Shown in pieces: positions 1 to 64,000 of a stretch of DNA of 64,000 nucleotides. The stretch comes from Denitratisoma sp. (GTDB lineage Bacteria; Pseudomonadota; Gammaproteobacteria; Burkholderiales; Rhodocyclaceae): contig JAVSMO010000001.1 in assembly GCA_032027165.1 (NCBI GenBank), positions 1,862,458 to 1,926,457 of the forward strand. The letters are read 5' to 3'. The first letter of the stretch is position 1; each line of letters begins with the position of its first letter. The notes beneath the pieces were generated by a model. It was given only the letters and a program-made list of their open reading frames with translations, was not told where the DNA came from and searched no databases. Made by a program: the position numbers and the translations under genes.

Positions 1-474
1 CGCGCGGTCTGGCTTCTCGGCGCCGCCGTGCTCCTGCTCTTCGCCGCCCTCGCCGCCTATCTGGCTCCGCTCCAGCCCGGCATCCTGCAGCTGCAACTCG
101 CCTTCACGCCGCGCGCCTTCGGCACGGTGATCCACCTCTGGTCCGCCGAGGACCTGGCCCGCTACCGCGCCCATTTCCCCTGGGACTTCCTGCTGCTCGC
201 CGGCTACGCCGCCTTCGGCCGGCTGTTCGTGCGGCGCGCGCCGCTGTTCGCCGGCCGCGCGCCGGCGGCCCGCGCCGTCATGGCGTGGCTGCTCCCCGCC
301 GCCGCGCTGTGCGACGCGACCGAGAACGCCTTCCACCTCTGGCTGACGGCGGCGCCGCGCTTCGGCATGGCGCCGATCTACGCCCTCTCCGCCCTCGGCG
401 CCGCCGCCAAGTGGGCGCTGCTGTTCGCCTTCGCGATCGCCGTCCTGCATGCCCTGGCAAAGCGAAGCGATTAA
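1..474 (+). CDS. Uncharacterised membrane protein, 5' end outside window
   Basis: The frame is open from the first base of the window and the first usable start inside it is a GTG at 28, so the true start probably lies upstream and this entry is partial. About 157 residues are visible, with roughly four hydrophobic segments: the N-terminal 25 residues, one near 60-76, one near 95-118, and a C-terminal one ending about six residues before the stop. Short Arg-rich stretches lie between them. No motif that I can assign to a named family is visible, so the function is unknown. It is probably an inner-membrane protein. The next gene follows 84 bases later on the same strand behind its own promoter-like sequence. 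Confidence 0.5.
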   Translation, partial: RAVWLLGAAVLLLFAALAAYLAPLQPGILQLQLAFTPRAFGTVIHLWSAEDLARYRAHFPWDFLLLAGYAAFGRLFVRRAPLFAGRAPAARAVMAWLLPAAALCDATENAFHLWLTAAPRFGMAPIYALSALGAAAKWALLFAFAIAVLHALAKRSD

Positions 475-498
475 CCCCGGAAGCGGCATAGGCTTTAT

Positions 499-528
499 TT
501 GACAGCCCCTCCGTAAGGCGCCTAGGAT
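499..528 (+). promoter_or_regulatory. Possible sigma70 promoter for the Cache histidine kinase
   Basis: A perfect -35 hexamer TTGACA is followed, after 18 bases, by TAGGAT, which matches four of six positions of TATAAT. It lies 30 bases before the kinase start at 559. This is prediction by eye only. Confidence 0.4.
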
Positions 529-558
529 GGGCCGCCGAAATCCATTTCGCATGCCGCC

Positions 559-2727
559 ATGCCAGCTTCGATCCGGGGCCATCTGGCCTTGCTGCTGATC
601 GCGCTTTCCATCCCGCTGGTGGCGCTGCTCGGCTACAACATCTACAGCGACATGCAGGATGCCGTCAGCCGAGCCAAGACCTCGCTGCGCATCCTCGCCA
701 CCACGATGGCCACCAACGCCGGACGCAAGGTCGCCGAGACGCGCGAAACGCTCGCCCGCCTGGCCGCCCGCCCCCTCGTCAAGGCGGCCGACGCAAATCG
801 CTGCGACGAGGTGTTGAAGGAGCTGCACTCGCTGAGTCCCGGCTATTCCAACATCGTCTACACGGATGTGCGCGGCCGCACGCTGTGCTCGGCCCGGCCC
901 CAGCCGGGCGGGCGGACGGTCGACGTCGGCGGCACCGACTGGTTCCGCAAGGCGGCACGGTTGCAGCGCTTCAGCATCGGCACGCCGCACGTCGGCCCCA
1001 TCACCGGCAAGTGGGTAACCGTCTTCAGCCTGCCGATCCGCGACGACGCCGGCAACATGGTGGGCCTCATCCACCTGCCGCTCGACCTGAACGCCTACGA
1101 CCCCGGCATCCCCGTGCGCCACCTGCCCGAAGACAGCCGCTACGGTTTCTTCGACGCGGACGGAATCATGATCTGGCGCAACGCGGACCCCGAGAAGGTG
1201 ATCGGCACCAGGCCGGATGCCGATGCGGCGCGCCGCATCGTCGAAGTGCGCGACGGCGAATTCGAGGCCCTGGCGGTCGACGGCGTCGTCCGCTTCTTTT
1301 CCGTGGTGACGGTGCCGGAGGCCGGCTGGGTCGCCTTCATCGGCGTGCCGCGCGACTCGATCTACGCCCAGGCCCGGGAAAAGGCCCTCGTCGGCGCACT
1401 CGTCAGCCTGCTCGGGCTGGCCGTCCTGATCGTGCTGATGCTGGCGATTGCCCGCCGCATCGGCCGGCCGGTGCATTCCCTCGTGACCGCCGTGCGCGCA
1501 GTGGGCGCCGGCGACCTCGGCGTGCGCGCGGCTCCCTCCGGCCCCGCCGAACTGCGCGAAGTGGCCGCCGAATTCAACGCCATGGTCGACGCCCGGCTGC
1601 GCAGCGAGTCCCTGTTCCGCGAAGTCACGGAATCGATCCGCGAGGCCTTCTGGATCGTCACGCCCGACTGGCGCACGGTGAAGTACATCAGCCCGGCCTA
1701 CGAGAAAATCTGGGGCGAGCCGGTCGAACTGCTCTACCGGGACGGCCTGCGCTGGCTGGCGGCGGTGCCGGAAAAATTCCGCGCCGACCTGCGTGCGGCA
1801 ATCCCGAAGCCGGAAGGCCATTCAAGCTGCGAAGTCGTGCAGTTTCCCGACTACCCGATCCTGCGGCCGGACGGCACGCAGCGCTGGATCGCCTCGCGCG
1901 CCTACCCCGTGCGCGATGACGCCGGCCGCGTACTGCACTTCGCCGGCATCTCCGAGGACATCACGGAACGCAAGCGCGCCGAGGCCGAGCTGGAAGGCTA
2001 CCGCCACAAGCTCGAGGACCTGGTGGGCGAGCGCACCGCCGCCCTCGAACTGGCCCTGCGCGAGCAGGAGGCGTTCTCGTACTCGGTGTCGCACGACCTG
2101 CGCGCGCCGCTGCGCGCCATCAACGGCTTCGCCGGAATCCTGCTCGAGGACGAGCGGCCGCGCCTGAGCGAGGACGGCAGGACGCTGCTCGACCGCATCG
2201 CGCACAACGCCGCCCGCATGGGCGAGCTCATCGACGACATCCTCGCGTACTCGCGCAGCACCCGCCAGGAGATGGAACAGCAGGACGTCGACTTCGATGC
2301 GCTGGCCCGCAAGGTGGCCGGCGAACTGGGCGCCGAGCATCCCAACGCCGAAATCGCCATCGGGCCGCTGCCCGTGGTGCGCGGCGACCCGACCATGCTC
2401 GCCCAGGTGATGCAGAACCTGATCGGCAACGCGCTGAAATTTTCCGCCGGGCGCGAACGGCCCCGGATCGAGATCGGCATGCGCGAGGCCGGCGCCGAGC
2501 GGGTGTTCTTCGTCCGCGACAACGGCGCCGGCTTCGACATGCAGTACGCCGACAAGCTGTTCGGCATGTTCCAGCGCCTGCACCGCGAAAGTCAGTTCCC
2601 CGGCACCGGCGTCGGCCTGTCCATCGTCAGGCGCCTCATAGAACGCCATGGCGGGCGCATCTGGGCCGAGGCTGCGCCCGACCGCGGCGCGACCTTCAGT
2701 TTCACCTTGCCGGGTTCCCCCGCCTGA
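559..2727 (+). CDS. Membrane sensor histidine kinase, Cache-HAMP-PAS-HisKA-HATPase
   Basis: Two membrane segments, near residues 9-28 and 275-296, bracket an extracytoplasmic region of about 240 residues that resembles a double Cache sensor. A HAMP linker (about 297-350), a PAS domain (about 352-470) and a short coil follow. The phosphoacceptor is His512 in SVSHDLRAPLRAI, and the ATPase domain has an N box (QNLIGNALKF), a G1 box (DNGAGFDM) and a G2 box (GTGVGLS). It should autophosphorylate in response to a periplasmic small molecule, but no response regulator follows directly. Its catalytic domain is very like those of the kinases at 6256, 11199, 20715 and 44659, so these look like paralogs sharing an output type. 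No convincing ribosome binding site precedes the ATG at 559. Confidence 0.9.
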   Translation: MPASIRGHLALLLIALSIPLVALLGYNIYSDMQDAVSRAKTSLRILATTMATNAGRKVAETRETLARLAARPLVKAADANRCDEVLKELHSLSPGYSNIVYTDVRGRTLCSARPQPGGRTVDVGGTDWFRKAARLQRFSIGTPHVGPITGKWVTVFSLPIRDDAGNMVGLIHLPLDLNAYDPGIPVRHLPEDSRYGFFDADGIMIWRNADPEKVIGTRPDADAARRIVEVRDGEFEALAVDGVVRFFSVVTVPEAGWVAFIGVPRDSIYAQAREKALVGALVSLLGLAVLIVLMLAIARRIGRPVHSLVTAVRAVGAGDLGVRAAPSGPAELREVAAEFNAMVDARLRSESLFREVTESIREAFWIVTPDWRTVKYISPAYEKIWGEPVELLYRDGLRWLAAVPEKFRADLRAAIPKPEGHSSCEVVQFPDYPILRPDGTQRWIASRAYPVRDDAGRVLHFAGISEDITERKRAEAELEGYRHKLEDLVGERTAALELALREQEAFSYSVSHDLRAPLRAINGFAGILLEDERPRLSEDGRTLLDRIAHNAARMGELIDDILAYSRSTRQEMEQQDVDFDALARKVAGELGAEHPNAEIAIGPLPVVRGDPTMLAQVMQNLIGNALKFSAGRERPRIEIGMREAGAERVFFVRDNGAGFDMQYADKLFGMFQRLHRESQFPGTGVGLSIVRRLIERHGGRIWAEAAPDRGATFSFTLPGSPA

Positions 2728-2737
2728 GGGCGGCAGC

Positions 2738-3754
2738 TCAGGCGCGGCGCGTCCCCTCGGCCGCCGCCAGCGCCTCCTGCGCATCGCCGGCCGCCAGGTC
2801 GGCGCCGACCCAGCGCCACGCATCGTGCAGGCTGTCGCTCGCCAGCCCGCCCAGCATCACGCGGATGCCGGCGCCGTCGGGCAGCTTCCGGAGGGCCTCG
2901 ACCGCCGCGCGCGCCGCAGGCAACTGCGTCGTCATGGAAACCGACAGGCCGACCAGCTCCGGCCCGAGGGCTTGCACCATGCCGGGCAGCGACGCGGTCG
3001 GCACGTCGGCGCCGAGGTTGAAGGCGGTCCAGCCCTCGATCTCGAAGGCATCGGCGAGCGTGCGCATGCCGAGCGCGTGGCGGTTGCCCTCGACGCAGGC
3101 GAACAGCGCACTGCGCCGGCGACGCGGTTTCCGCGGAGCATGGGTGAAAGCGTCATCCACCGCGCGGTGGGCGGTTTCGGTGGCCAGATGCTCCTGCGCC
3201 ACGCTGATGCGCCCTGCCTGCCACCACCAGCCGATGCGCCGCATCGCCGGCCGCACGATGCGCGCCACCGCCTCCGGCAGCGAGGCCTCGCGCGATGCCG
3301 TCAGCAGCAGCTCCCGCGCGCGCGCGCCGTCTCCGGCCAGCAGCGTTTCGGCGAGCGTCTCCGCCGCCGGATCGAGTCCGGCCGGCTCCAGCGCGTAGTC
3401 GGGCACGTCCTCCTCGCCAGCGAGGACATGAAGGCCCGCCGCGATCAGATCGAGGACGGCCTGGCGGTTGTCTTCCGGCAGGGCTTGCCGGAAGAATGCA
3501 ACGAGCAGTCGCAGCGAGCGCGCCAGCTCCTCCGCCGGCAGCCGGCGCGCCATGAGCAGGCGGCGCTGCCATTGCACGTACTGGCGGAAGGCCCGTGCGC
3601 TGCCGAGCGCCGATGCGGCCGACAGCTGCGCGACATGCATCAGGGCATCGCCGCGCCAGCGCGCACGGACCTCCGCCGCCGGATCGCCGGCCTCGGCCGC
3701 CAGCGCGGCGACGACATGATCGGCCGCTGCGGCGGCCCATTGCCGAAGCGTCAT
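2738..3754 (-). CDS. Cobalamin-binding sensor protein, CarH-like without DNA-binding domain
   Basis: This 338-residue protein has a helical N-terminal half and then a B12 cap plus a B12-binding Rossmann domain. The cap carries an exact W-x9-EH motif (Trp178, Glu188, His189 in WQAGRISVAQEH). That motif is typical of the adenosylcobalamin photoreceptors CarH/LitR, where it packs on the upper face of the cofactor. His226 in EGNRHALG is in the position of the lower axial ligand (HxxG). Unlike CarH, no MerR helix-turn-helix is visible at the N-terminus, so output is probably by protein contact. The gene lies 82 bases downstream of a single receiver domain on the same strand, which suggests a light- or B12-responsive two-protein switch. 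The ATG at 3754 is the only sensible start. The role is inferred; the cofactor site is seen. Confidence 0.8.
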   Translation of the reverse strand: MTLRQWAAAAADHVVAALAAEAGDPAAEVRARWRGDALMHVAQLSAASALGSARAFRQYVQWQRRLLMARRLPAEELARSLRLLVAFFRQALPEDNRQAVLDLIAAGLHVLAGEEDVPDYALEPAGLDPAAETLAETLLAGDGARARELLLTASREASLPEAVARIVRPAMRRIGWWWQAGRISVAQEHLATETAHRAVDDAFTHAPRKPRRRRSALFACVEGNRHALGMRTLADAFEIEGWTAFNLGADVPTASLPGMVQALGPELVGLSVSMTTQLPAARAAVEALRKLPDGAGIRVMLGGLASDSLHDAWRWVGADLAAGDAQEALAAAEGTRRA

Positions 3755-3836
3755 CGCGGCGTTCCCGATGCAGGCATGCGTCCGCCGCTCCGCGGCGGCC
3801 GACCGTTTATCCGGAAGGCAGACAAATCCGACGGAC

Positions 3837-4193
3837 TCAGTGCAGGGCGCCGGCCAGCAGCTCCGGCAGCGCCTCGGCCAGCCGCGGCTTCTCGAGGCAG
3901 ACATCCGCGTTGCGGCGCCGCAGCGCGCGGGCCGCCTCGCCTTCGTCGTCGAGCGTGAGGCAGACCAGCGTCGCCTCGGGCAGCAGCTGCCTGAGCAAGG
4001 GAATCACCGACCTGCCGTCGCGGGTCCGCAGTTCATGGTCGGCCAGCACGATGTCCGGCCGCATGGCGCGGGCGGCGCGGATGCCCGCCTCCGCACTGAC
4101 GGCGGTGGACACGCGGCAGTCGCCGGCGTCCTCGGCGCAATGCCGGGCCGCTTCCAGGAAGGGGCGCGCCGCGTCGATGATCAGCAGTCTCAT
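3837..4193 (-). CDS. Single-domain response regulator (receiver only)
   Basis: The 118 residues form one CheY-like receiver. The phosphoacceptor is Asp52 in DIVLADHEL, and the conserved Lys is in CLEKPRL. The acidic pair near the N-terminus is reduced to one residue (Asp7 in IIDAA), which may weaken Mg binding. There is no output domain, so it should act by protein contact or as a phosphate shuttle. It is the first gene of a pair with the cobalamin-binding sensor and is divergent from the receiver-kinase at 4358. Two 19-bp palindrome-like sites lie in the shared upstream region. Confidence 0.8.
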   Translation of the reverse strand: MRLLIIDAARPFLEAARHCAEDAGDCRVSTAVSAEAGIRAARAMRPDIVLADHELRTRDGRSVIPLLRQLLPEATLVCLTLDDEGEAARALRRRNADVCLEKPRLAEALPELLAGALH

Positions 4194-4202
4194 ATTCTCG
4201 GG

Positions 4203-4221
4203 CTCCGGGAGAATCCTGATG
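4203..4221. promoter_or_regulatory. Degenerate palindromic operator-like site A
   Basis: CTCCGGGAGAATCCTGATG matches 14 of 19 positions of the reverse complement of site B (4273-4291). It lies 10 bases upstream of the receiver gene starting at 4193 and exactly 70 bases from site B, about seven helical turns. See the finding on shared operators. Confidence 0.35.
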
Positions 4222-4272
4222 GCATTCTGCCCATGGGCGGGCGGAGCCTGAATAGGTGTATTCCTGAAACGT

Positions 4273-4291
4273 CATCAGGAAATTCCCGATG
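4273..4291. promoter_or_regulatory. Palindromic operator-like site B
   Basis: CATCAGGAAATTCCCGATG has 9-base arms around one central base with a single mismatch. It lies between divergent genes (4193 minus, 4358 plus). The same palindrome occurs in perfect form at 8070-8088, before another signalling operon. Its use as an operator is inferred. Confidence 0.5.
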
Positions 4292-4357
4292 GCCGCGCCG
4301 CCTGCGCGTGGAAATATTGGCGTATCATTTTTCGGTCACGACTCCCAGATCCGTGTC

Positions 4358-5479
4358 ATGACCGATCCTGAAACGAGCCCGGCGGCGGCCAAGCCGCTGC
4401 GGGCCATCATCGTCGAGGACACCCCCGACGATGTCGCACTGCTGCTGCGGTCACTGCGGCGCGCCGGCTATGCGCCGGACTATGCCCGCGTGCAGACGGC
4501 CGAGGAGCTCGACGGGGCGCTGCGGGCGGGCAGTTGGGACATCGTCCTTTCGGACTACACCCTGCCCGATTTCTCCGGCCTGATGGCCCTGCACCAGGTT
4601 GCCGCCTTCGATCCCGACCTGCCCTTCATCATCGTCTCCGGCAACATCGGCGAGGACGTCGCCGTCGCGGCCATGAAGGCCGGCGCCCACGACTACCTGA
4701 TCAAGGGCAACCTGACGCGCCTCGGCGCCGCCATCGAGCGCGAGCTGCGCGAAGCCGGCATGCGCCGCGCCCGGCGGCGCGACGAACTGGCGCTGCAGCA
4801 CGCCCGGCTGCGCCTGCAGGCGCTCTCCAACCGCATGCTGGAGATGCAGGAAGCCGAGCGGCGCCACATCGCCCGCGAGCTGCACGACGAGATCGGCCAG
4901 TCTCTCACCGCCATCAAGCTCAACCTGGAGGCGCTCGCGCGCCGCATCGACGACGAAAAGGCGCGCGGGCTCACGGCGGAAATCGCCGGCGTCGCCGGCC
5001 AGGTGCTCGACCAGGTGCGCCGGCTCTCGCTCGACCTGCGCCCGCCGCAGCTCGACGACCTCGGCCTGCGCGCCGCCCTGCAATGGCTGGTCAAGCGGCA
5101 CACGCGCGAGGACGGGCCGGCGATCGAGCTGACGGCGCCGGAGAGCCTGCCGCGCATCGGCAGCGCGGCCGAGACGGCCTGTTTCCGCGTCGCCCAGGAG
5201 GCGCTCACCAACATTCTGCGTCACGCCGAAGCGACCTCGGTGCACATCGAGCTGAAGGAGGATGGCGGCCAGTTTTGCCTCGACGTGCGCGACGACGGCC
5301 GCGGCTTCGACCTCGCCGCCGCCCGCGCTCGCGCGCTGGAGGGCGCCAGCCTCGGCCTGGTCGGCATGAACGAGCGCGTCGCGCTGGCCGGCGGCGAGAT
5401 CCGCCTCGCCAGCCGCAGCGGCGGCGGCACCCACGTGCGCGCCTGCTTTCCGCTGCCGGCCGGAGCGGCGCGCCCATGA
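4358..5479 (+). CDS. Receiver-histidine kinase fusion, NarX/DesK-type (HisKA_3)
   Basis: This soluble 373-residue protein starts with a receiver domain (about 16-130; Asp66 in LSDYTLPDFSG). A HisKA_3 dimerisation segment follows with His176 in RHIARELHDEIGQSL, then a HATPase_c domain (DDGRGF, LGLVGMNER). No membrane segment is seen, so the input is presumably phosphorylation of the N-terminal receiver by another kinase. The downstream gene overlaps its stop by four bases (ATGA) and encodes a LuxR-type response regulator, its obvious partner. I chose the ATG at 4358 rather than one at 4289 because the latter falls inside a palindromic operator-like site and the receiver fold begins after 4358. 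The N-terminal receiver closely resembles that of the GGDEF-EAL protein at 8539 (VSGNIGEDVAV in both). Confidence 0.9.
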   Translation: MTDPETSPAAAKPLRAIIVEDTPDDVALLLRSLRRAGYAPDYARVQTAEELDGALRAGSWDIVLSDYTLPDFSGLMALHQVAAFDPDLPFIIVSGNIGEDVAVAAMKAGAHDYLIKGNLTRLGAAIERELREAGMRRARRRDELALQHARLRLQALSNRMLEMQEAERRHIARELHDEIGQSLTAIKLNLEALARRIDDEKARGLTAEIAGVAGQVLDQVRRLSLDLRPPQLDDLGLRAALQWLVKRHTREDGPAIELTAPESLPRIGSAAETACFRVAQEALTNILRHAEATSVHIELKEDGGQFCLDVRDDGRGFDLAAARARALEGASLGLVGMNERVALAGGEIRLASRSGGGTHVRACFPLPAGAARP

Positions 5480-6117
5480 AGCCCCTGCGCCTGCTGCTCG
5501 CCGACGACCACACGCTGGTGCGCGCCGGCCTGCGCGCCCTGCTCGACGGCATGGACGGCGTCACGGTGGTCGCGGAGGCGGACAACGGCGAAGAGGCCGT
5601 CGCCCTCGCGCAGGCGCACGCGCCCGACGTGGTGCTGCTCGACATCACCATGCCCGGCCTCAACGGCCTGCAGGCGGCCGAGCGCATCCTGGCGCAGTCG
5701 CCGCCGCCCCGTGTCGTCATCCTCTCCATGCATGCCGCCGAGGAATACGTGAACCGCGCGCTCTCCCTTGGCGTGGCCGGCTACCTGCTGAAGGATGCCG
5801 CCACGCTCGAGCTGCAGGCGGCACTGGAGGCAGTGTCCGCCGGCCAGACCTATCTCTCCCCGCGCATCACCAGCCAGCTGCTCGAATCGCGCCAGAAGGC
5901 CGGCGAGGCGCCGAAGCCGGCGCTGACCGCGCGCCAACTCGAGGTGCTGCGCCTGCTGGCACTCGGCAAGAGCGTCAAGGAAATCGCCTACGACCTGCAG
6001 CTCTCGGCGAAGACGGTGGAGACCTACCGCGCCCAGATCATGGAGCGGCTCGACCTGCACGACCTCGCCAGCCTGGTGCGCTACGCCATCCGCAACGGGC
6101 TGGTCAGCGCCGACTAG
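5476..6117 (+). CDS. NarL/FixJ-family response regulator with LuxR HTH
   Basis: The protein has 213 residues. Its receiver domain carries the acidic pair in LADDHTLV, Asp56 in VVLLDITMPG and Lys in YLLKDA. A LuxR-type helix-turn-helix follows (about 147-210; LTARQLEVLRLLALGKS, then KTVETYRAQIMERL). It is translationally coupled to the receiver-kinase at 4358 by an ATGA overlap and should be that kinase's DNA-binding output. It is the only DNA-binding protein in the 559-14508 island, which makes it the first candidate to bind the palindromes at 4203-4291 and 8070-8110. That last link is inference. Confidence 0.93.
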   Translation: MKPLRLLLADDHTLVRAGLRALLDGMDGVTVVAEADNGEEAVALAQAHAPDVVLLDITMPGLNGLQAAERILAQSPPPRVVILSMHAAEEYVNRALSLGVAGYLLKDAATLELQAALEAVSAGQTYLSPRITSQLLESRQKAGEAPKPALTARQLEVLRLLALGKSVKEIAYDLQLSAKTVETYRAQIMERLDLHDLASLVRYAIRNGLVSAD

Positions 6118-6126
6118 GGTGCGGCA

Positions 6127-6151
6127 AAAGTCAGTTTCGGCGGGGCGGCGC
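6127..6151 (+). repeat. Dispersed repeat copy, intergenic
   Basis: This copy matches the 25-base consensus (AAAGTCAGTCCCGGCGGGAC then GGCGC) at 22 of 25 positions. It lies 10 bases after the stop of the LuxR regulator, in the 138-base gap before the next kinase. The core here reads AAAGTCAGTTTC. Confidence 0.8.
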
Positions 6152-6255
6152 CCGCGGACGGCATGATTGACCGCGCCACGCCGACGGAGTAGCTTGATCC
6201 GCGGTCCGTCTCGTGGCGGCGCGGCCCGAAGCGGGCAATTCACGGAGGTGCATCC

Positions 6256-8061
6256 ATGACGCACGCCCTGATCGTCGACGACAGGCCGGAGAACCGCTAC
6301 CTGCTGCGGGCGGTGCTGAAGGGCCATGGCTTCGAAACCGCCGAGGCGGAGAACGGCGCCGCGGCGCTGGCACTGGCGCAGCAGCGGACGCCGGACGTCA
6401 TCATCAGCGACCTGCTGATGCCGGAGATGGACGGCTACGCCCTGCTGCGTGCATGGAAGGCCGACGCCGATCTCGCCCGCATCCCCTTCATCGTCTACAC
6501 CGCCACCTACACCGACGCCAAGGACGAGCAACTGGCGCTCGACCTCGGTGCCGACGCCTTCATCCTCAAGCCGACCGAACCGAGCGTCTTTATGCGGCGC
6601 CTGCAAGAAGTGCTCGCGCAGGCGCGGACCGGCACCCTGCCGCCGGGCCGGCCTGCGCCAGACGAGGCGGACAGTCTGAAGCTCTACAATGAGGTGCTGG
6701 TCGGCAAGCTCGAGGAGAAGAGCGTCCAGCTCGAACAGCGCGTCGCCGAGCTGGCCGCCTCGGAGACGCTCATCATCCGGCTGTCCCGGCTGTATGCCGC
6801 CCTCAGCGAGACCAACCAGGCGATCGTCCATCTCGCCGACCGGCAGGCGCTGTTCGAGGCCGTCTGCCGCATCGCCGTCACGCGCGGCGGCCTCGACCTG
6901 GCCTGGATCGGGCTGCTCGATGCGCGCAGCGGCGAGATCGTCCCCGCTGCCCGGTACGGCGATTGCGAGCGGCTGTTCGCCAGCCTGCGACCCTTCGGCA
7001 TCCGCGGCCCGCGCCGCGCCCCGGCGGAGTATGCCGTCGGCGAGGACCGCGTCCATCTCTGCAACGATCTGGAAGCGGCGCCCGAGCACGCCGCGATTCG
7101 CGGGGTCCTGCGCGAAGCGGGGCTGCGCGCCGCCGCCGCCGTGCCGCTGCGCCTCGACGGGCACGCCGTCGGCTCCCTGACCCTGTATTCGAGCGAAAGG
7201 AATTTCTTCGACGACCGGCTGATGGCCCTGGTCACGGAAATGGCCGCCGATCTCTCGTTCGCTCTGCATAACTACGAACGGGAGGCGCTGCGCCGCGAGG
7301 CCGAGGCGGAACTGCAGCGCGCCAATGCCGAGCTGGAGCAGCGCGTGGAAGCGCGCACGGCGGAACTGGCCGCGGCCAACCGCGAGCTGGAGGCCTTCGC
7401 CTATTCGGCCTCGCACGACCTGCGCGCGCCGCTGCGCAGCATCGAAGGCTTCGCCCGCATCCTGCTCGAGGACCACGCCGCCAGGCTGGACGAGGAGGGG
7501 CGCGAACACCTGGACCGCATCTGCCATGCGGCGCGCGGCATGAACGCGCTGATCGACGACCTGCTGGCCCTGTCGATGGCCGGCCGCCAGGAACTGCTGC
7601 CCGCCGAGGTCGACGTGAGCGCGCTCGCCGCGGACATCCTGGGCGAGTTGTTGCGCGTCGCGCCGGGGCACGCGGTAAGCACCCGGGTCGCCGCCGGTTG
7701 CACGGCGATGGGCGACCCGCGGCTGCTGCGCGTGCTGCTGCAGAACCTGCTGGGAAACGCCGTGAAATACACCGGCCGGCAGGCGGCCGCCCACATCGAG
7801 TTCGGCTGCACGGAAACCGGCGGAGACCGGGTCTTCCATGTCCGCGACGACGGCGCCGGCTTCGACCCGCAGCACGCGAAGCGCCTGTTCGAGCCCTTCC
7901 AGCGCTTTCACCGCGCGGAAGACTTCGAGGGCACCGGCATCGGCCTGGCCACGGCCGCCCGCATCGTCGCCCGCCACGGCGGCCGCATCTGGGCCGAAGC
8001 CGCGCCCGGCAAGGGCGCCGCCTTCTTCTTCACCTTGCCCCCGCCCGCGGCAGGGATTTGA
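6256..8061 (+). CDS. Receiver-GAF-histidine kinase
   Basis: The 601-residue soluble protein has an N-terminal receiver (1-120; Asp52 in VIISDLLMPEMDG, Lys in ILKPTEP). A coil, a GAF domain (about 190-340), a second coil and a HisKA domain with His387 in SASHDLRAPLRSI follow, and a HATPase domain (DDGAGFDP, GTGIGLA) ends the protein. With the receiver in front, it is a phosphorelay node that other kinases could control. The GAF domain would add a small-molecule or cofactor input. A good ribosome binding site (GGAGGTG) precedes the ATG. No regulator is fused or directly attached, but a lone receiver starts 103 bases downstream and is a possible target. Confidence 0.9.
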   Translation: MTHALIVDDRPENRYLLRAVLKGHGFETAEAENGAAALALAQQRTPDVIISDLLMPEMDGYALLRAWKADADLARIPFIVYTATYTDAKDEQLALDLGADAFILKPTEPSVFMRRLQEVLAQARTGTLPPGRPAPDEADSLKLYNEVLVGKLEEKSVQLEQRVAELAASETLIIRLSRLYAALSETNQAIVHLADRQALFEAVCRIAVTRGGLDLAWIGLLDARSGEIVPAARYGDCERLFASLRPFGIRGPRRAPAEYAVGEDRVHLCNDLEAAPEHAAIRGVLREAGLRAAAAVPLRLDGHAVGSLTLYSSERNFFDDRLMALVTEMAADLSFALHNYEREALRREAEAELQRANAELEQRVEARTAELAAANRELEAFAYSASHDLRAPLRSIEGFARILLEDHAARLDEEGREHLDRICHAARGMNALIDDLLALSMAGRQELLPAEVDVSALAADILGELLRVAPGHAVSTRVAAGCTAMGDPRLLRVLLQNLLGNAVKYTGRQAAAHIEFGCTETGGDRVFHVRDDGAGFDPQHAKRLFEPFQRFHRAEDFEGTGIGLATAARIVARHGGRIWAEAAPGKGAAFFFTLPPPAAGI

Positions 8062-8069
8062 GCGCACGG

Positions 8070-8088
8070 CATCGGGAATTTCCCGATG
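8070..8088. promoter_or_regulatory. Perfect 19-bp palindrome, operator-like site C
   Basis: CATCGGGAATTTCCCGATG is a perfect inverted repeat that extends to 23 bases at 8068-8090. It lies between the receiver-GAF kinase and the four-gene operon starting at 8165. No T-run follows on either strand, which argues against a terminator. It is the clean version of site B at 4273-4291. Confidence 0.6.
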
Positions 8089-8091
8089 CCA

Positions 8092-8110
8092 TCTCGGGAA
8101 ATCGCCGATT
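8092..8110. promoter_or_regulatory. Degenerate operator-like site D
   Basis: TCTCGGGAAATCGCCGATT matches site C at 13 of 19 positions and starts 22 bases (about two helical turns) after it. A second, weaker site beside a strong one is typical of cooperative binding. Functional meaning is inferred. Confidence 0.3.
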
Positions 8111-8164
8111 CCGGTCGCCCTGCTGCGGGCGGATGATGCCTCCATCCCCAACAGCCGTGTTGCC

Positions 8165-8542
8165 ATGAAAATCCTGGTGATCGATCCGAATCCGCTGTTC
8201 CGTCAGGCCAGCCGCAACTTCATCGCCGCCCTGCCGGAATGCGAGTGTCTTGTCGCCGCCTCGCTGCAGGACGCGCTCGACCAGGATGAAACGCGCCGGT
8301 CGGACATGATCCTGATCGACTATGCGCTCGGCCGGCGCGGCGCCGGCTGCGGAATGCACGCGCTGCGGACGCTGGCCCCCGCCGCGTGCATCGTCCTGCT
8401 GGCCGACGATGCCGCCGCCTACCGCGGCAGCAGCCTGGCGGCGGGCGCCGACGATTGCACCGGCAAGGACGCGCTCGGCAGAGAGCTGCCGCGGCTGCTC
8501 GCCGGCCTCGCCCGCCGCGGCGGGCAGGAGGCGCGGCCGTGA
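8165..8542 (+). CDS. Single-domain response regulator (receiver only)
   Basis: The 125 residues form one receiver fold. The phosphoacceptor is Asp52 in MILIDYALG, and Asp7 is present in VIDPNP, but the usual C-terminal Lys is replaced by a less clear DCTGKDALG segment. It is the first gene of a tightly packed run, and its TGA overlaps the GTG start of the GGDEF-EAL gene by four bases. It may shuttle phosphate between the kinase at 6256 or 11199 and the receivers of the next gene. The palindromic sites C and D lie 55-95 bases before its start. Confidence 0.75.
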   Translation: MKILVIDPNPLFRQASRNFIAALPECECLVAASLQDALDQDETRRSDMILIDYALGRRGAGCGMHALRTLAPAACIVLLADDAAAYRGSSLAAGADDCTGKDALGRELPRLLAGLARRGGQEARP

Positions 8543-11202
8543 ACGAGGCGATCGCGGCCGCACGACGCCCGCTGCGCGTGCTGCTCGTCGAGGACACCGC
8601 CGACGACGCCGTCCTGCTGATGCGCACCCTCGCCAAGGGCGGCTTCGCGCCGGAGCACATCCGCGTCGACACCGCCAAAGCGATGCGCGAGGCGCTCGAC
8701 GCCGGCGCCTGGGACATCGTCATCTCCGATTACTCGCTGCCGGAGTTCAGCGCCTTCCAGGCGCTGGAGATGACCAAGCGGCACGATCCGGACCTGCCCT
8801 TCATCATCGTTTCCGGCAACATCGGCGAGGACGTCGCCGTCGGCGCCATGCGCGCCGGCGCCCAGGACTACCTGCTCAAGCACAACCTGAAGCGGCTGGC
8901 GCCGGCGGTGGCGCGCGAACTGGACGAAGCCGCCAGCCGCCGCAACCGTCTCGCCGCCGAACAGGCCCTGCGCGAGCAGCGCCATCGCCTCGACAGCATC
9001 CTGAACGCCCTCGGCGACATCGTCTGGTCGGTCAGCCTGCCCGACCTGCGTGTCGCGCACCTCAACCCGGCGGCTGAATTCATCCTCGGCCATCCGCTCG
9101 ACAGCCTCAAACGCGGACTCAAGTTCTGGCACAGGAAAGTCATCCACCCCGGCGACCGCGACCGCATGCGCGGCTACCTCAGGAACACCCTGCGCAGCGG
9201 CGCCAACAGCGCCGAATACCGCATCGTGCGCCCCGACGGCACGATACGCTGGCTGTTCGACCGCTCGCGCGTGATCATGGATGAGCAGGGCCGCCCGATG
9301 CGCATCGACGGCGTCGCCAGCGACGTCACCCGGCACAAGGAAAGCCAGGCCCTGCTTTACCGCGCCGCCCACCATGACGCGCTGACCGGCCTGCCCAACC
9401 GCAAGCTGATGCAGGAGCGCCTGCGCCAGGGCCTGGCCCGCCACGACCGCGAGGGCGGCACGCTGGCGCTGATGCTGATCGACATCGACCGCTTCAAGAC
9501 CATCAACGACAGCCTCGGCCACAAGGCCGGCGACAGCATGCTATGCCAGGTCGCCGAGCGCCTCGCCGGCAGCCTGCGCGAGGAGGACACCGTGGCCCGC
9601 CTCGGCGGGGACGAGTTCGTCGTCGTCCTGCCCGACGTCGCCGACGAAGCCGGCGCCGCCGCCGTGGTTCACAAGTTGACTGCCGCGCTGGTCCCGCCTA
9701 TGAAGGTCGACGGGCGCACCATCCATTGCACCGCGAGTTTCGGCATCGCGCTCAGTCCGCGCGACGGCGAGGACGTCGAGTCGCTGCTGAAAAACGCCGA
9801 CACCGCCATGTACGCCGCCAAGCGCGGCGGGCGCAACGCCCATCGCTTCTACGCGGCTGAGATGAACGCCGCCGCGGCCCGGCTGCTCGATCTGGAGAAC
9901 GCCCTGCGCGGCGCGCTCGAGCGCCGCGAGTTCGAGGTGTACTACCAGCCGCAGGTGGACCTCGCCCGCGACGGCGCCGTCTGCGGCTTCGAGGCCCTGC
10001 TGCGCTGGCGCCATCCCGAGCGCGGCCTGATCCCGCCGGCCGAATTCATCCCGCTCGCCGAGGAAACCGGCCTCATCGTGCCCATCGGCGAATGGGTGCT
10101 CGGCGAAGCCTGCCGCCAGGCAAGAACCTGGATCGAGCGCTTCGACCCGGACCTGCGCGTCGCCGTGAACCTCTCCGCCCGCCAGTTCGCCCGGCCCGGC
10201 CTGGCCCAGACCGTCGCCGCCACGCTGGCGGCCTGCGGCCTGACGGCGCGCAACCTCGAGCTGGAACTGACCGAATCGATGATCATGGACGATCCCGACC
10301 AGTCCGGCCGCATCCTGGCCGAGCTCAAGGCGATGGGCATCACGCTGGCGGTCGACGATTTCGGCACCGGCTACTCGAGCCTGGCCTATCTGCGCCGCTT
10401 CCCCATCGATGTGCTGAAGATCGACCAGTCCTTCGTCAGCGACCTCGTTTCCAACCCGGACGACGCCGCCATCTGCGCCTCGATCATCGCCATGGCGCAC
10501 TCGCTGCGCCTGAAGGTCGTCGCCGAGGGCGTCGAAAACGATGGCCAGCTCGGCTTCCTCGCCCAGCGCGGCTGCGACCATGCGCAGGGCTACCTGATCG
10601 GCAGGCCACTTCCGTCCGTCGACGCCACCACCCTGCTCGGCAAGGGCGGCACGTCCATCCGGCACGTGCGCGCCGCCGACGCGGGAATGCGCACCCTGCT
10701 GCTGGTCGACGACGACGCCTACATCCGCGCCGCCCTGCAGCGCCTGTTGCGCCCGGACGGCTACCGCATCCTCGCCGCCCGCGACGCCGCCGAGGCCTTC
10801 GACCTGCTGGCGGCGAACCGCGTCGGCGTGATCGTCGCCGACCAGCGCATGCCCGGCATGAGCGGGGCGGAGTTCCTCGGCCACGTCAAGGAGCTGCATC
10901 CCGACGTCGTGCGCATCATGCTCTCGGGCGGCACCGACCCCCAGTCGGTGATCGAGTCGATCAACGCCGGCGCGGTCTACCGCTACGTCACCAAGCCCTG
11001 GGACGACGAGCAACTGCGCGCCATCGTCCGCGAGGCCTTCGGCCGCGAAGCGCTGCAGCGCGAGAACACCCAGCTCAGCCTCCAGTACCGCAATGCGTGC
11101 GCCCGGCTGGCGGAACTGGAGGCGGCGCTGCAGGGCGATGCGGAACGCCCGTCGCGTCCGCGCGGCAAGACGAAAGTCAGTCTCGCCAGGACGGCGCCAT
11201 GA
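8539..11202 (+). CDS. Receiver-PAS-GGDEF-EAL-receiver protein, c-di-GMP turnover
   Basis: This 887-residue protein controls cyclic di-GMP. It has a receiver (about 13-130; Asp64 in VISDYSLPEF), a PAS domain (about 147-275), a GGDEF domain with an intact RLGGDEF signature (356-360) and an EAL domain with EAL at 485-487, DDFGTGYSSL and KIDQSFV. A second receiver (about 716-835; Asp768 in VIVADQRMPGMSG) ends the chain. An inhibitory RxxD site sits five residues before GGDEF (REED). Both catalytic motifs look active, so net activity could switch with phosphorylation. A receiver at each end is unusual. The start is the GTG at 8539, coupled by a GTGA overlap to the preceding receiver. A dispersed repeat forms its last coding bases. 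Confidence 0.93.
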   Translation: MNEAIAAARRPLRVLLVEDTADDAVLLMRTLAKGGFAPEHIRVDTAKAMREALDAGAWDIVISDYSLPEFSAFQALEMTKRHDPDLPFIIVSGNIGEDVAVGAMRAGAQDYLLKHNLKRLAPAVARELDEAASRRNRLAAEQALREQRHRLDSILNALGDIVWSVSLPDLRVAHLNPAAEFILGHPLDSLKRGLKFWHRKVIHPGDRDRMRGYLRNTLRSGANSAEYRIVRPDGTIRWLFDRSRVIMDEQGRPMRIDGVASDVTRHKESQALLYRAAHHDALTGLPNRKLMQERLRQGLARHDREGGTLALMLIDIDRFKTINDSLGHKAGDSMLCQVAERLAGSLREEDTVARLGGDEFVVVLPDVADEAGAAAVVHKLTAALVPPMKVDGRTIHCTASFGIALSPRDGEDVESLLKNADTAMYAAKRGGRNAHRFYAAEMNAAAARLLDLENALRGALERREFEVYYQPQVDLARDGAVCGFEALLRWRHPERGLIPPAEFIPLAEETGLIVPIGEWVLGEACRQARTWIERFDPDLRVAVNLSARQFARPGLAQTVAATLAACGLTARNLELELTESMIMDDPDQSGRILAELKAMGITLAVDDFGTGYSSLAYLRRFPIDVLKIDQSFVSDLVSNPDDAAICASIIAMAHSLRLKVVAEGVENDGQLGFLAQRGCDHAQGYLIGRPLPSVDATTLLGKGGTSIRHVRAADAGMRTLLLVDDDAYIRAALQRLLRPDGYRILAARDAAEAFDLLAANRVGVIVADQRMPGMSGAEFLGHVKELHPDVVRIMLSGGTDPQSVIESINAGAVYRYVTKPWDDEQLRAIVREAFGREALQRENTQLSLQYRNACARLAELEAALQGDAERPSRPRGKTKVSLARTAP
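11173..11197 (+). repeat. Dispersed repeat copy at a coupled stop/start
   Basis: This copy matches the 25-base consensus at 22 of 25 positions (core AAAGTCAGTCTC). It encodes the C-terminal KVSLARTA of the GGDEF-EAL protein and ends one base before the ATGA overlap that starts the next kinase. Confidence 0.8.
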
Positions 11203-13661
11203 ACCGGCAGGCAAGAACGGCCAGGCGCGAGAGCGGACCGCCCGTCCGGACCGCCGATATGGTTGTTGAGAGCGCGCAGGGCGTGTTCCGCCAGGACGCC
11301 CGGGGCGTTTTCGTCCAGGTCGATGCGCGCGCCGCCGGCATGCTCGGCTACAGCGCGGACGAACTGACCGGCCTGCACTACAGCGTCCTGCATTTCGAGG
11401 ACGGGCTGACGCGCGCGCAGCACAACTTCGCACAGCGCCTGGCCGGCAGCGCCGGCACCATCGAATACCGCCTGCGCCGCAAGGACGGCACGCCGGTGTG
11501 GGTCGCCGTCTCCTCGGTGCCGCATGTCGACGCGGCCGGCAACTGCATCGGCGTCACCGGCTTCCTGAGCGACATCGACCAGCGCCGGCGGCTGGAGAAC
11601 CTGGCCGGGCAGGAGCGGCGCCTGCTGCGCCTGATCGCCGGCCATTGCCCGCTCAGCGCCGTGATGGAGGACCTTTGCATGACGCTGGCGGACGTCTCGC
11701 GCCATCCGCTGCAGGTCGCCGTGATGCTGGTCGACGGCCAGAACCTGACCTGCCTCGCCGCACCCGGTCTGCCGCCGCGCTATCGCGCCGAGCATGCAAC
11801 CCTGCCCCTGGCGACCAGCGGCATGGCCTGTGCCGAAGCGGTGCGCAGCGGGCGCGTCGTCGTGGCGAACACCGCCGGGCCGGACGCCGCCCCGGAAACC
11901 GCCGCCTTGCGCCGCGACTACGGCGTCGGCGCGGTCTGGGCCTATCCGGTCGTGCAGGGCGGCGAAACCCTCGGCGCCCTGGTCCTGCTGCCGCGGGTGG
12001 CGGGCGAACCGGACGCCGAGGACGAGCGCACCATACGCTTCGCGCTCGAAGTGGCCCGCCTGGCGCTCGCCCACGAGCGCAAGGCCGAGGCCCTGCGACT
12101 GTCGGAACAGCGCTTCCGCGACTACGCGGAACTGTCGGCCGACTGGTACTGGGAGCAAGACGCCGAATTCCGCTTCACTTACATGTCGGGCGGGGTCTGC
12201 AACAAGGGCGGCTTCCGCGTCGCCGACAGCCTGGGAAAAACACGCTGGGAGCTGCCCATCGAGGGCGTCGATGCGGCGCAATGGGCCGCGCACCGCGCCC
12301 TGCTCGAACGCCAGGAGGTCTTCCGCGATTTCACCTACGTCATCCGTGTCCCCGGCGGATCGCCTCGCTGGTTTTCGGTGAGCGGCAAGCCGGTGTTCGG
12401 CGCGGGCGGCCGCTTCCAGGGCTACCGGGGCATCGGCCGCGACGTCACCGAGCGGGTGATCGCGCAGAACATCCTGGAAAGGACGCGGCACTGGCTCGAA
12501 CAGGCCGTGAAGGCGGCCGGTATCGGGCTATGGGAACGCGATGTCGAAAGCTGGGACTTCCAGTTCACCTCCAACTGGAAGGCGCTGTTCGGCTACGCCG
12601 AAGGGGAAATCGGCAACTCCGCCGCGGACTTCGACCGTCTGATCCATCCCGACGACCTGACGCGCGTGCATGCGGCGGCCCGCGCCTATGCGGCCAATCC
12701 GCAGGGCGAATACCAGAACCGCTTCCGCATCCGGCACAAGGACGGCGCGTGGCGCTGGGTGCTCTCGCGCGGCAACCTCCTCGACGATCCGGTGAGCAAG
12801 CGCCGCACCTGGATGGGCTGCCACCTCGACATCACGGAGCAGATCCAGGCCGAGCAGCGGATCTCCGAGCTGGCCGCCACCCTGGAGGCGCGCGTGCGCG
12901 CCCGCACGGCGGCGCTGGAAGAAGCCAACCGCGAGCTCGATGCCTTCAACTTTTCCGTATCGCACGACTTGCGCACGCCGTTGCGCGCCATCGAAGGCTT
13001 CAGCCAGGCCCTGCTCGAGGACTGCCACGGCCGGCTCGACGCGACCGGACACGACCACCTGCGGCGCATCGTCGCCGCGACGGCGCGGATGGGCGAGCTG
13101 ATCGAGGCGCTCTACGACCTGTCAGTGCTATCCCGCGCACCGCTTTACCTGCGCCCGGTGCGCCTCTCCGACATGGCGCGCGAACTGGTCGCCGAGCTGT
13201 GCGAGCGGGAGCCGGGGCGCACGATGGAAGCCGACATCGCAGAAACGCCCGCCGCCGAGGGCGACGCGCGGCTGCTGCGCCTCATGCTGGCCAACCTGCT
13301 CGGCAACGCCTGGAAGTACACGTCCAGGACGGCCCGCGGCCGCATCGCCTTCGGCGCCCGTACGGACGAGCGCGGCCGCTGCATCTACTTCGTGCGCGAC
13401 AACGGCGCCGGCTTCGACATGCGCTTCGCCGACAAGCTGTTCCGCATGTTCCACCGCCTGCATCGCGAGGAGGAGTTCGGCGGACAGGGCGTCGGCCTCA
13501 CCACGGCGCATCGCGTGGTCGCCCGGCACGGCGGCCGCATCTGGGCCGAGGCCGCGCCGGGATCGGGCGCGACATTCTTCTTCACGCTGTGGGATGAGGC
13601 CGACCTGCGCAGCGAAATGCTCCAGCCGGCGGACGACGGCTGGGCGCCACTGGAGGCATGA
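11199..13661 (+). CDS. PAS-GAF-PAS-PAS histidine kinase
   Basis: The 820-residue soluble kinase has a PAS domain (about 25-130), a GAF domain (about 140-290), two more PAS domains (about 300-425 and 430-555) and a coil. HisKA follows with His589 in SVSHDLRTPLRAI, then HATPase with LANLLGNAWKYT, DNGAGFDM and GQGVGLTTA. It has no membrane segment and no receiver of its own. It lies in the run 8165-14508, with its ATG overlapping the GGDEF-EAL stop by four bases. The neighbouring receivers (8165, and both ends of the 8539 product) are its likely phosphate acceptors. The first residues, before the PAS domain, are basic and variable. Confidence 0.92.
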   Translation: MNRQARTARRESGPPVRTADMVVESAQGVFRQDARGVFVQVDARAAGMLGYSADELTGLHYSVLHFEDGLTRAQHNFAQRLAGSAGTIEYRLRRKDGTPVWVAVSSVPHVDAAGNCIGVTGFLSDIDQRRRLENLAGQERRLLRLIAGHCPLSAVMEDLCMTLADVSRHPLQVAVMLVDGQNLTCLAAPGLPPRYRAEHATLPLATSGMACAEAVRSGRVVVANTAGPDAAPETAALRRDYGVGAVWAYPVVQGGETLGALVLLPRVAGEPDAEDERTIRFALEVARLALAHERKAEALRLSEQRFRDYAELSADWYWEQDAEFRFTYMSGGVCNKGGFRVADSLGKTRWELPIEGVDAAQWAAHRALLERQEVFRDFTYVIRVPGGSPRWFSVSGKPVFGAGGRFQGYRGIGRDVTERVIAQNILERTRHWLEQAVKAAGIGLWERDVESWDFQFTSNWKALFGYAEGEIGNSAADFDRLIHPDDLTRVHAAARAYAANPQGEYQNRFRIRHKDGAWRWVLSRGNLLDDPVSKRRTWMGCHLDITEQIQAEQRISELAATLEARVRARTAALEEANRELDAFNFSVSHDLRTPLRAIEGFSQALLEDCHGRLDATGHDHLRRIVAATARMGELIEALYDLSVLSRAPLYLRPVRLSDMARELVAELCEREPGRTMEADIAETPAAEGDARLLRLMLANLLGNAWKYTSRTARGRIAFGARTDERGRCIYFVRDNGAGFDMRFADKLFRMFHRLHREEEFGGQGVGLTTAHRVVARHGGRIWAEAAPGSGATFFFTLWDEADLRSEMLQPADDGWAPLEA

Positions 13662-13662
13662 C

Positions 13663-14508
13663 ATGGACGACCCTGAACGCATCGACTGCGACATCGACCT
13701 GAAATCCTTGATCGCCGACATTCGCCCGACGCGCCTGGACGGCGTGCTGCGCGGGTTGCTCGGCGAGGATTTCCGCCTGTGCGACAACAACGGGGAGACG
13801 TTGCTGGGCGATCGCCGCGCGTCGCGCGGCGTGGACGGCGTCCCGCTGCAATATCGGCTTGATCGCGTCGGCACGCTGTCCGCACCGTCCGCCGCACCGG
13901 AAAACCTGCGTGCCGCCGCCGACTTCCTCGAACTGGTCTTCGAGGCGGGCGAACGCCTTGGCATGGCCGCCGGCCTGCATCTGCAGGCGGCACAGGAGGA
14001 TTACCGGGCGCTGCTCGAACGGCATGCCGCGCTCGCCGGTGCCGAGGCGCACTATCGCGCGCTGGCCGGCGAGCTCGAAGCGCGCGTGCAGGTCCAGGTG
14101 GCGACCATCGAGCGCACCTGGAGCCAGCTCTACCAGGCCGAACGCCAGGCCGCCGGAATCGCGCAGGAACTCGACGCTCCGCTCGATCTCATCCTCTGCA
14201 ATCTCGCCACGGCGCGCAGCTATCTGCGCCACTTCGTCCGGCTCGCCGGCCTGATCGGACAGTCCGATGCCGCCGCGCTGAAAGCGTACTGGCAGGAGCA
14301 CGGGCTGGAGCATGCCCTGCGCGACTTCGCCGAACTCGTCGAAGCGTCGCTCGACAACGCCGAGCGGATGGCGCATGTCGTGACCGGCCTGAAGGACGAC
14401 TCCCAGGCCGATGCCGCCACGGAAACCGACGCGGACCTGAACGAATGCCTGCACCAGCCCCCGGGCGCCGGCAGCGTTGCCTGGCCGGCGCCGTCCCGCC
14501 GGGACTGA
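13663..14508 (+). CDS. Degenerate histidine-kinase-like protein without catalytic domain
   Basis: The start lies one base after the previous stop. The 281 residues hold an N-terminal region I cannot assign, a coil (about 105-165), then a segment that looks like the dimerisation helix of an NtrB/PAS kinase. The usual AHEINNP box has become AQELDAP, with Gln168 in place of the phosphoacceptor His. It is followed by the family-like NLATARSYLRHF pattern. No ATP-binding domain is present, and the frame ends in Pro/Arg-rich residues inside a perfect dispersed repeat. It is either a pseudokinase adaptor that pairs with the upstream kinase or a remnant truncated at the repeat. Codon use looks normal, so it may still be made. 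Confidence 0.7.
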   Translation: MDDPERIDCDIDLKSLIADIRPTRLDGVLRGLLGEDFRLCDNNGETLLGDRRASRGVDGVPLQYRLDRVGTLSAPSAAPENLRAAADFLELVFEAGERLGMAAGLHLQAAQEDYRALLERHAALAGAEAHYRALAGELEARVQVQVATIERTWSQLYQAERQAAGIAQELDAPLDLILCNLATARSYLRHFVRLAGLIGQSDAAALKAYWQEHGLEHALRDFAELVEASLDNAERMAHVVTGLKDDSQADAATETDADLNECLHQPPGAGSVAWPAPSRRD

Positions 14509-14512
14509 CTTT
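14488..14512 (-). repeat. Dispersed repeat copy, perfect 25 of 25
   Basis: This is a perfect reverse-strand copy of the 25-base consensus. It covers the last codons and stop of the degenerate kinase gene at 13663 (residues PSRRD then stop) and runs four bases past it. Confidence 0.9.
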
Positions 14513-14535
14513 CCGACCGCAGCAATTGCAGCCGC

Positions 14536-14946
14536 CTAGATCGTCCACTCCTCGCCGCACTTGCGGCAGCACACCTTGAGCCAGACTTCCTTGGGATCGG
14601 CGATGTTGGCGGGCTCCTCGTGCAGGGCGCGGCCGGCGTCGACGATGCTGAACTTCGCGTAGGCATTGCAGGCGGGGCAGTGGGCGTGGTCGCCGATGTG
14701 CTCGGCGACCAGCATGATGCGCTTGTAGCGCTCCCAGCAGAACAGGCTCACCCAGACGCCGCCGAGGCCGACGGCCAGCGCCAGGACCAGGCCGCCCGGG
14801 CCCTTGCGGCCGCCGAACAGTTCGAGCGAGGAGGCCACGGCGATGATGCCGAGGAAGCAGGTCGTCAGGTAAAGATGGCCCTCGATGAGCTGGCGCTCAT
14901 ACCACTTCCGGAAGCCGAGCTTGCGCATCCTGCCGAGGGTGTCCAT
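14536..14946 (-). CDS. Small membrane protein with C-terminal zinc ribbon
   Basis: The 136 residues begin with an amphipathic, basic stretch. Two membrane helices follow (about 28-45 and 52-70), then a cytosolic tail with two Cys pairs, CPAC (about residues 90-93) and CRKC (about 127-130). That spacing fits a zinc ribbon. I do not recognise a named family. The final residues (CGEEWTI) lie close to the convergent kinase remnant. The gene lies 24 bases downstream of the flavoprotein gene on the same strand and may be co-transcribed with it. Confidence 0.65.
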   Translation of the reverse strand: MDTLGRMRKLGFRKWYERQLIEGHLYLTTCFLGIIAVASSLELFGGRKGPGGLVLALAVGLGGVWVSLFCWERYKRIMLVAEHIGDHAHCPACNAYAKFSIVDAGRALHEEPANIADPKEVWLKVCCRKCGEEWTI

Positions 14947-14970
14947 GCATCAATTCTGATCCCTTTGGCC

Positions 14971-16230
14971 CTAAAGCTGAAGAAGCGGCTGGCGGGCCCC
15001 GGCCAGCCAGGCCAGGACACCCAGGCCCGCCGCGCGGCCGCTGGCGAAGCAGGCGGTGAGGAGATAGCCGCCGGTCGGCGCCTCCCAGTCCAGCATCTCG
15101 CCGGCGCAGAACACGCCGGGCAATTGGCGGATCATCAGGCGCTCGTCGAGCGCCTCGAACATCACGCCGCCGGCGCTGCTGATCGCCTCGGCTATCGGGC
15201 GCGGCGCCACCAGCCGCAGCGGCAGCGCCTTGATCGCGGCGGCGAGGCGGGCGGGGTCGGCGAAATCCTCCGCCGGCAGCACTTCGCGCAGCAGCCCGAC
15301 CTTGACGCCCTTGAGGCCGATGCAACTTTGCAGGTGGCTGGACAGCGAGCGTGCGCCGCGCGGCCGCGACAGCTCGTCGACCAGGCGCGGCAGGTCGCGG
15401 CCGGGCGCGAGGTCGAGGTGGAGGACGGCTGAGCCCCGGGCGGCGATTTCGTCGCGCAGCCGCGCCGACAGCGCGTAGACCAGGCTGCCTTCGATGCCGC
15501 TCGCCGTCACGACGAACTCGCCCTGCCGGCGCTCGACGGCGCCATCCTCATCCGCGAGCGACGCCACCACGGATTTCACGGGATGGCCGGCGAAGCGCGT
15601 GCGGAAGTGTTCGCTCCAGCCGATGTCGAAGCCGCAATTGGCCGGCCGCAGCGCCGCCACGTCGACGCCGCGCTGCACGAGCTGCGGCACCCAGGCGCCG
15701 TCGGAGCCGAGCTGCGGCCAGCTGCCGCCGCCCAGGGCCAGCACCACGGCGTCGGCGCGCACGGCTTGCTCCCCCTGCGGCGCTTGGAATCTCAGCGCGC
15801 CTGCCGCATCCCAGCCCAGCCAGCGGTGGCGCACATGGAAGCGCACGCCGGCCTCGCGCAGGCGGTGCAGCCAGGCGCGCAGCAGCGGCGCCGCCTTCTT
15901 CTCGACGGGAAACACGCGGCCGGAGCTGCCGACGAAGGTTTCGACGCCGAGCCCGCGCGCCCATTCGCGCAGGGCCTCGGGGCCGAAGGCGTCGAGCAGC
16001 GGTTCGATGCGCGCGCGGCGTCCGCCGTAGCGCGAGAGGAACAGCTCGCGCGGCTCGGCATGCGTGAGGTTCAACCCGCCCTTGCCCGCCAGCAGGAACT
16101 TGCGGCCGAGCGAGGGCATGGCGTCGTAGACGTCGACCCGCACGCCGCCGCGGCTCAGCGCCTCCGCCGCCATCAGGCCGGCGGGGCCGCCGCCGACGAT
16201 TGCAACCGAGCGTTGGGAAAGGTTCGTCAT
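14971..16230 (-). CDS. HI0933/BaiN-family flavoprotein (TIGR03862-like)
   Basis: The 419-residue protein starts with a dinucleotide-binding fold (VAIVGGGPAGLMAAEALSRGG) that should bind FAD. It then shows the family's LGRKFLLAGKGGLNLTHAE stretch and a C-terminal FAD contact (PGVFCAGEMLDWEAPTGGY). The family is a widespread set of NAD(P)/FAD-dependent oxidoreductases whose members mostly lack a known substrate. Length fits the family. I chose the ATG at 16230 because the FAD motif starts ten residues later. A strong terminator separates it from pntB upstream, so it probably has its own promoter. Confidence 0.85.
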   Translation of the reverse strand: MTNLSQRSVAIVGGGPAGLMAAEALSRGGVRVDVYDAMPSLGRKFLLAGKGGLNLTHAEPRELFLSRYGGRRARIEPLLDAFGPEALREWARGLGVETFVGSSGRVFPVEKKAAPLLRAWLHRLREAGVRFHVRHRWLGWDAAGALRFQAPQGEQAVRADAVVLALGGGSWPQLGSDGAWVPQLVQRGVDVAALRPANCGFDIGWSEHFRTRFAGHPVKSVVASLADEDGAVERRQGEFVVTASGIEGSLVYALSARLRDEIAARGSAVLHLDLAPGRDLPRLVDELSRPRGARSLSSHLQSCIGLKGVKVGLLREVLPAEDFADPARLAAAIKALPLRLVAPRPIAEAISSAGGVMFEALDERLMIRQLPGVFCAGEMLDWEAPTGGYLLTACFASGRAAGLGVLAWLAGARQPLLQL

Positions 16231-16238
16231 GAGGGTCG

Positions 16239-16272
16239 AAAACGACGACGCCCGCAGGCGCGGGCGTCGTCG
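16239..16272 (-). terminator. Rho-independent terminator after pntB
   Basis: A perfect 13-bp GC-rich stem (arms 16243-16255 and 16260-16272) with a four-base loop is followed on the minus strand by TTTTC. It lies 20 bases past the pntB stop and ends the pntA-pntB transcript. Confidence 0.8.
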
Positions 16273-16291
16273 CGGCATCGGCCGGGAAGGC

Positions 16292-17701
16292 TCAGGCCTT
16301 GAGGGCCACCAGCACCTCGTCGAGCATCTTCTTGGCGTCGCCGAACAGCATGCGGTTGTTGTCCTTGTAGAAGAGCGGGTTGTCGACGCCGGCGTAGCCG
16401 GAGGCCATCGAGCGCTTCATGACGATGGAGGTCTTCGCCTTCCACACTTCCAGCACCGGCATGCCGGCGATGGGGCTGGTCGGGTCGTCCTGCGCCGCCG
16501 GGTTCACGATGTCGTTGGCGCCGATCACCATGGCGACGTCGGTGTCGGGGAAGTCCTCGTTGATCTCGTCCATCTCGAGCACGATGTCGTAGGGGACTTT
16601 CGCTTCCGCCAGCAGCACGTTCATGTGGCCGGGCATGCGGCCGGCCACCGGGTGGATGCCGAAGCGCACGTTGACGCCCTTCTCGCGCAGGTGTTTGGTG
16701 ATCTCGAACACCGTGTGCTGGGCCTGCGCCACCGCCATGCCGTAGCCCGGCACGATGATGACGTTCTTGGCCTCGCGCAGCATCTCCGCCGTCTCCGCCG
16801 CGCTGACGGGACTGACTTCTCCGGCCGGCTGCTCGCCGGCTTTCGCCGCCGGCGCGCCGCCGCCGGTGCCGAATCCGCCGGCGATGACGCTGATGAAGTT
16901 GCGGTTCATGGCGCGGCACATGATGTAGGAGAGGATGGCGCCGGAGGAACCGACCAGCGCGCCGGTGACGATGAGCAGGTCGTTCGACAGCATGAAGCCG
17001 GTCGCCGCCGCCGCCCAGCCCGAGTAGCTGTTGAGCATCGACACCACCACCGGCATGTCGGCGCCGCCAATGGCCATCACCATGTGGATGCCGAAGAGGA
17101 GCGAGATGACGGTCATGACGATCAGCGGCGTCATGCCGGCCTCGATGGAGGGCGCCATGACGAACTCGCGGCCGTACCAGAGCACCACCAGCAGGCCGGC
17201 GAGGTTGAGCCAGTGGCGCGCCGGCAGCAGCAGCGGCTTGCCGCCGATCTTGCCGGAAAGTTTGCCGAAGGCGATCACCGAGCCGGAGAAGGTCACCGCG
17301 CCGATGAGGATGCCGACGTAGATCTCGATCTCGTGGATGGCCTTCTCGGCGCCGGTGTACTGGATCGAGGTGTCGACGTAACTGGCGAAGCCGACCAGGC
17401 AGGCGGCGAGGCCGACCAGGCTGTGCATGATCGCCACCAGTTCGGGCATCTGCGTCATCTGCACGGCGCGCGCGGCGTAGAGGCCGATGGCGCCGCCCGC
17501 CACCATGGCGGCGACGATCCAGGGGATGCCGGCGGCGGCCACGCGCGGGCCGAGCACCGTGGCGAGCACGGCGATGGTCATGCCGATGATGCCGTAGAGG
17601 TTGCCGCGCCGCGAGGTCTCCGGATTGGAGAGGCCGCCGAGGCTGAGGATGAAGAGGATGGTCGCGCCGAGGTAAGCGACGGTCGTCAGGCTTGAAGTCA
17701 T
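16292..17701 (-). CDS. pntB: NAD(P) transhydrogenase subunit beta
   Basis: The 469-residue product has about nine membrane helices in its first 270 residues (domain II, the proton channel). A Pro/Ala linker and a C-terminal NADP(H)-binding domain III (about 290-469) follow, with [16 protein letters not shown] and [14 protein letters not shown]. With PntA it uses the proton-motive force to move hydride from NADH to NADP+. It starts 13 bases after pntA, and the pair forms an operon closed by the terminator at 16239. A dispersed-repeat core falls in the variable linker (encoding EVSPVSAAE), between domains, where insertion would be tolerated. Confidence 0.96.
16795..16819 (-). repeat. Dispersed repeat copy inside pntB
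   Basis: The core reads GAAGTCAGTCCC (11 of 12). The outer half matches the consensus at 8 of 13 positions. It lies in sense orientation in the linker between the membrane and NADP-binding domains. Confidence 0.6.
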
Positions 17702-17714
17702 TTGTCGCTTCCCC

Positions 17715-19307
17715 TTACTTGCGGAACATCGCCAGCATGCGGCGGGTGACGGCGAAGCCGCCGAACATGTTGATGGCGGTGAGCGCGATTCCCACCACCG
17801 CCAGCCAGCGGATCAGCGTGTCCGGCCGCCCGGCCGTGCCATCGGCCAGGGGCGGCGCGATCTGCACCAGGGCGCCGATGGCGATGATGCTGGAGATGGC
17901 GTTGGTGACGCTCATCAGCGGCGTGTGCAGCGAGGGCGTGACGTTCCAGATCACCATGTAGCCGATGAAGCAGGCCAGCACGAACACCGTGAAATGGCCG
18001 AGGAAGGAGGCCGGCGCGTAGGCGCCGATCAGCCAGAACAGCGCGGCGGCGACGCCGAACATGATCGCCAGCGTGCTGCCGGCCATCGGCTCGCCGGCGC
18101 CGTGGCCGTGACCGCCCTTGGCGGCGGGCGCGGCCGCCGCGGCCGGTTTGGCTTGCGGCGGCGCCGCCGGCGCCTTCGGCGGGGGCGGCGGCCAGGTGAT
18201 CGTGCCGTCCTTGATGACGGTGAGGCCGCGGATGGCCTCGTCGTCCATGTTGACGTCGATGTTGCCGTCCTTGGTCTTGCACAGCTCCTCGGCGAGGCGG
18301 AACAGGTTGGTCGCGTACAGCGTCGACGACTGCTTCGACAGGCGGCCGACGAGATCGGTGTAGCCGATGATGGTGACGCCGTGCCTGACCACCGCTTGGC
18401 CCGGCTCGGTCAGCTCGCAGTTGCCGCCCTGCTCGGCGGCCATGTCGACGATGACGCTGCCCGGGCGCATCGACTGCACCATCTCGGCGGTGATCAGACG
18501 GGGCGCCGGCTTGCCGGGGATCAGCGCGGTGGTGATGATGATGTCCACCTCGCGGGCCTGTTTGGCGTACATCTCGCGCTGGGCCTGCTGGAAGCCCTCG
18601 CTCATCACCTTGGCGTAGCCGCCGCCGCCGGAGCCTTCCTCCTCGTAATCGACCTTGACGAACTCGCCGCCCAGCGAGACGACCTGGTCGGCCACTTCGG
18701 CGCGGGTGTCGTTGGCGCGCACGATGGCGCCGAGGCCGGCGGCGGTGCCGATCGCCGCGAGTCCCGCCACGCCGGCGCCGGCGATGAAGACCTTGGCCGG
18801 CGGCACCTTGCCGGCGGCGGTGATCTGGCCGTTGAAGAAGCGGCCGAAGGCGTTGGCGGCCTCGATGACGGCGCGGTAGCCGGCGACGCCGGCCTGCGAA
18901 GTCAGGGCGTCCATCTTCTGCGCGCGGGAGAGCGTGCGCGGCAGCGAATCGATGGCCAGCACGGTCGCCTTGCGGGCGGCGAGCTGCTGCATCAGCTCGG
19001 GATTCTGCGCCGGCCAGATGAAGGAGATCAGCGTCGTGCCCTCGCGCAGCAGGCCGACTTCCTCGGCGGAGGGACCGCGCACCTTGAAGACGATGTCGGC
19101 CTTCGCCCACAGGGCGGTGGCGCCGTCGACGACCTCGGCGCCGGCGGCGCGGTAGGCATCGTCGCTGAAATTGGCGGCATCGCCGGCGCCGGATTGCACG
19201 GCGACCGCGAAACCCAGCTTGATGAGCTTTTCAACCACCTCGGGCACGGTGGCGACACGTTTCTCGCCCGCAGCCGTTTCCTTCGGCACGCCTATGACCA
19301 GCGGCAT
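17715..19307 (-). CDS. pntA: NAD(P) transhydrogenase subunit alpha
   Basis: The 530-residue product combines domain I, which binds NAD(H) (about 1-380; [22 protein letters not shown] is the nucleotide fold, [15 protein letters not shown] the N-terminal signature), with four C-terminal membrane helices (about 425-525). A Pro/Ala-rich and His/Gly-rich linker (about 385-420) joins them. Length is close to the single-chain PntA of enterobacteria, so the alpha subunit is not split as in some alphaproteobacteria. I chose the ATG at 19307 because AAGGGGAAAG lies just upstream and the conserved [10 protein letters not shown] begins there. pntB follows 13 bases later. corA is divergent across a 148-base gap. 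Confidence 0.95.
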
Positions 19308-19373
19308 GGCTCTTTCCCCTTCTTTGGTAATTTCGCGTTGGATTCCGCCAGGATGCCGGCCAGCCGGCCGACC

Positions 19374-19402
19374 TTGACGATAAGCGGCAATAATACTTAA
19401 AT
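19374..19402 (+). promoter_or_regulatory. Possible sigma70 promoter for corA
   Basis: TTGACG is followed after 17 bases by TTAAAT, and corA starts 53 bases downstream. The surrounding stretch is unusually AT-rich for this window. It lies between divergent pntA and corA. Confidence 0.45.
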
Positions 19403-19455
19403 CGATCCGCTGTGGGTAGGTTGCAGCACGCTCATTCTTGATTGAGGCCTGAAAC

Positions 19456-20523
19456 ATGAAAAAAACCCGCAAGCTGCGCTCGCAGAAAATCGGCCTCGCC
19501 CCCGGCGCCCTCATCCACGTCGGCGAGCGGCGCACCGCCCAGCCCGACATCGCCCTATTCGAATACGACGCCGGCGCGCTGCAGGAAACCCGCTTCGCCT
19601 CCATCGCCGAGTCGCGCGAAAAGCAGCGCGGCCCGGGCACGCTCTGGCTCAACGTGCACGGCCTGCACGAACCGGAAGTCCTCGCGGAAATCGGCCACCG
19701 CTTCAGCCTGCATCCCCTCGTGCTGGAAGACATCCTCAACACCGACCAGCGTCCCAAGGTGGACGACTACGGCGACTATCTCTACATCGTCGCCCGCTTC
19801 TTCGAGTACGACGCGGCGACGGGCACCGTCGCTTCCGACCAGGTCAGCATCGTGCTCGGCACGGACTTCGTGCTGACCTTCCAGGAGCGGCCGACCGGCA
19901 CCTTCGATCCGCTGCGCGAGCGGCTGCGCGGCGACAAGGGGCAGATCCGCAAGCTCGGCGCCGACTACCTCGCCTACTCGCTCCTCGACACCCTCGTCGA
20001 CCGCTACTTCACCGTGCTGGAACAGCTGACCGAGCGCACCGAGGCGCTGGAAGACCGGTTGCTGGAAAAGGCCACGCCCGCCCTGCTCAAGGAGATCCAC
20101 GAGATCAAGCGCGAGACGATGGTCATGCGGCGCGCCGTCTGGCCGCTGCGCGAAGTCATCAACAGCCTGACCCGCGCCGACCAGCGCTTCTTCAAGGCGG
20201 AAACCCAGCCCTACCTGCGCGACATCTACGACCACACCGTGCATGTCATCGAATCGCTGGAGGGCATCCGCGACCTCATCGCAGGCATGCTCGACATCTA
20301 CCTCTCCAGCATCTCCAACCGGGTCAACATGGAGGTGCGCATCCTCACCGTCATCACCACGCTGTTCATGCCGGCGGCGCTGATCGCCGGCATCTTCGGC
20401 ATGAACTTCCGGCACATGCCCCTGATCGCGGACAACGAAGGATTCCTCGTCGCGCTCGGCATGATGGGCGCGATAGCGCTGGCAATGGTCACGGTCTTCT
20501 GGCGCCGTCGCTGGCTGGGTTAA
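19456..20523 (+). CDS. corA: CorA-type magnesium/cobalt transporter
   Basis: The 355-residue protein has the CorA plan: a large cytosolic N-terminal domain (about 1-290) and two C-terminal membrane helices. The diagnostic GMN signature is at 315-317 (GIFGMNF), at the mouth of the pore. Length is slightly above the E. coli protein because of a basic N-terminal tail. It should form a pentameric inner-membrane channel for Mg2+. The gene stands alone, divergent from pntAB, with an AT-rich promoter region. A short basic C-terminus (WRRRWLG) follows the last helix. Confidence 0.95.
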   Translation: MKKTRKLRSQKIGLAPGALIHVGERRTAQPDIALFEYDAGALQETRFASIAESREKQRGPGTLWLNVHGLHEPEVLAEIGHRFSLHPLVLEDILNTDQRPKVDDYGDYLYIVARFFEYDAATGTVASDQVSIVLGTDFVLTFQERPTGTFDPLRERLRGDKGQIRKLGADYLAYSLLDTLVDRYFTVLEQLTERTEALEDRLLEKATPALLKEIHEIKRETMVMRRAVWPLREVINSLTRADQRFFKAETQPYLRDIYDHTVHVIESLEGIRDLIAGMLDIYLSSISNRVNMEVRILTVITTLFMPAALIAGIFGMNFRHMPLIADNEGFLVALGMMGAIALAMVTVFWRRRWLG

Positions 20524-20714
20524 GAACTGCTTTATGGCACGTACGCCGGTATCATAAGCGGCGCCGAAAAAAAGAATGATGGCCGCTTCGCGAAACAGGG
20601 CGCCGATGCGTTTTTTTCTTCTGTAGAATCCCCTCTCCAAAAAAAAATCGCCCGGCAGGCCGCCTGACCGGTGCCGACGCATAAAACACCGCAGCACCCC
20701 AGGGAGGAATCGTT

Positions 20715-22001
20715 TTGCAGGCTTTTGCGCAGCCCATGGAACCGGCGTCCGAAGGCGCCCTGGCGGAGCTGCGCGCCCTGCACGCCCTGGCCGAGAGCAT
20801 CAACCGCAGCACTTCGCTCGAGGCGATCTATCCCGAGGCCCTGCAGGCGCTGCGCCGGATCGTCCGTGCAGACCGCGCCGCCGTGCTGCTCTGCGACTCG
20901 CAGGGCGTCATGCGCTTTGCCGCCTGGAATGGCCTCTCGGCGCCGTACCGCGCGGCCGCGGAAGGCCATTCGCCCTGGGCCGCCGATGCAGCGAACCCCG
21001 AGCCCGTCCTGGTGGCCGACCCGGCGCAGGATCCTGACCTGGCACCGCTGCTGCCGGTGCTGCGCGCGGAAGGCATCGCCTCGCTGGCCTTCATCCCGAT
21101 CGCCCACCAGGGGCGGCTGCTCGGCAAGTTCATGCTGTATTTCGACGCGCCGCATGCCATGGCGGCGGATGAGGTCCGCCTGGCCCTGACCGTCGCCGAG
21201 TACCTGGCGCTGGCCGTCTCCCGGCAGCGCGCCGTCGACGAAATCCGCCGGCTGAACGCCGATCTCGAGGAGCGCGTGCAGCACCGCACGCGGCAGCTGG
21301 AGGAAGCCAACCGGGAGATGGAGGCCTTTTGCTATTCCGTCTCGCACGACCTGCGCGCACCGCTGCGGGCACTCGACGGCTTCGCGCACATCCTCCTCGA
21401 GGATGCCGGTCATATCCTGGACGAGGCGGACCGTGACAACCTGCGGCGCATCATCGCGGCGAGCGGGCGCATGGGGCGGCTGATGGACGACCTGCTCAAG
21501 CTCTCGCGCATCGGCCGCGCCGGCTTGCGCCTCGCGGAGACCGACCTGGGCGGCATTGCCGCGGGCATCTTCGAGCGCCTGCGCAGCGAGGAGCCCGAGC
21601 GCCGCATGACCGCCCGGGCCGCAGAAGGCCTCCGGGTGCGGGCCGATGCCGGACTGCTGCGCATCGCCCTGGAAAACCTGATCGGCAACGCCTGGAAGTA
21701 CACGCGACGGAATGCCGACTCGCGCATCGAGTTCGGCGCGCGGGAGGAGGACGGCGAGACGTATTACTTCGTGCGCGACAACGGCGCCGGCTTCGACATG
21801 CGCCATGCGACGAAGCTGTTCTCGCCGTTCCAGCGCGTGCATGCGCCGGGCGAATACGAGGGCACCGGCATCGGACTGGCCATCGTGCAGCGCATCGTGC
21901 AGCGCCACGGCGGCCGCGTCTGGGCCGAGTCCGAGCCCGGCCGCGGCTCGACCTTCTGCTTCACGCTCTGGGCGGATGGAATCCCGGCGGAGCTCCGCTA
22001 G
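20715..22001 (+). CDS. GAF-domain histidine kinase
   Basis: The 428-residue soluble kinase has a GAF domain (about 20-180), a coil (about 185-205), HisKA with His211 in SVSHDLRAPLRAL, and HATPase with ENLIGNAWKYT, DNGAGFDM and GTGIGLAIV. The start is a TTG at 20715: AGGGAGGAAT ends four bases before it, whereas the next ATG, at 20736, has no ribosome binding site at a suitable distance. The rare start codon should lower expression. No regulator adjoins it. Its 3' end overlaps the convergent PP2C gene by 41 bases. Confidence 0.9.
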   Translation: MQAFAQPMEPASEGALAELRALHALAESINRSTSLEAIYPEALQALRRIVRADRAAVLLCDSQGVMRFAAWNGLSAPYRAAAEGHSPWAADAANPEPVLVADPAQDPDLAPLLPVLRAEGIASLAFIPIAHQGRLLGKFMLYFDAPHAMAADEVRLALTVAEYLALAVSRQRAVDEIRRLNADLEERVQHRTRQLEEANREMEAFCYSVSHDLRAPLRALDGFAHILLEDAGHILDEADRDNLRRIIAASGRMGRLMDDLLKLSRIGRAGLRLAETDLGGIAAGIFERLRSEEPERRMTARAAEGLRVRADAGLLRIALENLIGNAWKYTRRNADSRIEFGAREEDGETYYFVRDNGAGFDMRHATKLFSPFQRVHAPGEYEGTGIGLAIVQRIVQRHGGRVWAESEPGRGSTFCFTLWADGIPAELR

Positions 22002-22785
22002 GATTCGCGGCGGGCGGCGGCCCCGGCTTCTTCTCGACTTTCTTTTCCACCAGTTTGACGATCACCAGCGAGCAGTTGTCGCCGTGGCCGTTGGCGCGGT
22101 CGCGTGAGCGCTGGATGAGGATTTCCGCCGCCGCGCGCGGCGGATGGGCCGCCAGCACGCCGCCCAGCTCGGCATCCGAGAAATAGGCCCACAGCCCGTC
22201 GGAGCAGAGCAGGAAGATGTCGCCATCGGCCAGCGGCGCGGTGCCGCCGAAATCGATCGTCGGCTCCCGTTCGGAGCCGAGGCAGCCGAGCAGGACGTTC
22301 TTCTGCGGGTGGTGCTCGGCCTGTTCCGGCGTGAGGTAGCCCTGCTTCACCATCTCGTTCACGTAGGAATGGTCGGAGCTGCGGCTGACCAGCTTGTCGT
22401 TGCGGAAGTGGTAGATGCGCGAATCGCCGCAGTGCGCCCAGTCGACGCGCCCGGCCTGGAACAGCAGGACGCAGGCCGTGGTGTGCGGATCCTGCTCGCT
22501 GGTGAAGCGCGTCAGCTTGATGACGACATGGGTCTCGTTGATGATCGTGCGCAGCAGGTCCTGCGGCGATTCGTCGGCCGGCGCATAGTCGTCGAAAGTC
22601 TGGCGCGCCTTGAAGACGACCTGCTCGGCGGCCATGGCGCCGCCGGTATGCCCACCCATGCCGTCGGCCAGCACGGCCATGAGCAGTCCGGGCCGCTTGG
22701 GATGGGGGAACAGTGCAACGCGATCCTGTTGTTCCTTGCGGTCGCCGATATGCTGGGCGGCGCAGGTTTCGACGCTGAGGGCCAT
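21961..22785 (-). CDS. PP2C-type protein serine/threonine phosphatase
   Basis: The 274 residues show the PP2C metal-binding motifs in order: ADGMGGH near 40-46, HCGDSRIYH near 117-125, SDGLW near 192-196, and GHGDNCS near 232-238. It should remove phosphate from Ser/Thr residues with two Mn2+ or Mg2+ ions. A basic, Pro-rich tail of about 30 residues (after LVEKKVEKK) is encoded opposite the end of the kinase at 20715. A possible partner is the Ser/Thr kinase at 35901, though the two are 13 kb apart. Confidence 0.92.
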   Translation of the reverse strand: MALSVETCAAQHIGDRKEQQDRVALFPHPKRPGLLMAVLADGMGGHTGGAMAAEQVVFKARQTFDDYAPADESPQDLLRTIINETHVVIKLTRFTSEQDPHTTACVLLFQAGRVDWAHCGDSRIYHFRNDKLVSRSSDHSYVNEMVKQGYLTPEQAEHHPQKNVLLGCLGSEREPTIDFGGTAPLADGDIFLLCSDGLWAYFSDAELGGVLAAHPPRAAAEILIQRSRDRANGHGDNCSLVIVKLVEKKVEKKPGPPPAANPSGAPPGFHPPRA

Positions 22786-22808
22786 GGGTGAAGGACTTTG
22801 ATGAATAT

Positions 22809-22837
22809 TCGGCCCGAATGTAGCACGCCCGGGCCGA
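22809..22837. repeat. Inverted repeat upstream of the PP2C gene
   Basis: Eight-base arms TCGGCCCG and CGGGCCGA enclose 13 bases in the gap between the acyl-CoA synthetase stop and the PP2C start. No T-run follows on the minus strand. It may be an operator or a weak terminator for the glc operon. Confidence 0.3.
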
Positions 22838-22848
22838 TCCCGCCCTGA

Positions 22849-24525
22849 TCAGGCATGCCCGGCCCGGAATTTCTCCTCTTCCCGGAGCCGCAGCACGCGC
22901 CGCTGCACCTTGCCGGTGGTGGTCATCGGCAGGCTGTCGATGAACTCGAAGGCCTTCGGATATTCGTAGGGCGCCAGGTACTGCCGCACGTGGGCGGCGA
23001 GTTCGGCCTCCAGCTCGCCCGAGGCCTGCCGGCCGGGCTGCAGCACGATGAAGGCCTTGACGACGGTGCCGCGCGTCTCGTCGGGCGCGCCCACCACGGC
23101 GGCATTGGCCACCGCCGGATGCTTGACCAGGCAGTTTTCGATCTCGGAAGGGCCGATGCGGTAGCCCGCGCTCTTGAACATGTCGTCGGCGCGGCCCTGG
23201 TACCAGAGGTAGCCGTCCTCGTCCGTCTTCGCCAGGTCGCCGGTGCGGCCCCAGGCGGATTCTCCCGTGCCGATGTATTTTTCGTCCGTGGCCTGCGGGT
23301 TCTTCCAGTATTCGAGGAGGAACACCGGGTCCGGTTCGCCGTTGCAGGACCGCTGCACGCAGACCTCGCCGACCTCGCCCGGCGGCAGCACGTTGCCGGC
23401 CTCGTCGAGCACCGCCACGCGGTGGCCGGGATAGGGCCGCCCCATGGCGCCCGGCTTGGCCGGGTACGCCGCGGCGCAGCCGCCGACGACGTAGTTCATC
23501 TCGGTCTGGCCGAAGATCTCGTTGATGCTGACGCCGAGCTGCTCCTGCGCCCAGCGGAACACCGTCTCGCCCACCGCCTCACCGCCGCTCATGATGGTGC
23601 GCAGATTCACGTCGTAACGGGACTTCGGCTCCGGCACCGCCTTCATCATCATCTTCAGCGCGGTGGGGAAGAGGAAGGCGTTCCGCACGCCGTACTTCTC
23701 GATCAGCCAGAAGGCCTTCTCCGGGTCGAAGCGGCCGCGGTAGCCGAGGATCGGCATGCCGTAGTGCCAGGTCGGCAGCAGCGCGTCGAACAGGCCGCCG
23801 GTCCACGCCCAGTCGGCGGGCGACCAGAACATGTCGCCCGGCTGCGGGAAGAAGTCGTGCGAGCAGGCGAAGCCCGACAGGTTGCCGAGCAGGGTGCGCT
23901 GCGCCATCAGCGAACCCTTCGGATTGCCCGTCGTGCCGCTGGTGTAGATGATCACGGCCGGGTCGTCGGCCGCGGTGTCGACGCAGGTGAAGCGGCGCGA
24001 GGCGCGCGACAGCAGCGCGTCCCAGTCGTGCACGCCGGTTTCCCTGGCGCCGCCGACGCCGATGACGTGGCGCAGGTGCGGCAGCCGGTCCTTCACCGCC
24101 CACAGCCTGGGCAGGGTGCTCTCGTCGACGATGGCGACGCAGGCTTCCGAGTTCTCCAGCCGGTACTCCAGCGCGTCGGGGCCGAAGAGGTGCGACAGCG
24201 GCAGCGCGATGGCGTCCATCTGGTAGCAGGCGATGTGGGCGATGCCGGTCTCCGGCCGCTGCGGCAGGATGATGGCGACGCGGTCGCGCCGCATCACGCC
24301 GAGCGCGTGCAGCACGTTGGAGAGGCGGTTGGCCGCCGTCTGGATGTCCCAGAAACTCCAGGCTTCGGTGCGGCCGGCCTCGTCCTCGTAGTAGAGGGCG
24401 AAGCGCGCGCGGTCCTCCGCCCAGCGCCCGCAGCAGGCCTGCGCCATGTTGAAGCGCGCCGGCGCGTTCCAGCGGAAGGTGTCGAACAGTTCGTCGTAGT
24501 TCTTCGCCGCGGCGTTCAGTTCCAT
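22849..24525 (-). CDS. AMP-forming acyl-CoA synthetase
   Basis: The 558-residue enzyme belongs to the ANL superfamily. The phosphate loop is IIYTSGTTGNPKGS (about 196-209), the adenine motif is EIFGQTE, the hinge is GRTGDLAKTDEDGYLWYQGR, and the C-terminal catalytic lysine lies in MTTTGKVQRR. Overall it resembles acetyl/medium-chain acyl-CoA ligases (AcsA/ACSM type) rather than the longer Acs. It activates a carboxylic acid with ATP and CoA, but the chain length cannot be read from sequence. It starts one base after glcF stops, so it is co-transcribed with glcDEF. A C2 acid such as acetate or glycolate is therefore a reasonable guess. Confidence 0.88.
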   Translation of the reverse strand: MELNAAAKNYDELFDTFRWNAPARFNMAQACCGRWAEDRARFALYYEDEAGRTEAWSFWDIQTAANRLSNVLHALGVMRRDRVAIILPQRPETGIAHIACYQMDAIALPLSHLFGPDALEYRLENSEACVAIVDESTLPRLWAVKDRLPHLRHVIGVGGARETGVHDWDALLSRASRRFTCVDTAADDPAVIIYTSGTTGNPKGSLMAQRTLLGNLSGFACSHDFFPQPGDMFWSPADWAWTGGLFDALLPTWHYGMPILGYRGRFDPEKAFWLIEKYGVRNAFLFPTALKMMMKAVPEPKSRYDVNLRTIMSGGEAVGETVFRWAQEQLGVSINEIFGQTEMNYVVGGCAAAYPAKPGAMGRPYPGHRVAVLDEAGNVLPPGEVGEVCVQRSCNGEPDPVFLLEYWKNPQATDEKYIGTGESAWGRTGDLAKTDEDGYLWYQGRADDMFKSAGYRIGPSEIENCLVKHPAVANAAVVGAPDETRGTVVKAFIVLQPGRQASGELEAELAAHVRQYLAPYEYPKAFEFIDSLPMTTTGKVQRRVLRLREEEKFRAGHA

Positions 24526-24526
24526 C

Positions 24527-25762
24527 TCAGCTTCCCAGTTGTCGATCCAGCAATTCTATCCAGTGGGAAACCGGCGTGGGCGTGCCGGCCTGCAAATGGG
24601 CGATGCAGCCGATGTTGGCGCTGGCGATGGCCTCGGGCGCGCCGGCCTGCAGGCAGCCGAGCTTGTTGTCGCGCAGCTTCAGCGAAAGCTCCGGCTGCAG
24701 GATCGAGTAGGTGCCGGCCGAGCCGCAGCAGAGGTGGCCGTCGGCCACCGGCGCCAGCTCGAAGCCGGCCCCCTGCAGGATGGCCTCCGCGGCGCCGCGC
24801 ACGCGCAGGCCGTGCTGCAGCGAACAGGGGGAGTGGAAGGCGATCTTGCGCCGTGCCGCGGGGACTGACTTTTGCAGCAGGGCCGCCAGACCGTCCTTCT
24901 CGGCTGCGATCACTTCCGCGACGTCGCGCGCGAGCAGCGTCACGCGCGCCGCCTTCGCCGCATAGGCCGGGTCGCCTTCGAGCAGGTGGGCGTACTCCAG
25001 CACATGGGCGCCGCAGCCCGAGGCCGTCATGACGATCGCCTCGGCGCCGGCCTCGATGTGCGGCCACCAGGCGTCGATGTTGCGCCGGGCGTCCTCGCGC
25101 GCGCCCTCGTGGTCGTCGAGGTGCAGGCGCACGGCGCCGCAGCAGCCGGCGCCCTCCGCTTCGATGACGGAAATGCCGAGTCGGTCGAGCACTCGCGCCG
25201 TGGCGGCGTTGATGTTGGGCGACATGCTCGGCTGCACGCAACCGGCCAGCATGAGCATCCTGCGCGCGTGGGAACGCCGTGCCGCCGGGACTGACTTTTG
25301 TTTCGGCAGCACCTTGGCCTTCAGCGCAGGCGGCAGCAGCGGTCGGAAGAATTGTCCGAGCTTGTAGGCCGGCCCGAACAGCCAGCCGCGGGTGAGGCCC
25401 TCGCGCAGGGCGAAGCGCAACAGGCGCTGGCCGGACGGGCGCGCCACGCGCTGCGCCACCACGGCACGGCCGATGTCGACCAGGCGGTGGTATTCGACGC
25501 CGGAGGGGCAGGTCGTCTCGCAGGCGCGGCAGGTCAGGCAGCGGTCGAGGTGGCGCTGGGTCTTCTCGGTGACCGCGGCGCCCTCGAGCAGCTGCTTGAT
25601 GAGGTAGATGCGGCCGCGCGGGCCGTCGAGCTCGTCGCCCAGCAACTGGTAGGTCGGGCAGGTGGCGGTGCAGAAGCCGCAGTGCACGCACTTCCTCAGG
25701 ATGGCGTCGGCCGTGTCGCCGTCCGGCGTGCCGCGGATGAAATCGGCGAGGTTGGTCTGCAT
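24527..25762 (-). CDS. glcF: Glycolate oxidase iron-sulfur subunit
   Basis: The 411 residues hold two ferredoxin-type clusters, CVHCGFCTATCP (about 25-36) and CLTCRACETTCP (about 75-86), and CCG-type motifs (GAGCCGAV, GHLCCGSAG). With GlcD and GlcE it oxidises glycolate to glyoxylate at the inner membrane and passes electrons on to the respiratory chain. It lies one base after glcE. Two dispersed repeats fall inside the gene in sense orientation and in frame. Each encodes QKSVPAARR, near residues 154-162 and 296-304. Because total length is close to the usual size, they appear to sit in tolerant loops rather than to extend the protein. Confidence 0.95.
   Translation of the reverse strand: MQTNLADFIRGTPDGDTADAILRKCVHCGFCTATCPTYQLLGDELDGPRGRIYLIKQLLEGAAVTEKTQRHLDRCLTCRACETTCPSGVEYHRLVDIGRAVVAQRVARPSGQRLLRFALREGLTRGWLFGPAYKLGQFFRPLLPPALKAKVLPKQKSVPAARRSHARRMLMLAGCVQPSMSPNINAATARVLDRLGISVIEAEGAGCCGAVRLHLDDHEGAREDARRNIDAWWPHIEAGAEAIVMTASGCGAHVLEYAHLLEGDPAYAAKAARVTLLARDVAEVIAAEKDGLAALLQKSVPAARRKIAFHSPCSLQHGLRVRGAAEAILQGAGFELAPVADGHLCCGSAGTYSILQPELSLKLRDNKLGCLQAGAPEAIASANIGCIAHLQAGTPTPVSHWIELLDRQLGS
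24848..24872 (-). repeat. Dispersed repeat copy in glcF (second in gene order)
   Basis: It matches the 25-base consensus at 23 of 25 positions, with a perfect AAAGTCAGTCCC core. It is read in sense and encodes QKSVPAARR around residue 300 of GlcF. Confidence 0.85.
25274..25298 (-). repeat. Dispersed repeat copy in glcF (first in gene order)
   Basis: It matches the 25-base consensus at 23 of 25 positions, with a perfect AAAGTCAGTCCC core. It is read in sense and encodes QKSVPAARR around residue 158 of GlcF, 426 bases from the other copy. Confidence 0.85.
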
Positions 25763-25763
25763 G

Positions 25764-26819
25764 TCAGAAGTCGGGATACGAGCGGCCGGGGTTGAACAGG
25801 CCTTGCGGATCGAAGTTGCGCTTGAGCTTGCGGTGGATCGCCATCAGCGGCGCCGGCAGCGGCTGGAACACGCCGATGCCTTTATCCCCGCCGCGGAACA
25901 GCGTGGCGTGGCCGCCGGCCTGCGCCGCCGTCTCGCGCACGACCGCGGCCGGGCCGTCGAAAGCCAGCCAGCGCAGGGCGCCGCCCCACTCGATCAGCGG
26001 TTCGCCCGGCAGGGCCAGCGGCGGCGCCTTCGACGGCAGCGACAGGCGCCAGAGCGCCGCACCACCGGAAAAGAAACCGTCCTCCTGCTCGCGCACGCCG
26101 CGCCAGAAGCCATCCGCATCGGCGACGGCTTCGCCGCCGATCTTCTCGCGCGCCGCCGCCACCGCGGCGCGCGCGCCGGACAGGCGCAGCGTCAGCAAAC
26201 CATCGCTCCAGCAGGTGGCGGAAATCGGCAGCGGCTGGCCGCCCCAGCGGTTCATCGCCTCGATGGCCTTGTCCTGCGGCAGCTCGAGGCGCAGCGTCGC
26301 CTCCGCCGGCGGCTTCGGCAGCACCTTGAGCGAGACTTCCAGCAGCAGGCCCAGCGTGCCCATCGCCCCGGCCATCAGGCGCGAGACGTCGTAGCCGGCG
26401 ACGTTCTTCATGACCTGGCCGCCGAAGTTGAGGATTTCCCCCTGGCCGTCGAGCAGCTTCACGCCGAGGACGAAGTCGCGCACTGCGCCGGCCGTGGCGC
26501 GGCGCGGACCCGAGAGCCCCGCCGCGACGCAGCCGCCGACGGTGGCATCGCCGTAATGCGGCGGCTCGAAGGCCAGCATCTGGCCCTTTTCCGCCAGCGC
26601 CGCCTCGAGTTCCGCCAGCCGCGTGCCGGCGCGCACCGTCACCACCAGTTCGGTCGGCTCGTAGGCGACGAGGCCGGCATGGCCCGCCGTCTCGAGCAGC
26701 GTGCCCTCGGGCGCATTGCCGTAGAAATCCTTGCTGCCGCCGCCGCGGATGCGCAGCGGCGCCTTGTCCACCGCCGCGGCGAGCACGCGCTCGCGCAGCG
26801 CTTCCGTCATGTCGCTCAT
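25764..26819 (-). CDS. glcE: Glycolate oxidase FAD-binding subunit
   Basis: The 351-residue protein is a shortened FAD_binding_4 oxidase. It has IRGGGSKDFYG near residues 22-32, VGGCVAAGLSGPRR near 91-104, and NVAGYDVSRLMAGAMGTLG near 139-157, which are flavin-contact motifs. It pairs with GlcD in the glycolate dehydrogenase complex. I chose the ATG at 26819, which overlaps the glcD stop (ATGA); a second ATG nine bases later at 26810 is also possible. glcF starts one base after its stop. Confidence 0.93.
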   Translation of the reverse strand: MSDMTEALRERVLAAAVDKAPLRIRGGGSKDFYGNAPEGTLLETAGHAGLVAYEPTELVVTVRAGTRLAELEAALAEKGQMLAFEPPHYGDATVGGCVAAGLSGPRRATAGAVRDFVLGVKLLDGQGEILNFGGQVMKNVAGYDVSRLMAGAMGTLGLLLEVSLKVLPKPPAEATLRLELPQDKAIEAMNRWGGQPLPISATCWSDGLLTLRLSGARAAVAAAREKIGGEAVADADGFWRGVREQEDGFFSGGAALWRLSLPSKAPPLALPGEPLIEWGGALRWLAFDGPAAVVRETAAQAGGHATLFRGGDKGIGVFQPLPAPLMAIHRKLKRNFDPQGLFNPGRSYPDF

Positions 26820-28273
26820 TTCGCTGAGCCCGTCAATCTGTATTCGGAGCAGCGCCGCGGCGTCGGCACGGCCTTGCCGGGATTCAGCAGGGTGTGTTCG
26901 TCGAAGGCCGCCTTGACGCCGCGGAAGGCGGCCAGCTCCTGCGGCGAGAACTGCGCGCACATCTGGCCGACCTTCTCGATGCCGACGCCGTGCTCGCCGG
27001 TGATGGTGCCGCCGACCTCGACCGAGAGCTCGAGGATCTTGCCGCCGTAGCCGGTGGCGCGCTCGACCTCGCCGGGCCGGTTGGCATCGAACATGATGAG
27101 CGGATGCAGGTTGCCGTCGCCGGCGTGGAAGACGTTGGCGCAGCGCAGGCCGTATTCCTGCGACAGCTCGGCGATGCGCGTCAGCACGCGCGCCAGGTGC
27201 TTGCGCGGGATGGTGCCGTCCATGCAGAGATAATCCGGCGTGATGCGCCCCACCGCCGGAAACGCCGCCTTGCGCCCGGCCCAGAACTTCAGCCGCTCGG
27301 CCTCGTTCTGCGAGACGCGGATCTCGGTGGCGCCGCTCTTTTCCAGCACGGCACACATGGCGGCGATCTCCTCGGCCACCTCCTCCGGCGTGCCGTCGGA
27401 TTCGGCAAGCAGGATGGCTTCCGCATTCAGGTCGTAGCCGGCGTGCACGTAGTCCTCGACGGCGGCCGTGGCGGGCTTGTCCATCATCTCGAGCCCGGCC
27501 GGGATGATGCCGGCGGCGATGATGTCGGCGACCGCATTGCCGGCCTTCACCACGTCGTCGAAGGAGGCCATCGCCACCTGCGCCAGCTGCGGCTTCGGCG
27601 TCAGCTTCACCGTCGCCTCGAGCACGATGCCGAGCATGCCTTCCGAGCCGATCATCAGGGCGAGCAGGTCGTAGCCGGGCGAATCCAAAGCTTCGCTGCC
27701 GATCTCCACCACCGTGCCGTCGATCAGCGCCACGCGCACGCGCAGCACGTTGTGCACCGTCAGGCCGTACTTCAGGCAGTGCACGCCGCCGGAGTTCTCG
27801 GCGACGTTGCCGCCGATGGTGCAGGCGATCTGGCTCGACGGATCGGGCGCGTAGTACAGGTTGAAGGGCGCCACCGCCTCCGAGATGGCGAGGTTGCGCA
27901 CGCCCGGCTGCACGCGCGCGGTGCGCGCCACCGGGTCGATGTCGAGGATGCGCATGAATTTCGCCAGCGACAGCACGACGCCGTGCTGCACCGGCGTGGC
28001 GCCGCCGGACAGGCCGGTGCCGGCGCCGCGCGCCACCACCGGCACGCGCAGTTCGTGGCACAGCTTCAGCACGGCGACGACCTGCTCCTCGGTGGTCGGC
28101 AGCGCCACCAGCAGCGGCAGCTGGCGATAGGCGGTGAGGCCGTCGCACTCGTAGGGCACGAGGTCCTCCCGTTCGACGAGCAAAGAGTCAGTCGCCAGGA
28201 TGCGGCGCAGGCCGGCGACGAGGCGGGCGATCTCGGCCTCGGTCAGCTGTCGGTGTTCTTCGGGTGAGCCCAT
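26816..28273 (-). CDS. glcD: Glycolate oxidase subunit GlcD
   Basis: The 485-residue flavoprotein carries the FAD_binding_4 domain (GAGTGLSGGATP near 81-92; CTIGGNVAENSGGVHCLKYG near 131-150) and the C-terminal oxidase domain with GEHGVGIEK near 446-454. It is the catalytic subunit that oxidises glycolate (or D-lactate) to the 2-oxo acid. It is first in the run glcD-glcE-glcF-acyl-CoA synthetase, all coupled by overlaps or one-base gaps. Divergent from it lies the HD-GYP regulator at 28438. The glycerate 2-kinase at 33078 could use a downstream product of glyoxylate. Confidence 0.95.
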   Translation of the reverse strand: MGSPEEHRQLTEAEIARLVAGLRRILATDSLLVEREDLVPYECDGLTAYRQLPLLVALPTTEEQVVAVLKLCHELRVPVVARGAGTGLSGGATPVQHGVVLSLAKFMRILDIDPVARTARVQPGVRNLAISEAVAPFNLYYAPDPSSQIACTIGGNVAENSGGVHCLKYGLTVHNVLRVRVALIDGTVVEIGSEALDSPGYDLLALMIGSEGMLGIVLEATVKLTPKPQLAQVAMASFDDVVKAGNAVADIIAAGIIPAGLEMMDKPATAAVEDYVHAGYDLNAEAILLAESDGTPEEVAEEIAAMCAVLEKSGATEIRVSQNEAERLKFWAGRKAAFPAVGRITPDYLCMDGTIPRKHLARVLTRIAELSQEYGLRCANVFHAGDGNLHPLIMFDANRPGEVERATGYGGKILELSVEVGGTITGEHGVGIEKVGQMCAQFSPQELAAFRGVKAAFDEHTLLNPGKAVPTPRRCSEYRLTGSAK

Positions 28274-28366
28274 GTTTCCTCCGTCTGGCGGATGCTAATG
28301 GCGGAGTGGCCATGTTGGCAATGCGGGTAAACACCGGTTGCGGCGCCAGCCTGTGCGCGATTCCGC

Positions 28367-28395
28367 TTGAACACTCCATCCAAAAGGCATAATCT
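28367..28395 (+). promoter_or_regulatory. Possible promoter for the HD-GYP regulator
   Basis: TTGAAC is followed after 17 bases by TAATCT, 43 bases before the ATG at 28438. CATAAT also occurs nearby at 28388 and 28406. The call is tentative. Confidence 0.3.
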
Positions 28396-28437
28396 AGGAA
28401 AAACGCATAATTTCCGCCAACGGAGGGGCAGAGGGCC

Positions 28438-29479
28438 ATGGGCAAACCGGCTCTGATCCAGATCGTCGACGACGACCTGCGCAACATCCGCCTGCTCGAG
28501 GCCCAGCTCAAGGCCGAGGGCCACGAGATCATGACCGCCCTCTCCGGCCACGCCTGCCTGGCGCAACTGAGAGACCGGCTGCCGGACCTGATCCTGCTTG
28601 ACATCATGATGCCGGGCATGGACGGCTTCGAGGTGGCCGGCCGGCTCAAGCAGGACGCGCGCACGAAGGCCATCCCCGTCATCATGGTCACCGCCCTGGA
28701 AGATCGCGACTCGCGTCTGCGCGCCCTGCACATGGGCGCCGAGGAGTTCCTCAACAAGCCAATCGACCGCGCCGAGTTGTGGATCCGGGTACGCAACATG
28801 CTGCGTCTGAAGGAGTACCAGAACTTCCTCGCCGAGCACAACCGCATCCTCGAGGAACAGGTGGCCGAGCGTACCCAGGCGCTGCGCGAAGCCTACAAGG
28901 ACACCATCTTCACCATGGTGCGTGCGGCCGAATTCAAGGACGAGGAAACAGGCGCCCATGTCCAGCGCATCAGCTTCTACTGCCGCGACATGGCCGAGGA
29001 GCTCGGCATGGATGCGCATTTCTGCGACGAGATCTTCCATGCCAGCCCGATGCACGACATCGGCAAGATCGCCATTCCCGATGCCGTGCTGCTCAAGCCG
29101 GGCGGCTTCACTCCGGAGGAATGGGCAGTGATGAAGGGCCACGCCGCCTTCGGCGCGAAGATCCTCGAGCGCGGCGGCTCCCCCTACACGAAGATGGGCG
29201 CCGAGATCGCCCTCAACCACCACGAGCGCTGGGACGGCACCGGCTACCCGGACGGCGTGCAGGGCGAGGCCATCCCCTTCCCGGCGCGACTCATGAACAT
29301 CGCCGACGTCTACGACGCACTGCGCTCGAAGCGCCCCTACAAGCCGGCCTTCACGCACGCGCGGGCCGTCGAGATCATCACCGTAGGCGACGGCCGCACC
29401 CAGCCCGGCCACTTCGACCCGCAGGTGCTCGACGCCTTCGGCCGTTGTGCCGGGCGCTGGCGCGAAATCTACGAGACCA

Positions 29480-29490
<11 letters not shown>
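28438..29490 (+). CDS. Receiver-HD-GYP response regulator (RpfG-like c-di-GMP phosphodiesterase)
   Basis: The 350 residues comprise a receiver (1-125; Asp55 in LILLDIMMPGMDG), a coil, then an HD-GYP domain. The HD pair is His206-Asp207 in MHDIGKIAIPD, HHERWDGTGYPDG (about 261-273) contains the GYP signature at 269-271, and DVYDALRSKRPYK follows. It should hydrolyse c-di-GMP when phosphorylated. It is followed by a large hybrid kinase whose ATG overlaps its last 11 bases, and by a lone receiver. The three genes look like one phosphorelay operon with c-di-GMP output. It opposes the diguanylate cyclase activity predicted for the protein at 8539. Confidence 0.95.
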
Positions 29491-32709
<3,219 letters not shown>

Positions 32710-32713
<4 letters not shown>

Positions 32714-33081
32714 CCGTGGCCACCATCCTGATCGTCGAGGACAACCCGGCCAACCTCAAGCTCGCCACGCTGCTGCTGGAGAAGGCCGGCCATGCCGTGC
32801 TGGCCGCCGCCGACGGCGAGGCGGGCGTCCGCCTCGCCGGGGAGCGCCTGCCCGATCTCGTGCTGATGGACATCCAGATGCCCGGCATCGACGGCCTCGA
32901 AGCGACGCGCCGCCTGCGCGCCGATCCGGCCACGGCGGGGTTGAGGATCGTCGCACTCACCGCGCTCGCCATGAAGGGGGACGAGGAGCGCATCCTGGCT
33001 GCCGGCTGCGACGGCTACATCGCCAAGCCCTTCCATCCCGCCGAGTTCCTGGAGAAGGTCGCGGCGGCGCTGGGCCGTTAG
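32710..33081 (+). CDS. Single-domain response regulator (DivK/Spo0F-like)
   Basis: The 123 residues form a complete receiver: the acidic pair in IVEDNPANLKLA, Asp54 in LVLMDIQMPGIDG, Thr in ALTALAMKGD and Lys in GYIAKPF. It starts by a four-base ATGA overlap with the hybrid kinase, so it is a likely direct phosphate acceptor in the 28438-33081 relay. It has no output domain. Its stop overlaps the convergent glycerate kinase gene by four bases. Confidence 0.92.
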
Positions 33082-34340
33082 GCGATCAGGATCGCGCGGA
33101 AGTCATTCACGTTGGTGCGCGTCGGCCCGCTGACGACGAGGTCATTCAGCGCGGCGAAAAAGCCGTAGCCGTCGTTGTCGGCGAGCCGCGCCTTCGCGTC
33201 GATGCCGGCGGCGCGGGCGCGCGCCAGCGTATCGTCGGTCAGCACCGCACCGGCATTGTCCTCGGTGCCGTCGATGCCGTCGGTGTCGCCGGCCAGGGCA
33301 TGGATGCCGGCGGCGCCGTCGAGCGCCAGCGCCAGCGCCAGCAGGAACTCGGCGTTGCGCCCGCCGCGCCCCCGCCCCTTCACCGTCACCGTCGTCTCGC
33401 CGCCGGAGAGCAGCACGCAGGGCGGCCGCGCCGGCGCGCCGTGCCGGGCGCAGGATTTCGCCATGCCGGCCAGGGCCTTCGCCACCTCGCGCGCCTCTCC
33501 CTCGAGGGCATCGCCGAGAATGAGCGGTTCGACGCCGGCCGCGCGCGCCGCCGCGGCGGCGGCCGCCAGCGAGGCCTGCGCCGTGGCGATGACGCGCGTC
33601 TCGCAGTGGGCGAAGCGCAGGTCGTCCGGCTTCGGCGTCTCGCTGATGCCCGACCTGAGCAGGGCCTCCACCGCCGGCGGCACGGCGATGCGGTATTTCT
33701 CCAGGACCGCCAGGGCGTCGGCGCAGGTGGTCGGGTCCGGCACGGTGGGCCCGGAGGCCACCACCGCCGGGTCGTCGCCCGGCACGTCGGAGATCACCAG
33801 CGTCAGCACCCGCGCCGGGTAGGCCGCCGCGGCGAGGCGCCCGCCCTTGATGGCGGAGAGGTGCTTCCTCACGCAGTTCATCTCGCCGATGCCGGCGCCG
33901 CTCTTCAGCAGGGCGCGGTTCACCGCCTGCTTGTCGGCCAGGGTGATGCCCTCGTGGGGCAGGGCCAGCAGGGCGGAGCCGCCGCCGGAAACCAGCACCA
34001 GCACCCGGTCGTCGGAAGTCAGTCCCTGCACCGCGGCGAGCATGCGCGCCGCCGCGGCGCGGCCGGCCTCGTCGGGCACGGGATGCGCCGCCTCGACCAC
34101 CTCGATGCGCCGGCAGGGCATGGCATGGCCGTAGCGCGTCACCACCAGGCCGGACAATTCGCCGGTCCAGTGCTGCTCCACGGCATGGGCCATGGCCGCG
34201 GCAGCCTTGCCGGCGCCGATCACCACGGTCCGGCCCCGGGTCGGCGGCGGCAAGTGGCGCGGCACGCAGGCGGCCGGGTCGGCGGCGGCGACCGCCGCCT
34301 CGAAAAGCCCCTTCAGGAACTGTCGCGCATCCATTTCCAT
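33078..34340 (-). CDS. Glycerate 2-kinase (DUF4147/MOFRL family)
   Basis: The 420-residue protein shows the N-terminal DUF4147 nucleotide fold (VVIGAGKAAAAMA; LVLVSGGGSALLALP) and the C-terminal MOFRL motif region (GRGRGGRNAEFLLALALAL; AGDTDGIDGTEDNAGA). It phosphorylates D-glycerate to 2-phosphoglycerate. Together with glcDEF it fits a salvage route from glycolate through glyoxylate and tartronate semialdehyde, although the carboligase and reductase are not in this window. Older annotation calls this family hydroxypyruvate reductase TtuD. Starts at 34361 and 34334 are also possible; I chose 34340 because AGG lies at a plausible distance. An antisense repeat core lies inside (encoding QGLTSDD). 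Confidence 0.9.
   Translation of the reverse strand: MEMDARQFLKGLFEAAVAAADPAACVPRHLPPPTRGRTVVIGAGKAAAAMAHAVEQHWTGELSGLVVTRYGHAMPCRRIEVVEAAHPVPDEAGRAAAARMLAAVQGLTSDDRVLVLVSGGGSALLALPHEGITLADKQAVNRALLKSGAGIGEMNCVRKHLSAIKGGRLAAAAYPARVLTLVISDVPGDDPAVVASGPTVPDPTTCADALAVLEKYRIAVPPAVEALLRSGISETPKPDDLRFAHCETRVIATAQASLAAAAAAARAAGVEPLILGDALEGEAREVAKALAGMAKSCARHGAPARPPCVLLSGGETTVTVKGRGRGGRNAEFLLALALALDGAAGIHALAGDTDGIDGTEDNAGAVLTDDTLARARAAGIDAKARLADNDGYGFFAALNDLVVSGPTRTNVNDFRAILIA
34015..34039 (+). repeat. Dispersed repeat core in the glycerate kinase gene
   Basis: The core reads GAAGTCAGTCCC (11 of 12) and the outer half is weak. It is antisense to the gene, whose product here reads QGLTSDD. Confidence 0.55.
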
Positions 34341-34426
34341 GTCCGGCCTAAAGTTTCCCATTCAGTTGCCGTAAAAAACCTTGAAGGCCATGAACCCGCC
34401 CGAAACTTCGATATCCAGGAGCGGAC

Positions 34427-34726
34427 ATGGCCGGCAAAACCGATTTTCCCCCCGTAGAACGGCGCCACAACCACAGGCTGCGCGATCTGTTCGAGGAAGC
34501 CTACGAGCGGGTCCTGCCCTGCCTCGACCCGCGCCAGGCCTGGGGCCGGGTGCCGCTGGAGCACCTCGCCTTCCGCATGCTGCGCGAAGCATACCCCGAC
34601 TTGCCGCCACAGGAGGTCCATCTGCTGGTGTGCGCCTCGGTGCGCGTCTACCGCCAGCGCATGCGGGACCAGGCCGGGCATCTGCCGCAGCCGGAGGAAA
34701 TCCGCATGCCGCAGGCCGCCGTGTAG
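34427..34726 (+). CDS. Small uncharacterised protein, paralog of the 34822 product
   Basis: The 99 residues are soluble, mixed-charge and mostly helical by composition. The central 60 residues align with the protein encoded at 34822: LRDLFEEAYERVLPCLDP against LRALFDEAYNRIEPCYET, then LAFRMLREAYPDL against VVFRTARAAYPQL, and ASVRVYRQR against ASSRVYRNR. This is a tandem duplication of an unnamed family. No catalytic motif or membrane segment is visible. Both copies keep one Cys in xPCxxxR. A short inverted repeat overlaps its stop codon. Confidence 0.6.
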   Translation: MAGKTDFPPVERRHNHRLRDLFEEAYERVLPCLDPRQAWGRVPLEHLAFRMLREAYPDLPPQEVHLLVCASVRVYRQRMRDQAGHLPQPEEIRMPQAAV

Positions 34727-34740
34727 GAAAGATTCCTACA
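34722..34740. repeat. Inverted repeat over the stop of the first small paralog
   Basis: TGTAGGAA and TTCCTACA are perfect 8-base arms around AGA and include the TAG stop at 34724. No T-run follows. It could be an mRNA hairpin or an operator for the next gene. Confidence 0.5.
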
Positions 34741-34821
34741 AGCGATTTATCTGCCGACCTATTCAGGCTTCAAGTTATTTGTCGTTAAATCAGGCAAACA
34801 CAGCAATAAAAGGAATGGCTC

Positions 34822-35064
34822 ATGAATAACGAACGACGCAAGAACCTCAAATTGCGGGCACTTTTCGACGAGGCCTACAACCGGATCGAGCCCTGCTATG
34901 AAACCCGGCCGCCGCAGGGCCTGCCGGTCGAGTGGGTGGTCTTCCGCACGGCGCGGGCCGCCTATCCGCAGCTGACGACCCTGGACCTGTTCCAGCTCGT
35001 CATGGCCTCCTCCCGCGTGTATCGGAACCGGCAGTCCAGCGCGCCCGGCAACCTGGCCTTCTGA
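34822..35064 (+). CDS. Small uncharacterised protein, paralog of the 34427 product
   Basis: The 80 residues start after an AT-rich leader with AAAGGA eight bases before the ATG. The body repeats the pattern of the upstream paralog (see 34427): LRALFDEAYNRIEPC, a Pro/Gly turn, VEWVVFRTARAAYPQL, then FQLVMASSRVYRNR. Because two diverged copies keep the same aromatic and charged positions, the family is probably functional. Its role is unknown. A terminator follows 48 bases after the stop, so the two paralogs form a unit of their own. Confidence 0.65.
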   Translation: MNNERRKNLKLRALFDEAYNRIEPCYETRPPQGLPVEWVVFRTARAAYPQLTTLDLFQLVMASSRVYRNRQSSAPGNLAF

Positions 35065-35112
35065 ACCCGCAACGACTCCTCACCCGCCCAAAATCCCCTC
35101 CTGGGCGGCTCC

Positions 35113-35142
35113 AAGCCGGCGTCTGACGCCGGCTTGTTTTTT
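35113..35142 (+). terminator. Rho-independent terminator after the small paralogs
   Basis: Nine-base arms AAGCCGGCG and CGCCGGCTT enclose TCTGA and are followed by GTTTTTT. The structure lies just before the metallophosphoesterase gene. Confidence 0.85.
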
Positions 35143-35181
35143 GGCATCGACGCGACCGGGGCGGTCAGGCATGATCCGTCC

Positions 35182-35925
35182 ATGCGCACCGCCCTGCTGG
35201 CCGACGTCCACAGCAACCTCGAGGCCCTGCAGGCCTGCCTGGACCACGCGCGCCGGGAAGGTACGGACCGGTTCGCCTTCCTCGGCGACCTGGTCGGCTA
35301 CGGCGCCGACCCGCTGGCCTGCCTCGACATCGTCGCCGGCCTGGTCGGCGCGGGCGCCCTGGCCGTGGCCGGCAACCATGACACGGCCTGCCTCGGCGGC
35401 CACCTCGACGCCATGAGCCTTCCCGCCCGGGATGCCATTTACTGGACGCGCGAACGGCTCGACCCGCGCCAGCGGGATTTCCTCTCCGGCCTGCCGCTGA
35501 CCGTGGCCGAGGACGACCGCCTGTATGCGCATGCCAGCGCCGACCGGCCGGAAGCATGGACTTACATCACCGGCGCGCGGGAGGCCGCGCAGGCGCTCGA
35601 CGCAACCGCGGCGCGCATCGTCTTCGTCGGCCACGTGCATCACCCCCAGCTGTATTTCACCACCCCCGGCGGCGCGCTTCGGGCCTTCACGCCGGTGCCG
35701 GGCGTGGCCATGCCGCTCAGCGACTTCCGCCGCTGGCTGGTCATCGTCGGCTCCGCCGGCCAGCCGCGCGACGGCAATCCGGCCGCCTGCTACGCCCTCC
35801 ACGATTCGGCCGCCGGCACGCTCACCCATTACCGCGTGCCTTATGATGCCCGGGCGGCGGCGAACAGGATTCTCGAGGCCGGACTGCCGGAGCGACTGGC
35901 ATGGCGACTGATCAGGGGGGAATAG
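35182..35925 (+). CDS. Calcineurin-like metallophosphoesterase
   Basis: The 247 residues contain the dimetal phosphoesterase motifs in order: LADVHSNLEAL (residues 5-15), FLGDLVGYGADP, AVAGNHDTA and VFVGHVHHPQL. The family includes bacterial PPP-like protein phosphatases and phosphodiesterases. The next gene overlaps its 3' end by 25 bases and encodes a Ser/Thr kinase, which makes a protein phosphatase role attractive, but this is inference from context. I chose the ATG at 35182 because the first metal motif lies directly after it. An upstream in-frame start would overlap the terminator. Confidence 0.85.
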   Translation: MRTALLADVHSNLEALQACLDHARREGTDRFAFLGDLVGYGADPLACLDIVAGLVGAGALAVAGNHDTACLGGHLDAMSLPARDAIYWTRERLDPRQRDFLSGLPLTVAEDDRLYAHASADRPEAWTYITGAREAAQALDATAARIVFVGHVHHPQLYFTTPGGALRAFTPVPGVAMPLSDFRRWLVIVGSAGQPRDGNPAACYALHDSAAGTLTHYRVPYDARAAANRILEAGLPERLAWRLIRGE

Positions 35926-37331
35926 GCGAGCGCCGGCTTCCGCCGGGGGCGGAGGTGGGCGCTTTCCGCATCGTGGACCTGCTGCACGAGGGCGGCATGG
36001 CCCTGCTCTATGCGGTCGAGGCCAGCGGCGAAGATCCCCCGCCCTTCCCGCTCGTCATGAAGATCCCGAGGCTGGCTTTCGGCAGCCATCCCGGCTGCCT
36101 GGTCGGCTTCGAGGTGGAGCTGATGATCCTCGGCCGGCTGGCGGGACCGCACGTGCCGCGGCTCGTCGCCAGCGGCCGCGTCGACGGCGCGCCCTGGCTG
36201 GCCATGGAACGCATCGGCGGCGGCAGCCTGACGCAGGCCGCCGCGCGCGCGCCGCTCGACCCGGCGGAAGTCGTCCGCCTGACGGGAACCGTCGCCGCGG
36301 CCGTGCACGACCTGCACCGCCAGAACGTCATCCACCACGACCTCAAGCCGGAGAACGTGCTGTTCCGGGAGGACGGCAGTGCCGTGCTGGTGGACTTCGG
36401 CCTCGCCCGCCATGGCGAACTGCCCGACCTCGTCGAGGAGGAATTCCATCTGCCGGCCGGCACCGGCGCCGCCATCTCGCCGGAGCAGCTCGCCGGCATC
36501 CGCAACGATCCGCGCAGCGACCTGTTCGCCCTCGGCGTGCTCGCCTACCGCCTGGCGACGGGCGCGCTGCCCTTCGGCGCGCCGACCACGCGCGGCGGCA
36601 TGCGGCGGCGGCTGTACGTCGAACCCGTGCCGCCGCGCGCGCTGCGCCCCGGACTGCCGCCCTGGCTGCAGGAAATCATCCTGCGCTGCCTGGAGATTCG
36701 CCCGGAGGCGCGCTACGCCACCGCCGCGCAACTGCTGCATGACCTCGCCCACCCCGGACAGGTGCCGCTGACGGCGCGCGCCGCCCGACTGCGGCGCGCC
36801 GGACCCATCGCCGCGGCGCAACGCTGGCTGCAGGCCCTGCGTGAGCCGGCGCCGGTCGCCGCGACGCCGGCCCGGCATCTCGCCCATGCGCCCCACGTGA
36901 TGGCCGCGATAGACCTGGCCGACCGCCGCGAGCCCCTCGCCGAGGCGATGCGCGCCGCACTGCGGCGTTCGCTGATCGCCGAACCGGACCTGCGCATCAC
37001 CCTCATCGCCGTGCTGGCGCCGCAGCCCTTCGGCGAGGAATCGGCGCCCGAGATCGATCACGCCCGGCAGACGTCCGCCCTGGTCGAGTTGCGCCACTGG
37101 GCGCACCCCCTCGGCCTGCCCGCCGACAAGCTGCGCGTCCATCTGGCCGAAAGCGCCGATCCGGCCGCTACCCTGCTCGACTACGCTGCGGCGCACCATG
37201 TCGACCGCATCGTGGTCGGTGCGCGCGGCCACTCTGCCCTGCGCCGCTACCTCGGCAGCGTCTCGGCCAGGGTGGTGGCCGAAGCGCCCTGCAGCGTGAG
37301 CGTCGTCAGGCCGCCGGAAAATAATCCATAG
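35901..37331 (+). CDS. Ser/Thr protein kinase fused to a universal stress domain
   Basis: Residues about 18-290 form a eukaryotic-type kinase: a Gly-rich loop LLHEGGMALLY, Lys54 in LVMKIPR, catalytic Asp147 in IHHDLKPENVLF, metal-binding DFG in VDFGLARHGE, and SPEQ in place of APE. Residues about 330-472 form a UspA domain with the ATP-binding pattern GARGHSALRRYLGSVS. No membrane segment is seen, so both parts are cytosolic. The fusion suggests kinase activity tied to the nucleotide state sensed by the USP part. It overlaps the metallophosphoesterase gene by 25 bases, so writer and presumed eraser are co-translated. A weakly conserved kinase N-lobe is the main uncertainty. Confidence 0.88.
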   Translation: MATDQGGIGERRLPPGAEVGAFRIVDLLHEGGMALLYAVEASGEDPPPFPLVMKIPRLAFGSHPGCLVGFEVELMILGRLAGPHVPRLVASGRVDGAPWLAMERIGGGSLTQAAARAPLDPAEVVRLTGTVAAAVHDLHRQNVIHHDLKPENVLFREDGSAVLVDFGLARHGELPDLVEEEFHLPAGTGAAISPEQLAGIRNDPRSDLFALGVLAYRLATGALPFGAPTTRGGMRRRLYVEPVPPRALRPGLPPWLQEIILRCLEIRPEARYATAAQLLHDLAHPGQVPLTARAARLRRAGPIAAAQRWLQALREPAPVAATPARHLAHAPHVMAAIDLADRREPLAEAMRAALRRSLIAEPDLRITLIAVLAPQPFGEESAPEIDHARQTSALVELRHWAHPLGLPADKLRVHLAESADPAATLLDYAAAHHVDRIVVGARGHSALRRYLGSVSARVVAEAPCSVSVVRPPENNP

Positions 37332-37446
37332 AATTTTTACATCTATTTATTCAATTGATGAAGTTGTAGTGCGCACCGCCTCGCTGTAGAAATGCACATC
37401 CAACAATAAGAACAAGGTTGCATAACCAACGAGGAGGCGCAGCGTC

Positions 37447-37527
37447 ATGAGCAATTCGTGTCGTTCGATTTCGTTTCTTCCCCTTCCCCCCGCACGCAAG
37501 GCCACCCCGCCGCCCACCGGTTGCTAG
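37447..37527 (+). CDS. Possible 26-residue leader peptide
   Basis: A strong GAGGAGG lies ten bases before an ATG that opens a 26-codon frame with two Cys, several Ser and a PPP stretch near its end (APPxxx-like ...TPPPTGC). It lies in the 276-base leader of the YeiH-type transporter operon, 80 bases before that gene's start. It could be a leader whose translation (Cys supply or polyproline stalling) tunes the operon. No conservation evidence is available here, so the call is tentative. Confidence 0.3.
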   Translation: MSNSCRSISFLPLPPARKATPPPTGC

Positions 37528-37607
37528 CGCAACGCGCATGCCAACAAATACAACGCGCCGCTGCCGGGTGCGTCCTTGAAGAAAAATGAAATGAGAGGAG
37601 GGAAGGC

Positions 37608-39290
37608 ATGGTTTACACACACAAATCGCCGGCACTGCTGATCATCGGCATCGTCATGCTGCTGTGGGGCTGGCTCAACAACACCGGCGCCGTCGACGGC
37701 CTGCAGGCCTGGCTGCACCCCGGCGTATACAAGGAGCACAAGCAGGCCGTCGACAAGCATCAGGCTGCGGAAAAGGCCGCCGCCGACAAGGCCGCGGCCG
37801 AAGGCAAGCCGGCCCCCGAAGCCAAGGCCATGAAGCCGGGCAAATTCGACGCACTGAAGGCAGGCCAGGCGCAGTTCGCCTTCATCTTCGGCGGCATCTT
37901 CGGCGTCATCGGCCTGCTCATCCTGCTCGTGAAGCCGAAGGAAGGCCACCTCGACTACTACATCTCGATCTTCCCCGGCATGGCCTTCATCCTGTCCATC
38001 GCCTTCGTCGTGCGCTGGGGCCTCGACCCGATGTTCGCCAACTGGGGCAAGGCGGCCCTGCCGACGCTGGGCTGGGATTTCGCCAAGATCCTCAACCTCA
38101 ACTACGTCGTGCTGGGCATCGTCATCGGCATGATCGTGGTGAACGTCTTCCGCATCCCGGGCTGGGCCGCCAACGGCGTGCGCACGGCGCGCTTCTTCCT
38201 GAAGACCGGCGTGGTGCTGCTCGGCACGCTGTACAGCGCGGCGGAGCTGGCGCAGCTCGGCGCCCTCTCGGTGGTGATGATCGGCGTCTTCGTGCTGGGT
38301 TCCGTCTGGCTGGTGCTGCTGGCCGGCCCGCGCATGGGCGCCAGCAACTCGATGACCGGCGTGCTCTCCTCCGGCGTCGGCGTCTGCGGCGTCTCGGCGG
38401 CGGTGGCGGCCTCGCCGGTGGTGAACGCCAAGGCGGTGGACATCGCCTTCACGCTGGGCACCATCCTGCTGTGGGGCGTGCTGTGCATGTTCATCTTCCC
38501 GACCATCGGCCACCTGCTCGGCATGGGCCCGGTGCAGTTCGGCGCCTGGGCCGGCACCGGCATCCTCAATTCGGCGCAGGTGGCGGGCGCGGCGCTGGCC
38601 TTCGACCCGCACGGCATCCAGACGCTGAAGGTGGCGGAGATCTTCAACATCACCCGCGTGCTGTTCCTGCCGATCATCGTCGTCTGGCTCGCCGCCTGGT
38701 ACGTCAAGCGCGAAGCCGGCGCGCAGAAGATCGACCTCAGCCAGGTGCTGATCGCCAAGTTCCCGGTCTTCGTGCTCGGCTTCCTCGGCCTGTTCATCCT
38801 TTCGACGATGGGCGTGTTCGCGCCGGCCGGCCATTACCAGGGCAAGTACTTCTCCAGCACGGAAATCAAGGAGGACAAGCTGCTCAAGGAGAAGGACCTC
38901 GCCGCGCTGCAGGCGGCGCTGCCCAAGGTGACGGCGCCGGAGGACAACAAAGCCCTGCAGGACCTGATCGCCAACAGGAAGCTGGCCACCCGCGAGCAGG
39001 ATGTCCTGCTGCGCGGCGTCGCCAAGATGGAAGGCCTCGACAAGGGCGCCAAGGACGCGCTCGGCAATGCCCACAAGGCCGCCTGGCACGACTCGAAGAT
39101 CATCAAGGCCTACCGCGACTGGATCGCCTGGCTGTTTGCCTTCGGCCTCACCGGCCTCGGCATGCAGATCACCGTGGCCTCGATCAAGCAGGCCGGCGGC
39201 AAGCCGCTCATCATCGGCTCGGTGGTCGGCCTCATCAAGGCGATCGGCTCGCTGATCGTCGTCCTGCTGTTCGTGCGCGAATTCGTTTAA
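37608..39290 (+). CDS. YeiH/UPF0324-type transporter (putative sulfate exporter family), long form
   Basis: The 560-residue membrane protein carries the Cons_hypoth698 family core: TGVVLLGTLYSAAELAQLG, SSGVGVCGVSAAVAASPV and AGTGILNSAQVAGAAL. Family members of the YeiH kind have about 340 residues; this one is longer because of an Ala/Lys-rich loop near residues 45-85 and a charged, helical insertion near 400-500 before the last two helices. The substrate is not shown by sequence; sulfate or sulfite export has been proposed for relatives. It has a strong ribosome binding site (GAGGAGGGAAGG) and heads an operon with a 44-residue membrane protein, a universal stress protein and an SRPBCC-like protein. 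Confidence 0.85.
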   Translation: MVYTHKSPALLIIGIVMLLWGWLNNTGAVDGLQAWLHPGVYKEHKQAVDKHQAAEKAAADKAAAEGKPAPEAKAMKPGKFDALKAGQAQFAFIFGGIFGVIGLLILLVKPKEGHLDYYISIFPGMAFILSIAFVVRWGLDPMFANWGKAALPTLGWDFAKILNLNYVVLGIVIGMIVVNVFRIPGWAANGVRTARFFLKTGVVLLGTLYSAAELAQLGALSVVMIGVFVLGSVWLVLLAGPRMGASNSMTGVLSSGVGVCGVSAAVAASPVVNAKAVDIAFTLGTILLWGVLCMFIFPTIGHLLGMGPVQFGAWAGTGILNSAQVAGAALAFDPHGIQTLKVAEIFNITRVLFLPIIVVWLAAWYVKREAGAQKIDLSQVLIAKFPVFVLGFLGLFILSTMGVFAPAGHYQGKYFSSTEIKEDKLLKEKDLAALQAALPKVTAPEDNKALQDLIANRKLATREQDVLLRGVAKMEGLDKGAKDALGNAHKAAWHDSKIIKAYRDWIAWLFAFGLTGLGMQITVASIKQAGGKPLIIGSVVGLIKAIGSLIVVLLFVREFV

Positions 39291-39301
39291 GGAGAACCGT
39301 C

Positions 39302-39436
39302 ATGGCTGAAGAAGAGAAGAAGTTCGAGCGCGGCACCCAGCTGTCGATTTTCGTCAGCGACCGCTTCGAGGACGTCGGCGCCCTGATCGCCGCCTGCCTC
39401 ATCGCCTTCGGCGTGCTGCTGTACATCGGCAAATGA
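39302..39436 (+). CDS. 44-residue single-pass membrane protein, probable transporter partner
   Basis: The frame starts 11 bases after the transporter stop with GGAGAA just upstream. The product begins with a charged stretch (MAEEEKKFERG) followed by one membrane helix (about 24-42; LIAACLIAFGVLLYIG). Its TGA overlaps the start of the next gene by four bases (ATGA). Placement between transporter and universal stress gene, and tight coupling, suggest a small accessory subunit of the transporter. I do not know a named family for it. Confidence 0.7.
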   Translation: MAEEEKKFERGTQLSIFVSDRFEDVGALIAACLIAFGVLLYIGK

Positions 39437-39957
39437 GTGCATCGACTGACGCGGCCGTCGCCGGCATGGCGGCCGCCCGTTCCATGGCGACCGGCCTCGC
39501 GCCGCGCACCCTGCTCCTCGCCCACCATGGCACGCCCGGGGCGGAGCAGGCGGCGGCGCTGGCCCTGTCGCTGGCGGTGCCGGGTCACACCCGCATCGTC
39601 TCACTGTATGTCGTGCCGGACTTCTGGGACGGCATGCAGGGCGACGACTGGCTCAACAACGCGTGGACGCGCGACGCCTTCGGCCGCCACGTCGAAGGCC
39701 AGCTGGAAGCCGATGCGCGCGAGCAGCTTCACAGCGTGGCCGAGCGCTGCGCGGCGCAGGGCATCGAGTGCGTGCCGCGGCTCGCCTACGGCAAGCCCGC
39801 CGAGTGCCTGCTCGCCGCGGCGCGCGAATGCGATGCCGACCTGGTGGTGATCGGGCCGCCGCGGCAGAAGGGCGCGCCCGGACTGCGCTCGCGCATGGAC
39901 CTGGACCGGCTCGGCCGCGGCCTCGCCGTGCCGTTCATGGTGGCGACCGCGCGTTGA
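39433..39957 (+). CDS. Universal stress protein (UspA family)
   Basis: The 174-residue protein has a USP fold: LLLAHHGTPGAEQAAALALSL near the start, a long middle insertion rich in Trp and charged residues (about 60-90), and VPRLAYGKPAECLLAAARECDADLVVIGPPRQK before the end. The ATP-binding GxxG pattern is only partly kept (GPPRQKGAPG), so nucleotide binding is uncertain. It is co-translated with the small membrane protein upstream and with the SRPBCC-like gene downstream, whose ATG shares one base with its stop. It may gate or protect the transporter. Confidence 0.85.
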   Translation: MSASTDAAVAGMAAARSMATGLAPRTLLLAHHGTPGAEQAAALALSLAVPGHTRIVSLYVVPDFWDGMQGDDWLNNAWTRDAFGRHVEGQLEADAREQLHSVAERCAAQGIECVPRLAYGKPAECLLAAARECDADLVVIGPPRQKGAPGLRSRMDLDRLGRGLAVPFMVATAR

Positions 39958-40538
39958 TGGCGGAACCGGCCGCGGCGGAGAACGCCGCCTGGGTCGACAT
40001 CGAACTGCCGCTCGCGCCGCAACAGGCGCTCGGCTACGCGCGCAACGTCGAGCGCCTGCTGCGCCTGAACCCCTACCTTGAAATAAGCCGCTTCGAGCGC
40101 GCCGCCGACGGGTGCTACCGCCTCGAAGGGCTCAACGAAATGAACGGCCTCGCCGTCTCCTGCGGACTGACTTTTCGGGAGGAAGGCGCGAACGGCTTCC
40201 GCCTCGACTACGACAGCGGCCTCAAGCTCGCCACGCAAGTGGCGGTGGCGCCGCACGCGGCCGGCGCACTGCTGACGATCCGCGAAAGCTACCGCCAGCC
40301 GGAGAACGCGGCAGCGCTTGCCCAGGTCGACCGCAGCCTGACGCCCTGGGGCATGGCCCTCCGCCGGCACCTGCTCGGCCTGGCGCGCTGGAACCGCCTG
40401 CCGGGCTACCGCTGGTGGCGCGAGCGGGTCTGGCTGGGCATGAAACCGCGTGAGCGGCGCATCGCCCGCCTGATCGTCTGGGCGACGCTGTTCGAGTTCG
40501 TGCTCTTCGTCGCCGCCATCTGGGCATTTCTTTACTGA
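39957..40538 (+). CDS. SRPBCC-like domain protein with C-terminal membrane anchor
   Basis: The 193 residues begin with a fold that resembles START/SRPBCC lipid- or ligand-binding proteins (WVDIELPLAPQQALGYARNVERLLRLNP has the usual pattern, here split across a strand and helix). They end with a basic stretch (MKPRERRIARL) and one membrane helix (about 174-192). It is the last gene of the YeiH-type operon. Its end overlaps the convergent MFS gene by seven bases. An antisense dispersed repeat encodes CGLTFREE in the middle. Assignment to SRPBCC is by pattern only. Confidence 0.55.
   Translation: MAEPAAAENAAWVDIELPLAPQQALGYARNVERLLRLNPYLEISRFERAADGCYRLEGLNEMNGLAVSCGLTFREEGANGFRLDYDSGLKLATQVAVAPHAAGALLTIRESYRQPENAAALAQVDRSLTPWGMALRRHLLGLARWNRLPGYRWWRERVWLGMKPRERRIARLIVWATLFEFVLFVAAIWAFLY
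40150..40174 (-). repeat. Dispersed repeat copy in the SRPBCC-like gene
   Basis: It matches the 25-base consensus at about 19 of 25 positions (core AAAGTCAGTCCG). It lies antisense to the gene, which encodes CGLTF here. Confidence 0.6.
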
Positions 40539-41731
40539 TCCCGTTCCTCCGGCGGCTTGAGCTTGCGGAAGGCGCGCCACAGCAGCAGGTCGTAGGCGAT
40601 CTTCATGCCGGCGCCGATGAACAGCGGTGCGCCGAGCGACGCCGCCTGCATCAGCCAGCCGGCGAACGAAGGCGCCACCGCCCAGCCGCCCACCCGCACC
40701 AGATGCGTCACGCCCGAAGCGTAGGTGCGCTCCTCCGGCCCGACCACCGCCATCACGTAGGACTGGCGCGTCGGCACGTCCATTTCCACCAGGCCCTCGC
40801 GCAGCAGGAAGAGGATCGCCGCCACCCAGAAGTTCGGCGCGAAGGCCACCGAGGCGAGCAGCACGCTCGACGGGATGTGGGTGAACACCATGGTGTTCAC
40901 CAGTCCGATGCGCGCCGCCAGCCAGGCCGCGCCGAGATGCGAGAGGGCGTTGAGCACGCGTGCGGCGAAGAACAGGCCGCCGATCAGCGCGGCGGAAACG
41001 GCGAAGCGCTCGAAGAAGAAATAGGAGAGCAGCGCCGAGCCGAGGAAGCCGCCGGCAATCGAATCGACGGCGAACAGCGCGGAGATCTTCCAGACGATCT
41101 TCTTGCTCTCGGGCGACACCGGCCGGAGCGCTTCGGCGGCGCCGCTCTCCGCCGCCGCCGACAACTTCAGCGCCAGCGGCGCACCGGCGGCGAGCAGCAG
41201 CGCGTAGAGCAGGAACATGGCGCGATGCGCCTGCGTCTCGTCGATACCCGCGGCAGCGAGCAGCGCCGGCGCCGCGGCCAGCAAGGCGCCGAGCGCGTGG
41301 CCGATGTCGGTGAGCAGGTTGTAGCGGGCGAAGGCGCCGGTGCGTCCCGCATCGTCCGTCGTCGCCGGCAGGATGGCCTGCTCCAGCACCAGCGCCGCGC
41401 CGCGGTCGCGGCCCATGCCGTTGAGCGTGCCGACGAAGGCCGCCGCGGCCATCGCCAGAGGGCCGGACACCAGCGCCGCGCCGAGGCCGCCTGCGGCCCC
41501 CAGCAGCGACAGCCAGAGCAGGCAGCGCCGCCGCCCGAGGCGGTCGCCCGCCCAGGTGACCACCACCAGCGCCAGCGTCGCGCCGATCAGTCCTGCCGAG
41601 AGCACGGCGCCGATGGCGGCTGCGGAAAAGCCGAGCCGCGCCAAAGTCAGTCCCAGCAGCACGCCGGCCATGCCGGTGGCGAGGGCGCGCAGGAATGCCG
41701 TGATGAAAATTATTTGCCGGTCGGAAAGCAT
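40532..41731 (-). CDS. Major facilitator superfamily transporter
   Basis: The 399-residue protein has about twelve hydrophobic helices and the MFS loop 2-3 signature in the form GDRLGRRRCLL (about residues 62-72). A central loop around residues 190-215 separates the halves. The substrate is unknown; the family is mostly exporters. An antisense copy of the dispersed repeat falls in helix 1 and is translated as GLTLARLGF. Divergent from it, 57 bases away, is the chromate-type transporter. Confidence 0.88.
   Translation of the reverse strand: MLSDRQIIFITAFLRALATGMAGVLLGLTLARLGFSAAAIGAVLSAGLIGATLALVVVTWAGDRLGRRRCLLWLSLLGAAGGLGAALVSGPLAMAAAAFVGTLNGMGRDRGAALVLEQAILPATTDDAGRTGAFARYNLLTDIGHALGALLAAAPALLAAAGIDETQAHRAMFLLYALLLAAGAPLALKLSAAAESGAAEALRPVSPESKKIVWKISALFAVDSIAGGFLGSALLSYFFFERFAVSAALIGGLFFAARVLNALSHLGAAWLAARIGLVNTMVFTHIPSSVLLASVAFAPNFWVAAILFLLREGLVEMDVPTRQSYVMAVVGPEERTYASGVTHLVRVGGWAVAPSFAGWLMQAASLGAPLFIGAGMKIAYDLLLWRAFRKLKPPEERDQ
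41643..41667 (+). repeat. Dispersed repeat copy in the MFS gene
   Basis: The core AAAGTCAGTCCC is perfect and the whole matches about 20 of 25 positions. It is antisense to the gene and encodes GLTLARL within helix 1. Confidence 0.7.
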
Positions 41732-41788
41732 GCCGTCTCCACCCCCTGCGCTACACTGCCCTCATCCCGTTGCCCGCGACAGCCTCGA

Positions 41789-43153
41789 ATGGAACCGCCC
41801 GACGCAAGCCATCGCGCACCTGCCCCCATCTCCTTCGGCGAAGCCTTCCGCTACTGGCTCAAGCTCGGCTTCATCAGCTTCGGCGGGCCGGCCGGGCAGA
41901 TCGCCATGATGCACCAGGAACTGGTCGAACGCCGCCGCTGGATCTCCGAGCGGCGCTTCCTGCACGCCCTCAACTACTGCATGCTGCTGCCGGGCCCCGA
42001 GGCGACGCAGCTCGCCGTCTACATCGGCTGGCTGATGCACCGCACCTGGGGCGGCCTCGTCGCCGGCGCGCTGTTCGTGCTGCCTTCGGTGTTCATGCTG
42101 ATCGCCCTTACGTGGATCTACCTTGCCTTCGGCGACGTGCCGGCGGTGGCCGGCATCCTCTACGGCATCAAGCCGGCGGTCACCGCCATTGTCGTCTTCG
42201 CCGCCTGGCGCATCGGTTCGCGCGCGCTGAGGAACGGCCTGCTGTGGGCAATGGCGGCGGCGGCCTTCGTCGCCATCTTCACCTTCAACGTGCCCTTCCC
42301 CGCCATCGTGCTGGCGGCGGCCATCCTCGGCTACCTCGGCGGCCAGCTGGCGCCGGCGAAGTTCGCCGCCGGCGGCGGCCACGGCGCGACGGGAAAATCC
42401 TGCGGCGCGGCGCTGATCGACGACGATACCCCGCCGCCGCCGTGGGCGCGCTTTTCCTGGGCCCGCTTCGGCACCTTCTGCGCCGTCGGCGCGATCATCT
42501 GGGCACTCGCCATGGCCCTGCTCGCGGCGCAGGGCGGCTGGCACGGCACCTTCGCGCAGATGGGCTGGTTCTTCACCAAGGCGGCGCTGCTCACCTTCGG
42601 CGGCGCCTACGCCGTGCTGCCCTATGTCTATCAGGGCGGCGTCGAGACCTACGGCTGGCTCACCGGCCCGCAGATGATCGACGGCCTGGCACTCGGCGAG
42701 ACGACGCCGGGTCCGCTCATCATGGTGGTGGCCTTCGTCGGCTTCGTCGGCGGCTGGACCAAACAGGCGTTCGGGCCGGAGGCGCTGGCGCTGGCCGGCG
42801 TCGCCGGCGGCTTCGTCGCCGCCTTCTTCACCTTCCTGCCCTCGTTCCTCTTCATCCTGGTCGGCGGCCCGCTGGTGGAGGCCACCCACGGCGACATCAA
42901 GTTCACCGCGCCGCTCACCGGCATCACCGCCGCGGTGGTCGGCGTGATCGTCAACCTGGCGGTGTTCTTCGCCTGGCACGTGCTGTGGCCGCAGGCGAGC
43001 GCCGCGGCGCCCTTCGCCGGCGGCTTCGAGTGGCCGGCGGCGCTGATCGGGCTGGCCGCCGCCCTCGCCCTGTTCCGTTTCAGGATCGGCATCATGCCGG
43101 TGATCGGCGCCTGCGCGGCGGCGGGCCTGGCTTTCTCTCAGGCGACTGCCTGA
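41789..43153 (+). CDS. chrA: Chromate transporter (CHR family, two-domain form)
   Basis: The 454-residue membrane protein contains two CHR domains. The N-terminal one starts KLGFISFGGPAGQIAMMHQELVERRRWI, with the family FGGP motif, and has LLPGPEATQLAVYIG. The second starts FTKAALLTFGGAYAVLPYVYQ and has ALGETTPGPLIMVVAFVG. The family exports chromate, and some members have been linked to other oxyanions or bicarbonate. An acidic cytosolic loop with Pro residues (near 210-225) joins the halves. I chose the ATG at 41789, since upstream codons overlap the divergent MFS start region. Confidence 0.92.
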   Translation: MEPPDASHRAPAPISFGEAFRYWLKLGFISFGGPAGQIAMMHQELVERRRWISERRFLHALNYCMLLPGPEATQLAVYIGWLMHRTWGGLVAGALFVLPSVFMLIALTWIYLAFGDVPAVAGILYGIKPAVTAIVVFAAWRIGSRALRNGLLWAMAAAAFVAIFTFNVPFPAIVLAAAILGYLGGQLAPAKFAAGGGHGATGKSCGAALIDDDTPPPPWARFSWARFGTFCAVGAIIWALAMALLAAQGGWHGTFAQMGWFFTKAALLTFGGAYAVLPYVYQGGVETYGWLTGPQMIDGLALGETTPGPLIMVVAFVGFVGGWTKQAFGPEALALAGVAGGFVAAFFTFLPSFLFILVGGPLVEATHGDIKFTAPLTGITAAVVGVIVNLAVFFAWHVLWPQASAAAPFAGGFEWPAALIGLAAALALFRFRIGIMPVIGACAAAGLAFSQATA

Positions 43154-43163
43154 ACGGCCGCGG

Positions 43164-43784
43164 ATGGGCAAGGCGATGCGAAACCAACTGAGCCTTCTGG
43201 CGGCATGGGCCTGCCTGGCTGTCCCATTGCCGGCCGCGGCGCAACAGGCGCCCATTCCGCCCTCGTCGGTTGTCCGTTTCAACATCCTCTGTGCCACCTG
43301 CCACGAAGGCGAATGCAGCTCGCGCCTGAGTTTCCGGCTCGACCCCGGCGCCACGGACAGCCACATCCGCCGCTATACCGGCGACATCACGCTGCAGACC
43401 GCCCGCGAGCTCAACGCGCTGCTCGAGCACATGAAGCTCGAGTGCGGCTATTACGCCATCGACCTGCCTTCGCCGAAGGACGGCCGCTGGAAGGCGGAGC
43501 TGCTGCAGCAGCTGCATGCGGCGGAAGAAAAGGCTTATTTCATACCGCTCGGCAAGCTGGAGGCCGGCAGGTACCGCTTCACCCTCACCTTCGAGCACGA
43601 TGCCCTGGTCACCATCCAACTGATTTCGGCAAGATTCGATATCGCCGAACAACCCGCGGTCAGGACGCAGGAAGGCAAGGCACTGGTGGTTCTGGAAGCG
43701 GACAAGCCCGGCGACTACTATCTGCGCCTGCGCACCGAACAACCGGCGCGCCTGCAGGCGCTGGACAAGGAACGCCTCCCATAG
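43164..43784 (+). CDS. Secreted protein with a CxxCH motif
   Basis: The 206 residues start with a signal peptide (basic start, hydrophobic core, cleavage likely after LPAAAQ near residue 27). The mature protein has CATCHEGEC near residues 43-51. This contains a CxxCH haem-attachment motif, although the rest does not look like a classical c-type cytochrome and no distal Met is obvious. The C-terminal half is beta-rich by pattern, with repeated hydrophobic alternation ending in DYYLRLRTEQPARL. I do not recognise the family. It follows chrA by ten bases and may be co-transcribed. An alternative start lies at 43176. Confidence 0.6.
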   Translation: MGKAMRNQLSLLAAWACLAVPLPAAAQQAPIPPSSVVRFNILCATCHEGECSSRLSFRLDPGATDSHIRRYTGDITLQTARELNALLEHMKLECGYYAIDLPSPKDGRWKAELLQQLHAAEEKAYFIPLGKLEAGRYRFTLTFEHDALVTIQLISARFDIAEQPAVRTQEGKALVVLEADKPGDYYLRLRTEQPARLQALDKERLP

Positions 43785-43910
43785 CGTTTAGCGCGCCCCG
43801 GGGCTTGTCCCTATTCGCTTTATGGTTCAATATCTTCAGAAACATGCCGTGAACCCGCATGAGAAGCGCGATTCCGCCAGGAATCACGCCCTTTGGGGAG
43901 AACGGCAATA

Positions 43911-44648
43911 GTGGAACGTCTGACGTCTTTTCTTGTCCTGGCCGGCCTGCTGCTCGCGCTCACCGCGCGGGCCGAGGCCGGCGGCGCGCTGGTGCTCAAC
44001 ACCGGCGTGCGCGCGCCCTATACCCAGTCCGACCGCAGCGGCTTCCTCGACCGCCTGGTGGCGGAGCTTTTCCGCCGCATCGGCCTGCAGGCCGAGGTGC
44101 AGGTTTACGAGGCCTCGGAACGGGCCATGCAGAACGCCGACGCCGGCATCGACGACGGCATGGCGATGCGCATCAAGGGGCTCGAGAAGCAGTACCCGAA
44201 CCTGGTCCGCGTGCCCGAGAAGGTCATCGACAACGACTTCGTCGCCTACAGCCGCCGGCACGCCTTCCCGACGCGGAACTGGGAAGCCCTGGCGCCCTAC
44301 CACGTCGCCCACATCATCGGCTGGAAGGTGTTCGAGAAGAATCTGGGAAACCGCGGGGAAATCACCCGTGTGCGCAACGCGGAGCAGCTCTTCGATCTGC
44401 TGCGCCAGGACCGCGCCGACGTCATCCTCTACGAGCGCTGGCAGGGCCTGTGGTGGGCGCGCGAGCTGGCCCTCGACGCCCGTCTGCTCGAGCCGCCGCT
44501 CGCCAGCCAGGAGATGTTCATCTACCTGCACCGCAAGCATGCGCCGCTGGTCGGCAAGCTGGCGGCGGCGCTGGCCGCCATGAAGCAGGACGGCAGCTAC
44601 AAGCGCATCTTCGACGACACCCTGGCGCCCCTGTCGGCGCGCCGCTAG
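43911..44648 (+). CDS. Periplasmic solute-binding protein, family 3
   Basis: The 245-residue protein has a signal peptide (cleavage near ALTARAEA, residue 22) and an SBP_bac_3 fold: VLNTGVRAPYTQSDRSGFLDRLVAELFRR is the usual first lobe pattern (with a break after the first strand), and ALAAMKQDGSYKRIFDD is the typical end. I chose the GTG at 43911, with GGGGAG ten bases before it, rather than a TTG at 43893. No permease or ATPase follows. The next gene, 10 bases on, is a membrane histidine kinase, so this protein probably delivers a ligand to that sensor rather than to a transporter. Confidence 0.85.
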   Translation: MERLTSFLVLAGLLLALTARAEAGGALVLNTGVRAPYTQSDRSGFLDRLVAELFRRIGLQAEVQVYEASERAMQNADAGIDDGMAMRIKGLEKQYPNLVRVPEKVIDNDFVAYSRRHAFPTRNWEALAPYHVAHIIGWKVFEKNLGNRGEITRVRNAEQLFDLLRQDRADVILYERWQGLWWARELALDARLLEPPLASQEMFIYLHRKHAPLVGKLAAALAAMKQDGSYKRIFDDTLAPLSARR

Positions 44649-44658
44649 TCCACCCGGC

Positions 44659-46449
44659 ATGCTGCGCGATCTGCCCCAGGTCATCTCCCACACGCTGGCG
44701 CGCCGGCTGATCCTGTGGACCATCCTCTTCAGCGGCTCGATCGCGCTGGTCATCACGGTCCTGCAACTGACGTGGGAGTACCGCGACGACCTGCGCGAGG
44801 TCGAGGAGCGCTTCGAGCAGATCGAGCGGAGCCTCCTGCCCGGCATCGTCGAGGCGGTGTGGGTCTCCGACCGCAGGCAGCTCGCCATCCTCCTCGACGG
44901 CATCAAGCAGCGCCGCGACTTCAGCCATGCCGAGGTGGTCGTCGACGGCCAGGTGCTGGCCTCGACGGGCCAGGCAAAGACGGAGGCGCGCATGACCCGG
45001 CGCTGGCCCCTCGAGTACGACTACCGCGGCCGCCGCCAGGCCATCGGCGAGCTGGTCGTGGACGCCGACCTGGAAGTCACCCGCGCGCGCTTCGTCGAGC
45101 GCGCCGTCTTCATCGTCGGCGCCAACGTCGCCAAGACGGCGCTGGTCGCCCTCTTCATGTTCCTGCTGGTGCACCGCCTCGTCACCCGCCACCTCGAGGA
45201 CTTCGCCCGCCATGTCGGCCAGGCCTCCTTCGAGAACCTCAACACCCCGGTGGTGCTCGAGCGCAGGCCGCCGCCGCGCCCGGACGAGCTCGACGCCCTG
45301 GTGGCGGCCTACAACAATCTGCGCGAGAACCTGACGGACTCCTACAACCGCATCCGCCCGCTTTTTCACGCAGTCGAGCAGAGCCCGGTGTCGATCTTCG
45401 TCACCGACACCGAGGCGAGAATCCAGTACGCCAACCGCCACTTCACCCGGGTGACGGGCTACCGGCCGGAGGAGGTTGTCGGCAAGAAACCGAGCCTGTT
45501 CAAATCGGGCCAGACGCCCCCGGCGGTCTACAAGGACATGTGGCAGACCATCACCGGCGGCGGCATCTGGAGCGGCCGGCTCTACAACCGCAAGAAGGAC
45601 GGCACGCTCTACTGGGAGAACACGACGATCGCCGGCATCGTCGACGAGCACGGCCGAATCGCCAATTACGTCGCCATCAAGGAAGACATCACCGAGCGCG
45701 TCGAGACCGAGCGCAGCATCCGAGAGCTCAACGAATCGCTGGAGCGCCGCGTCGCCGAACGCACCGCCGCGCTGGAGCGGGCCAACAAGGAACTGGAGTC
45801 CTTCTCGAGCACCGTCTCGCACGACCTGCGCGCGCCGCTGCGCGCCATCAACGGCTTCGCGCGGCTGCTGCTGGAAAACGAGCGAGGGCGCCTGTCCGAG
45901 GAAGGCCAGGGCATGCTCGACCGCATCGTCGCCAACAGCAGCAAGCTCGGCGCGCTCATCGAGGAAATCCTCGAGTACAGCCGCGCCGCGCAGAAGCCGC
46001 TGCATCGCGCGCCGGTCGACCTGGGCAAGCTGGCCCGCGGCATCGCAGAAGAGATGGCCGGCGACCATCCGGCCGCCCGCGTCGACGTCGCGGCCCTGCC
46101 GCTGGTCGAGGGCGATGCGACCATGCTGCACCAGGTCCTGCAGAACCTGGTCGGCAACGCCCTCAAGTTCTCCGCCGGACGCAGCGCGCCGTGCGTGGAG
46201 GTGGGTTGCCGCCGCGAGGGGGATGAAGACGTCTTCTTCGTGCGCGACAACGGCGCCGGCTTCGACATGCGCTACGCCGACAAACTGTTCGGCATGTTCC
46301 AGCGCATGCACAGCGAAAGTCAGTTCCCGGGCACCGGCGTCGGCCTGGCCATCGTCAAGCGCCTGATCGAGCGGCACGGCGGCCGCATCTGGGCGGAGTC
46401 GGCGCCGGACGCCGGCGCCACCTTCCATTTCACGATCCCGAGGGGATGA
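44659..46449 (+). CDS. Membrane PAS histidine kinase paired with a binding protein
   Basis: The 596 residues include membrane helices near 16-38 and 148-170 around a periplasmic sensor of about 110 residues. A HAMP-like stretch, a PAS domain (about 225-350), a coil, HisKA with His388 in TVSHDLRAPLRAI, and HATPase with QNLVGNALKF, DNGAGFDM and GTGVGLAIV follow. It is co-transcribed with the solute-binding protein at 43911, which is likely its ligand carrier. No response regulator is adjacent. Its catalytic domain is close to that of the kinase at 559, including the SESQFPGTGVGL stretch. It ends one base from the convergent Ehr-complex gene. Confidence 0.92.
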   Translation: MLRDLPQVISHTLARRLILWTILFSGSIALVITVLQLTWEYRDDLREVEERFEQIERSLLPGIVEAVWVSDRRQLAILLDGIKQRRDFSHAEVVVDGQVLASTGQAKTEARMTRRWPLEYDYRGRRQAIGELVVDADLEVTRARFVERAVFIVGANVAKTALVALFMFLLVHRLVTRHLEDFARHVGQASFENLNTPVVLERRPPPRPDELDALVAAYNNLRENLTDSYNRIRPLFHAVEQSPVSIFVTDTEARIQYANRHFTRVTGYRPEEVVGKKPSLFKSGQTPPAVYKDMWQTITGGGIWSGRLYNRKKDGTLYWENTTIAGIVDEHGRIANYVAIKEDITERVETERSIRELNESLERRVAERTAALERANKELESFSSTVSHDLRAPLRAINGFARLLLENERGRLSEEGQGMLDRIVANSSKLGALIEEILEYSRAAQKPLHRAPVDLGKLARGIAEEMAGDHPAARVDVAALPLVEGDATMLHQVLQNLVGNALKFSAGRSAPCVEVGCRREGDEDVFFVRDNGAGFDMRYADKLFGMFQRMHSESQFPGTGVGLAIVKRLIERHGGRIWAESAPDAGATFHFTIPRG

Positions 46450-46450
46450 G

Positions 46451-46954
46451 TCAGCGGCGGACTGCCGCCAGGATGCCGGCGAGCAGCGCCACCGGCGTCG
46501 GCGGGCAGCCGGGCACGCGCACGTCCACCGGGATGACCTTCTCCACGGCGCCGCAGCTGGCGTAGCTCTCGCCGAAGACGCCCCCCGTGCAGCCGCAGTC
46601 GCCCACCGCCACCACCAGCTTCGGGTCCGGCGTGCAGTCGTAGGCCACTTTCAGCGCGTGCTCCATGTTCTTCGTCACCGGGCCGGTGACCAGCAGCATG
46701 TCGGCGTGGCGCGGACTGGCGACGAACTTGATGCCGTAGCCTTCGAGGTTGGTGTAGGGATTGTTGAGGGCGTGGATCTCCAGCTCGCAGCCGTTGCAGG
46801 AGCCGGCGTCGACCTGGCGGATGGTCAGCGCGCGGCCGAGGATGCGCAGGATCTCCCGGTTCAGGCGCGCGACCTCGCGCGCTTCCGCGCCGGTTCCGGG
46901 CGGCGGCTCGGTGACGATGCCGGTGCGCAGGATGCGCCTGAGCATGGGGATCAC
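46451..46954 (-). CDS. Hydrogenase-4-like complex small subunit (NuoB/HyfI-like)
   Basis: The 167-residue protein matches the NuoB/HyfI family and keeps the four Cys for the proximal [4Fe-4S] cluster: SCNGCE (two), GDCGC and VPGCPP. It would carry electrons next to the large subunit encoded upstream. I chose the GTG at 46954, which overlaps the large-subunit stop (GTGA) and has GGAG seven bases before it; an ATG at 46945 is the alternative. It is the last gene of the six-gene complex 53590-46451. Confidence 0.9.
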   Translation of the reverse strand: MIPMLRRILRTGIVTEPPPGTGAEAREVARLNREILRILGRALTIRQVDAGSCNGCELEIHALNNPYTNLEGYGIKFVASPRHADMLLVTGPVTKNMEHALKVAYDCTPDPKLVVAVGDCGCTGGVFGESYASCGAVEKVIPVDVRVPGCPPTPVALLAGILAAVRR

Positions 46955-48510
46955 AGGTCGGCTCCGCTGTATGAGAGGTTGAACGACTTGTTGATGAGCG
47001 GGAAGTCGGGAACGATGTCGCGCATCACCGCATGCTCCAGCGCCGGCCAGGCCTGCCAGGACGGATCGTGCGGGTGCACGCGGGCCAGCCGGCCCTCGCC
47101 GTCCAGCGCCACGCCGACCAGCACCTCGCCGCGCCAGCCTTCGATCACGCCGAGGCCGTCGCCCCCGGGCGCCGGCGGCACTTCGACGCACACTTCGCTG
47201 TCGGGCAGGCCGGCGGCGAGCTCGCGCAGCAGGCGCAGCGATTCGACGATCTCCGCGAAGCGCACCGCGGCCCGCGCCGCCACGTCGCCGCGCTCGTCCG
47301 TGGCCGGACGCACGCCCAGCATCGCCCACGGCGGCGGCGGCGTGTAGCCCTGCCGGTGGGCGCGGGCATCGAGGATCAGTCCGGTGGCGCGCGCCGCAAC
47401 GCCGGTGAGCGACAGTTCGCGCGCCAGCTCGGCATCGATGGCGCCGGTGGTGAGGAAGCGGTCCTGCAGGCCGGCGTGTTCGTCGTAGATTTTCCCGAGC
47501 GCCTTCACCTCGCGCCCGATGGCTTCGCATTGCTCGGCGATGGCGCGCAAGGCGGGCGCCTCCAGGTCGAGCGCCGTGCCGCCGGGCACGATGCGGTCCA
47601 TCATGAAACGATGGCCGAAGAGCGCGGCGTTCAGGCGCAGCCAGTCCTCCTTCAGGCGCATGAACTGGGAAAAGCCGAAGGCCAGGGCGGCGTCGTTGCC
47701 GAGCGCGCCGAGGTCGCCGAGGTGGTTGGCGACGCGTTCGCGCTCCAGCATCAGCGCGCGCAGGCCGAGCGCGCGCGGCGGCGGGCTGGCGCCGCAGGCG
47801 GCCTCGACGGCCGAGGCATAGGCCCAGGCATAGGCGCAGGTGGAATCGCCGGAAATGCGGCCGGCGAGCCGCGCGCCCTCGGCGAGATTCTTCCCGATGA
47901 ACAGCTTCTCGACGCCCTTGTGCTGGTAGCCGAGGCGCTGCTCGAGGCGCAGCACGCGTTCGCCGATCACCGAGAAGCGGAAGTGGCCCGGCTCGATGAT
48001 GCCGGCGTGGATCGGCCCGACGGGAATCTCGTGGGCGCCCTCGCCGCCGACCTGGACGAATTCGTAGTCGCTGGGCGCATTGGGGAAGCCCTCCCCCTCG
48101 CCCGCGTCGTGGCGCAGCGGGAACCAGTCCGCCGGCCAGGCGCCGTGGCGCAGCCAGGGCCTTTGGTCGCCGCCCGCCGTGGCGATGCCGACGAGGTCGC
48201 GCGTCGCCCGCTGCATGCGGTTGGCGGCGGGGAAGATGCCGGCCAGGTCGGGGTACACGGGATTCTCCGCCGGCAGGTCGAGGCTGAGCCAGGCATGGCC
48301 GGCGCTGAAGCCGAACACGCAATGCACACGGAAGCACCCGCTGCGCCGGCGCTCGTCGCTGCCCCAGAGCGCAGCCAGGCGGCCGTCGGCACGGTGGACG
48401 GCGACGGCGAAGGCCTGCAGCGCCTCGCCGCTGCCGGCGCGCCCGAGCCAGACCGGGCTGCCGATGCCCGGCTGCTTCTCGAATTCGATGGGCTCGCCGA
48501 GGAATCTCAT
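46951..48510 (-). CDS. Complex I-/hydrogenase-like large subunit lacking the [NiFe] ligands
   Basis: The 519 residues fuse a NuoC-like N-terminal part (about 1-165) to a NuoD/HyfG-like part (EIPVGPIHAGIIEPGHFRFS; GYQHKGVEKLF). In true group 4 hydrogenases the active site is held by RxCGxC near the start and CxxC near the end of this part. Here the first reads RISGDSTCAYAW and the second SFNLSYSGADL, so all four Cys are replaced. A [NiFe] centre is therefore not possible, which places the complex in the Ehr (energy-converting hydrogenase-related) class. The electron donor and acceptor are unknown. Start and stop overlap the neighbouring genes by four bases each. Confidence 0.9.
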   Translation of the reverse strand: MRFLGEPIEFEKQPGIGSPVWLGRAGSGEALQAFAVAVHRADGRLAALWGSDERRRSGCFRVHCVFGFSAGHAWLSLDLPAENPVYPDLAGIFPAANRMQRATRDLVGIATAGGDQRPWLRHGAWPADWFPLRHDAGEGEGFPNAPSDYEFVQVGGEGAHEIPVGPIHAGIIEPGHFRFSVIGERVLRLEQRLGYQHKGVEKLFIGKNLAEGARLAGRISGDSTCAYAWAYASAVEAACGASPPPRALGLRALMLERERVANHLGDLGALGNDAALAFGFSQFMRLKEDWLRLNAALFGHRFMMDRIVPGGTALDLEAPALRAIAEQCEAIGREVKALGKIYDEHAGLQDRFLTTGAIDAELARELSLTGVAARATGLILDARAHRQGYTPPPPWAMLGVRPATDERGDVAARAAVRFAEIVESLRLLRELAAGLPDSEVCVEVPPAPGGDGLGVIEGWRGEVLVGVALDGEGRLARVHPHDPSWQAWPALEHAVMRDIVPDFPLINKSFNLSYSGADL

Positions 48511-49958
48511 CCGAGCATCCTCGCCGCCTCGTGGAACCAGCGCGTGAGATAAGGCGGAATCCACAGGCCGATCATCAGCACCAGGGCCAGGTGCACGAAC
48601 ACCGGCGTGATGGCCGGCGCATGCGGCAGGCGCTTGACGTGGGTCTCGCCGAAGACCATCGGCTGCACCTTGCCGAAGATCGAGGCGAAGGCGACGCCGA
48701 GGGCGAGCAGCAGGATCGGCGTCGCCCACGGGTGGTGCTTCATGGCGTGGGTGAGGATCATGAACTCGCTGGCGAAGACGCCGAAGGGCGGCATGCCGAG
48801 GATGGCCAGCGTGCCGAGCATGAGGCCCCAGCCGATCACCGGGTTGATCTTGATGAGGCCGCGGATGTCCTCCATCACCTGGGTACCGCACTTCTGCGCG
48901 GCATGGCCGACGGCGAAGAAGATCGCCGACTTGGTCAGCGAATGCATGGTCATGTGCAGCAGGCCGGCGAAGTTCGCCACCGCCCCGCCCATGCCGAAGG
49001 CGAAGGTGATGAGGCCCATGTGCTCGATGGACGAGTAGGCGAACATGCGCTTGATGTCCTTCTGCCGCGACAGGAAGAAGGCCGCCACCACCAGCGTGAG
49101 CAGGCCGAAGCCCATCATCAGGTTGCCGGCGAAGCCGGTCGGGATGGCGCCGTCGGCGAGCACCTTGACGCGCAGGATGGCGTAGAGGGCGACGTTGAGC
49201 AGCAGGCCGGAGAGCACCGCCGAAACCGGCGTCGGGCCCTCGGCGTGTGCGTCGGGCAGCCAGTTGTGCAGCGGCGCGAGGCCGACCTTGGTGCCGTAGC
49301 CGACCAGCAGGAAGATGAAGGCCAGCGCCATGATGGTCGGTTCGAGCTGGCCCTTGACGTCGACGAGGTGGGTCCACAACAGGGCCTGGCCGGTCTCGCC
49401 GAGCACGCGCTCGGCGGCGAAGTAGAGCAGGATGGTGCCGAACAGGGCCTGGGCGATGCCGACGCCGCAGAGGATGAAGTATTTCCACGCCGCTTCGAGG
49501 CTGGCCGGCGTGCGGTAGAGCGAGACCAGCAGCACGGTGGTCAGCGTCGCCGCCTCCATCGCCACCCAGAGGATGCCGAGGTTGTTGGTGGTGAGCGCCG
49601 CCAGCATGGTGAACATGAACAGCTGGAACATGCTCTTGTAGAGGCGCAGGCGCGGCGCGGTGAGCCGGCCGTGCTCGCGCTCGTTCCTCATGTAGGGGCC
49701 GGAGAAGATGCTGGTGGTGAGGCCGACGAAGGCGGTCAGCGCGACCAGGAAGACGTTGAGCGAGTCGATGAAAAACATCTCGCCGAAGGCCATGCGCGGG
49801 CCGATGGCGACGATCTCGGCGGTGAGCAGCACCGAAGCGAGGAAGGTGCCGAGGCTGGCGATGACGTTGAGGTTGGGCGCCCAGCTGCGCTCGCCCGCCA
49901 CCGCGAGCAGCAGGCCGCTGACGAGGGGGATGGCGAGGGTCAGGGTGAAGAAGTCCAT
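48507..49958 (-). CDS. hyfF: Hydrogenase-4 component F-like proton-pumping subunit
   Basis: The 483-residue antiporter-like subunit (Mrp/NuoL/M/N family) has about 14 helices. It keeps the buried charged residues of this fold, for example Glu in GILWVAMEAATLTT, Lys in GYGTKVGLAPLHNWLPDAHAEGP, and KRMFAYSSIEHMG. It would move protons across the inner membrane when the complex turns over. It starts seven bases after hyfE and overlaps the large-subunit start by four bases. Confidence 0.93.
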   Translation of the reverse strand: MDFFTLTLAIPLVSGLLLAVAGERSWAPNLNVIASLGTFLASVLLTAEIVAIGPRMAFGEMFFIDSLNVFLVALTAFVGLTTSIFSGPYMRNEREHGRLTAPRLRLYKSMFQLFMFTMLAALTTNNLGILWVAMEAATLTTVLLVSLYRTPASLEAAWKYFILCGVGIAQALFGTILLYFAAERVLGETGQALLWTHLVDVKGQLEPTIMALAFIFLLVGYGTKVGLAPLHNWLPDAHAEGPTPVSAVLSGLLLNVALYAILRVKVLADGAIPTGFAGNLMMGFGLLTLVVAAFFLSRQKDIKRMFAYSSIEHMGLITFAFGMGGAVANFAGLLHMTMHSLTKSAIFFAVGHAAQKCGTQVMEDIRGLIKINPVIGWGLMLGTLAILGMPPFGVFASEFMILTHAMKHHPWATPILLLALGVAFASIFGKVQPMVFGETHVKRLPHAPAITPVFVHLALVLMIGLWIPPYLTRWFHEAARMLG

Positions 49959-49965
49959 GGCCTGT

Positions 49966-50634
49966 TCAGCGTTCCTTGAGATTCTCGAGGTGGCGGATGT
50001 CGAGGCTGTCGAACTGGTCGCGGATCTGGAAGAAGAACACGCCGAGGATGATGACCCCGATCAGCACGTCGAGGGCGATGCCCAGCTCGACCACCATCGG
50101 CATGCCGTAGGTGGCGCTGGTGGCGGCGAGGAAGAGGCCGTTCTCCATGGCAAGGAAGCCGACCACCTGGGGGATCGCCTTGGTGCGGACGATCATCATC
50201 AGGAAGGCCAGCATGACGCTGGCCAGCGCGATGCCGAGGGTGCCGCGGCTGATGGTGCTCGAAAGCTGCGAGATCGGCAGGGCGACGTTGAAGGCGATGA
50301 TCACCAGGGCGATGCCCGCCAGCATGGTCGTCGGCACGTTGATGAGGCCCTCGACGTCGGCCTTCACCTGCAGCTTGCGCACCAGACGGTGCAGGATCAG
50401 GGGCAGCAGGACGGCCTTCAGCACCAGGGTCAGGGCGGCCGAGCCGTAGAGGTGGGCCTGTCCGGTGGTGAAGGCGACCACCAGGGTGGACAGGCACAGC
50501 GTCAGCCCCTGCAGGGCGAAGAGATTGATGAGCGGCAGGACGCGCCGCTGCGCCAGCATGGCGAAGGCCAGCAGCAGGACCACCGCGGCGAACAGGTTGA
50601 TGAGCTGGGCGGAGAGCGGCACGGTCGCGTTCAT
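49966..50634 (-). CDS. hyfE: Hydrogenase-4 component E-like subunit
   Basis: The 222 residues give about seven helices. The C-terminal half is NuoK-like, with Glu in AMENGLFLA and VELGIALDVLIGVIILGVF. This subunit links the antiporter subunits of the complex. It begins by an ATGA overlap with the hyfC stop. The start at 50634 is the only one that keeps the first helix. Confidence 0.92.
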   Translation of the reverse strand: MNATVPLSAQLINLFAAVVLLLAFAMLAQRRVLPLINLFALQGLTLCLSTLVVAFTTGQAHLYGSAALTLVLKAVLLPLILHRLVRKLQVKADVEGLINVPTTMLAGIALVIIAFNVALPISQLSSTISRGTLGIALASVMLAFLMMIVRTKAIPQVVGFLAMENGLFLAATSATYGMPMVVELGIALDVLIGVIILGVFFFQIRDQFDSLDIRHLENLKER

Positions 50635-51584
50635 GACTGGCTCTCCAGCAACAGGCGGACAAGCAGCCCCAGCACGGCGAAAAGGAAGGCGGTGCCGAGG
50701 AACTCGGGGGCGCGGAAGATGCGCACCTTGGCATTGATGGTCTCGATGACGGCCAGCAGCATCCCGCCGATGGCGAGCTTGCCCACCAGAACCGGGATCG
50801 CCAGCAGCAGGCCGGCGACGCTGGCGCCCTCGGCGATGCCCCAGGGAAAGAACAGCGCCAGGCCGAGGCAGGAATAGGCGTAGAGCTTGAGGCTGGCCGC
50901 CCACTCGATCAGTGCCAGGTGGCGTCCCGAGTACTCGAGGACCATCGCCTCGTGGATCATGGTCAGCTCGAGGTGCGTCGCCGGATTGTCCACCGGCACG
51001 CGCGCGTTCTCGGCGAAGGAGACGAAGGTGAAGGCGATGCCGGCGAAGGCCAGGCTCGGATAGATGATGAAGTCGCGGTGGGCCAGGGTCTCGACGATGG
51101 TGGCCACCGAGGTCGACTGGGAGATCATCGCCGTGGTGAAGATCACCATCAGCAGGGCCGGCTCGGCGAGGAAGCCGACCAGCATCTCGCGCCGGCCGCC
51201 GAGCGTGCCGAAGCTGGTGCCGACGTCCATCGCCGCCAGCGCGATGAAGATGCGCGCCAGGCCGAAGACGCCGACCAGCGCGATGGTGTCGGCGGCGGGT
51301 GCGAAGGGCAGGTCGGTCGACAACGTCGGAATGATGGCGCAGGCCAGCACCATGCAGCCGAACACCACGAAGGGCGCAAAGCGGAACAGGGGGGAGGCGC
51401 CGTGCGCCAGCACCACGTCCTTGAGGAACAGCTTGTGCAGCATGTAGTAGGGCTGCAGCAGCGGCGGCGCCGAGCGGTTCTGCAGCCAGGCACGGCACTG
51501 GTTCACCCAGCCGGTGAGCAGCGGCGCCAGCAGCAGCGCGAGCGCGATGGCGAACAGCTGCCCCAGGAATCCGAAGACGTTCAT
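50631..51584 (-). CDS. hyfC: Hydrogenase-4 component C-like subunit (NuoH-like)
   Basis: The 317-residue membrane subunit belongs to the NuoH/HyfC family (SAPPLLQPYYMLHKLFLKD near residues 38-56; FAENARVPVDNPATHLELTM and IHEAMVLEYSGRHLAL in the middle). It anchors the soluble arm and forms the link to the proton channels. It starts by an ATGA overlap with the hyfB stop and ends with an overlap into hyfE, so translation of the whole set is coupled. Confidence 0.94.
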   Translation of the reverse strand: MNVFGFLGQLFAIALALLLAPLLTGWVNQCRAWLQNRSAPPLLQPYYMLHKLFLKDVVLAHGASPLFRFAPFVVFGCMVLACAIIPTLSTDLPFAPAADTIALVGVFGLARIFIALAAMDVGTSFGTLGGRREMLVGFLAEPALLMVIFTTAMISQSTSVATIVETLAHRDFIIYPSLAFAGIAFTFVSFAENARVPVDNPATHLELTMIHEAMVLEYSGRHLALIEWAASLKLYAYSCLGLALFFPWGIAEGASVAGLLLAIPVLVGKLAIGGMLLAVIETINAKVRIFRAPEFLGTAFLFAVLGLLVRLLLESQS

Positions 51585-53590
51585 GGCCGCGCCACCAGCA
51601 GCAGGACGATCAGCGTGAGGAAGCTGTAGAGCAGGTAGATGGCGATGCGCCCTCCCTGCAGCCGGATGATCAGCCGCGACACCCCCTCGACGAGGCGCGC
51701 CAGCGGCAGGTAGAGCCAGTGCCAGAAGTGGTCCTCCACCTTGACGCTGTAATACGGCTTCTCGTCGCGCAGCGTCGGGAAATGCCGCTCCATGCGGAAC
51801 ATCGGCTCGAAGATGCGGCGGATCGGCTGGCTGAAGCCCTCGGCCGTGTCCTGCGCACGGGGCCCCTGGAAGACGTAGCCGCAGTCCCAGGCCGGCGAGC
51901 GGCGCAGGCGGCCGTGGTAGAGGCGGTGCACCAGCTGGCGGCCGAGCAGCACCGCCGCCGCGATCACGGCGAGGAATACCAGCGGGGCATAGCTCGCCCG
52001 GTCGGGGGAAATCGGCGCCAGCAGCCACCAGCCGTGCTCGCGCACCTTGTCGGCGAGTCCGGTGCCGAGCAGCTGCCGTGTGGCGGCATCGATGACGGAA
52101 ATCACGGCGGTCGGCAGCACGCCGAGTGCCAGGGTCAGGCCGGCCAGCCAGAGCAGGCCGGCGCGCTCCCACGGACCGGCGTCGTGGGCGTCCTTGAGCG
52201 CCTCCTCGCGCATCTGGCCGAGGAAGACGATGCCGTAGAACTTGACCATGGCGAAGCCGGCCAGCGCCGCCACCAGCGCCACCACCGCGGCGGCCACCGG
52301 CACCACCATGTTGAGCCAGGGATGCGGCAGGCCGGGCGAGAAGAGGAAGCTCTGCAGCAGCAGCCACTCCGAGACGAAGCCCGACAGCGGCGGCAACCCG
52401 GCGCTGGCGATGACGCCGGCGAGCGCCAGCCAGGCCACCCAGGGCATGCGGTGGATGAGGCCGCCCAGCTTGCCGAGGCTGCGCTCCTTCGTCGCGTGCA
52501 GCACCGAGCCGGTGCACAGGAACAGCAGGCTCTTGAAGCCGGCGTGCGCCAGGCAGTGGTAGAGCAGCGCCGTCATCGACAGCGCCGCCAGCGCCTCCAT
52601 GCGGTAGGCGTGGAAGATCAAAGTCAGTCCCAGCGCCACGGCGAGCAGGCCGATGTTCTCGATCGAGGAATAGGCGAGCAGGCGCTTCATGTCGCTCTGC
52701 ACCGTGCTGTAGAGCACGCCGAAGACGGCGGTGACGAGGCCGATGCTCATCGCCACCACGCCCCACCACCAGAGCGGCTCGCCGAGGAGGTCGAAGGAGA
52801 CGCGCAGCAGGCCGTAGATGGCGGTCTTCAGCATCACGCCGCTCATCATCGCCGACACCGGCGAAGGCGCCGCGGGATGCGCCTCGGGCAGCCAGACGTG
52901 CACCGGCAGCAGGCCGGCCTTGGCGCCGAAGCCGGCGAACGCCAGCAGGAAGGCCGCCGAGGCCCAGAACGGCGACAGCGCCTGCGCGCGCATGCCGGCG
53001 AAGCTGTAGTCGCCGCTGCCGGCGGTCATGACGCCGAAGGAGAGCAGGATGGCGATGGCGCCGACGTGGGCGATCAGCAGGTAGAGGTAGCCGGCGCGGC
53101 GGATCTCGGCGTGGCGGTGGTCGGTAGTGACGAGGAAGAACGAGGACAGCGCCATGCCCTCCCAGGCCACCATGAAGGCATAGGCGTCGTCGGCCAGCAG
53201 CACCAGCAGCATGCTGGCGAGGAAGAAGTGGTACTGCAGGCAGAGCAGGCCCGGCGCGGCGCCCTCGCCTTTCCTGAAGTAGCCGGCGGCGAAGACCGAG
53301 ATGCCGGCGGCGGCGAAGCCGAGCAGCAGGACGAAGACGGCGGCGAGATTGTCGAGGCGCAGGTGGAAGGGCAGGTCGGGCAGGCCGATCGCCAGCACGG
53401 CGACTTCCGGCCCGGCGCCGAGAAAACGCAGGGAAGTCAGTCCGGCCAGCACGCCGGCCGCGGCACCGAGCGGGAACAGGATCTTGCTGATGAAATACAG
53501 GTTGCGCGGCGCCGCCAGCCCGGCCAGCCCGATCGCCAGCCAGGCGCAGGCGGCAATGAGCAGGACGTCGATGGGGAGCAGATCTGGCAT
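51581..53590 (-). CDS. hyfB: Hydrogenase-4 component B-like proton-pumping subunit
   Basis: The 669-residue NuoL/HyfB-like subunit is first in the complex operon. It has about 16 helices with the conserved Glu in FMVAWEGMALSSFFLV, Lys in GFGAKAGLLPVHVWLPEAHPAAP, and KRLLAYSSIENIG, then a long C-terminal extension. Two antisense repeat cores fall in helices and are read as GLTLIFHA and GLTSLRF. No ferredoxin-type subunit (HyfA/HyfH) precedes it; the next gene upstream, 69 bases away, is a SulP transporter. Confidence 0.94.
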   Translation of the reverse strand: MPDLLPIDVLLIAACAWLAIGLAGLAAPRNLYFISKILFPLGAAAGVLAGLTSLRFLGAGPEVAVLAIGLPDLPFHLRLDNLAAVFVLLLGFAAAGISVFAAGYFRKGEGAAPGLLCLQYHFFLASMLLVLLADDAYAFMVAWEGMALSSFFLVTTDHRHAEIRRAGYLYLLIAHVGAIAILLSFGVMTAGSGDYSFAGMRAQALSPFWASAAFLLAFAGFGAKAGLLPVHVWLPEAHPAAPSPVSAMMSGVMLKTAIYGLLRVSFDLLGEPLWWWGVVAMSIGLVTAVFGVLYSTVQSDMKRLLAYSSIENIGLLAVALGLTLIFHAYRMEALAALSMTALLYHCLAHAGFKSLLFLCTGSVLHATKERSLGKLGGLIHRMPWVAWLALAGVIASAGLPPLSGFVSEWLLLQSFLFSPGLPHPWLNMVVPVAAAVVALVAALAGFAMVKFYGIVFLGQMREEALKDAHDAGPWERAGLLWLAGLTLALGVLPTAVISVIDAATRQLLGTGLADKVREHGWWLLAPISPDRASYAPLVFLAVIAAAVLLGRQLVHRLYHGRLRRSPAWDCGYVFQGPRAQDTAEGFSQPIRRIFEPMFRMERHFPTLRDEKPYYSVKVEDHFWHWLYLPLARLVEGVSRLIIRLQGGRIAIYLLYSFLTLIVLLLVARP
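52620..52644 (+). repeat. Dispersed repeat copy in hyfB
   Basis: The core AAAGTCAGTCCC is perfect and the whole matches about 21 of 25 positions. It is antisense to hyfB, whose product here reads GLTLIFHA. Confidence 0.7.
53433..53457 (+). repeat. Dispersed repeat core in hyfB
   Basis: The core reads GAAGTCAGTCCG (10 of 12). It is antisense to hyfB, which encodes GLTSLRFLG here, near residue 50. Confidence 0.45.
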
Positions 53591-53659
53591 GGCGACGGCA
53601 GCTATCTTAGCAAATGCCCGGCTGCCGAGGGCGGCAAAGCCGCATGCGCCATGACTTCG

Positions 53660-55768
53660 TCATTTCTGCGGCAGCAGGCAGAAGGCGCCCTCGATGCCCT
53701 GCGATGCGATTTCGGCGCTGATCGCCTCCAGCGCCCGGTCGGCGGTGATGTGGAAATTGCGCTCGCCGATCGCCTCGTGCAGGCCGGTGGCGCGCATCAC
53801 GTCGAGCACCTGCTTCTTCAGGCCCGAGAACAGCATCGTCACGCCGTTGCTGCGCAGCCGCTCGACCAGGTGGCGCACGACTTCCTCGCCGGAGGCGTCG
53901 AGCTCGTTGATGCCCTCGCCCACCACCAGCAGCCAGCGCGCCTTCGGATTGGCGGCGACGGCCTCGAGGATGGCATCCTCGAAGAAGGCGACGTTGGCGA
54001 AATACAGGCGCCCGTCGAAGCGCACCGCGGTGACGACCTCGGAGGCCGGCAGCCTGTGCAGCTTCGCGTCGCGCAGCGTGCCGTCCGGGTGGCGGCCGAG
54101 GATGGCGACGCGCGGCGTCATGGTGCGGTAGAGGTAGAGCCCGATCGCCAGGCCGGCGCCGACGAGGATGCCGCTGTCGAGGTGGGGCGCTGCGGCCAGC
54201 GTGGCGACGAAGGTGACGATGGCGGCAATGCCGTCGTGGCGGCTGGCCTGCCAGGCGTGCCCGATCGCGGCGAAGTTCACCAGGCCGATCACCGCCATGA
54301 TGATCACCGCCGCCAGCACCGCCTGCGGCAGGTGGTAGAGCAGCGGCGTCAGGAACAGCAGCGTGAGCAGGACGAACAGCCCGGTGATCACCGACGACAT
54401 GCCGGTGACGGCGCCGGCATTGATGTTCACGGCTGAGCGCGAGAACGAGCCGGAGACGGGGAAGGCCTGGGTCAGCGCGCCGACGACATTCGACAGGCCC
54501 TGCCCGATCAGCTCCTGGTTCGGGTCGATCTTCTGCTTGGTGCGCGCCGCGATGGCCTTGGCGATGGAGATCGCCTCCATGAAGCCGACCAGCGAGATGA
54601 CGATGGCGGCCGAGAGCAGGCTGCCGATCATGTCCCAGGAAATCTTCGGCATGCCGACGGAGGGCAGCCCTTCCGGCACCGTGCCCACCACCTCGCCGCC
54701 GCCGACCAGCCGGAACTCGTCCGTGCCGGCGCGGGCGATGCGCCAGCGGCGGCCGTCGGACCGCTCGCCCGGCGGCACCCTGCCCTCGGCATACAGCCGG
54801 TCGGGCCTGCCGTCGGCTCCGGCCACTCGCTCGAAGACGATGCTGCGGATGGCGCGGTTGCGGCCTCGGTTCTCGTTCTCGCGGTCCTGCAGCTGCAGCT
54901 TGAGCAGTTCGATTTCGTAGTTCAGCGTCGCCGCCTCGTGGCCGAGTTCGCCGTGCTCCTTCCGCAGATTCTTCAACTGCGCCGATTTGGTGCCGATCAG
55001 GCCGCTCAGCTCGTCGATGCGCAGCGCGGTGCGGGCATGCTCGGCGAGCAGCGCCCGGGCTTCCGGGTCGGCGATGCTGTCGATCCGGCCCGTGGCGTTG
55101 CGCTCGAAGCCGATCGACCAGCTGACGACGGTGGTGAGCACCACCGCGATGAGCACGCCCGGCAGCTTCGGCGCCCACTTGCGCAGCGCCCACATGATGG
55201 CGATGGCGGCACTGCCCATGGCCAGCGTCGGCAGGTGCGTGTCGCCGGCCTGCAGGACCACGCCCCAGATGTCCTGGATGAAATGCTCGGAGCGGCCCAT
55301 CGGCACGCCGATCAGCTTGTTGATCTGCGACAGCCCGATGATGATCGCCGCGGCATTGGTGAAGCCGACGATGACCGGATGGGAGAGGAAGTTCACCACC
55401 ACGCCGAGCCTGAAGGCGCCGAGCGCCAGCTGGAACAGGCCGACCATCAGCGCCAGCATGATCGCCAGCGCGATGTACTGGGCGGAGCCCGGCGCGGCCA
55501 GCGGGGCGAGCGTGGAGGCCGTCAGCAGGGACACCACCGCCACCGGCCCGGTGCCGAGCTGGTTGGAGGAGCCCCACAGCGCCGCCACCATCACCGGCAG
55601 GAAGGCGGCGTAGAGGCCGTAGTAGGCCGGCATGCCGGCGAGCTGGGCGTAGGCCATCGACTGCGGCACCAGCACCAGCGCAACCGTGAGCCCGGCAACG
55701 AAGTCGGCGCGCAGCTTGTCGCCGCCGTAAGGCAGCCAGCGCAGGAAGGGGAAGAGGCGCGTGGGCAC
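53660..55768 (-). CDS. SulP-family anion transporter with STAS domain and coiled-coil insertion
   Basis: The 702-residue protein has the SulP core (ADFVAGLTVALVLVPQSMAY near 21-40; IGQGLSNVVGA near 421-431; SGSFSRSAVN near 439-448) and a C-terminal STAS domain (about 560-690). Between transmembrane parts, at about residues 225-370, it carries an extra segment of about 125 residues. This contains a strongly heptad-like coil (about 250-300, LIGTKSAQLKNLRKEHGEL) and a beta-like tail. The SulP at 60023 has only a short loop there. The start is a GTG at 55768, six bases after the DASS gene. Substrate could be sulfate, bicarbonate or another anion. Confidence 0.9.
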   Translation of the reverse strand: MPTRLFPFLRWLPYGGDKLRADFVAGLTVALVLVPQSMAYAQLAGMPAYYGLYAAFLPVMVAALWGSSNQLGTGPVAVVSLLTASTLAPLAAPGSAQYIALAIMLALMVGLFQLALGAFRLGVVVNFLSHPVIVGFTNAAAIIIGLSQINKLIGVPMGRSEHFIQDIWGVVLQAGDTHLPTLAMGSAAIAIMWALRKWAPKLPGVLIAVVLTTVVSWSIGFERNATGRIDSIADPEARALLAEHARTALRIDELSGLIGTKSAQLKNLRKEHGELGHEAATLNYEIELLKLQLQDRENENRGRNRAIRSIVFERVAGADGRPDRLYAEGRVPPGERSDGRRWRIARAGTDEFRLVGGGEVVGTVPEGLPSVGMPKISWDMIGSLLSAAIVISLVGFMEAISIAKAIAARTKQKIDPNQELIGQGLSNVVGALTQAFPVSGSFSRSAVNINAGAVTGMSSVITGLFVLLTLLFLTPLLYHLPQAVLAAVIIMAVIGLVNFAAIGHAWQASRHDGIAAIVTFVATLAAAPHLDSGILVGAGLAIGLYLYRTMTPRVAILGRHPDGTLRDAKLHRLPASEVVTAVRFDGRLYFANVAFFEDAILEAVAANPKARWLLVVGEGINELDASGEEVVRHLVERLRSNGVTMLFSGLKKQVLDVMRATGLHEAIGERNFHITADRALEAISAEIASQGIEGAFCLLPQK

Positions 55769-55774
55769 GCGCGG

Positions 55775-57730
55775 TCAGAACACGATGTTCAGCATGATCA
55801 TCAGCACCGCGAGGAAAAGTATCGTCATGATGCCGCCGGCACGCATGAAGTCGGCGACGCGGTAGCCGGCCGGCCCCATGATGAGGGCGTTGACCTGGTG
55901 CGTCGGCAGGAAGAAGGAGTTGGAGGTCGCCAGCGCCACGGTCAGCGCGAATACCGCCGGGTTGGCGCCGGCGCCGATGGCGATGTTGACGGCCAGCGGC
56001 ACCAGAAGCACGGTGGCGCCGACGTTGGACATCACCAGCGTGAAGCAGGTCGCCAGCACGGCGATGGCGAACTGCAGCACCCAGGTCGGCGTGCCGCCGA
56101 GCATCGACAGCGTCTGCTGCGCGATCCAGGCGGCGGTGCCGCTGGTCTCCACGGCCAGCCCGAGCGGGATCAGGCTCGCCAGCAGGAACACCGACTTCCA
56201 GCTCACCGCCTGGTAGGCCTCCTCGATGCGCAGCACGCCGGTGAGGATCATGCCGATGGCGCCGGTCATCAGGGCGATCGACAGGCGCACGTCGGTGAAC
56301 AGGATCAGGAACAGGGCGACGGCGAAGAAGGCCAGCGCCGGCCGGACCTTGTGCGGCCGCAGCTCCTCGTGCGGATACTCGGTGGTGAGGACGACGAAGT
56401 TGCGGTTCGACTCGAGCCGCGCCAGCCCGTCCCAGGTGGTGTGCACGACGAGGGCGTCGCCCGCCTGCAGCGGCATGTCGCGGATGCCGTCGCCCTCGCG
56501 CAGGGTCTTGCCGGCGCGGTGCAGGGCCACCATGGCGAGGCCGTAGGTCTTGCGCAGCCAGACGTCGCGCGCGCTCTTGCCGATCAGCTCGGAGCCGGGC
56601 GGGATCACCACCTCGGCGAGGCCGGCCTTGGCGGCGGAGAGCGCCTCGGTGAACGTCAGCAGGTCGTCGCGCAGTTCGAGGCCGTTGGCGTCGACGAAGG
56701 CGCGCAGCCGCTCCGGCGCGCCGAGGATGCCGAGCACGGTGCCGGCGCCGATGCCGACCTCGCGCGACAGGCCGCCGGGGCCGACGCGCGTCTCTTCGCC
56801 CGTCTGCGCCGCGATCACGCGCAGGCGGCCGCTGCGCTCGATGTCGTCCAGCGTCTTGTCCACCAGCGGGCTGCCGGCCGGCACCACCGCCTCGAACAGG
56901 CCGTAGTCGAGGCCGTACAGCCGCTGGAAATATTCCATGGTGTTGGTGGCCTGGGTGATCGTCTCGTGCCCGCCGCCGGGCAGCACGAAGCGGCCGGCGA
57001 GGACGAAGTAGACGATGCCGCTTCCCAGCAGGGCGAGGCCGATCGGCGTCACGGTGAACAGCGACCAGGTCTGCATCTGGTGCTCGGCCGGCAGGGCCTT
57101 GTTGGAGGTGAGGATGAGGTCGTTCAGCAGGATCAGCGGGCTTGAGCCGACCATGGTGATGGTGCCGCCGAGGATGGCGCAGAAGCCCATCGGCATCAGC
57201 AAGCGCGACATCGGCAGGCCGGTGCGCGCCGAGATGCGGCTCACCACCGGCAGGAACAGTGCGGCGGCGCCGACGTTCTGCATGAAGCTGGAAATGAAGC
57301 CGACCGTGCCGGAGATGGCCGGGATGACGCGCGCCTCGGTGCGGCCGGCGACTTTCAGGATGGTGCCGGCCAGCCGGCCCATGAGGCCGGTCTTGTCGAG
57401 GCCGGCGCCGATGATCATGACGGCGATGATCGAGATGACGGCGTTGCTGGAGAAGCCGCGGAACAGTTCCGAGGACGGCACCAGCGGCTGCGCCAGGCCG
57501 AGCGCGCCGCTGAAGGCGCTGACCAGGCCCAGCAGCACCATGACGCTCACCGCCGCCACGTCGACGCCGACGACCTCGAAGGCGAAGAGATAGACGGTCA
57601 GCAGGAGGATGGCGAAGACGACGGCGATCTCCCGGCTCGGCACCACGGCGGCGACGCCGGCGGCGGCCAAGGCGAAGAGCACGGCAGCCACCACGGTCCT
57701 GGCCGGGCTCGAGGCGGATTTATCACTCAT
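55775..57730 (-). CDS. DASS/SLC13-family transporter with two TrkA-C domains
   Basis: The 651-residue protein has SLC13-type halves (about 1-230 and 430-651; SSFMQNVGAAALFLPV in the first half and VMSNVGATVLLVP in the second carry the paired helix-hairpin SNT/QNV-like signatures). Two TrkA-C (RCK-C) domains lie in the cytosolic middle (near 265-345 and 370-425; VVPAGSPLVDKTLDDIE and VIPPGSELIGKSARDVW). This plan is typical of sodium-coupled sulfate or dicarboxylate carriers. It is the first of a co-directional set with SulP and the Ehr complex. A tandem TTAACG box lies 67 bases upstream in the region shared with the ColR-like regulator. Confidence 0.92.
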   Translation of the reverse strand: MSDKSASSPARTVVAAVLFALAAAGVAAVVPSREIAVVFAILLLTVYLFAFEVVGVDVAAVSVMVLLGLVSAFSGALGLAQPLVPSSELFRGFSSNAVISIIAVMIIGAGLDKTGLMGRLAGTILKVAGRTEARVIPAISGTVGFISSFMQNVGAAALFLPVVSRISARTGLPMSRLLMPMGFCAILGGTITMVGSSPLILLNDLILTSNKALPAEHQMQTWSLFTVTPIGLALLGSGIVYFVLAGRFVLPGGGHETITQATNTMEYFQRLYGLDYGLFEAVVPAGSPLVDKTLDDIERSGRLRVIAAQTGEETRVGPGGLSREVGIGAGTVLGILGAPERLRAFVDANGLELRDDLLTFTEALSAAKAGLAEVVIPPGSELIGKSARDVWLRKTYGLAMVALHRAGKTLREGDGIRDMPLQAGDALVVHTTWDGLARLESNRNFVVLTTEYPHEELRPHKVRPALAFFAVALFLILFTDVRLSIALMTGAIGMILTGVLRIEEAYQAVSWKSVFLLASLIPLGLAVETSGTAAWIAQQTLSMLGGTPTWVLQFAIAVLATCFTLVMSNVGATVLLVPLAVNIAIGAGANPAVFALTVALATSNSFFLPTHQVNALIMGPAGYRVADFMRAGGIMTILFLAVLMIMLNIVF

Positions 57731-57796
57731 TTATTTGGGCTCGAAAGGTTGTATCGGAGGGAGGGCTGTCGGCGCCTGGCGCTCGCTTCGCCTCTA

Positions 57797-57814
57797 TTTA
57801 ACGTTCCCTTAACG
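57797..57814. promoter_or_regulatory. Tandem direct-repeat box, site 1 (predicted ColR/QseB-type binding site)
   Basis: TTTAACGTTCCCTTAACG holds two TTAACG units 11 bases apart, the spacing used by OmpR-family regulators. It lies between the divergent DASS gene and the OmpR-type regulator gene at 57931. The related site 2 (59874) matches at 15 of 18 positions. Confidence 0.6.
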
Positions 57815-57930
57815 TAGCCTGTGATATTAGCAGCACGCCGAAAAGCCGGTCGACGGGAATTTTTATTCCGCGATCAAGGTGCCGAATTCTGCTTCGCCCC
57901 GCGCCTGGGCGACTACGCCATAATTGCCGC

Positions 57931-58632
57931 ATGACAGCGCAGATGAAAATCCTCGTCGTCGAGGACAATCCGGATCTCGCCGCCAACATCGCCGACTACC
58001 TGGAGGCGCGGGGACTCGTGGTGGACGTCGCCGGCGACGGGCCGGCCGGGTTGCGCCTCGCCGCCACGCAGTCCTTCGATGCGATCCTGCTCGACCTGAT
58101 CCTGCCGGGCATGGACGGCATCACGCTGTGCCGGCGCCTGCGCGAGGATCTCGGGTGCACCACGCCGATCCTCATGCTGACGGCGCGCGACACCCTCGAT
58201 GACAGGGTGGTCGGCCTCGAGTCCGGCGCCGACGACTACCTCGTCAAGCCCTTCGCCATGCGCGAGGTGCTGGCGCGCATCCAGGCGCTGATGCGGCGCA
58301 GCCGCGGGACGGTGGCACCGGGCGCCCTGCAGGTGGCGGATCTGCGCCTGGACACCGCCTCCCTGGCGGTGACGCGCGGCGGCCGGGCGATCACGCTGCC
58401 GCCGATTCCCCTGCGCATGCTCTCGGTGCTGATGCGCGCCGCGCCGCGCGTCGTCGGACGCGAAGAGCTGGAGCGCGCCATCTGGGGCGACGCCCCGCCC
58501 GACTCCGACGCACTGCGCACCCACCTGCATGCGCTGCGCAGCGCCATCGACAAACCCTTCGGCCTGCCGCTGCTGCACACGAAGCGCGGCATCGGCTGGC
58601 AGATCGCCGACCCGGATGCGCCGCAGGCATAG
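57931..58632 (+). CDS. OmpR-family response regulator, ColR-like
   Basis: The 233-residue regulator has a receiver (VVEDNPDLAANIADYLEARG; phosphoacceptor Asp in ILLDLILPGMDG near residue 56; Lys in YLVKPF) and a winged-helix DNA-binding domain. The stretches LRLAATQSFD and DSDALRTHLHALRSAIDKPF strongly recall ColR of Pseudomonas, which controls membrane stress genes. Its kinase partner starts inside its 3' end (17-base overlap). The 18-base tandem box lies 117 bases before its start, and a second box lies after the kinase gene, so it may regulate both itself and the flanking anion transporters. Confidence 0.93.
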   Translation: MTAQMKILVVEDNPDLAANIADYLEARGLVVDVAGDGPAGLRLAATQSFDAILLDLILPGMDGITLCRRLREDLGCTTPILMLTARDTLDDRVVGLESGADDYLVKPFAMREVLARIQALMRRSRGTVAPGALQVADLRLDTASLAVTRGGRAITLPPIPLRMLSVLMRAAPRVVGREELERAIWGDAPPDSDALRTHLHALRSAIDKPFGLPLLHTKRGIGWQIADPDAPQA

Positions 58633-59878
58633 CCTTCGCATCCGTGTCTCCATTGCCTTCGCCGTGCTCGGCGCGGCACTGAGCCTGCTCTTCGCCCTCG
58701 GCATCTGGATCGCCGCCCACGACGTTTCGCAGCGTCTGATGGACGAGACGCTGTCGGCGGAAATGGCCGACTACAAGGCGCGGCGCGAGCGCAACCCGGC
58801 GTCGCTGCCGCCGGCCACCGCCAGCCTGCGCGGCTACCTGCTCCGGCCGGGCGCGGCGGCCGCCGACCTGCCCGCGCCGATCGCCGCCCTGCCGCCCGGC
58901 CGCCATGAACTGCTGCTCGACGGCATCCCCTACCGCGTCGCGGTCGAGGAACGGGCCGGCGAGCGCTACGTGCTGCTGTTCGACGAGACGCGCCAGCAGC
59001 GGCGCGAGCGCCGCTTCCTCATTTATCTGGCGGCGGGCGTCGCCTTCATCACGATCTTCGCCACCCTCGGCGGCGTCTGGCTGGCCGGCCAGGTGATCGC
59101 GCCGGTGACCGATCTCGCCGAGGCCGTCCTGCGCGCCGACCCCGACAAGCCGCCGCGCCTGGGACGCGCCGCCGATCCCGGCGACGAGATCGACCGGCTG
59201 GCGAACGCCTTCGACCATTACCTGGCGCGGCTGGCGGCCTTCGTCGAGCGCGAACGCGCGTTCACCGCCGACGCCAGCCACGAATTGCGCACGCCCCTGG
59301 CGGTCATCCGCGGCGCCGTCGAAGTGCTCTCCGACGACCCGGGGCTGGGCGAGGCCCGGCGCGAGCGCATCGCCCGCATCGAGCGCGCCGCCGCGGAAAT
59401 GAGCGAGCTGACCGACGCCCTGCTGCTCCTGGCGCGCGAAGGGAATGCGCCGGTCGACACGCCCTGCGACGCCGGCCCGCTGGCCGCGCGCTGCATCGAG
59501 CGCTACCGCCCGCTCGCCGCGGGGCGCGGCACGCATCTGCAACTGGAGGTGGCGGAGGCGGTCCTGCTGCCCGTGCCGCCGGCCCTGTTCGCCATCGTCG
59601 TCGCCAACCTGGTCCATAACGCCGTGGCGCATACGCGCAACGGCCGCGTCCAGGTCACGCTGGACCGGCACAAGCTCGTCGTCGCCGACAGCGGCAGCGG
59701 CATCCCCGGCGAGGACCTCGACCGCGTCTTCGACCGCCATTTCCGCGGACCCGAAAGCTCGGGGGCCGGCATCGGGCTCTCCCTCGTCAAGCGCGTCTGC
59801 GAACGCGTGGGTTGGCACATCACGCTCGACAGCCCTTCCATGCAAGGCACGACGGCGACGCTCGGTTTCGGTTCTTAA
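58616..59878 (+). CDS. Membrane sensor histidine kinase, ColS-like
   Basis: The 420-residue kinase has membrane helices near 8-30 and 138-160, a periplasmic sensor of about 105 residues, and HAMP. HisKA follows with His222 in ADASHELRTPLAVIRGAVE, then HATPase with VANLVHNAVAHT, DSGSGIPGED and GAGIGLSLV. The ASHELRTP...IRGAVE stretch is similar to ColS. The ATG at 58616 overlaps the regulator gene by 17 bases, so the two are translationally coupled. Its stop codon lies inside the second tandem TTAACG box, a compact arrangement that places the next promoter directly at its end. Confidence 0.92.
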   Translation: MRRRHSLRIRVSIAFAVLGAALSLLFALGIWIAAHDVSQRLMDETLSAEMADYKARRERNPASLPPATASLRGYLLRPGAAAADLPAPIAALPPGRHELLLDGIPYRVAVEERAGERYVLLFDETRQQRRERRFLIYLAAGVAFITIFATLGGVWLAGQVIAPVTDLAEAVLRADPDKPPRLGRAADPGDEIDRLANAFDHYLARLAAFVERERAFTADASHELRTPLAVIRGAVEVLSDDPGLGEARRERIARIERAAAEMSELTDALLLLAREGNAPVDTPCDAGPLAARCIERYRPLAAGRGTHLQLEVAEAVLLPVPPALFAIVVANLVHNAVAHTRNGRVQVTLDRHKLVVADSGSGIPGEDLDRVFDRHFRGPESSGAGIGLSLVKRVCERVGWHITLDSPSMQGTTATLGFGS

Positions 59879-59891
59879 CGCTCCCTTCACG
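59874..59891. promoter_or_regulatory. Tandem direct-repeat box, site 2 (predicted ColR/QseB-type binding site)
   Basis: CTTAACGCTCCCTTCACG overlaps the kinase stop codon and lies 131 bases before the SulP-USP gene. It matches site 1 (57797) at 15 of 18 positions, including the 11-base spacing of the TTAACG/TTCACG units. Confidence 0.55.
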
Positions 59892-60022
59892 CACCACCCG
59901 CTAGCATTGCCCTCGCGTTTCGCCGCCCGGGAGCCTTCCGGCTCCGGAAGAATATTTAAATCTGCTAATATTCCACTTTGCCTTCGCCCAACGACCTCGC
60001 CCCCCCTCCTGCGCAGACTTCG

Positions 60023-62572
60023 ATGAGACGCCCCTCGATCACTGCAGCCAGGCTCATGCCGTTCCTCCTCTGGTGGCCGATGCTGACGCGCGGCGCACTG
60101 CGCGCGGACCTGATGGCCGGCCTCTCCGGCGCGCTGATCGTGCTGCCGCAGGGCGTCGCCTTCGCCACCATCGCCGGCCTGCCGCCGCAATACGGCCTCT
60201 ACGCCGCAATGATCCCCGCGGTGATCGCTGCGCTGTTCGGGTCGAGCTGGCACCTCGTGTCGGGACCGACCACGGCGATCTCCATCGCGGTGTTTGCCGC
60301 CCTGTCGCACCAGGCCGAGCCGGGCTCGGCGGAATACATCCGTCTTGTGCTGACGCTGACCTTCCTGGTCGGCGTCTTCCAGTTCGCCCTCGGACTGGCG
60401 CGCCTGGGCATGCTGGTGAACTTCATCTCCCACACCGTGGTGATCGGCTTCACGGCCGGCGCCGCCATCCTCATCGCCGTCAGCCAGGTGCGCAACTTCC
60501 TCGGCATCGACATCCCCCGCGGCACGCCGCTCCATGAAGTCTTCCGCCTGGTCTTCGTCCAGGCCGGCGACATCAACCCCTGGGTGACCGGCATCGGCCT
60601 GGCCACGCTGGCGACCGGCATTCTTTCGCGCCGCTACCTGAAGCGCGTGCCCTACATGATCGTCGCCATGCTGGTCGGCAGCCTCGTCGCCGAGGCGCTG
60701 GTGCTCTGGCGGGGCGCAGCGGCCGGCATCGCCACCGTCGGCGCCCTGCCGGCGCAGCTGCCGCCGCTGTCGCTGCCGGACTTCTCGCTCGACGCGCTGC
60801 GCGTGACGCTCGGCCCGGCCCTGGTCATCACCATGCTGGCGCTGACCGAGGCGGTGTCCATCGCGCGCGCCATCGCCGTGCGCTCCGAGCAGCGCATCGA
60901 CGGCAACCAGGAGTTCATCGGCCAGGGCCTGTCCAACATCGTCGGCGCCTTCTTCTCGGCCTACGCCTCGAGCGGCTCCTTCAACCGCAGCGGCGTGAAC
61001 TACGAGGCCGGCGCGCGCACGCCGCTGGCCTCGGTGTTCGCCTCGCTGTTCCTGCTCGTCGTGCTGCTGGCGGTGGCGCCGCTCGCCGCCTACCTGCCGA
61101 CCGCCGCCATGGCCGGCATCCTGTTCCTCGTCGCCTGGGGCCTCATCGACTTCCATCACATCCGCCACATCTGGCATACCAGCAAGGCCGAGACGGCGAT
61201 CCTCTTCGCCACGCTGGTCGGCACCCTGGTCAACCTGGAGGCCGGCATCTTCCTCGGCGTCACCCTGTCGCTGATGATGTATCTGCACCGCACCTCGCGA
61301 CCGGAAATCGTGCCGCTGGTGCCGGCGCCGGAGGCGGGGGCCTACCACTTCGTGCGCGCCCAGGGCCATCCCGAATGCCCGCAACTGCGCATCGTGCGCA
61401 TCAACGGCGCCGTCTACTTCGGCGCCGCCAGCTACGTCCAGCAGGCGCTGCAGGAGATCGACGAGGCCAACCCGCAGCAGAAGTCCGTGCTGATCGCCGC
61501 CGCCCGCATCAGCCACATCGACATCGCCGGCGCGGAAATCCTCGCCCAGGAGGCGCGCCGGCGCCGGCGCCTGGGCGGCGGCCTGTATTTCTACCGCCTC
61601 AACCAGGGCGCGCTCCAGTTCCTCCGCCAGGGCGGCTACCTGAAGGACATCGGCGAAGGCGCCTTCTTCCCGGTCAGGAGCGACGTCACGCGCGCCCTGT
61701 ACTGGACGCTCGACCCGGACGTCTGCCGCAGCTGCACCAAGCGCATCTTCAAGGAATGCCACAGCGGCGTGCTGCCCGACGGCCTGCGCCGGCAGCGCCT
61801 GCTGTTCGCCACCGACGGCAGCGAGTACAGCGAGCGGCCGCGCGAGATCGCCCTGGCCCTGGCGCGCGGCTTCGGCGTCACGCTCGACGCCACGACCGTG
61901 GTGGCCTCGCCCGACGAGGACGGCCAGGCGCGGGCGCGGCTCGATGCCGTGGCCGATGCGGCCCGCGCAACCGGTGTCGACTGCAAGCCGATTGTTCGCC
62001 ATGGCAAACCTGCGGTGAAGGAGGTGCTCGCCGCCGCCGCCGAAGCCGCCGCCAACATCCTCGTCATCGGCCGGCGGCCGCCGCGCGGCGACCTCAAGGA
62101 GCGGCTGCTCGGCGACAACGCCGCGCAGATCATCGCCGGCGCGCCCTGCCATGTCCTGATCGCCGGCTGGAAATCCCGCATGTGGCGCCGTCGCATCCTG
62201 CTCGCCGCCGACTTCGCGGCCTGCGGCGGCGCCCTCGACATCGCCGCCCAGCTCGCCCGGATCTCCGGCGTGCCGATCACCCTGCTCGCCGCCGGCGACG
62301 CCACACCCGAAAGCCGGGCCGCCGACGCCGGGCATGCCGCCGGCCTGCTCGGCATCGAAGGCTGCGCCTGCGACGTGCGGCTGGCCGCCGAGGCGCTCGT
62401 TCCGGCGACCCTGCGCGCGGCACAGGAGCTCGAGGCCGACCTGGTCATCCTGTTCGACCAGCGCCGCAAGACCGTCGACCAGATCGTCGGCGCGCTCGAT
62501 TGCGCCGTGCTGGTGGTGAAGGTCGGCGTCGACCTGCTCGACATCGAGGCCGCCGTCGCGAAACAGGCCTGA
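60023..62572 (+). CDS. SulP-STAS transporter fused to two universal stress domains
   Basis: The 849-residue protein has a SulP membrane core (about 25-415; IGQGLSNIVGAFFSAYASSG), a STAS domain (about 425-555), a Cys-rich linker (Cys568, Cys571 and Cys579 in CRSCTKRIFKEC) and two UspA domains (about 590-715 and 718-840). The first USP starts LLFATDGSEYSERPREIAL and keeps a partial ATP motif. The Cys cluster could bind a metal or act as a redox switch. I chose the ATG at 60023; a TTG at 59978 is possible, and neither has a clear ribosome binding site. Anion transport with built-in stress sensing is inferred from the domains. Confidence 0.9.
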   Translation: MRRPSITAARLMPFLLWWPMLTRGALRADLMAGLSGALIVLPQGVAFATIAGLPPQYGLYAAMIPAVIAALFGSSWHLVSGPTTAISIAVFAALSHQAEPGSAEYIRLVLTLTFLVGVFQFALGLARLGMLVNFISHTVVIGFTAGAAILIAVSQVRNFLGIDIPRGTPLHEVFRLVFVQAGDINPWVTGIGLATLATGILSRRYLKRVPYMIVAMLVGSLVAEALVLWRGAAAGIATVGALPAQLPPLSLPDFSLDALRVTLGPALVITMLALTEAVSIARAIAVRSEQRIDGNQEFIGQGLSNIVGAFFSAYASSGSFNRSGVNYEAGARTPLASVFASLFLLVVLLAVAPLAAYLPTAAMAGILFLVAWGLIDFHHIRHIWHTSKAETAILFATLVGTLVNLEAGIFLGVTLSLMMYLHRTSRPEIVPLVPAPEAGAYHFVRAQGHPECPQLRIVRINGAVYFGAASYVQQALQEIDEANPQQKSVLIAAARISHIDIAGAEILAQEARRRRRLGGGLYFYRLNQGALQFLRQGGYLKDIGEGAFFPVRSDVTRALYWTLDPDVCRSCTKRIFKECHSGVLPDGLRRQRLLFATDGSEYSERPREIALALARGFGVTLDATTVVASPDEDGQARARLDAVADAARATGVDCKPIVRHGKPAVKEVLAAAAEAAANILVIGRRPPRGDLKERLLGDNAAQIIAGAPCHVLIAGWKSRMWRRRILLAADFAACGGALDIAAQLARISGVPITLLAAGDATPESRAADAGHAAGLLGIEGCACDVRLAAEALVPATLRAAQELEADLVILFDQRRKTVDQIVGALDCAVLVVKVGVDLLDIEAAVAKQA

Positions 62573-62612
62573 TGCCGCTGTCGCTTGGCCGGCCGTGCGT
62601 TACCCGCTAAAC

Positions 62613-62637
62613 TCGCCGTCCTGCACAGACTGACTTT
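62613..62637 (-). repeat. Dispersed repeat copy upstream of the adenosyltransferase gene
   Basis: It matches the 25-base consensus at 20 of 25 positions (core AAAGTCAGTCTG). It ends four bases before the AGGGGA ribosome binding site of the gene at 62655. Confidence 0.7.
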
Positions 62638-62654
62638 TCAGGGGATTCGCGCGC

Positions 62655-63206
62655 ATGGGCCACCGTCTTTCGAAAATCTACACGCGCACCGGCGACGCCG
62701 GCACCACCGGCCTCGCCGACGGCTCGCGCGTCTCCAAGGATTCGGCCCGCATCGCCGCGCTGGGCGATCTGGACGAGCTCAATTCGGTCGTCGGCCTGCT
62801 GCTGACGGAGGACTTGCCGGAGGATATCCGCGCGCTATTGACCGGCATCCAGCACGACCTCTTCGATCTCGGCGGCGAAATGGCGATTCCCGGCGCGGCG
62901 CTGCTCGATGAAAAGAGCATCGACGGACTGGAGGACGCCATCGACCGCTACAACGCGGACCTTGGACCGCTGAAGGAATTCATCCTGCCGGGCGGCACCC
63001 GCGCCGCGGCGCTGGCGCATCTGGCGCGCGGCGTCTGCCGCCGCGCCGAGCGGCAACTGGTCGGCCTCGCCGCGGCCGAGGCCGTCAGCGAAGCCGGACG
63101 CAAGTACGTAAACCGCCTGTCGGATCTGCTGTTCGTGCTCGGCCGGACGCTGAACCGCCTCGCCGGCCGCAGTGACGTGCTCTGGCAGAAGGATCGGAAG
63201 CGCTAG
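62655..63206 (+). CDS. ATP:cob(I)alamin adenosyltransferase, PduO type
   Basis: The 183 residues are full length for PduO/MMAB. They show the ATP-binding N-terminal signature IYTRTGDAGTTGLADGSRVSK (split here across a turn), the ALGDLDELNSVVG helix, and the C-terminal CRRAERQLVGL and NRLSDLLFVLGR stretches. It transfers the 5'-deoxyadenosyl group of ATP to cob(I)alamin to make adenosylcobalamin. That cofactor is the one expected for the CarH-like sensor at 2738. A dispersed repeat sits in its leader, just before the ribosome binding site. It is convergent with the cyclic-nucleotide-binding protein. Confidence 0.95.
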   Translation: MGHRLSKIYTRTGDAGTTGLADGSRVSKDSARIAALGDLDELNSVVGLLLTEDLPEDIRALLTGIQHDLFDLGGEMAIPGAALLDEKSIDGLEDAIDRYNADLGPLKEFILPGGTRAAALAHLARGVCRRAERQLVGLAAAEAVSEAGRKYVNRLSDLLFVLGRTLNRLAGRSDVLWQKDRKR

Positions 63207-63215
63207 GCGACGCTG

Positions 63216-63737
63216 CTAAGCCGCGTCGCTGCCATCGGCGCGGAACACCACCAGCTTGCCGCTGGCCGTACGCAGCCGCTGCGAGAGCAGCAGCACCAGT
63301 TCCATGAGTATCTTGATGCCGAGCCTGGGATTGTCGGCGATGATGCGCGACAGGCCGTCGCGGTCGAGCACGGCGAACAGGGTTTCCTCGAGCGCGATGC
63401 AGGAGGCGAAGCGCGGCTCGCCGTCGATCATGGACATCTCGCCGAGGATCTTGCCCGGCCCGGCCAGGCCGATGCGCCGCGGCACGCCGGCCGGATCGTT
63501 CCTGACGATCTCGCACTGTCCGTCGAGCGGGATCAGCATGAAGTCGCCGCTGTCGCCCTCACGGATGACGATGGCGCCCGCCGGCGCGCGGTAGCAGCGC
63601 ATCTGCGCCGCCAGGATCCCGATCTCGCCGCGCTCGAAGTCCTCGAACAGCCGGATGCGCTCGATGATCTCCAGAATGCGATCGACGAAGGACGTCGCAT
63701 CGCCGAGATGGACCAGGCCGGGGAAACGCTCGCTCAC
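63216..63737 (-). CDS. Cyclic nucleotide-binding domain protein without HTH
   Basis: The 173 residues form one Crp-like beta-roll (about 28-150; GAIVIREGDSGDFMLIPLDGQCEI and GPGKILGEMSMIDGEPRFASC carry the phosphate cassette region). No C-terminal helix-turn-helix follows; the last 25 residues are a helix and a short tail. It may bind cAMP or c-di-GMP and act on a partner protein. It starts by a four-base overlap with the stop of aroG. Confidence 0.88.
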   Translation of the reverse strand: MSERFPGLVHLGDATSFVDRILEIIERIRLFEDFERGEIGILAAQMRCYRAPAGAIVIREGDSGDFMLIPLDGQCEIVRNDPAGVPRRIGLAGPGKILGEMSMIDGEPRFASCIALEETLFAVLDRDGLSRIIADNPRLGIKILMELVLLLSQRLRTASGKLVVFRADGSDAA

Positions 63738-64000
63738 TCTTTGCCGAGCAGGGCCACGCGGCGGTCGCGCACCGCCTGGGCAAGCAAGTCGAGCAGCGCG
63801 ACCGAATCCTCCCAGCCGAGGCAGGCGTCGGTGATGCTCTTGCCGTACTCGAGCGGCTTGCCCGGCACCAGGTCCTGGCGGCCTTCCTTGAGGTGGGATT
63901 CGACCATGACGCCGAAGACGCGGTCCTCGCCGGCGGCGAGCTGGGCGGCGACGTCGCGCGCCGCCTCCATCTGCCGCCTGAAGTCCTTGCGGCTGTTGCC
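63734..64000 (-). CDS. aroG: Class I DAHP synthase, C-terminal part
   Basis: Only the last 88 codons lie in the window; the start is beyond base 64000. The visible part begins GNSRKDFRRQME and continues VFGVMVESHLKEGRQD and YGKSITDACLGWEDS, which are the conserved C-terminal stretches of AroG/AroF/AroH. The enzyme condenses erythrose 4-phosphate with phosphoenolpyruvate in the first step of aromatic amino acid synthesis. Its TGA overlaps the ATG of the cyclic-nucleotide-binding gene by four bases. Confidence 0.93.
   Translation of the reverse strand, partial: GNSRKDFRRQMEAARDVAAQLAAGEDRVFGVMVESHLKEGRQDLVPGKPLEYGKSITDACLGWEDSVALLDLLAQAVRDRRVALLGKE

Follow-up and report, generated by a model that had tools for sequence, protein, structure and literature searches.

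Two likely promoters in a signalling island of a Denitratisoma genome share one layout, in which two 19-bp palindromes stand 22 bp apart from centre to centre and a -10-like hexamer follows 33.5 bp from the centre of the second. The same layout was found in 11 promoters from six genomes and one Thiobacillus contig, all near orthologues (73–83%) of the LuxR-type response regulator encoded at 5476–6117, and this regulator probably activates both promoters of the island through the tandem operators, the promoters being of a predicted activator-dependent type. The sites, their spacing, the position of the -10, their conservation and their confinement to the island are read from the DNA itself. Coordinates refer to the window, that is, the whole stretch of 64 kb that was analysed.

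The Signalling Island

The genes of the island are as follows.

2738–3754, minus strand: B12-binding protein, encoded second in the leftward operon, with an uncertain start at 3754 or 3904
3837–4193, minus strand: single-domain receiver, first gene of the leftward operon (Pfam)
4358–5479, plus strand: REC-HisKA_3 histidine kinase, the likely cognate kinase (Pfam and gene caller)
5476–6117, plus strand: NarL/FixJ (LuxR)-type response regulator (Response_reg and GerE), the proposed binder
6256–8061, plus strand: REC-GAF-HisKA histidine kinase, between luxR and pair B (Pfam)
8165–8542, plus strand: single-domain receiver, first gene of the c-di-GMP operon (Pfam)
8539–11202, plus strand: REC-PAS-GGDEF-EAL-REC protein (Pfam; the translation shows both the GGDEF and the EAL motif by eye)
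11259–13661, plus strand: PAS/GAF histidine kinase, third gene of the c-di-GMP operon (start uncertain)
13663–14508, plus strand: fourth gene of the c-di-GMP operon, 281 aa, without a Pfam match

The product of the fourth gene matches an NCBIfam histidine kinase model partially and weakly (24.7 bits, cut-off 450). For the REC-HisKA_3 kinase, a start at 4289 would fall inside a palindrome and is probably wrong; the start at 4358 is favoured because of the gene caller and the ATGACSGA start that it has in common with L099 and L119 (by eye).

Copies of the Palindrome and Their Confinement

The sequence CATCGGGAATTTCCCGATG at 8070–8088 is a perfect palindrome apart from its centre base, and CATCAGGAAATTCCCGATG at 4273–4291 is the second strong copy. 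When up to three mismatches were allowed, the window held the palindrome at these two places only (four matches over both strands), as against a mean of 0.01 matches in 100 shuffled windows, none of which gave four. In the whole genome (3,405,959 bases) the same two places were the only ones with up to two mismatches, a single further place (C1:3379069) appeared at three mismatches, and the reversed control pattern gave no match. The preliminary description had pointed to a palindrome shared by 8070 and 4273 and to an island tied into one regulon; the window and genome searches bear out a shared operator confined to the island, since the two strong copies of the genome lie there, and the many copies at unrelated places that would have spoken against it did not appear in the genome search.

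Exact matches to TCRGGAAWTTCCYGA in the seven genomes searched number eight, all inside the islands (two in G000, three in G154 and one each in G016, G354 and G019), with none in G005 or G002. The 15-mer of the palindrome with one mismatch is matched in 335 of 395 family genomes and is consequently too loose for a specific genome search. Six sites outside the islands from the one-mismatch search with TCRGGAAWTTCCYGA were inspected (L182, L189, L190, L192, L195 and L196), and all six lie in or across open frames of at least 150 aa, which are weak evidence of coding in GC-rich DNA. Literature searches by motif, covering titles and the beginnings of abstracts, returned no use of the sequence as a bacterial operator, and a search for a LuxR or response-regulator motif with c-di-GMP in Rhodocyclaceae returned nothing relevant, as judged from the listing.

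Two Operator Pairs in One Promoter Layout

The elements of the two promoters, and two further features of the divergent region, are given below.

4203–4221, no strand: site with four mismatches to CATCRGGAAWTTCCYGATG
4224–4229, minus strand: -10-like hexamer CAGAAT of the leftward REC/B12 promoter, at the same offset as in region B
4251–4269, no strand: pair A, proximal weak palindrome, centre 4260, about -43
4273–4291, no strand: pair A, distal strong palindrome in the leftward reading, centre 4282, about -65
4323–4328, plus strand: possible -10 TATCAT of the kinase/LuxR operon (read by eye)
8070–8088, no strand: pair B, distal strong palindrome, centre 8079, about -65
8092–8110, no strand: weak proximal palindrome of pair B, centred on 8101 at about -43 and directly next to the -35 region
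8132–8137, plus strand: -10-like hexamer GATGAT of the c-di-GMP operon promoter, its offset kept in 11 of 11 promoters

Pair B faces rightward, toward the REC/GGDEF-EAL operon, and its 22-bp spacing is kept in all six loci that have the pair; the distal palindrome is present in six loci and absent from the incomplete L037. The weak palindrome at 8092, which had already been listed, is therefore real by conservation. Pair B still accompanies the c-di-GMP operon in L036, where a sigma-54 regulator gene separates it from luxR.

Pair A faces leftward, toward the REC/B12 genes, and the conserved spacing makes 4251–4269, 22 bp away, the partner of 4273. The palindrome at 4251 was absent from the site list of the preliminary description, which gave instead a weak site at 4203. 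That site has four mismatches to CATCRGGAAWTTCCYGATG, is missing from all three relatives in the region A alignment, and overlaps the predicted leftward start; it was rejected as an operator and is probably due to chance. Of the two spacings once thought to be near whole helical turns, the 22 bp is conserved and the 70 bases are probably not meaningful. Region A is also found in L034, L098, L099 and L119, with GATAAT or GATACT as the hexamer in relatives, and the immediate left neighbour of pair A is a signalling gene in all five loci having it. In L099 both palindromes of region A are strong, as judged by sequence.

The offset of the hexamer is fixed in all 11 promoters, where 44 of 66 positions match TATAAT, the next best among offsets 41–119 giving 26. 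All 11 promoters are related; in a reduced set of eight, which left out only L098 A, L098 B and L099 B, 33 of 48 positions match at the same offset, a result reached in none of 5000 single-base shuffles. The weakest promoter of the set is that of L035. No sigma-70 promoter with a recognisable -35 was found at 3800–8600. In G151 a perfect tandem match occurs at an unrelated place without a -10; of seven places whose tandem matches have zero to two mismatches, six were judged by a check of hexamer and open frames.

This conservation makes it very improbable that the palindromes are a hairpin, a terminator, a REP-like repeat or a product of chance. Such an origin would suit pair B, whose first base comes 8 bases behind the stop codon of the gene before it, but pair A lies between divergent genes, and the keeping of both spacing and hexamer at two different promoters is strongly against it. 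No intrinsic terminator (a GC-rich stem and then a T run) was found at either place and that reading was rejected, as was a dispersed repeat of the REP or uptake-sequence type, for which many copies would be expected instead of the two strong ones in 3.4 Mb.

Alternatively, the main function of pair A might be to let the product of the kinase/LuxR operon act back on that operon, through self-regulation or repression, since the pair lies 67–107 bp before the start at 4358, with TATCAT then at 4323. However, the distance from the palindrome to the rightward hexamer varies, from 50 in the window to 54 in L119 and 64 in L099, where the hexamer reads TATCCT (by eye), and the geometry of pair A read leftward is that of pair B. 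Furthermore, L035, L036 and L037 keep the kinase and regulator genes without pair A (L037 is incomplete and its regulator partial), so self-regulation is not supported; it is improbable, and as the main role of pair A it was rejected. The presence/absence pattern of pair A is weakened by L035, which has GGDEF-EAL-like matches further left and likewise no pair A, and by G002, where a signalling gene of the same orientation also precedes the kinase. Control of three units had been proposed and is not supported: the conserved geometry yields the leftward REC/B12 promoter and the rightward c-di-GMP promoter, and no site keeps a constant distance to the kinase/LuxR operon.

Profile Searches at Further Loci

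A profile made from A promoters alone gives scores of 40.9–52.5 to five B promoters, and one made from B promoters alone gives 46.7–51.9 to four A promoters. A nine-promoter profile, from which L098 A and B were left out of the eleven as near-copies of L034, exceeds 11.0 in 8 of 20 held-out loci with remoter homologues of the regulator (47–58%) and does not exceed it in the other 12. In 61 other loci (2.04 million positions), likewise coding for remoter relatives of the regulator and including the G002 contig as L134, the maximum is 10.97 and none passes the cut-off; the controls that pass it are 2 of 400 shuffled loci, with a highest score of 15.7, and none of 20 reversed loci. L041 (11.1), L108 (12.8) and L113 (13.5) are over the cut-off yet below the highest shuffle, and the match in L038 resembles a chance hit, since no signalling gene was recognised among the frames that follow. 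The held-out promoters of L040 (three copies, 6.2–10.0) and L042 (6.5) fall below the cut-off and were not counted.

The Regulator and Its Proposed Action

The regulator at 5476 matches PF00072 and PF00196 over the cut-offs, a receiver followed by a GerE/LuxR helix-turn-helix, which is the NarL/FixJ type. Such response regulators are phosphorylated by means of an acidic pair, an Asp, a Ser/Thr and a Lys, and D10, D11, D56, S84 and K106 are invariant in six aligned sequences. Its best NCBIfam models are MctR (NF052445, 201 bits) and UvrY/SirA/GacA (173 bits); membership of either was rejected, the curated cut-offs being 300 and 280.

That the only DNA-binding regulator of the island may bind the sites had been suggested at the outset, and among the ten island proteins scanned with Pfam it is indeed the only one with a DNA-binding domain. 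The tandem pattern with up to one mismatch occurs in six of 395 family genomes and a full-length match to the regulator at 75–100% in six, five genomes having both (hypergeometric 4.6e-10, kinship ignored), so five of six tandem-operator genomes hold a close orthologue and the regulator is likely to bind both pairs. Conservation in relatives that keep the genes, also foreseen, holds in six loci and fails in G002 (same genus, 65% complete), which has the kinase, a regulator match that breaks off near residue 103–106, and no palindrome on its 11.3-kb contig.

The genome has twelve GerE-domain matches, eleven of them elsewhere, and for this reason the binder is named by inference. It is unlikely, though less so than self-regulation, that another NarL/FixJ-type regulator encoded outside the island binds the same operator layout. 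By eye, related cores seem more frequent in the family than the reversed control, and similar sites may therefore be read by more than one regulator; what speaks against an outside binder is that the tandem operators track the 5476 orthologue across the 395 genomes, and the layout is also found near some of its remoter homologues.

With the island's own regulator as the binder, two dimers of its phosphorylated form most likely occupy the positions near -43 and -65, laid out like BvgA sites. Binding, the phosphorylation path, activation rather than repression, cooperativity and the start points are inferred, and would fit together as follows. The regulator would be phosphorylated, with the REC-HisKA_3 kinase of the preceding gene as the simplest donor, and a first dimer would settle on the strong distal palindrome at about -65 and aid a second onto the weak palindrome two helical turns downstream, at about -43 beside a poor -35. 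RNA polymerase would then be recruited to the -10, which keeps a distance of 33.5 bp to the proximal centre. Pair A would turn on the leftward operon (single receiver and B12-binding protein) and pair B the rightward operon (single receiver, REC-PAS-GGDEF-EAL-REC protein, kinase and fourth gene), and the outcome would be a small dedicated regulon that passes two-component input into c-di-GMP turnover.

A wider proposal is offered tentatively: in Rhodocyclaceae and some relatives, one NarL-type regulator with a rigid two-dimer operator may co-activate a receiver and GGDEF-EAL operon and a divergent sensor operon. The latter encodes in some genomes a B12-binding, possibly light- or cobalamin-sensing, protein. 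If such a module exists, sensor supply and c-di-GMP output would rise together. For a regulator with no assigned targets, the two pairs would supply a precise operator together with two operons to act on. The layout also points to a direct connection at the level of transcription, recurring in several genera, between a REC-HisKA_3/NarL-type pair and GGDEF-EAL genes.

Comparison with Known Systems

By protein, the regulator resembles VraR (5hev), NarL (1a04), DesR and DevR, all with a receiver and a GerE helix-turn-helix; VraR (E 1.4e-36) and NarL (1.1e-32) match over most or all of the length. These four were compared as proteins, and the comparison with BvgA covers operator architecture. According to PMC7250471, the BvgA-activated promoters Pfha and Pptx of Bordetella carry sites for head-to-head dimers, 22 bp on centre, and Pfha has its strong site farthest upstream, weaker ones downstream and the last abutting the -35. 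The promoters described here are alike in having inverted half-sites with centres 22 bp apart (11 of 11 promoters), on which dimers are predicted, and in having a strong distal site and a weaker proximal one that abuts the -35, strength being judged here from sequence alone. They differ in number, with two sites here and three or six there, and in sequence, the BvgA inverted heptad at Pfha being TAAGAAATTTCCTA and the consensus here CATCRGGAAWTTCCYGATG, with arms of CATCRGGAA around a single centre base. Unlike those of BvgA promoters, the targets here are signalling genes. Other NarL-family regulators may, as this architecture suggests, employ the 22-bp strong/weak arrangement known for BvgA.

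Palindromes and Promoter Architecture

The palindrome CATCGGGAATTTCCCGATG at 8070-8088 and a variant differing in one arm at 4273-4291 each stand beside a weaker palindrome, and the resulting tandem pairs, A and B, are arranged in the signalling island as follows.

4273-4291 and 4251-4269: pair A, facing the leftward receiver and B12-binding genes
4358-5479: REC-HisKA_3 kinase
5476-6117 (+): LuxR-type (NarL/FixJ) response regulator, called 5476, in one operon with the kinase
8070-8088 and 8092-8110: pair B, before the rightward c-di-GMP operon

In the whole genome (3,405,959 bases) the two strong palindromes are the sole matching places at up to two mismatches, which rules out a dispersed repeat; three mismatches admit one additional place, and a reversed control pattern gave no match. 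Chance is a very unlikely origin, because shuffled copies of the window give a mean of 0.01 matches.

Eleven promoters were aligned on the strong palindrome: six of region B (the window and the extracted loci L034, L098, L099, L035 and L036) and five of region A read leftward (the window, L034, L098, L099 and L119). They share a common plan of strong palindrome, 3 bp, weak palindrome, 21 bp and a hexamer, with palindrome centres 22 bp apart. The hexamers, in order of alignment, are:

GATGAT, CAGGAT, CAGGAT, CAGCAT, GATAGT, GATGAT, CAGAAT, GATAAT, GATAAT, GATACT, GATAAT

Position 2 is A and position 6 is T in all eleven, and agreement with TATAAT is 44/66 at this offset, the runner-up among offsets 41-119 being 26. 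With the set cut down to eight promoters the agreement is 33 of 48, equalled in 0 of 5000 shuffles. Transcription usually starts about 7 bases past the -10 hexamer, and given such a start the dimer centres would lie near -43 and -65. A profile from the A promoters alone gives the B promoters high scores, and vice versa, so regions A and B are tied to one system.

Genes under the Two Predicted Promoters

Region B is followed by genes for a single receiver, a REC-PAS-GGDEF-EAL-REC protein, a PAS/GAF kinase and a protein of 281 aa that has no Pfam match. When region A is read so that its geometry agrees with that of region B, the genes downstream of it are the leftward ones for the receiver and the B12-binding protein. 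The first leftward gene in L034, L098, L099 and L119 encodes a PilJ/HAMP/PAS kinase, and the third in L034 a B12-binding protein. The window's own protein with B12-binding_2 and B12-binding domains (2738-3904, minus strand) has no recognised HTH and matches CarH weakly (65.9 bits; cut-off 400); it may sense cobalamin or light and be connected to the receivers.

The preliminary description counted the kinase/LuxR operon as a third controlled unit. This is unsupported, because the operon has just TATCAT or TATCCT at a variable distance (50, 54 and 64, by eye) and because pair A is dispensable for it, as the kinase is retained in all three loci without pair A. Next upstream of the kinase in L035 is an HNH endonuclease gene, with GGDEF-EAL-like matches further left; its neighbour is hemA in L036 and, in L037, a REC-kinase-like match with the same orientation. 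Opposite the kinase/LuxR genes runs an open frame of 981 aa (5221-8166, minus strand), which probably results from the high GC content.

The Candidate Regulator and Its Conservation

In a Pfam scan of ten island proteins, which left out the small frame 28-474, 5476 alone has a DNA-binding domain; genome-wide there are 12 GerE matches. A search of 395 family genomes for the tandem pattern, allowing one mismatch, gave G000 (the present genome), G016, G354, G154, G019 and G151. Six genomes contain a full-length regulator match (75-100% identity): all of these but G151, and also G005, where the tandem pattern is present at two mismatches. G151 is the exception, with the pattern at an unrelated place and without a -10. 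The closest orthologues of 5476 are in G354, G154 and G016 (81-83% identity), in G005 and G019 (75%) and in L119, a Thiobacillus contig (80%, ending at the contig end), and palindromes lie close to the regulator gene in all six loci. Our best inference from these sequences is that the 5476 protein would bind the palindromes.

The G002 genome, 65% complete and from the same genus, retains the kinase, and its regulator match stops near residue 103-106. In its locus L037 (10306-11281) the regulator frame stops after a match to about residue 103, 123 aa from the match start, and there are no palindromes on the contig. This case either speaks against full conservation or represents a broken or misassembled locus.

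Two further occurrences were observed. In L227 (G151) a perfect tandem pattern at 7620-7649 is flanked by two plus-strand frames, which by eye encode an FhcC/GltB-type repeat protein and a sigma-54 activator, though the site also falls within an open frame of the minus strand. In L192 (G016) the core TCCGGAATTTCCCGA at 1501-1515 overlaps what may be the start of a gene that by eye looks lipoprotein-like, and the same core letters are found in G354 and G154.

Remoter Homologues

Nine of the promoters were used to build a profile, which was then applied to 20 loci outside the training set that have remoter regulator homologues (47-58% identity). Scores above 11.0 were obtained in eight (L038, L041, L102, L103, L106, L107, L108 and L113) and not in the other 12. 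The maximum was 10.97 over 2.04 million positions of 61 other loci, which likewise encode regulator relatives and include L134, the contig of G002. When the 20 loci were shuffled, 2/400 copies exceeded 11, with a top score of 15.7, below which L041, L108 and L113 fall; reversed copies did so in 0/20. The L038 match is probably due to chance.

The predicted promoters of L041, L103, L106 and L107 are each followed by a short frame that by eye resembles a receiver (124-158 aa), with a GGDEF/EAL match downstream on the same strand. Such a match also follows the promoter of L108, and the order of region B is repeated in five of the eight loci. The L102 promoter is followed by a receiver-like frame of 128 aa, and the GGDEF/EAL match of this locus is elsewhere. 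Single palindromes about 50 bases past luxR in L042, L111 and L112 were not picked up by the profile. In addition, one contig (L040, G023) carries three near-identical promoter-like stretches, TATCAGGGTTTCCCYGATTTCCTTGTC, before different frames at 3339, 6603 and 10645, with CACTAT at the offset of the hexamer, and L113 has the same type at 5349.

Comparison with Known Systems

5476 belongs to the NarL/FixJ family, and its nearest solved structures by sequence are VraR and NarL; it scores under the cut-offs of both the MctR and the GacA models. The operator sequence was not found in the literature searched. BvgA binds as head-to-head dimers with 22 bp spacing, and at Pfha the strong site is farthest upstream while the nearest site abuts the -35 (PMC7250471). 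Compared with BvgA as described there, the present layout is alike, with two dimer sites, whereas the site sequence is different.
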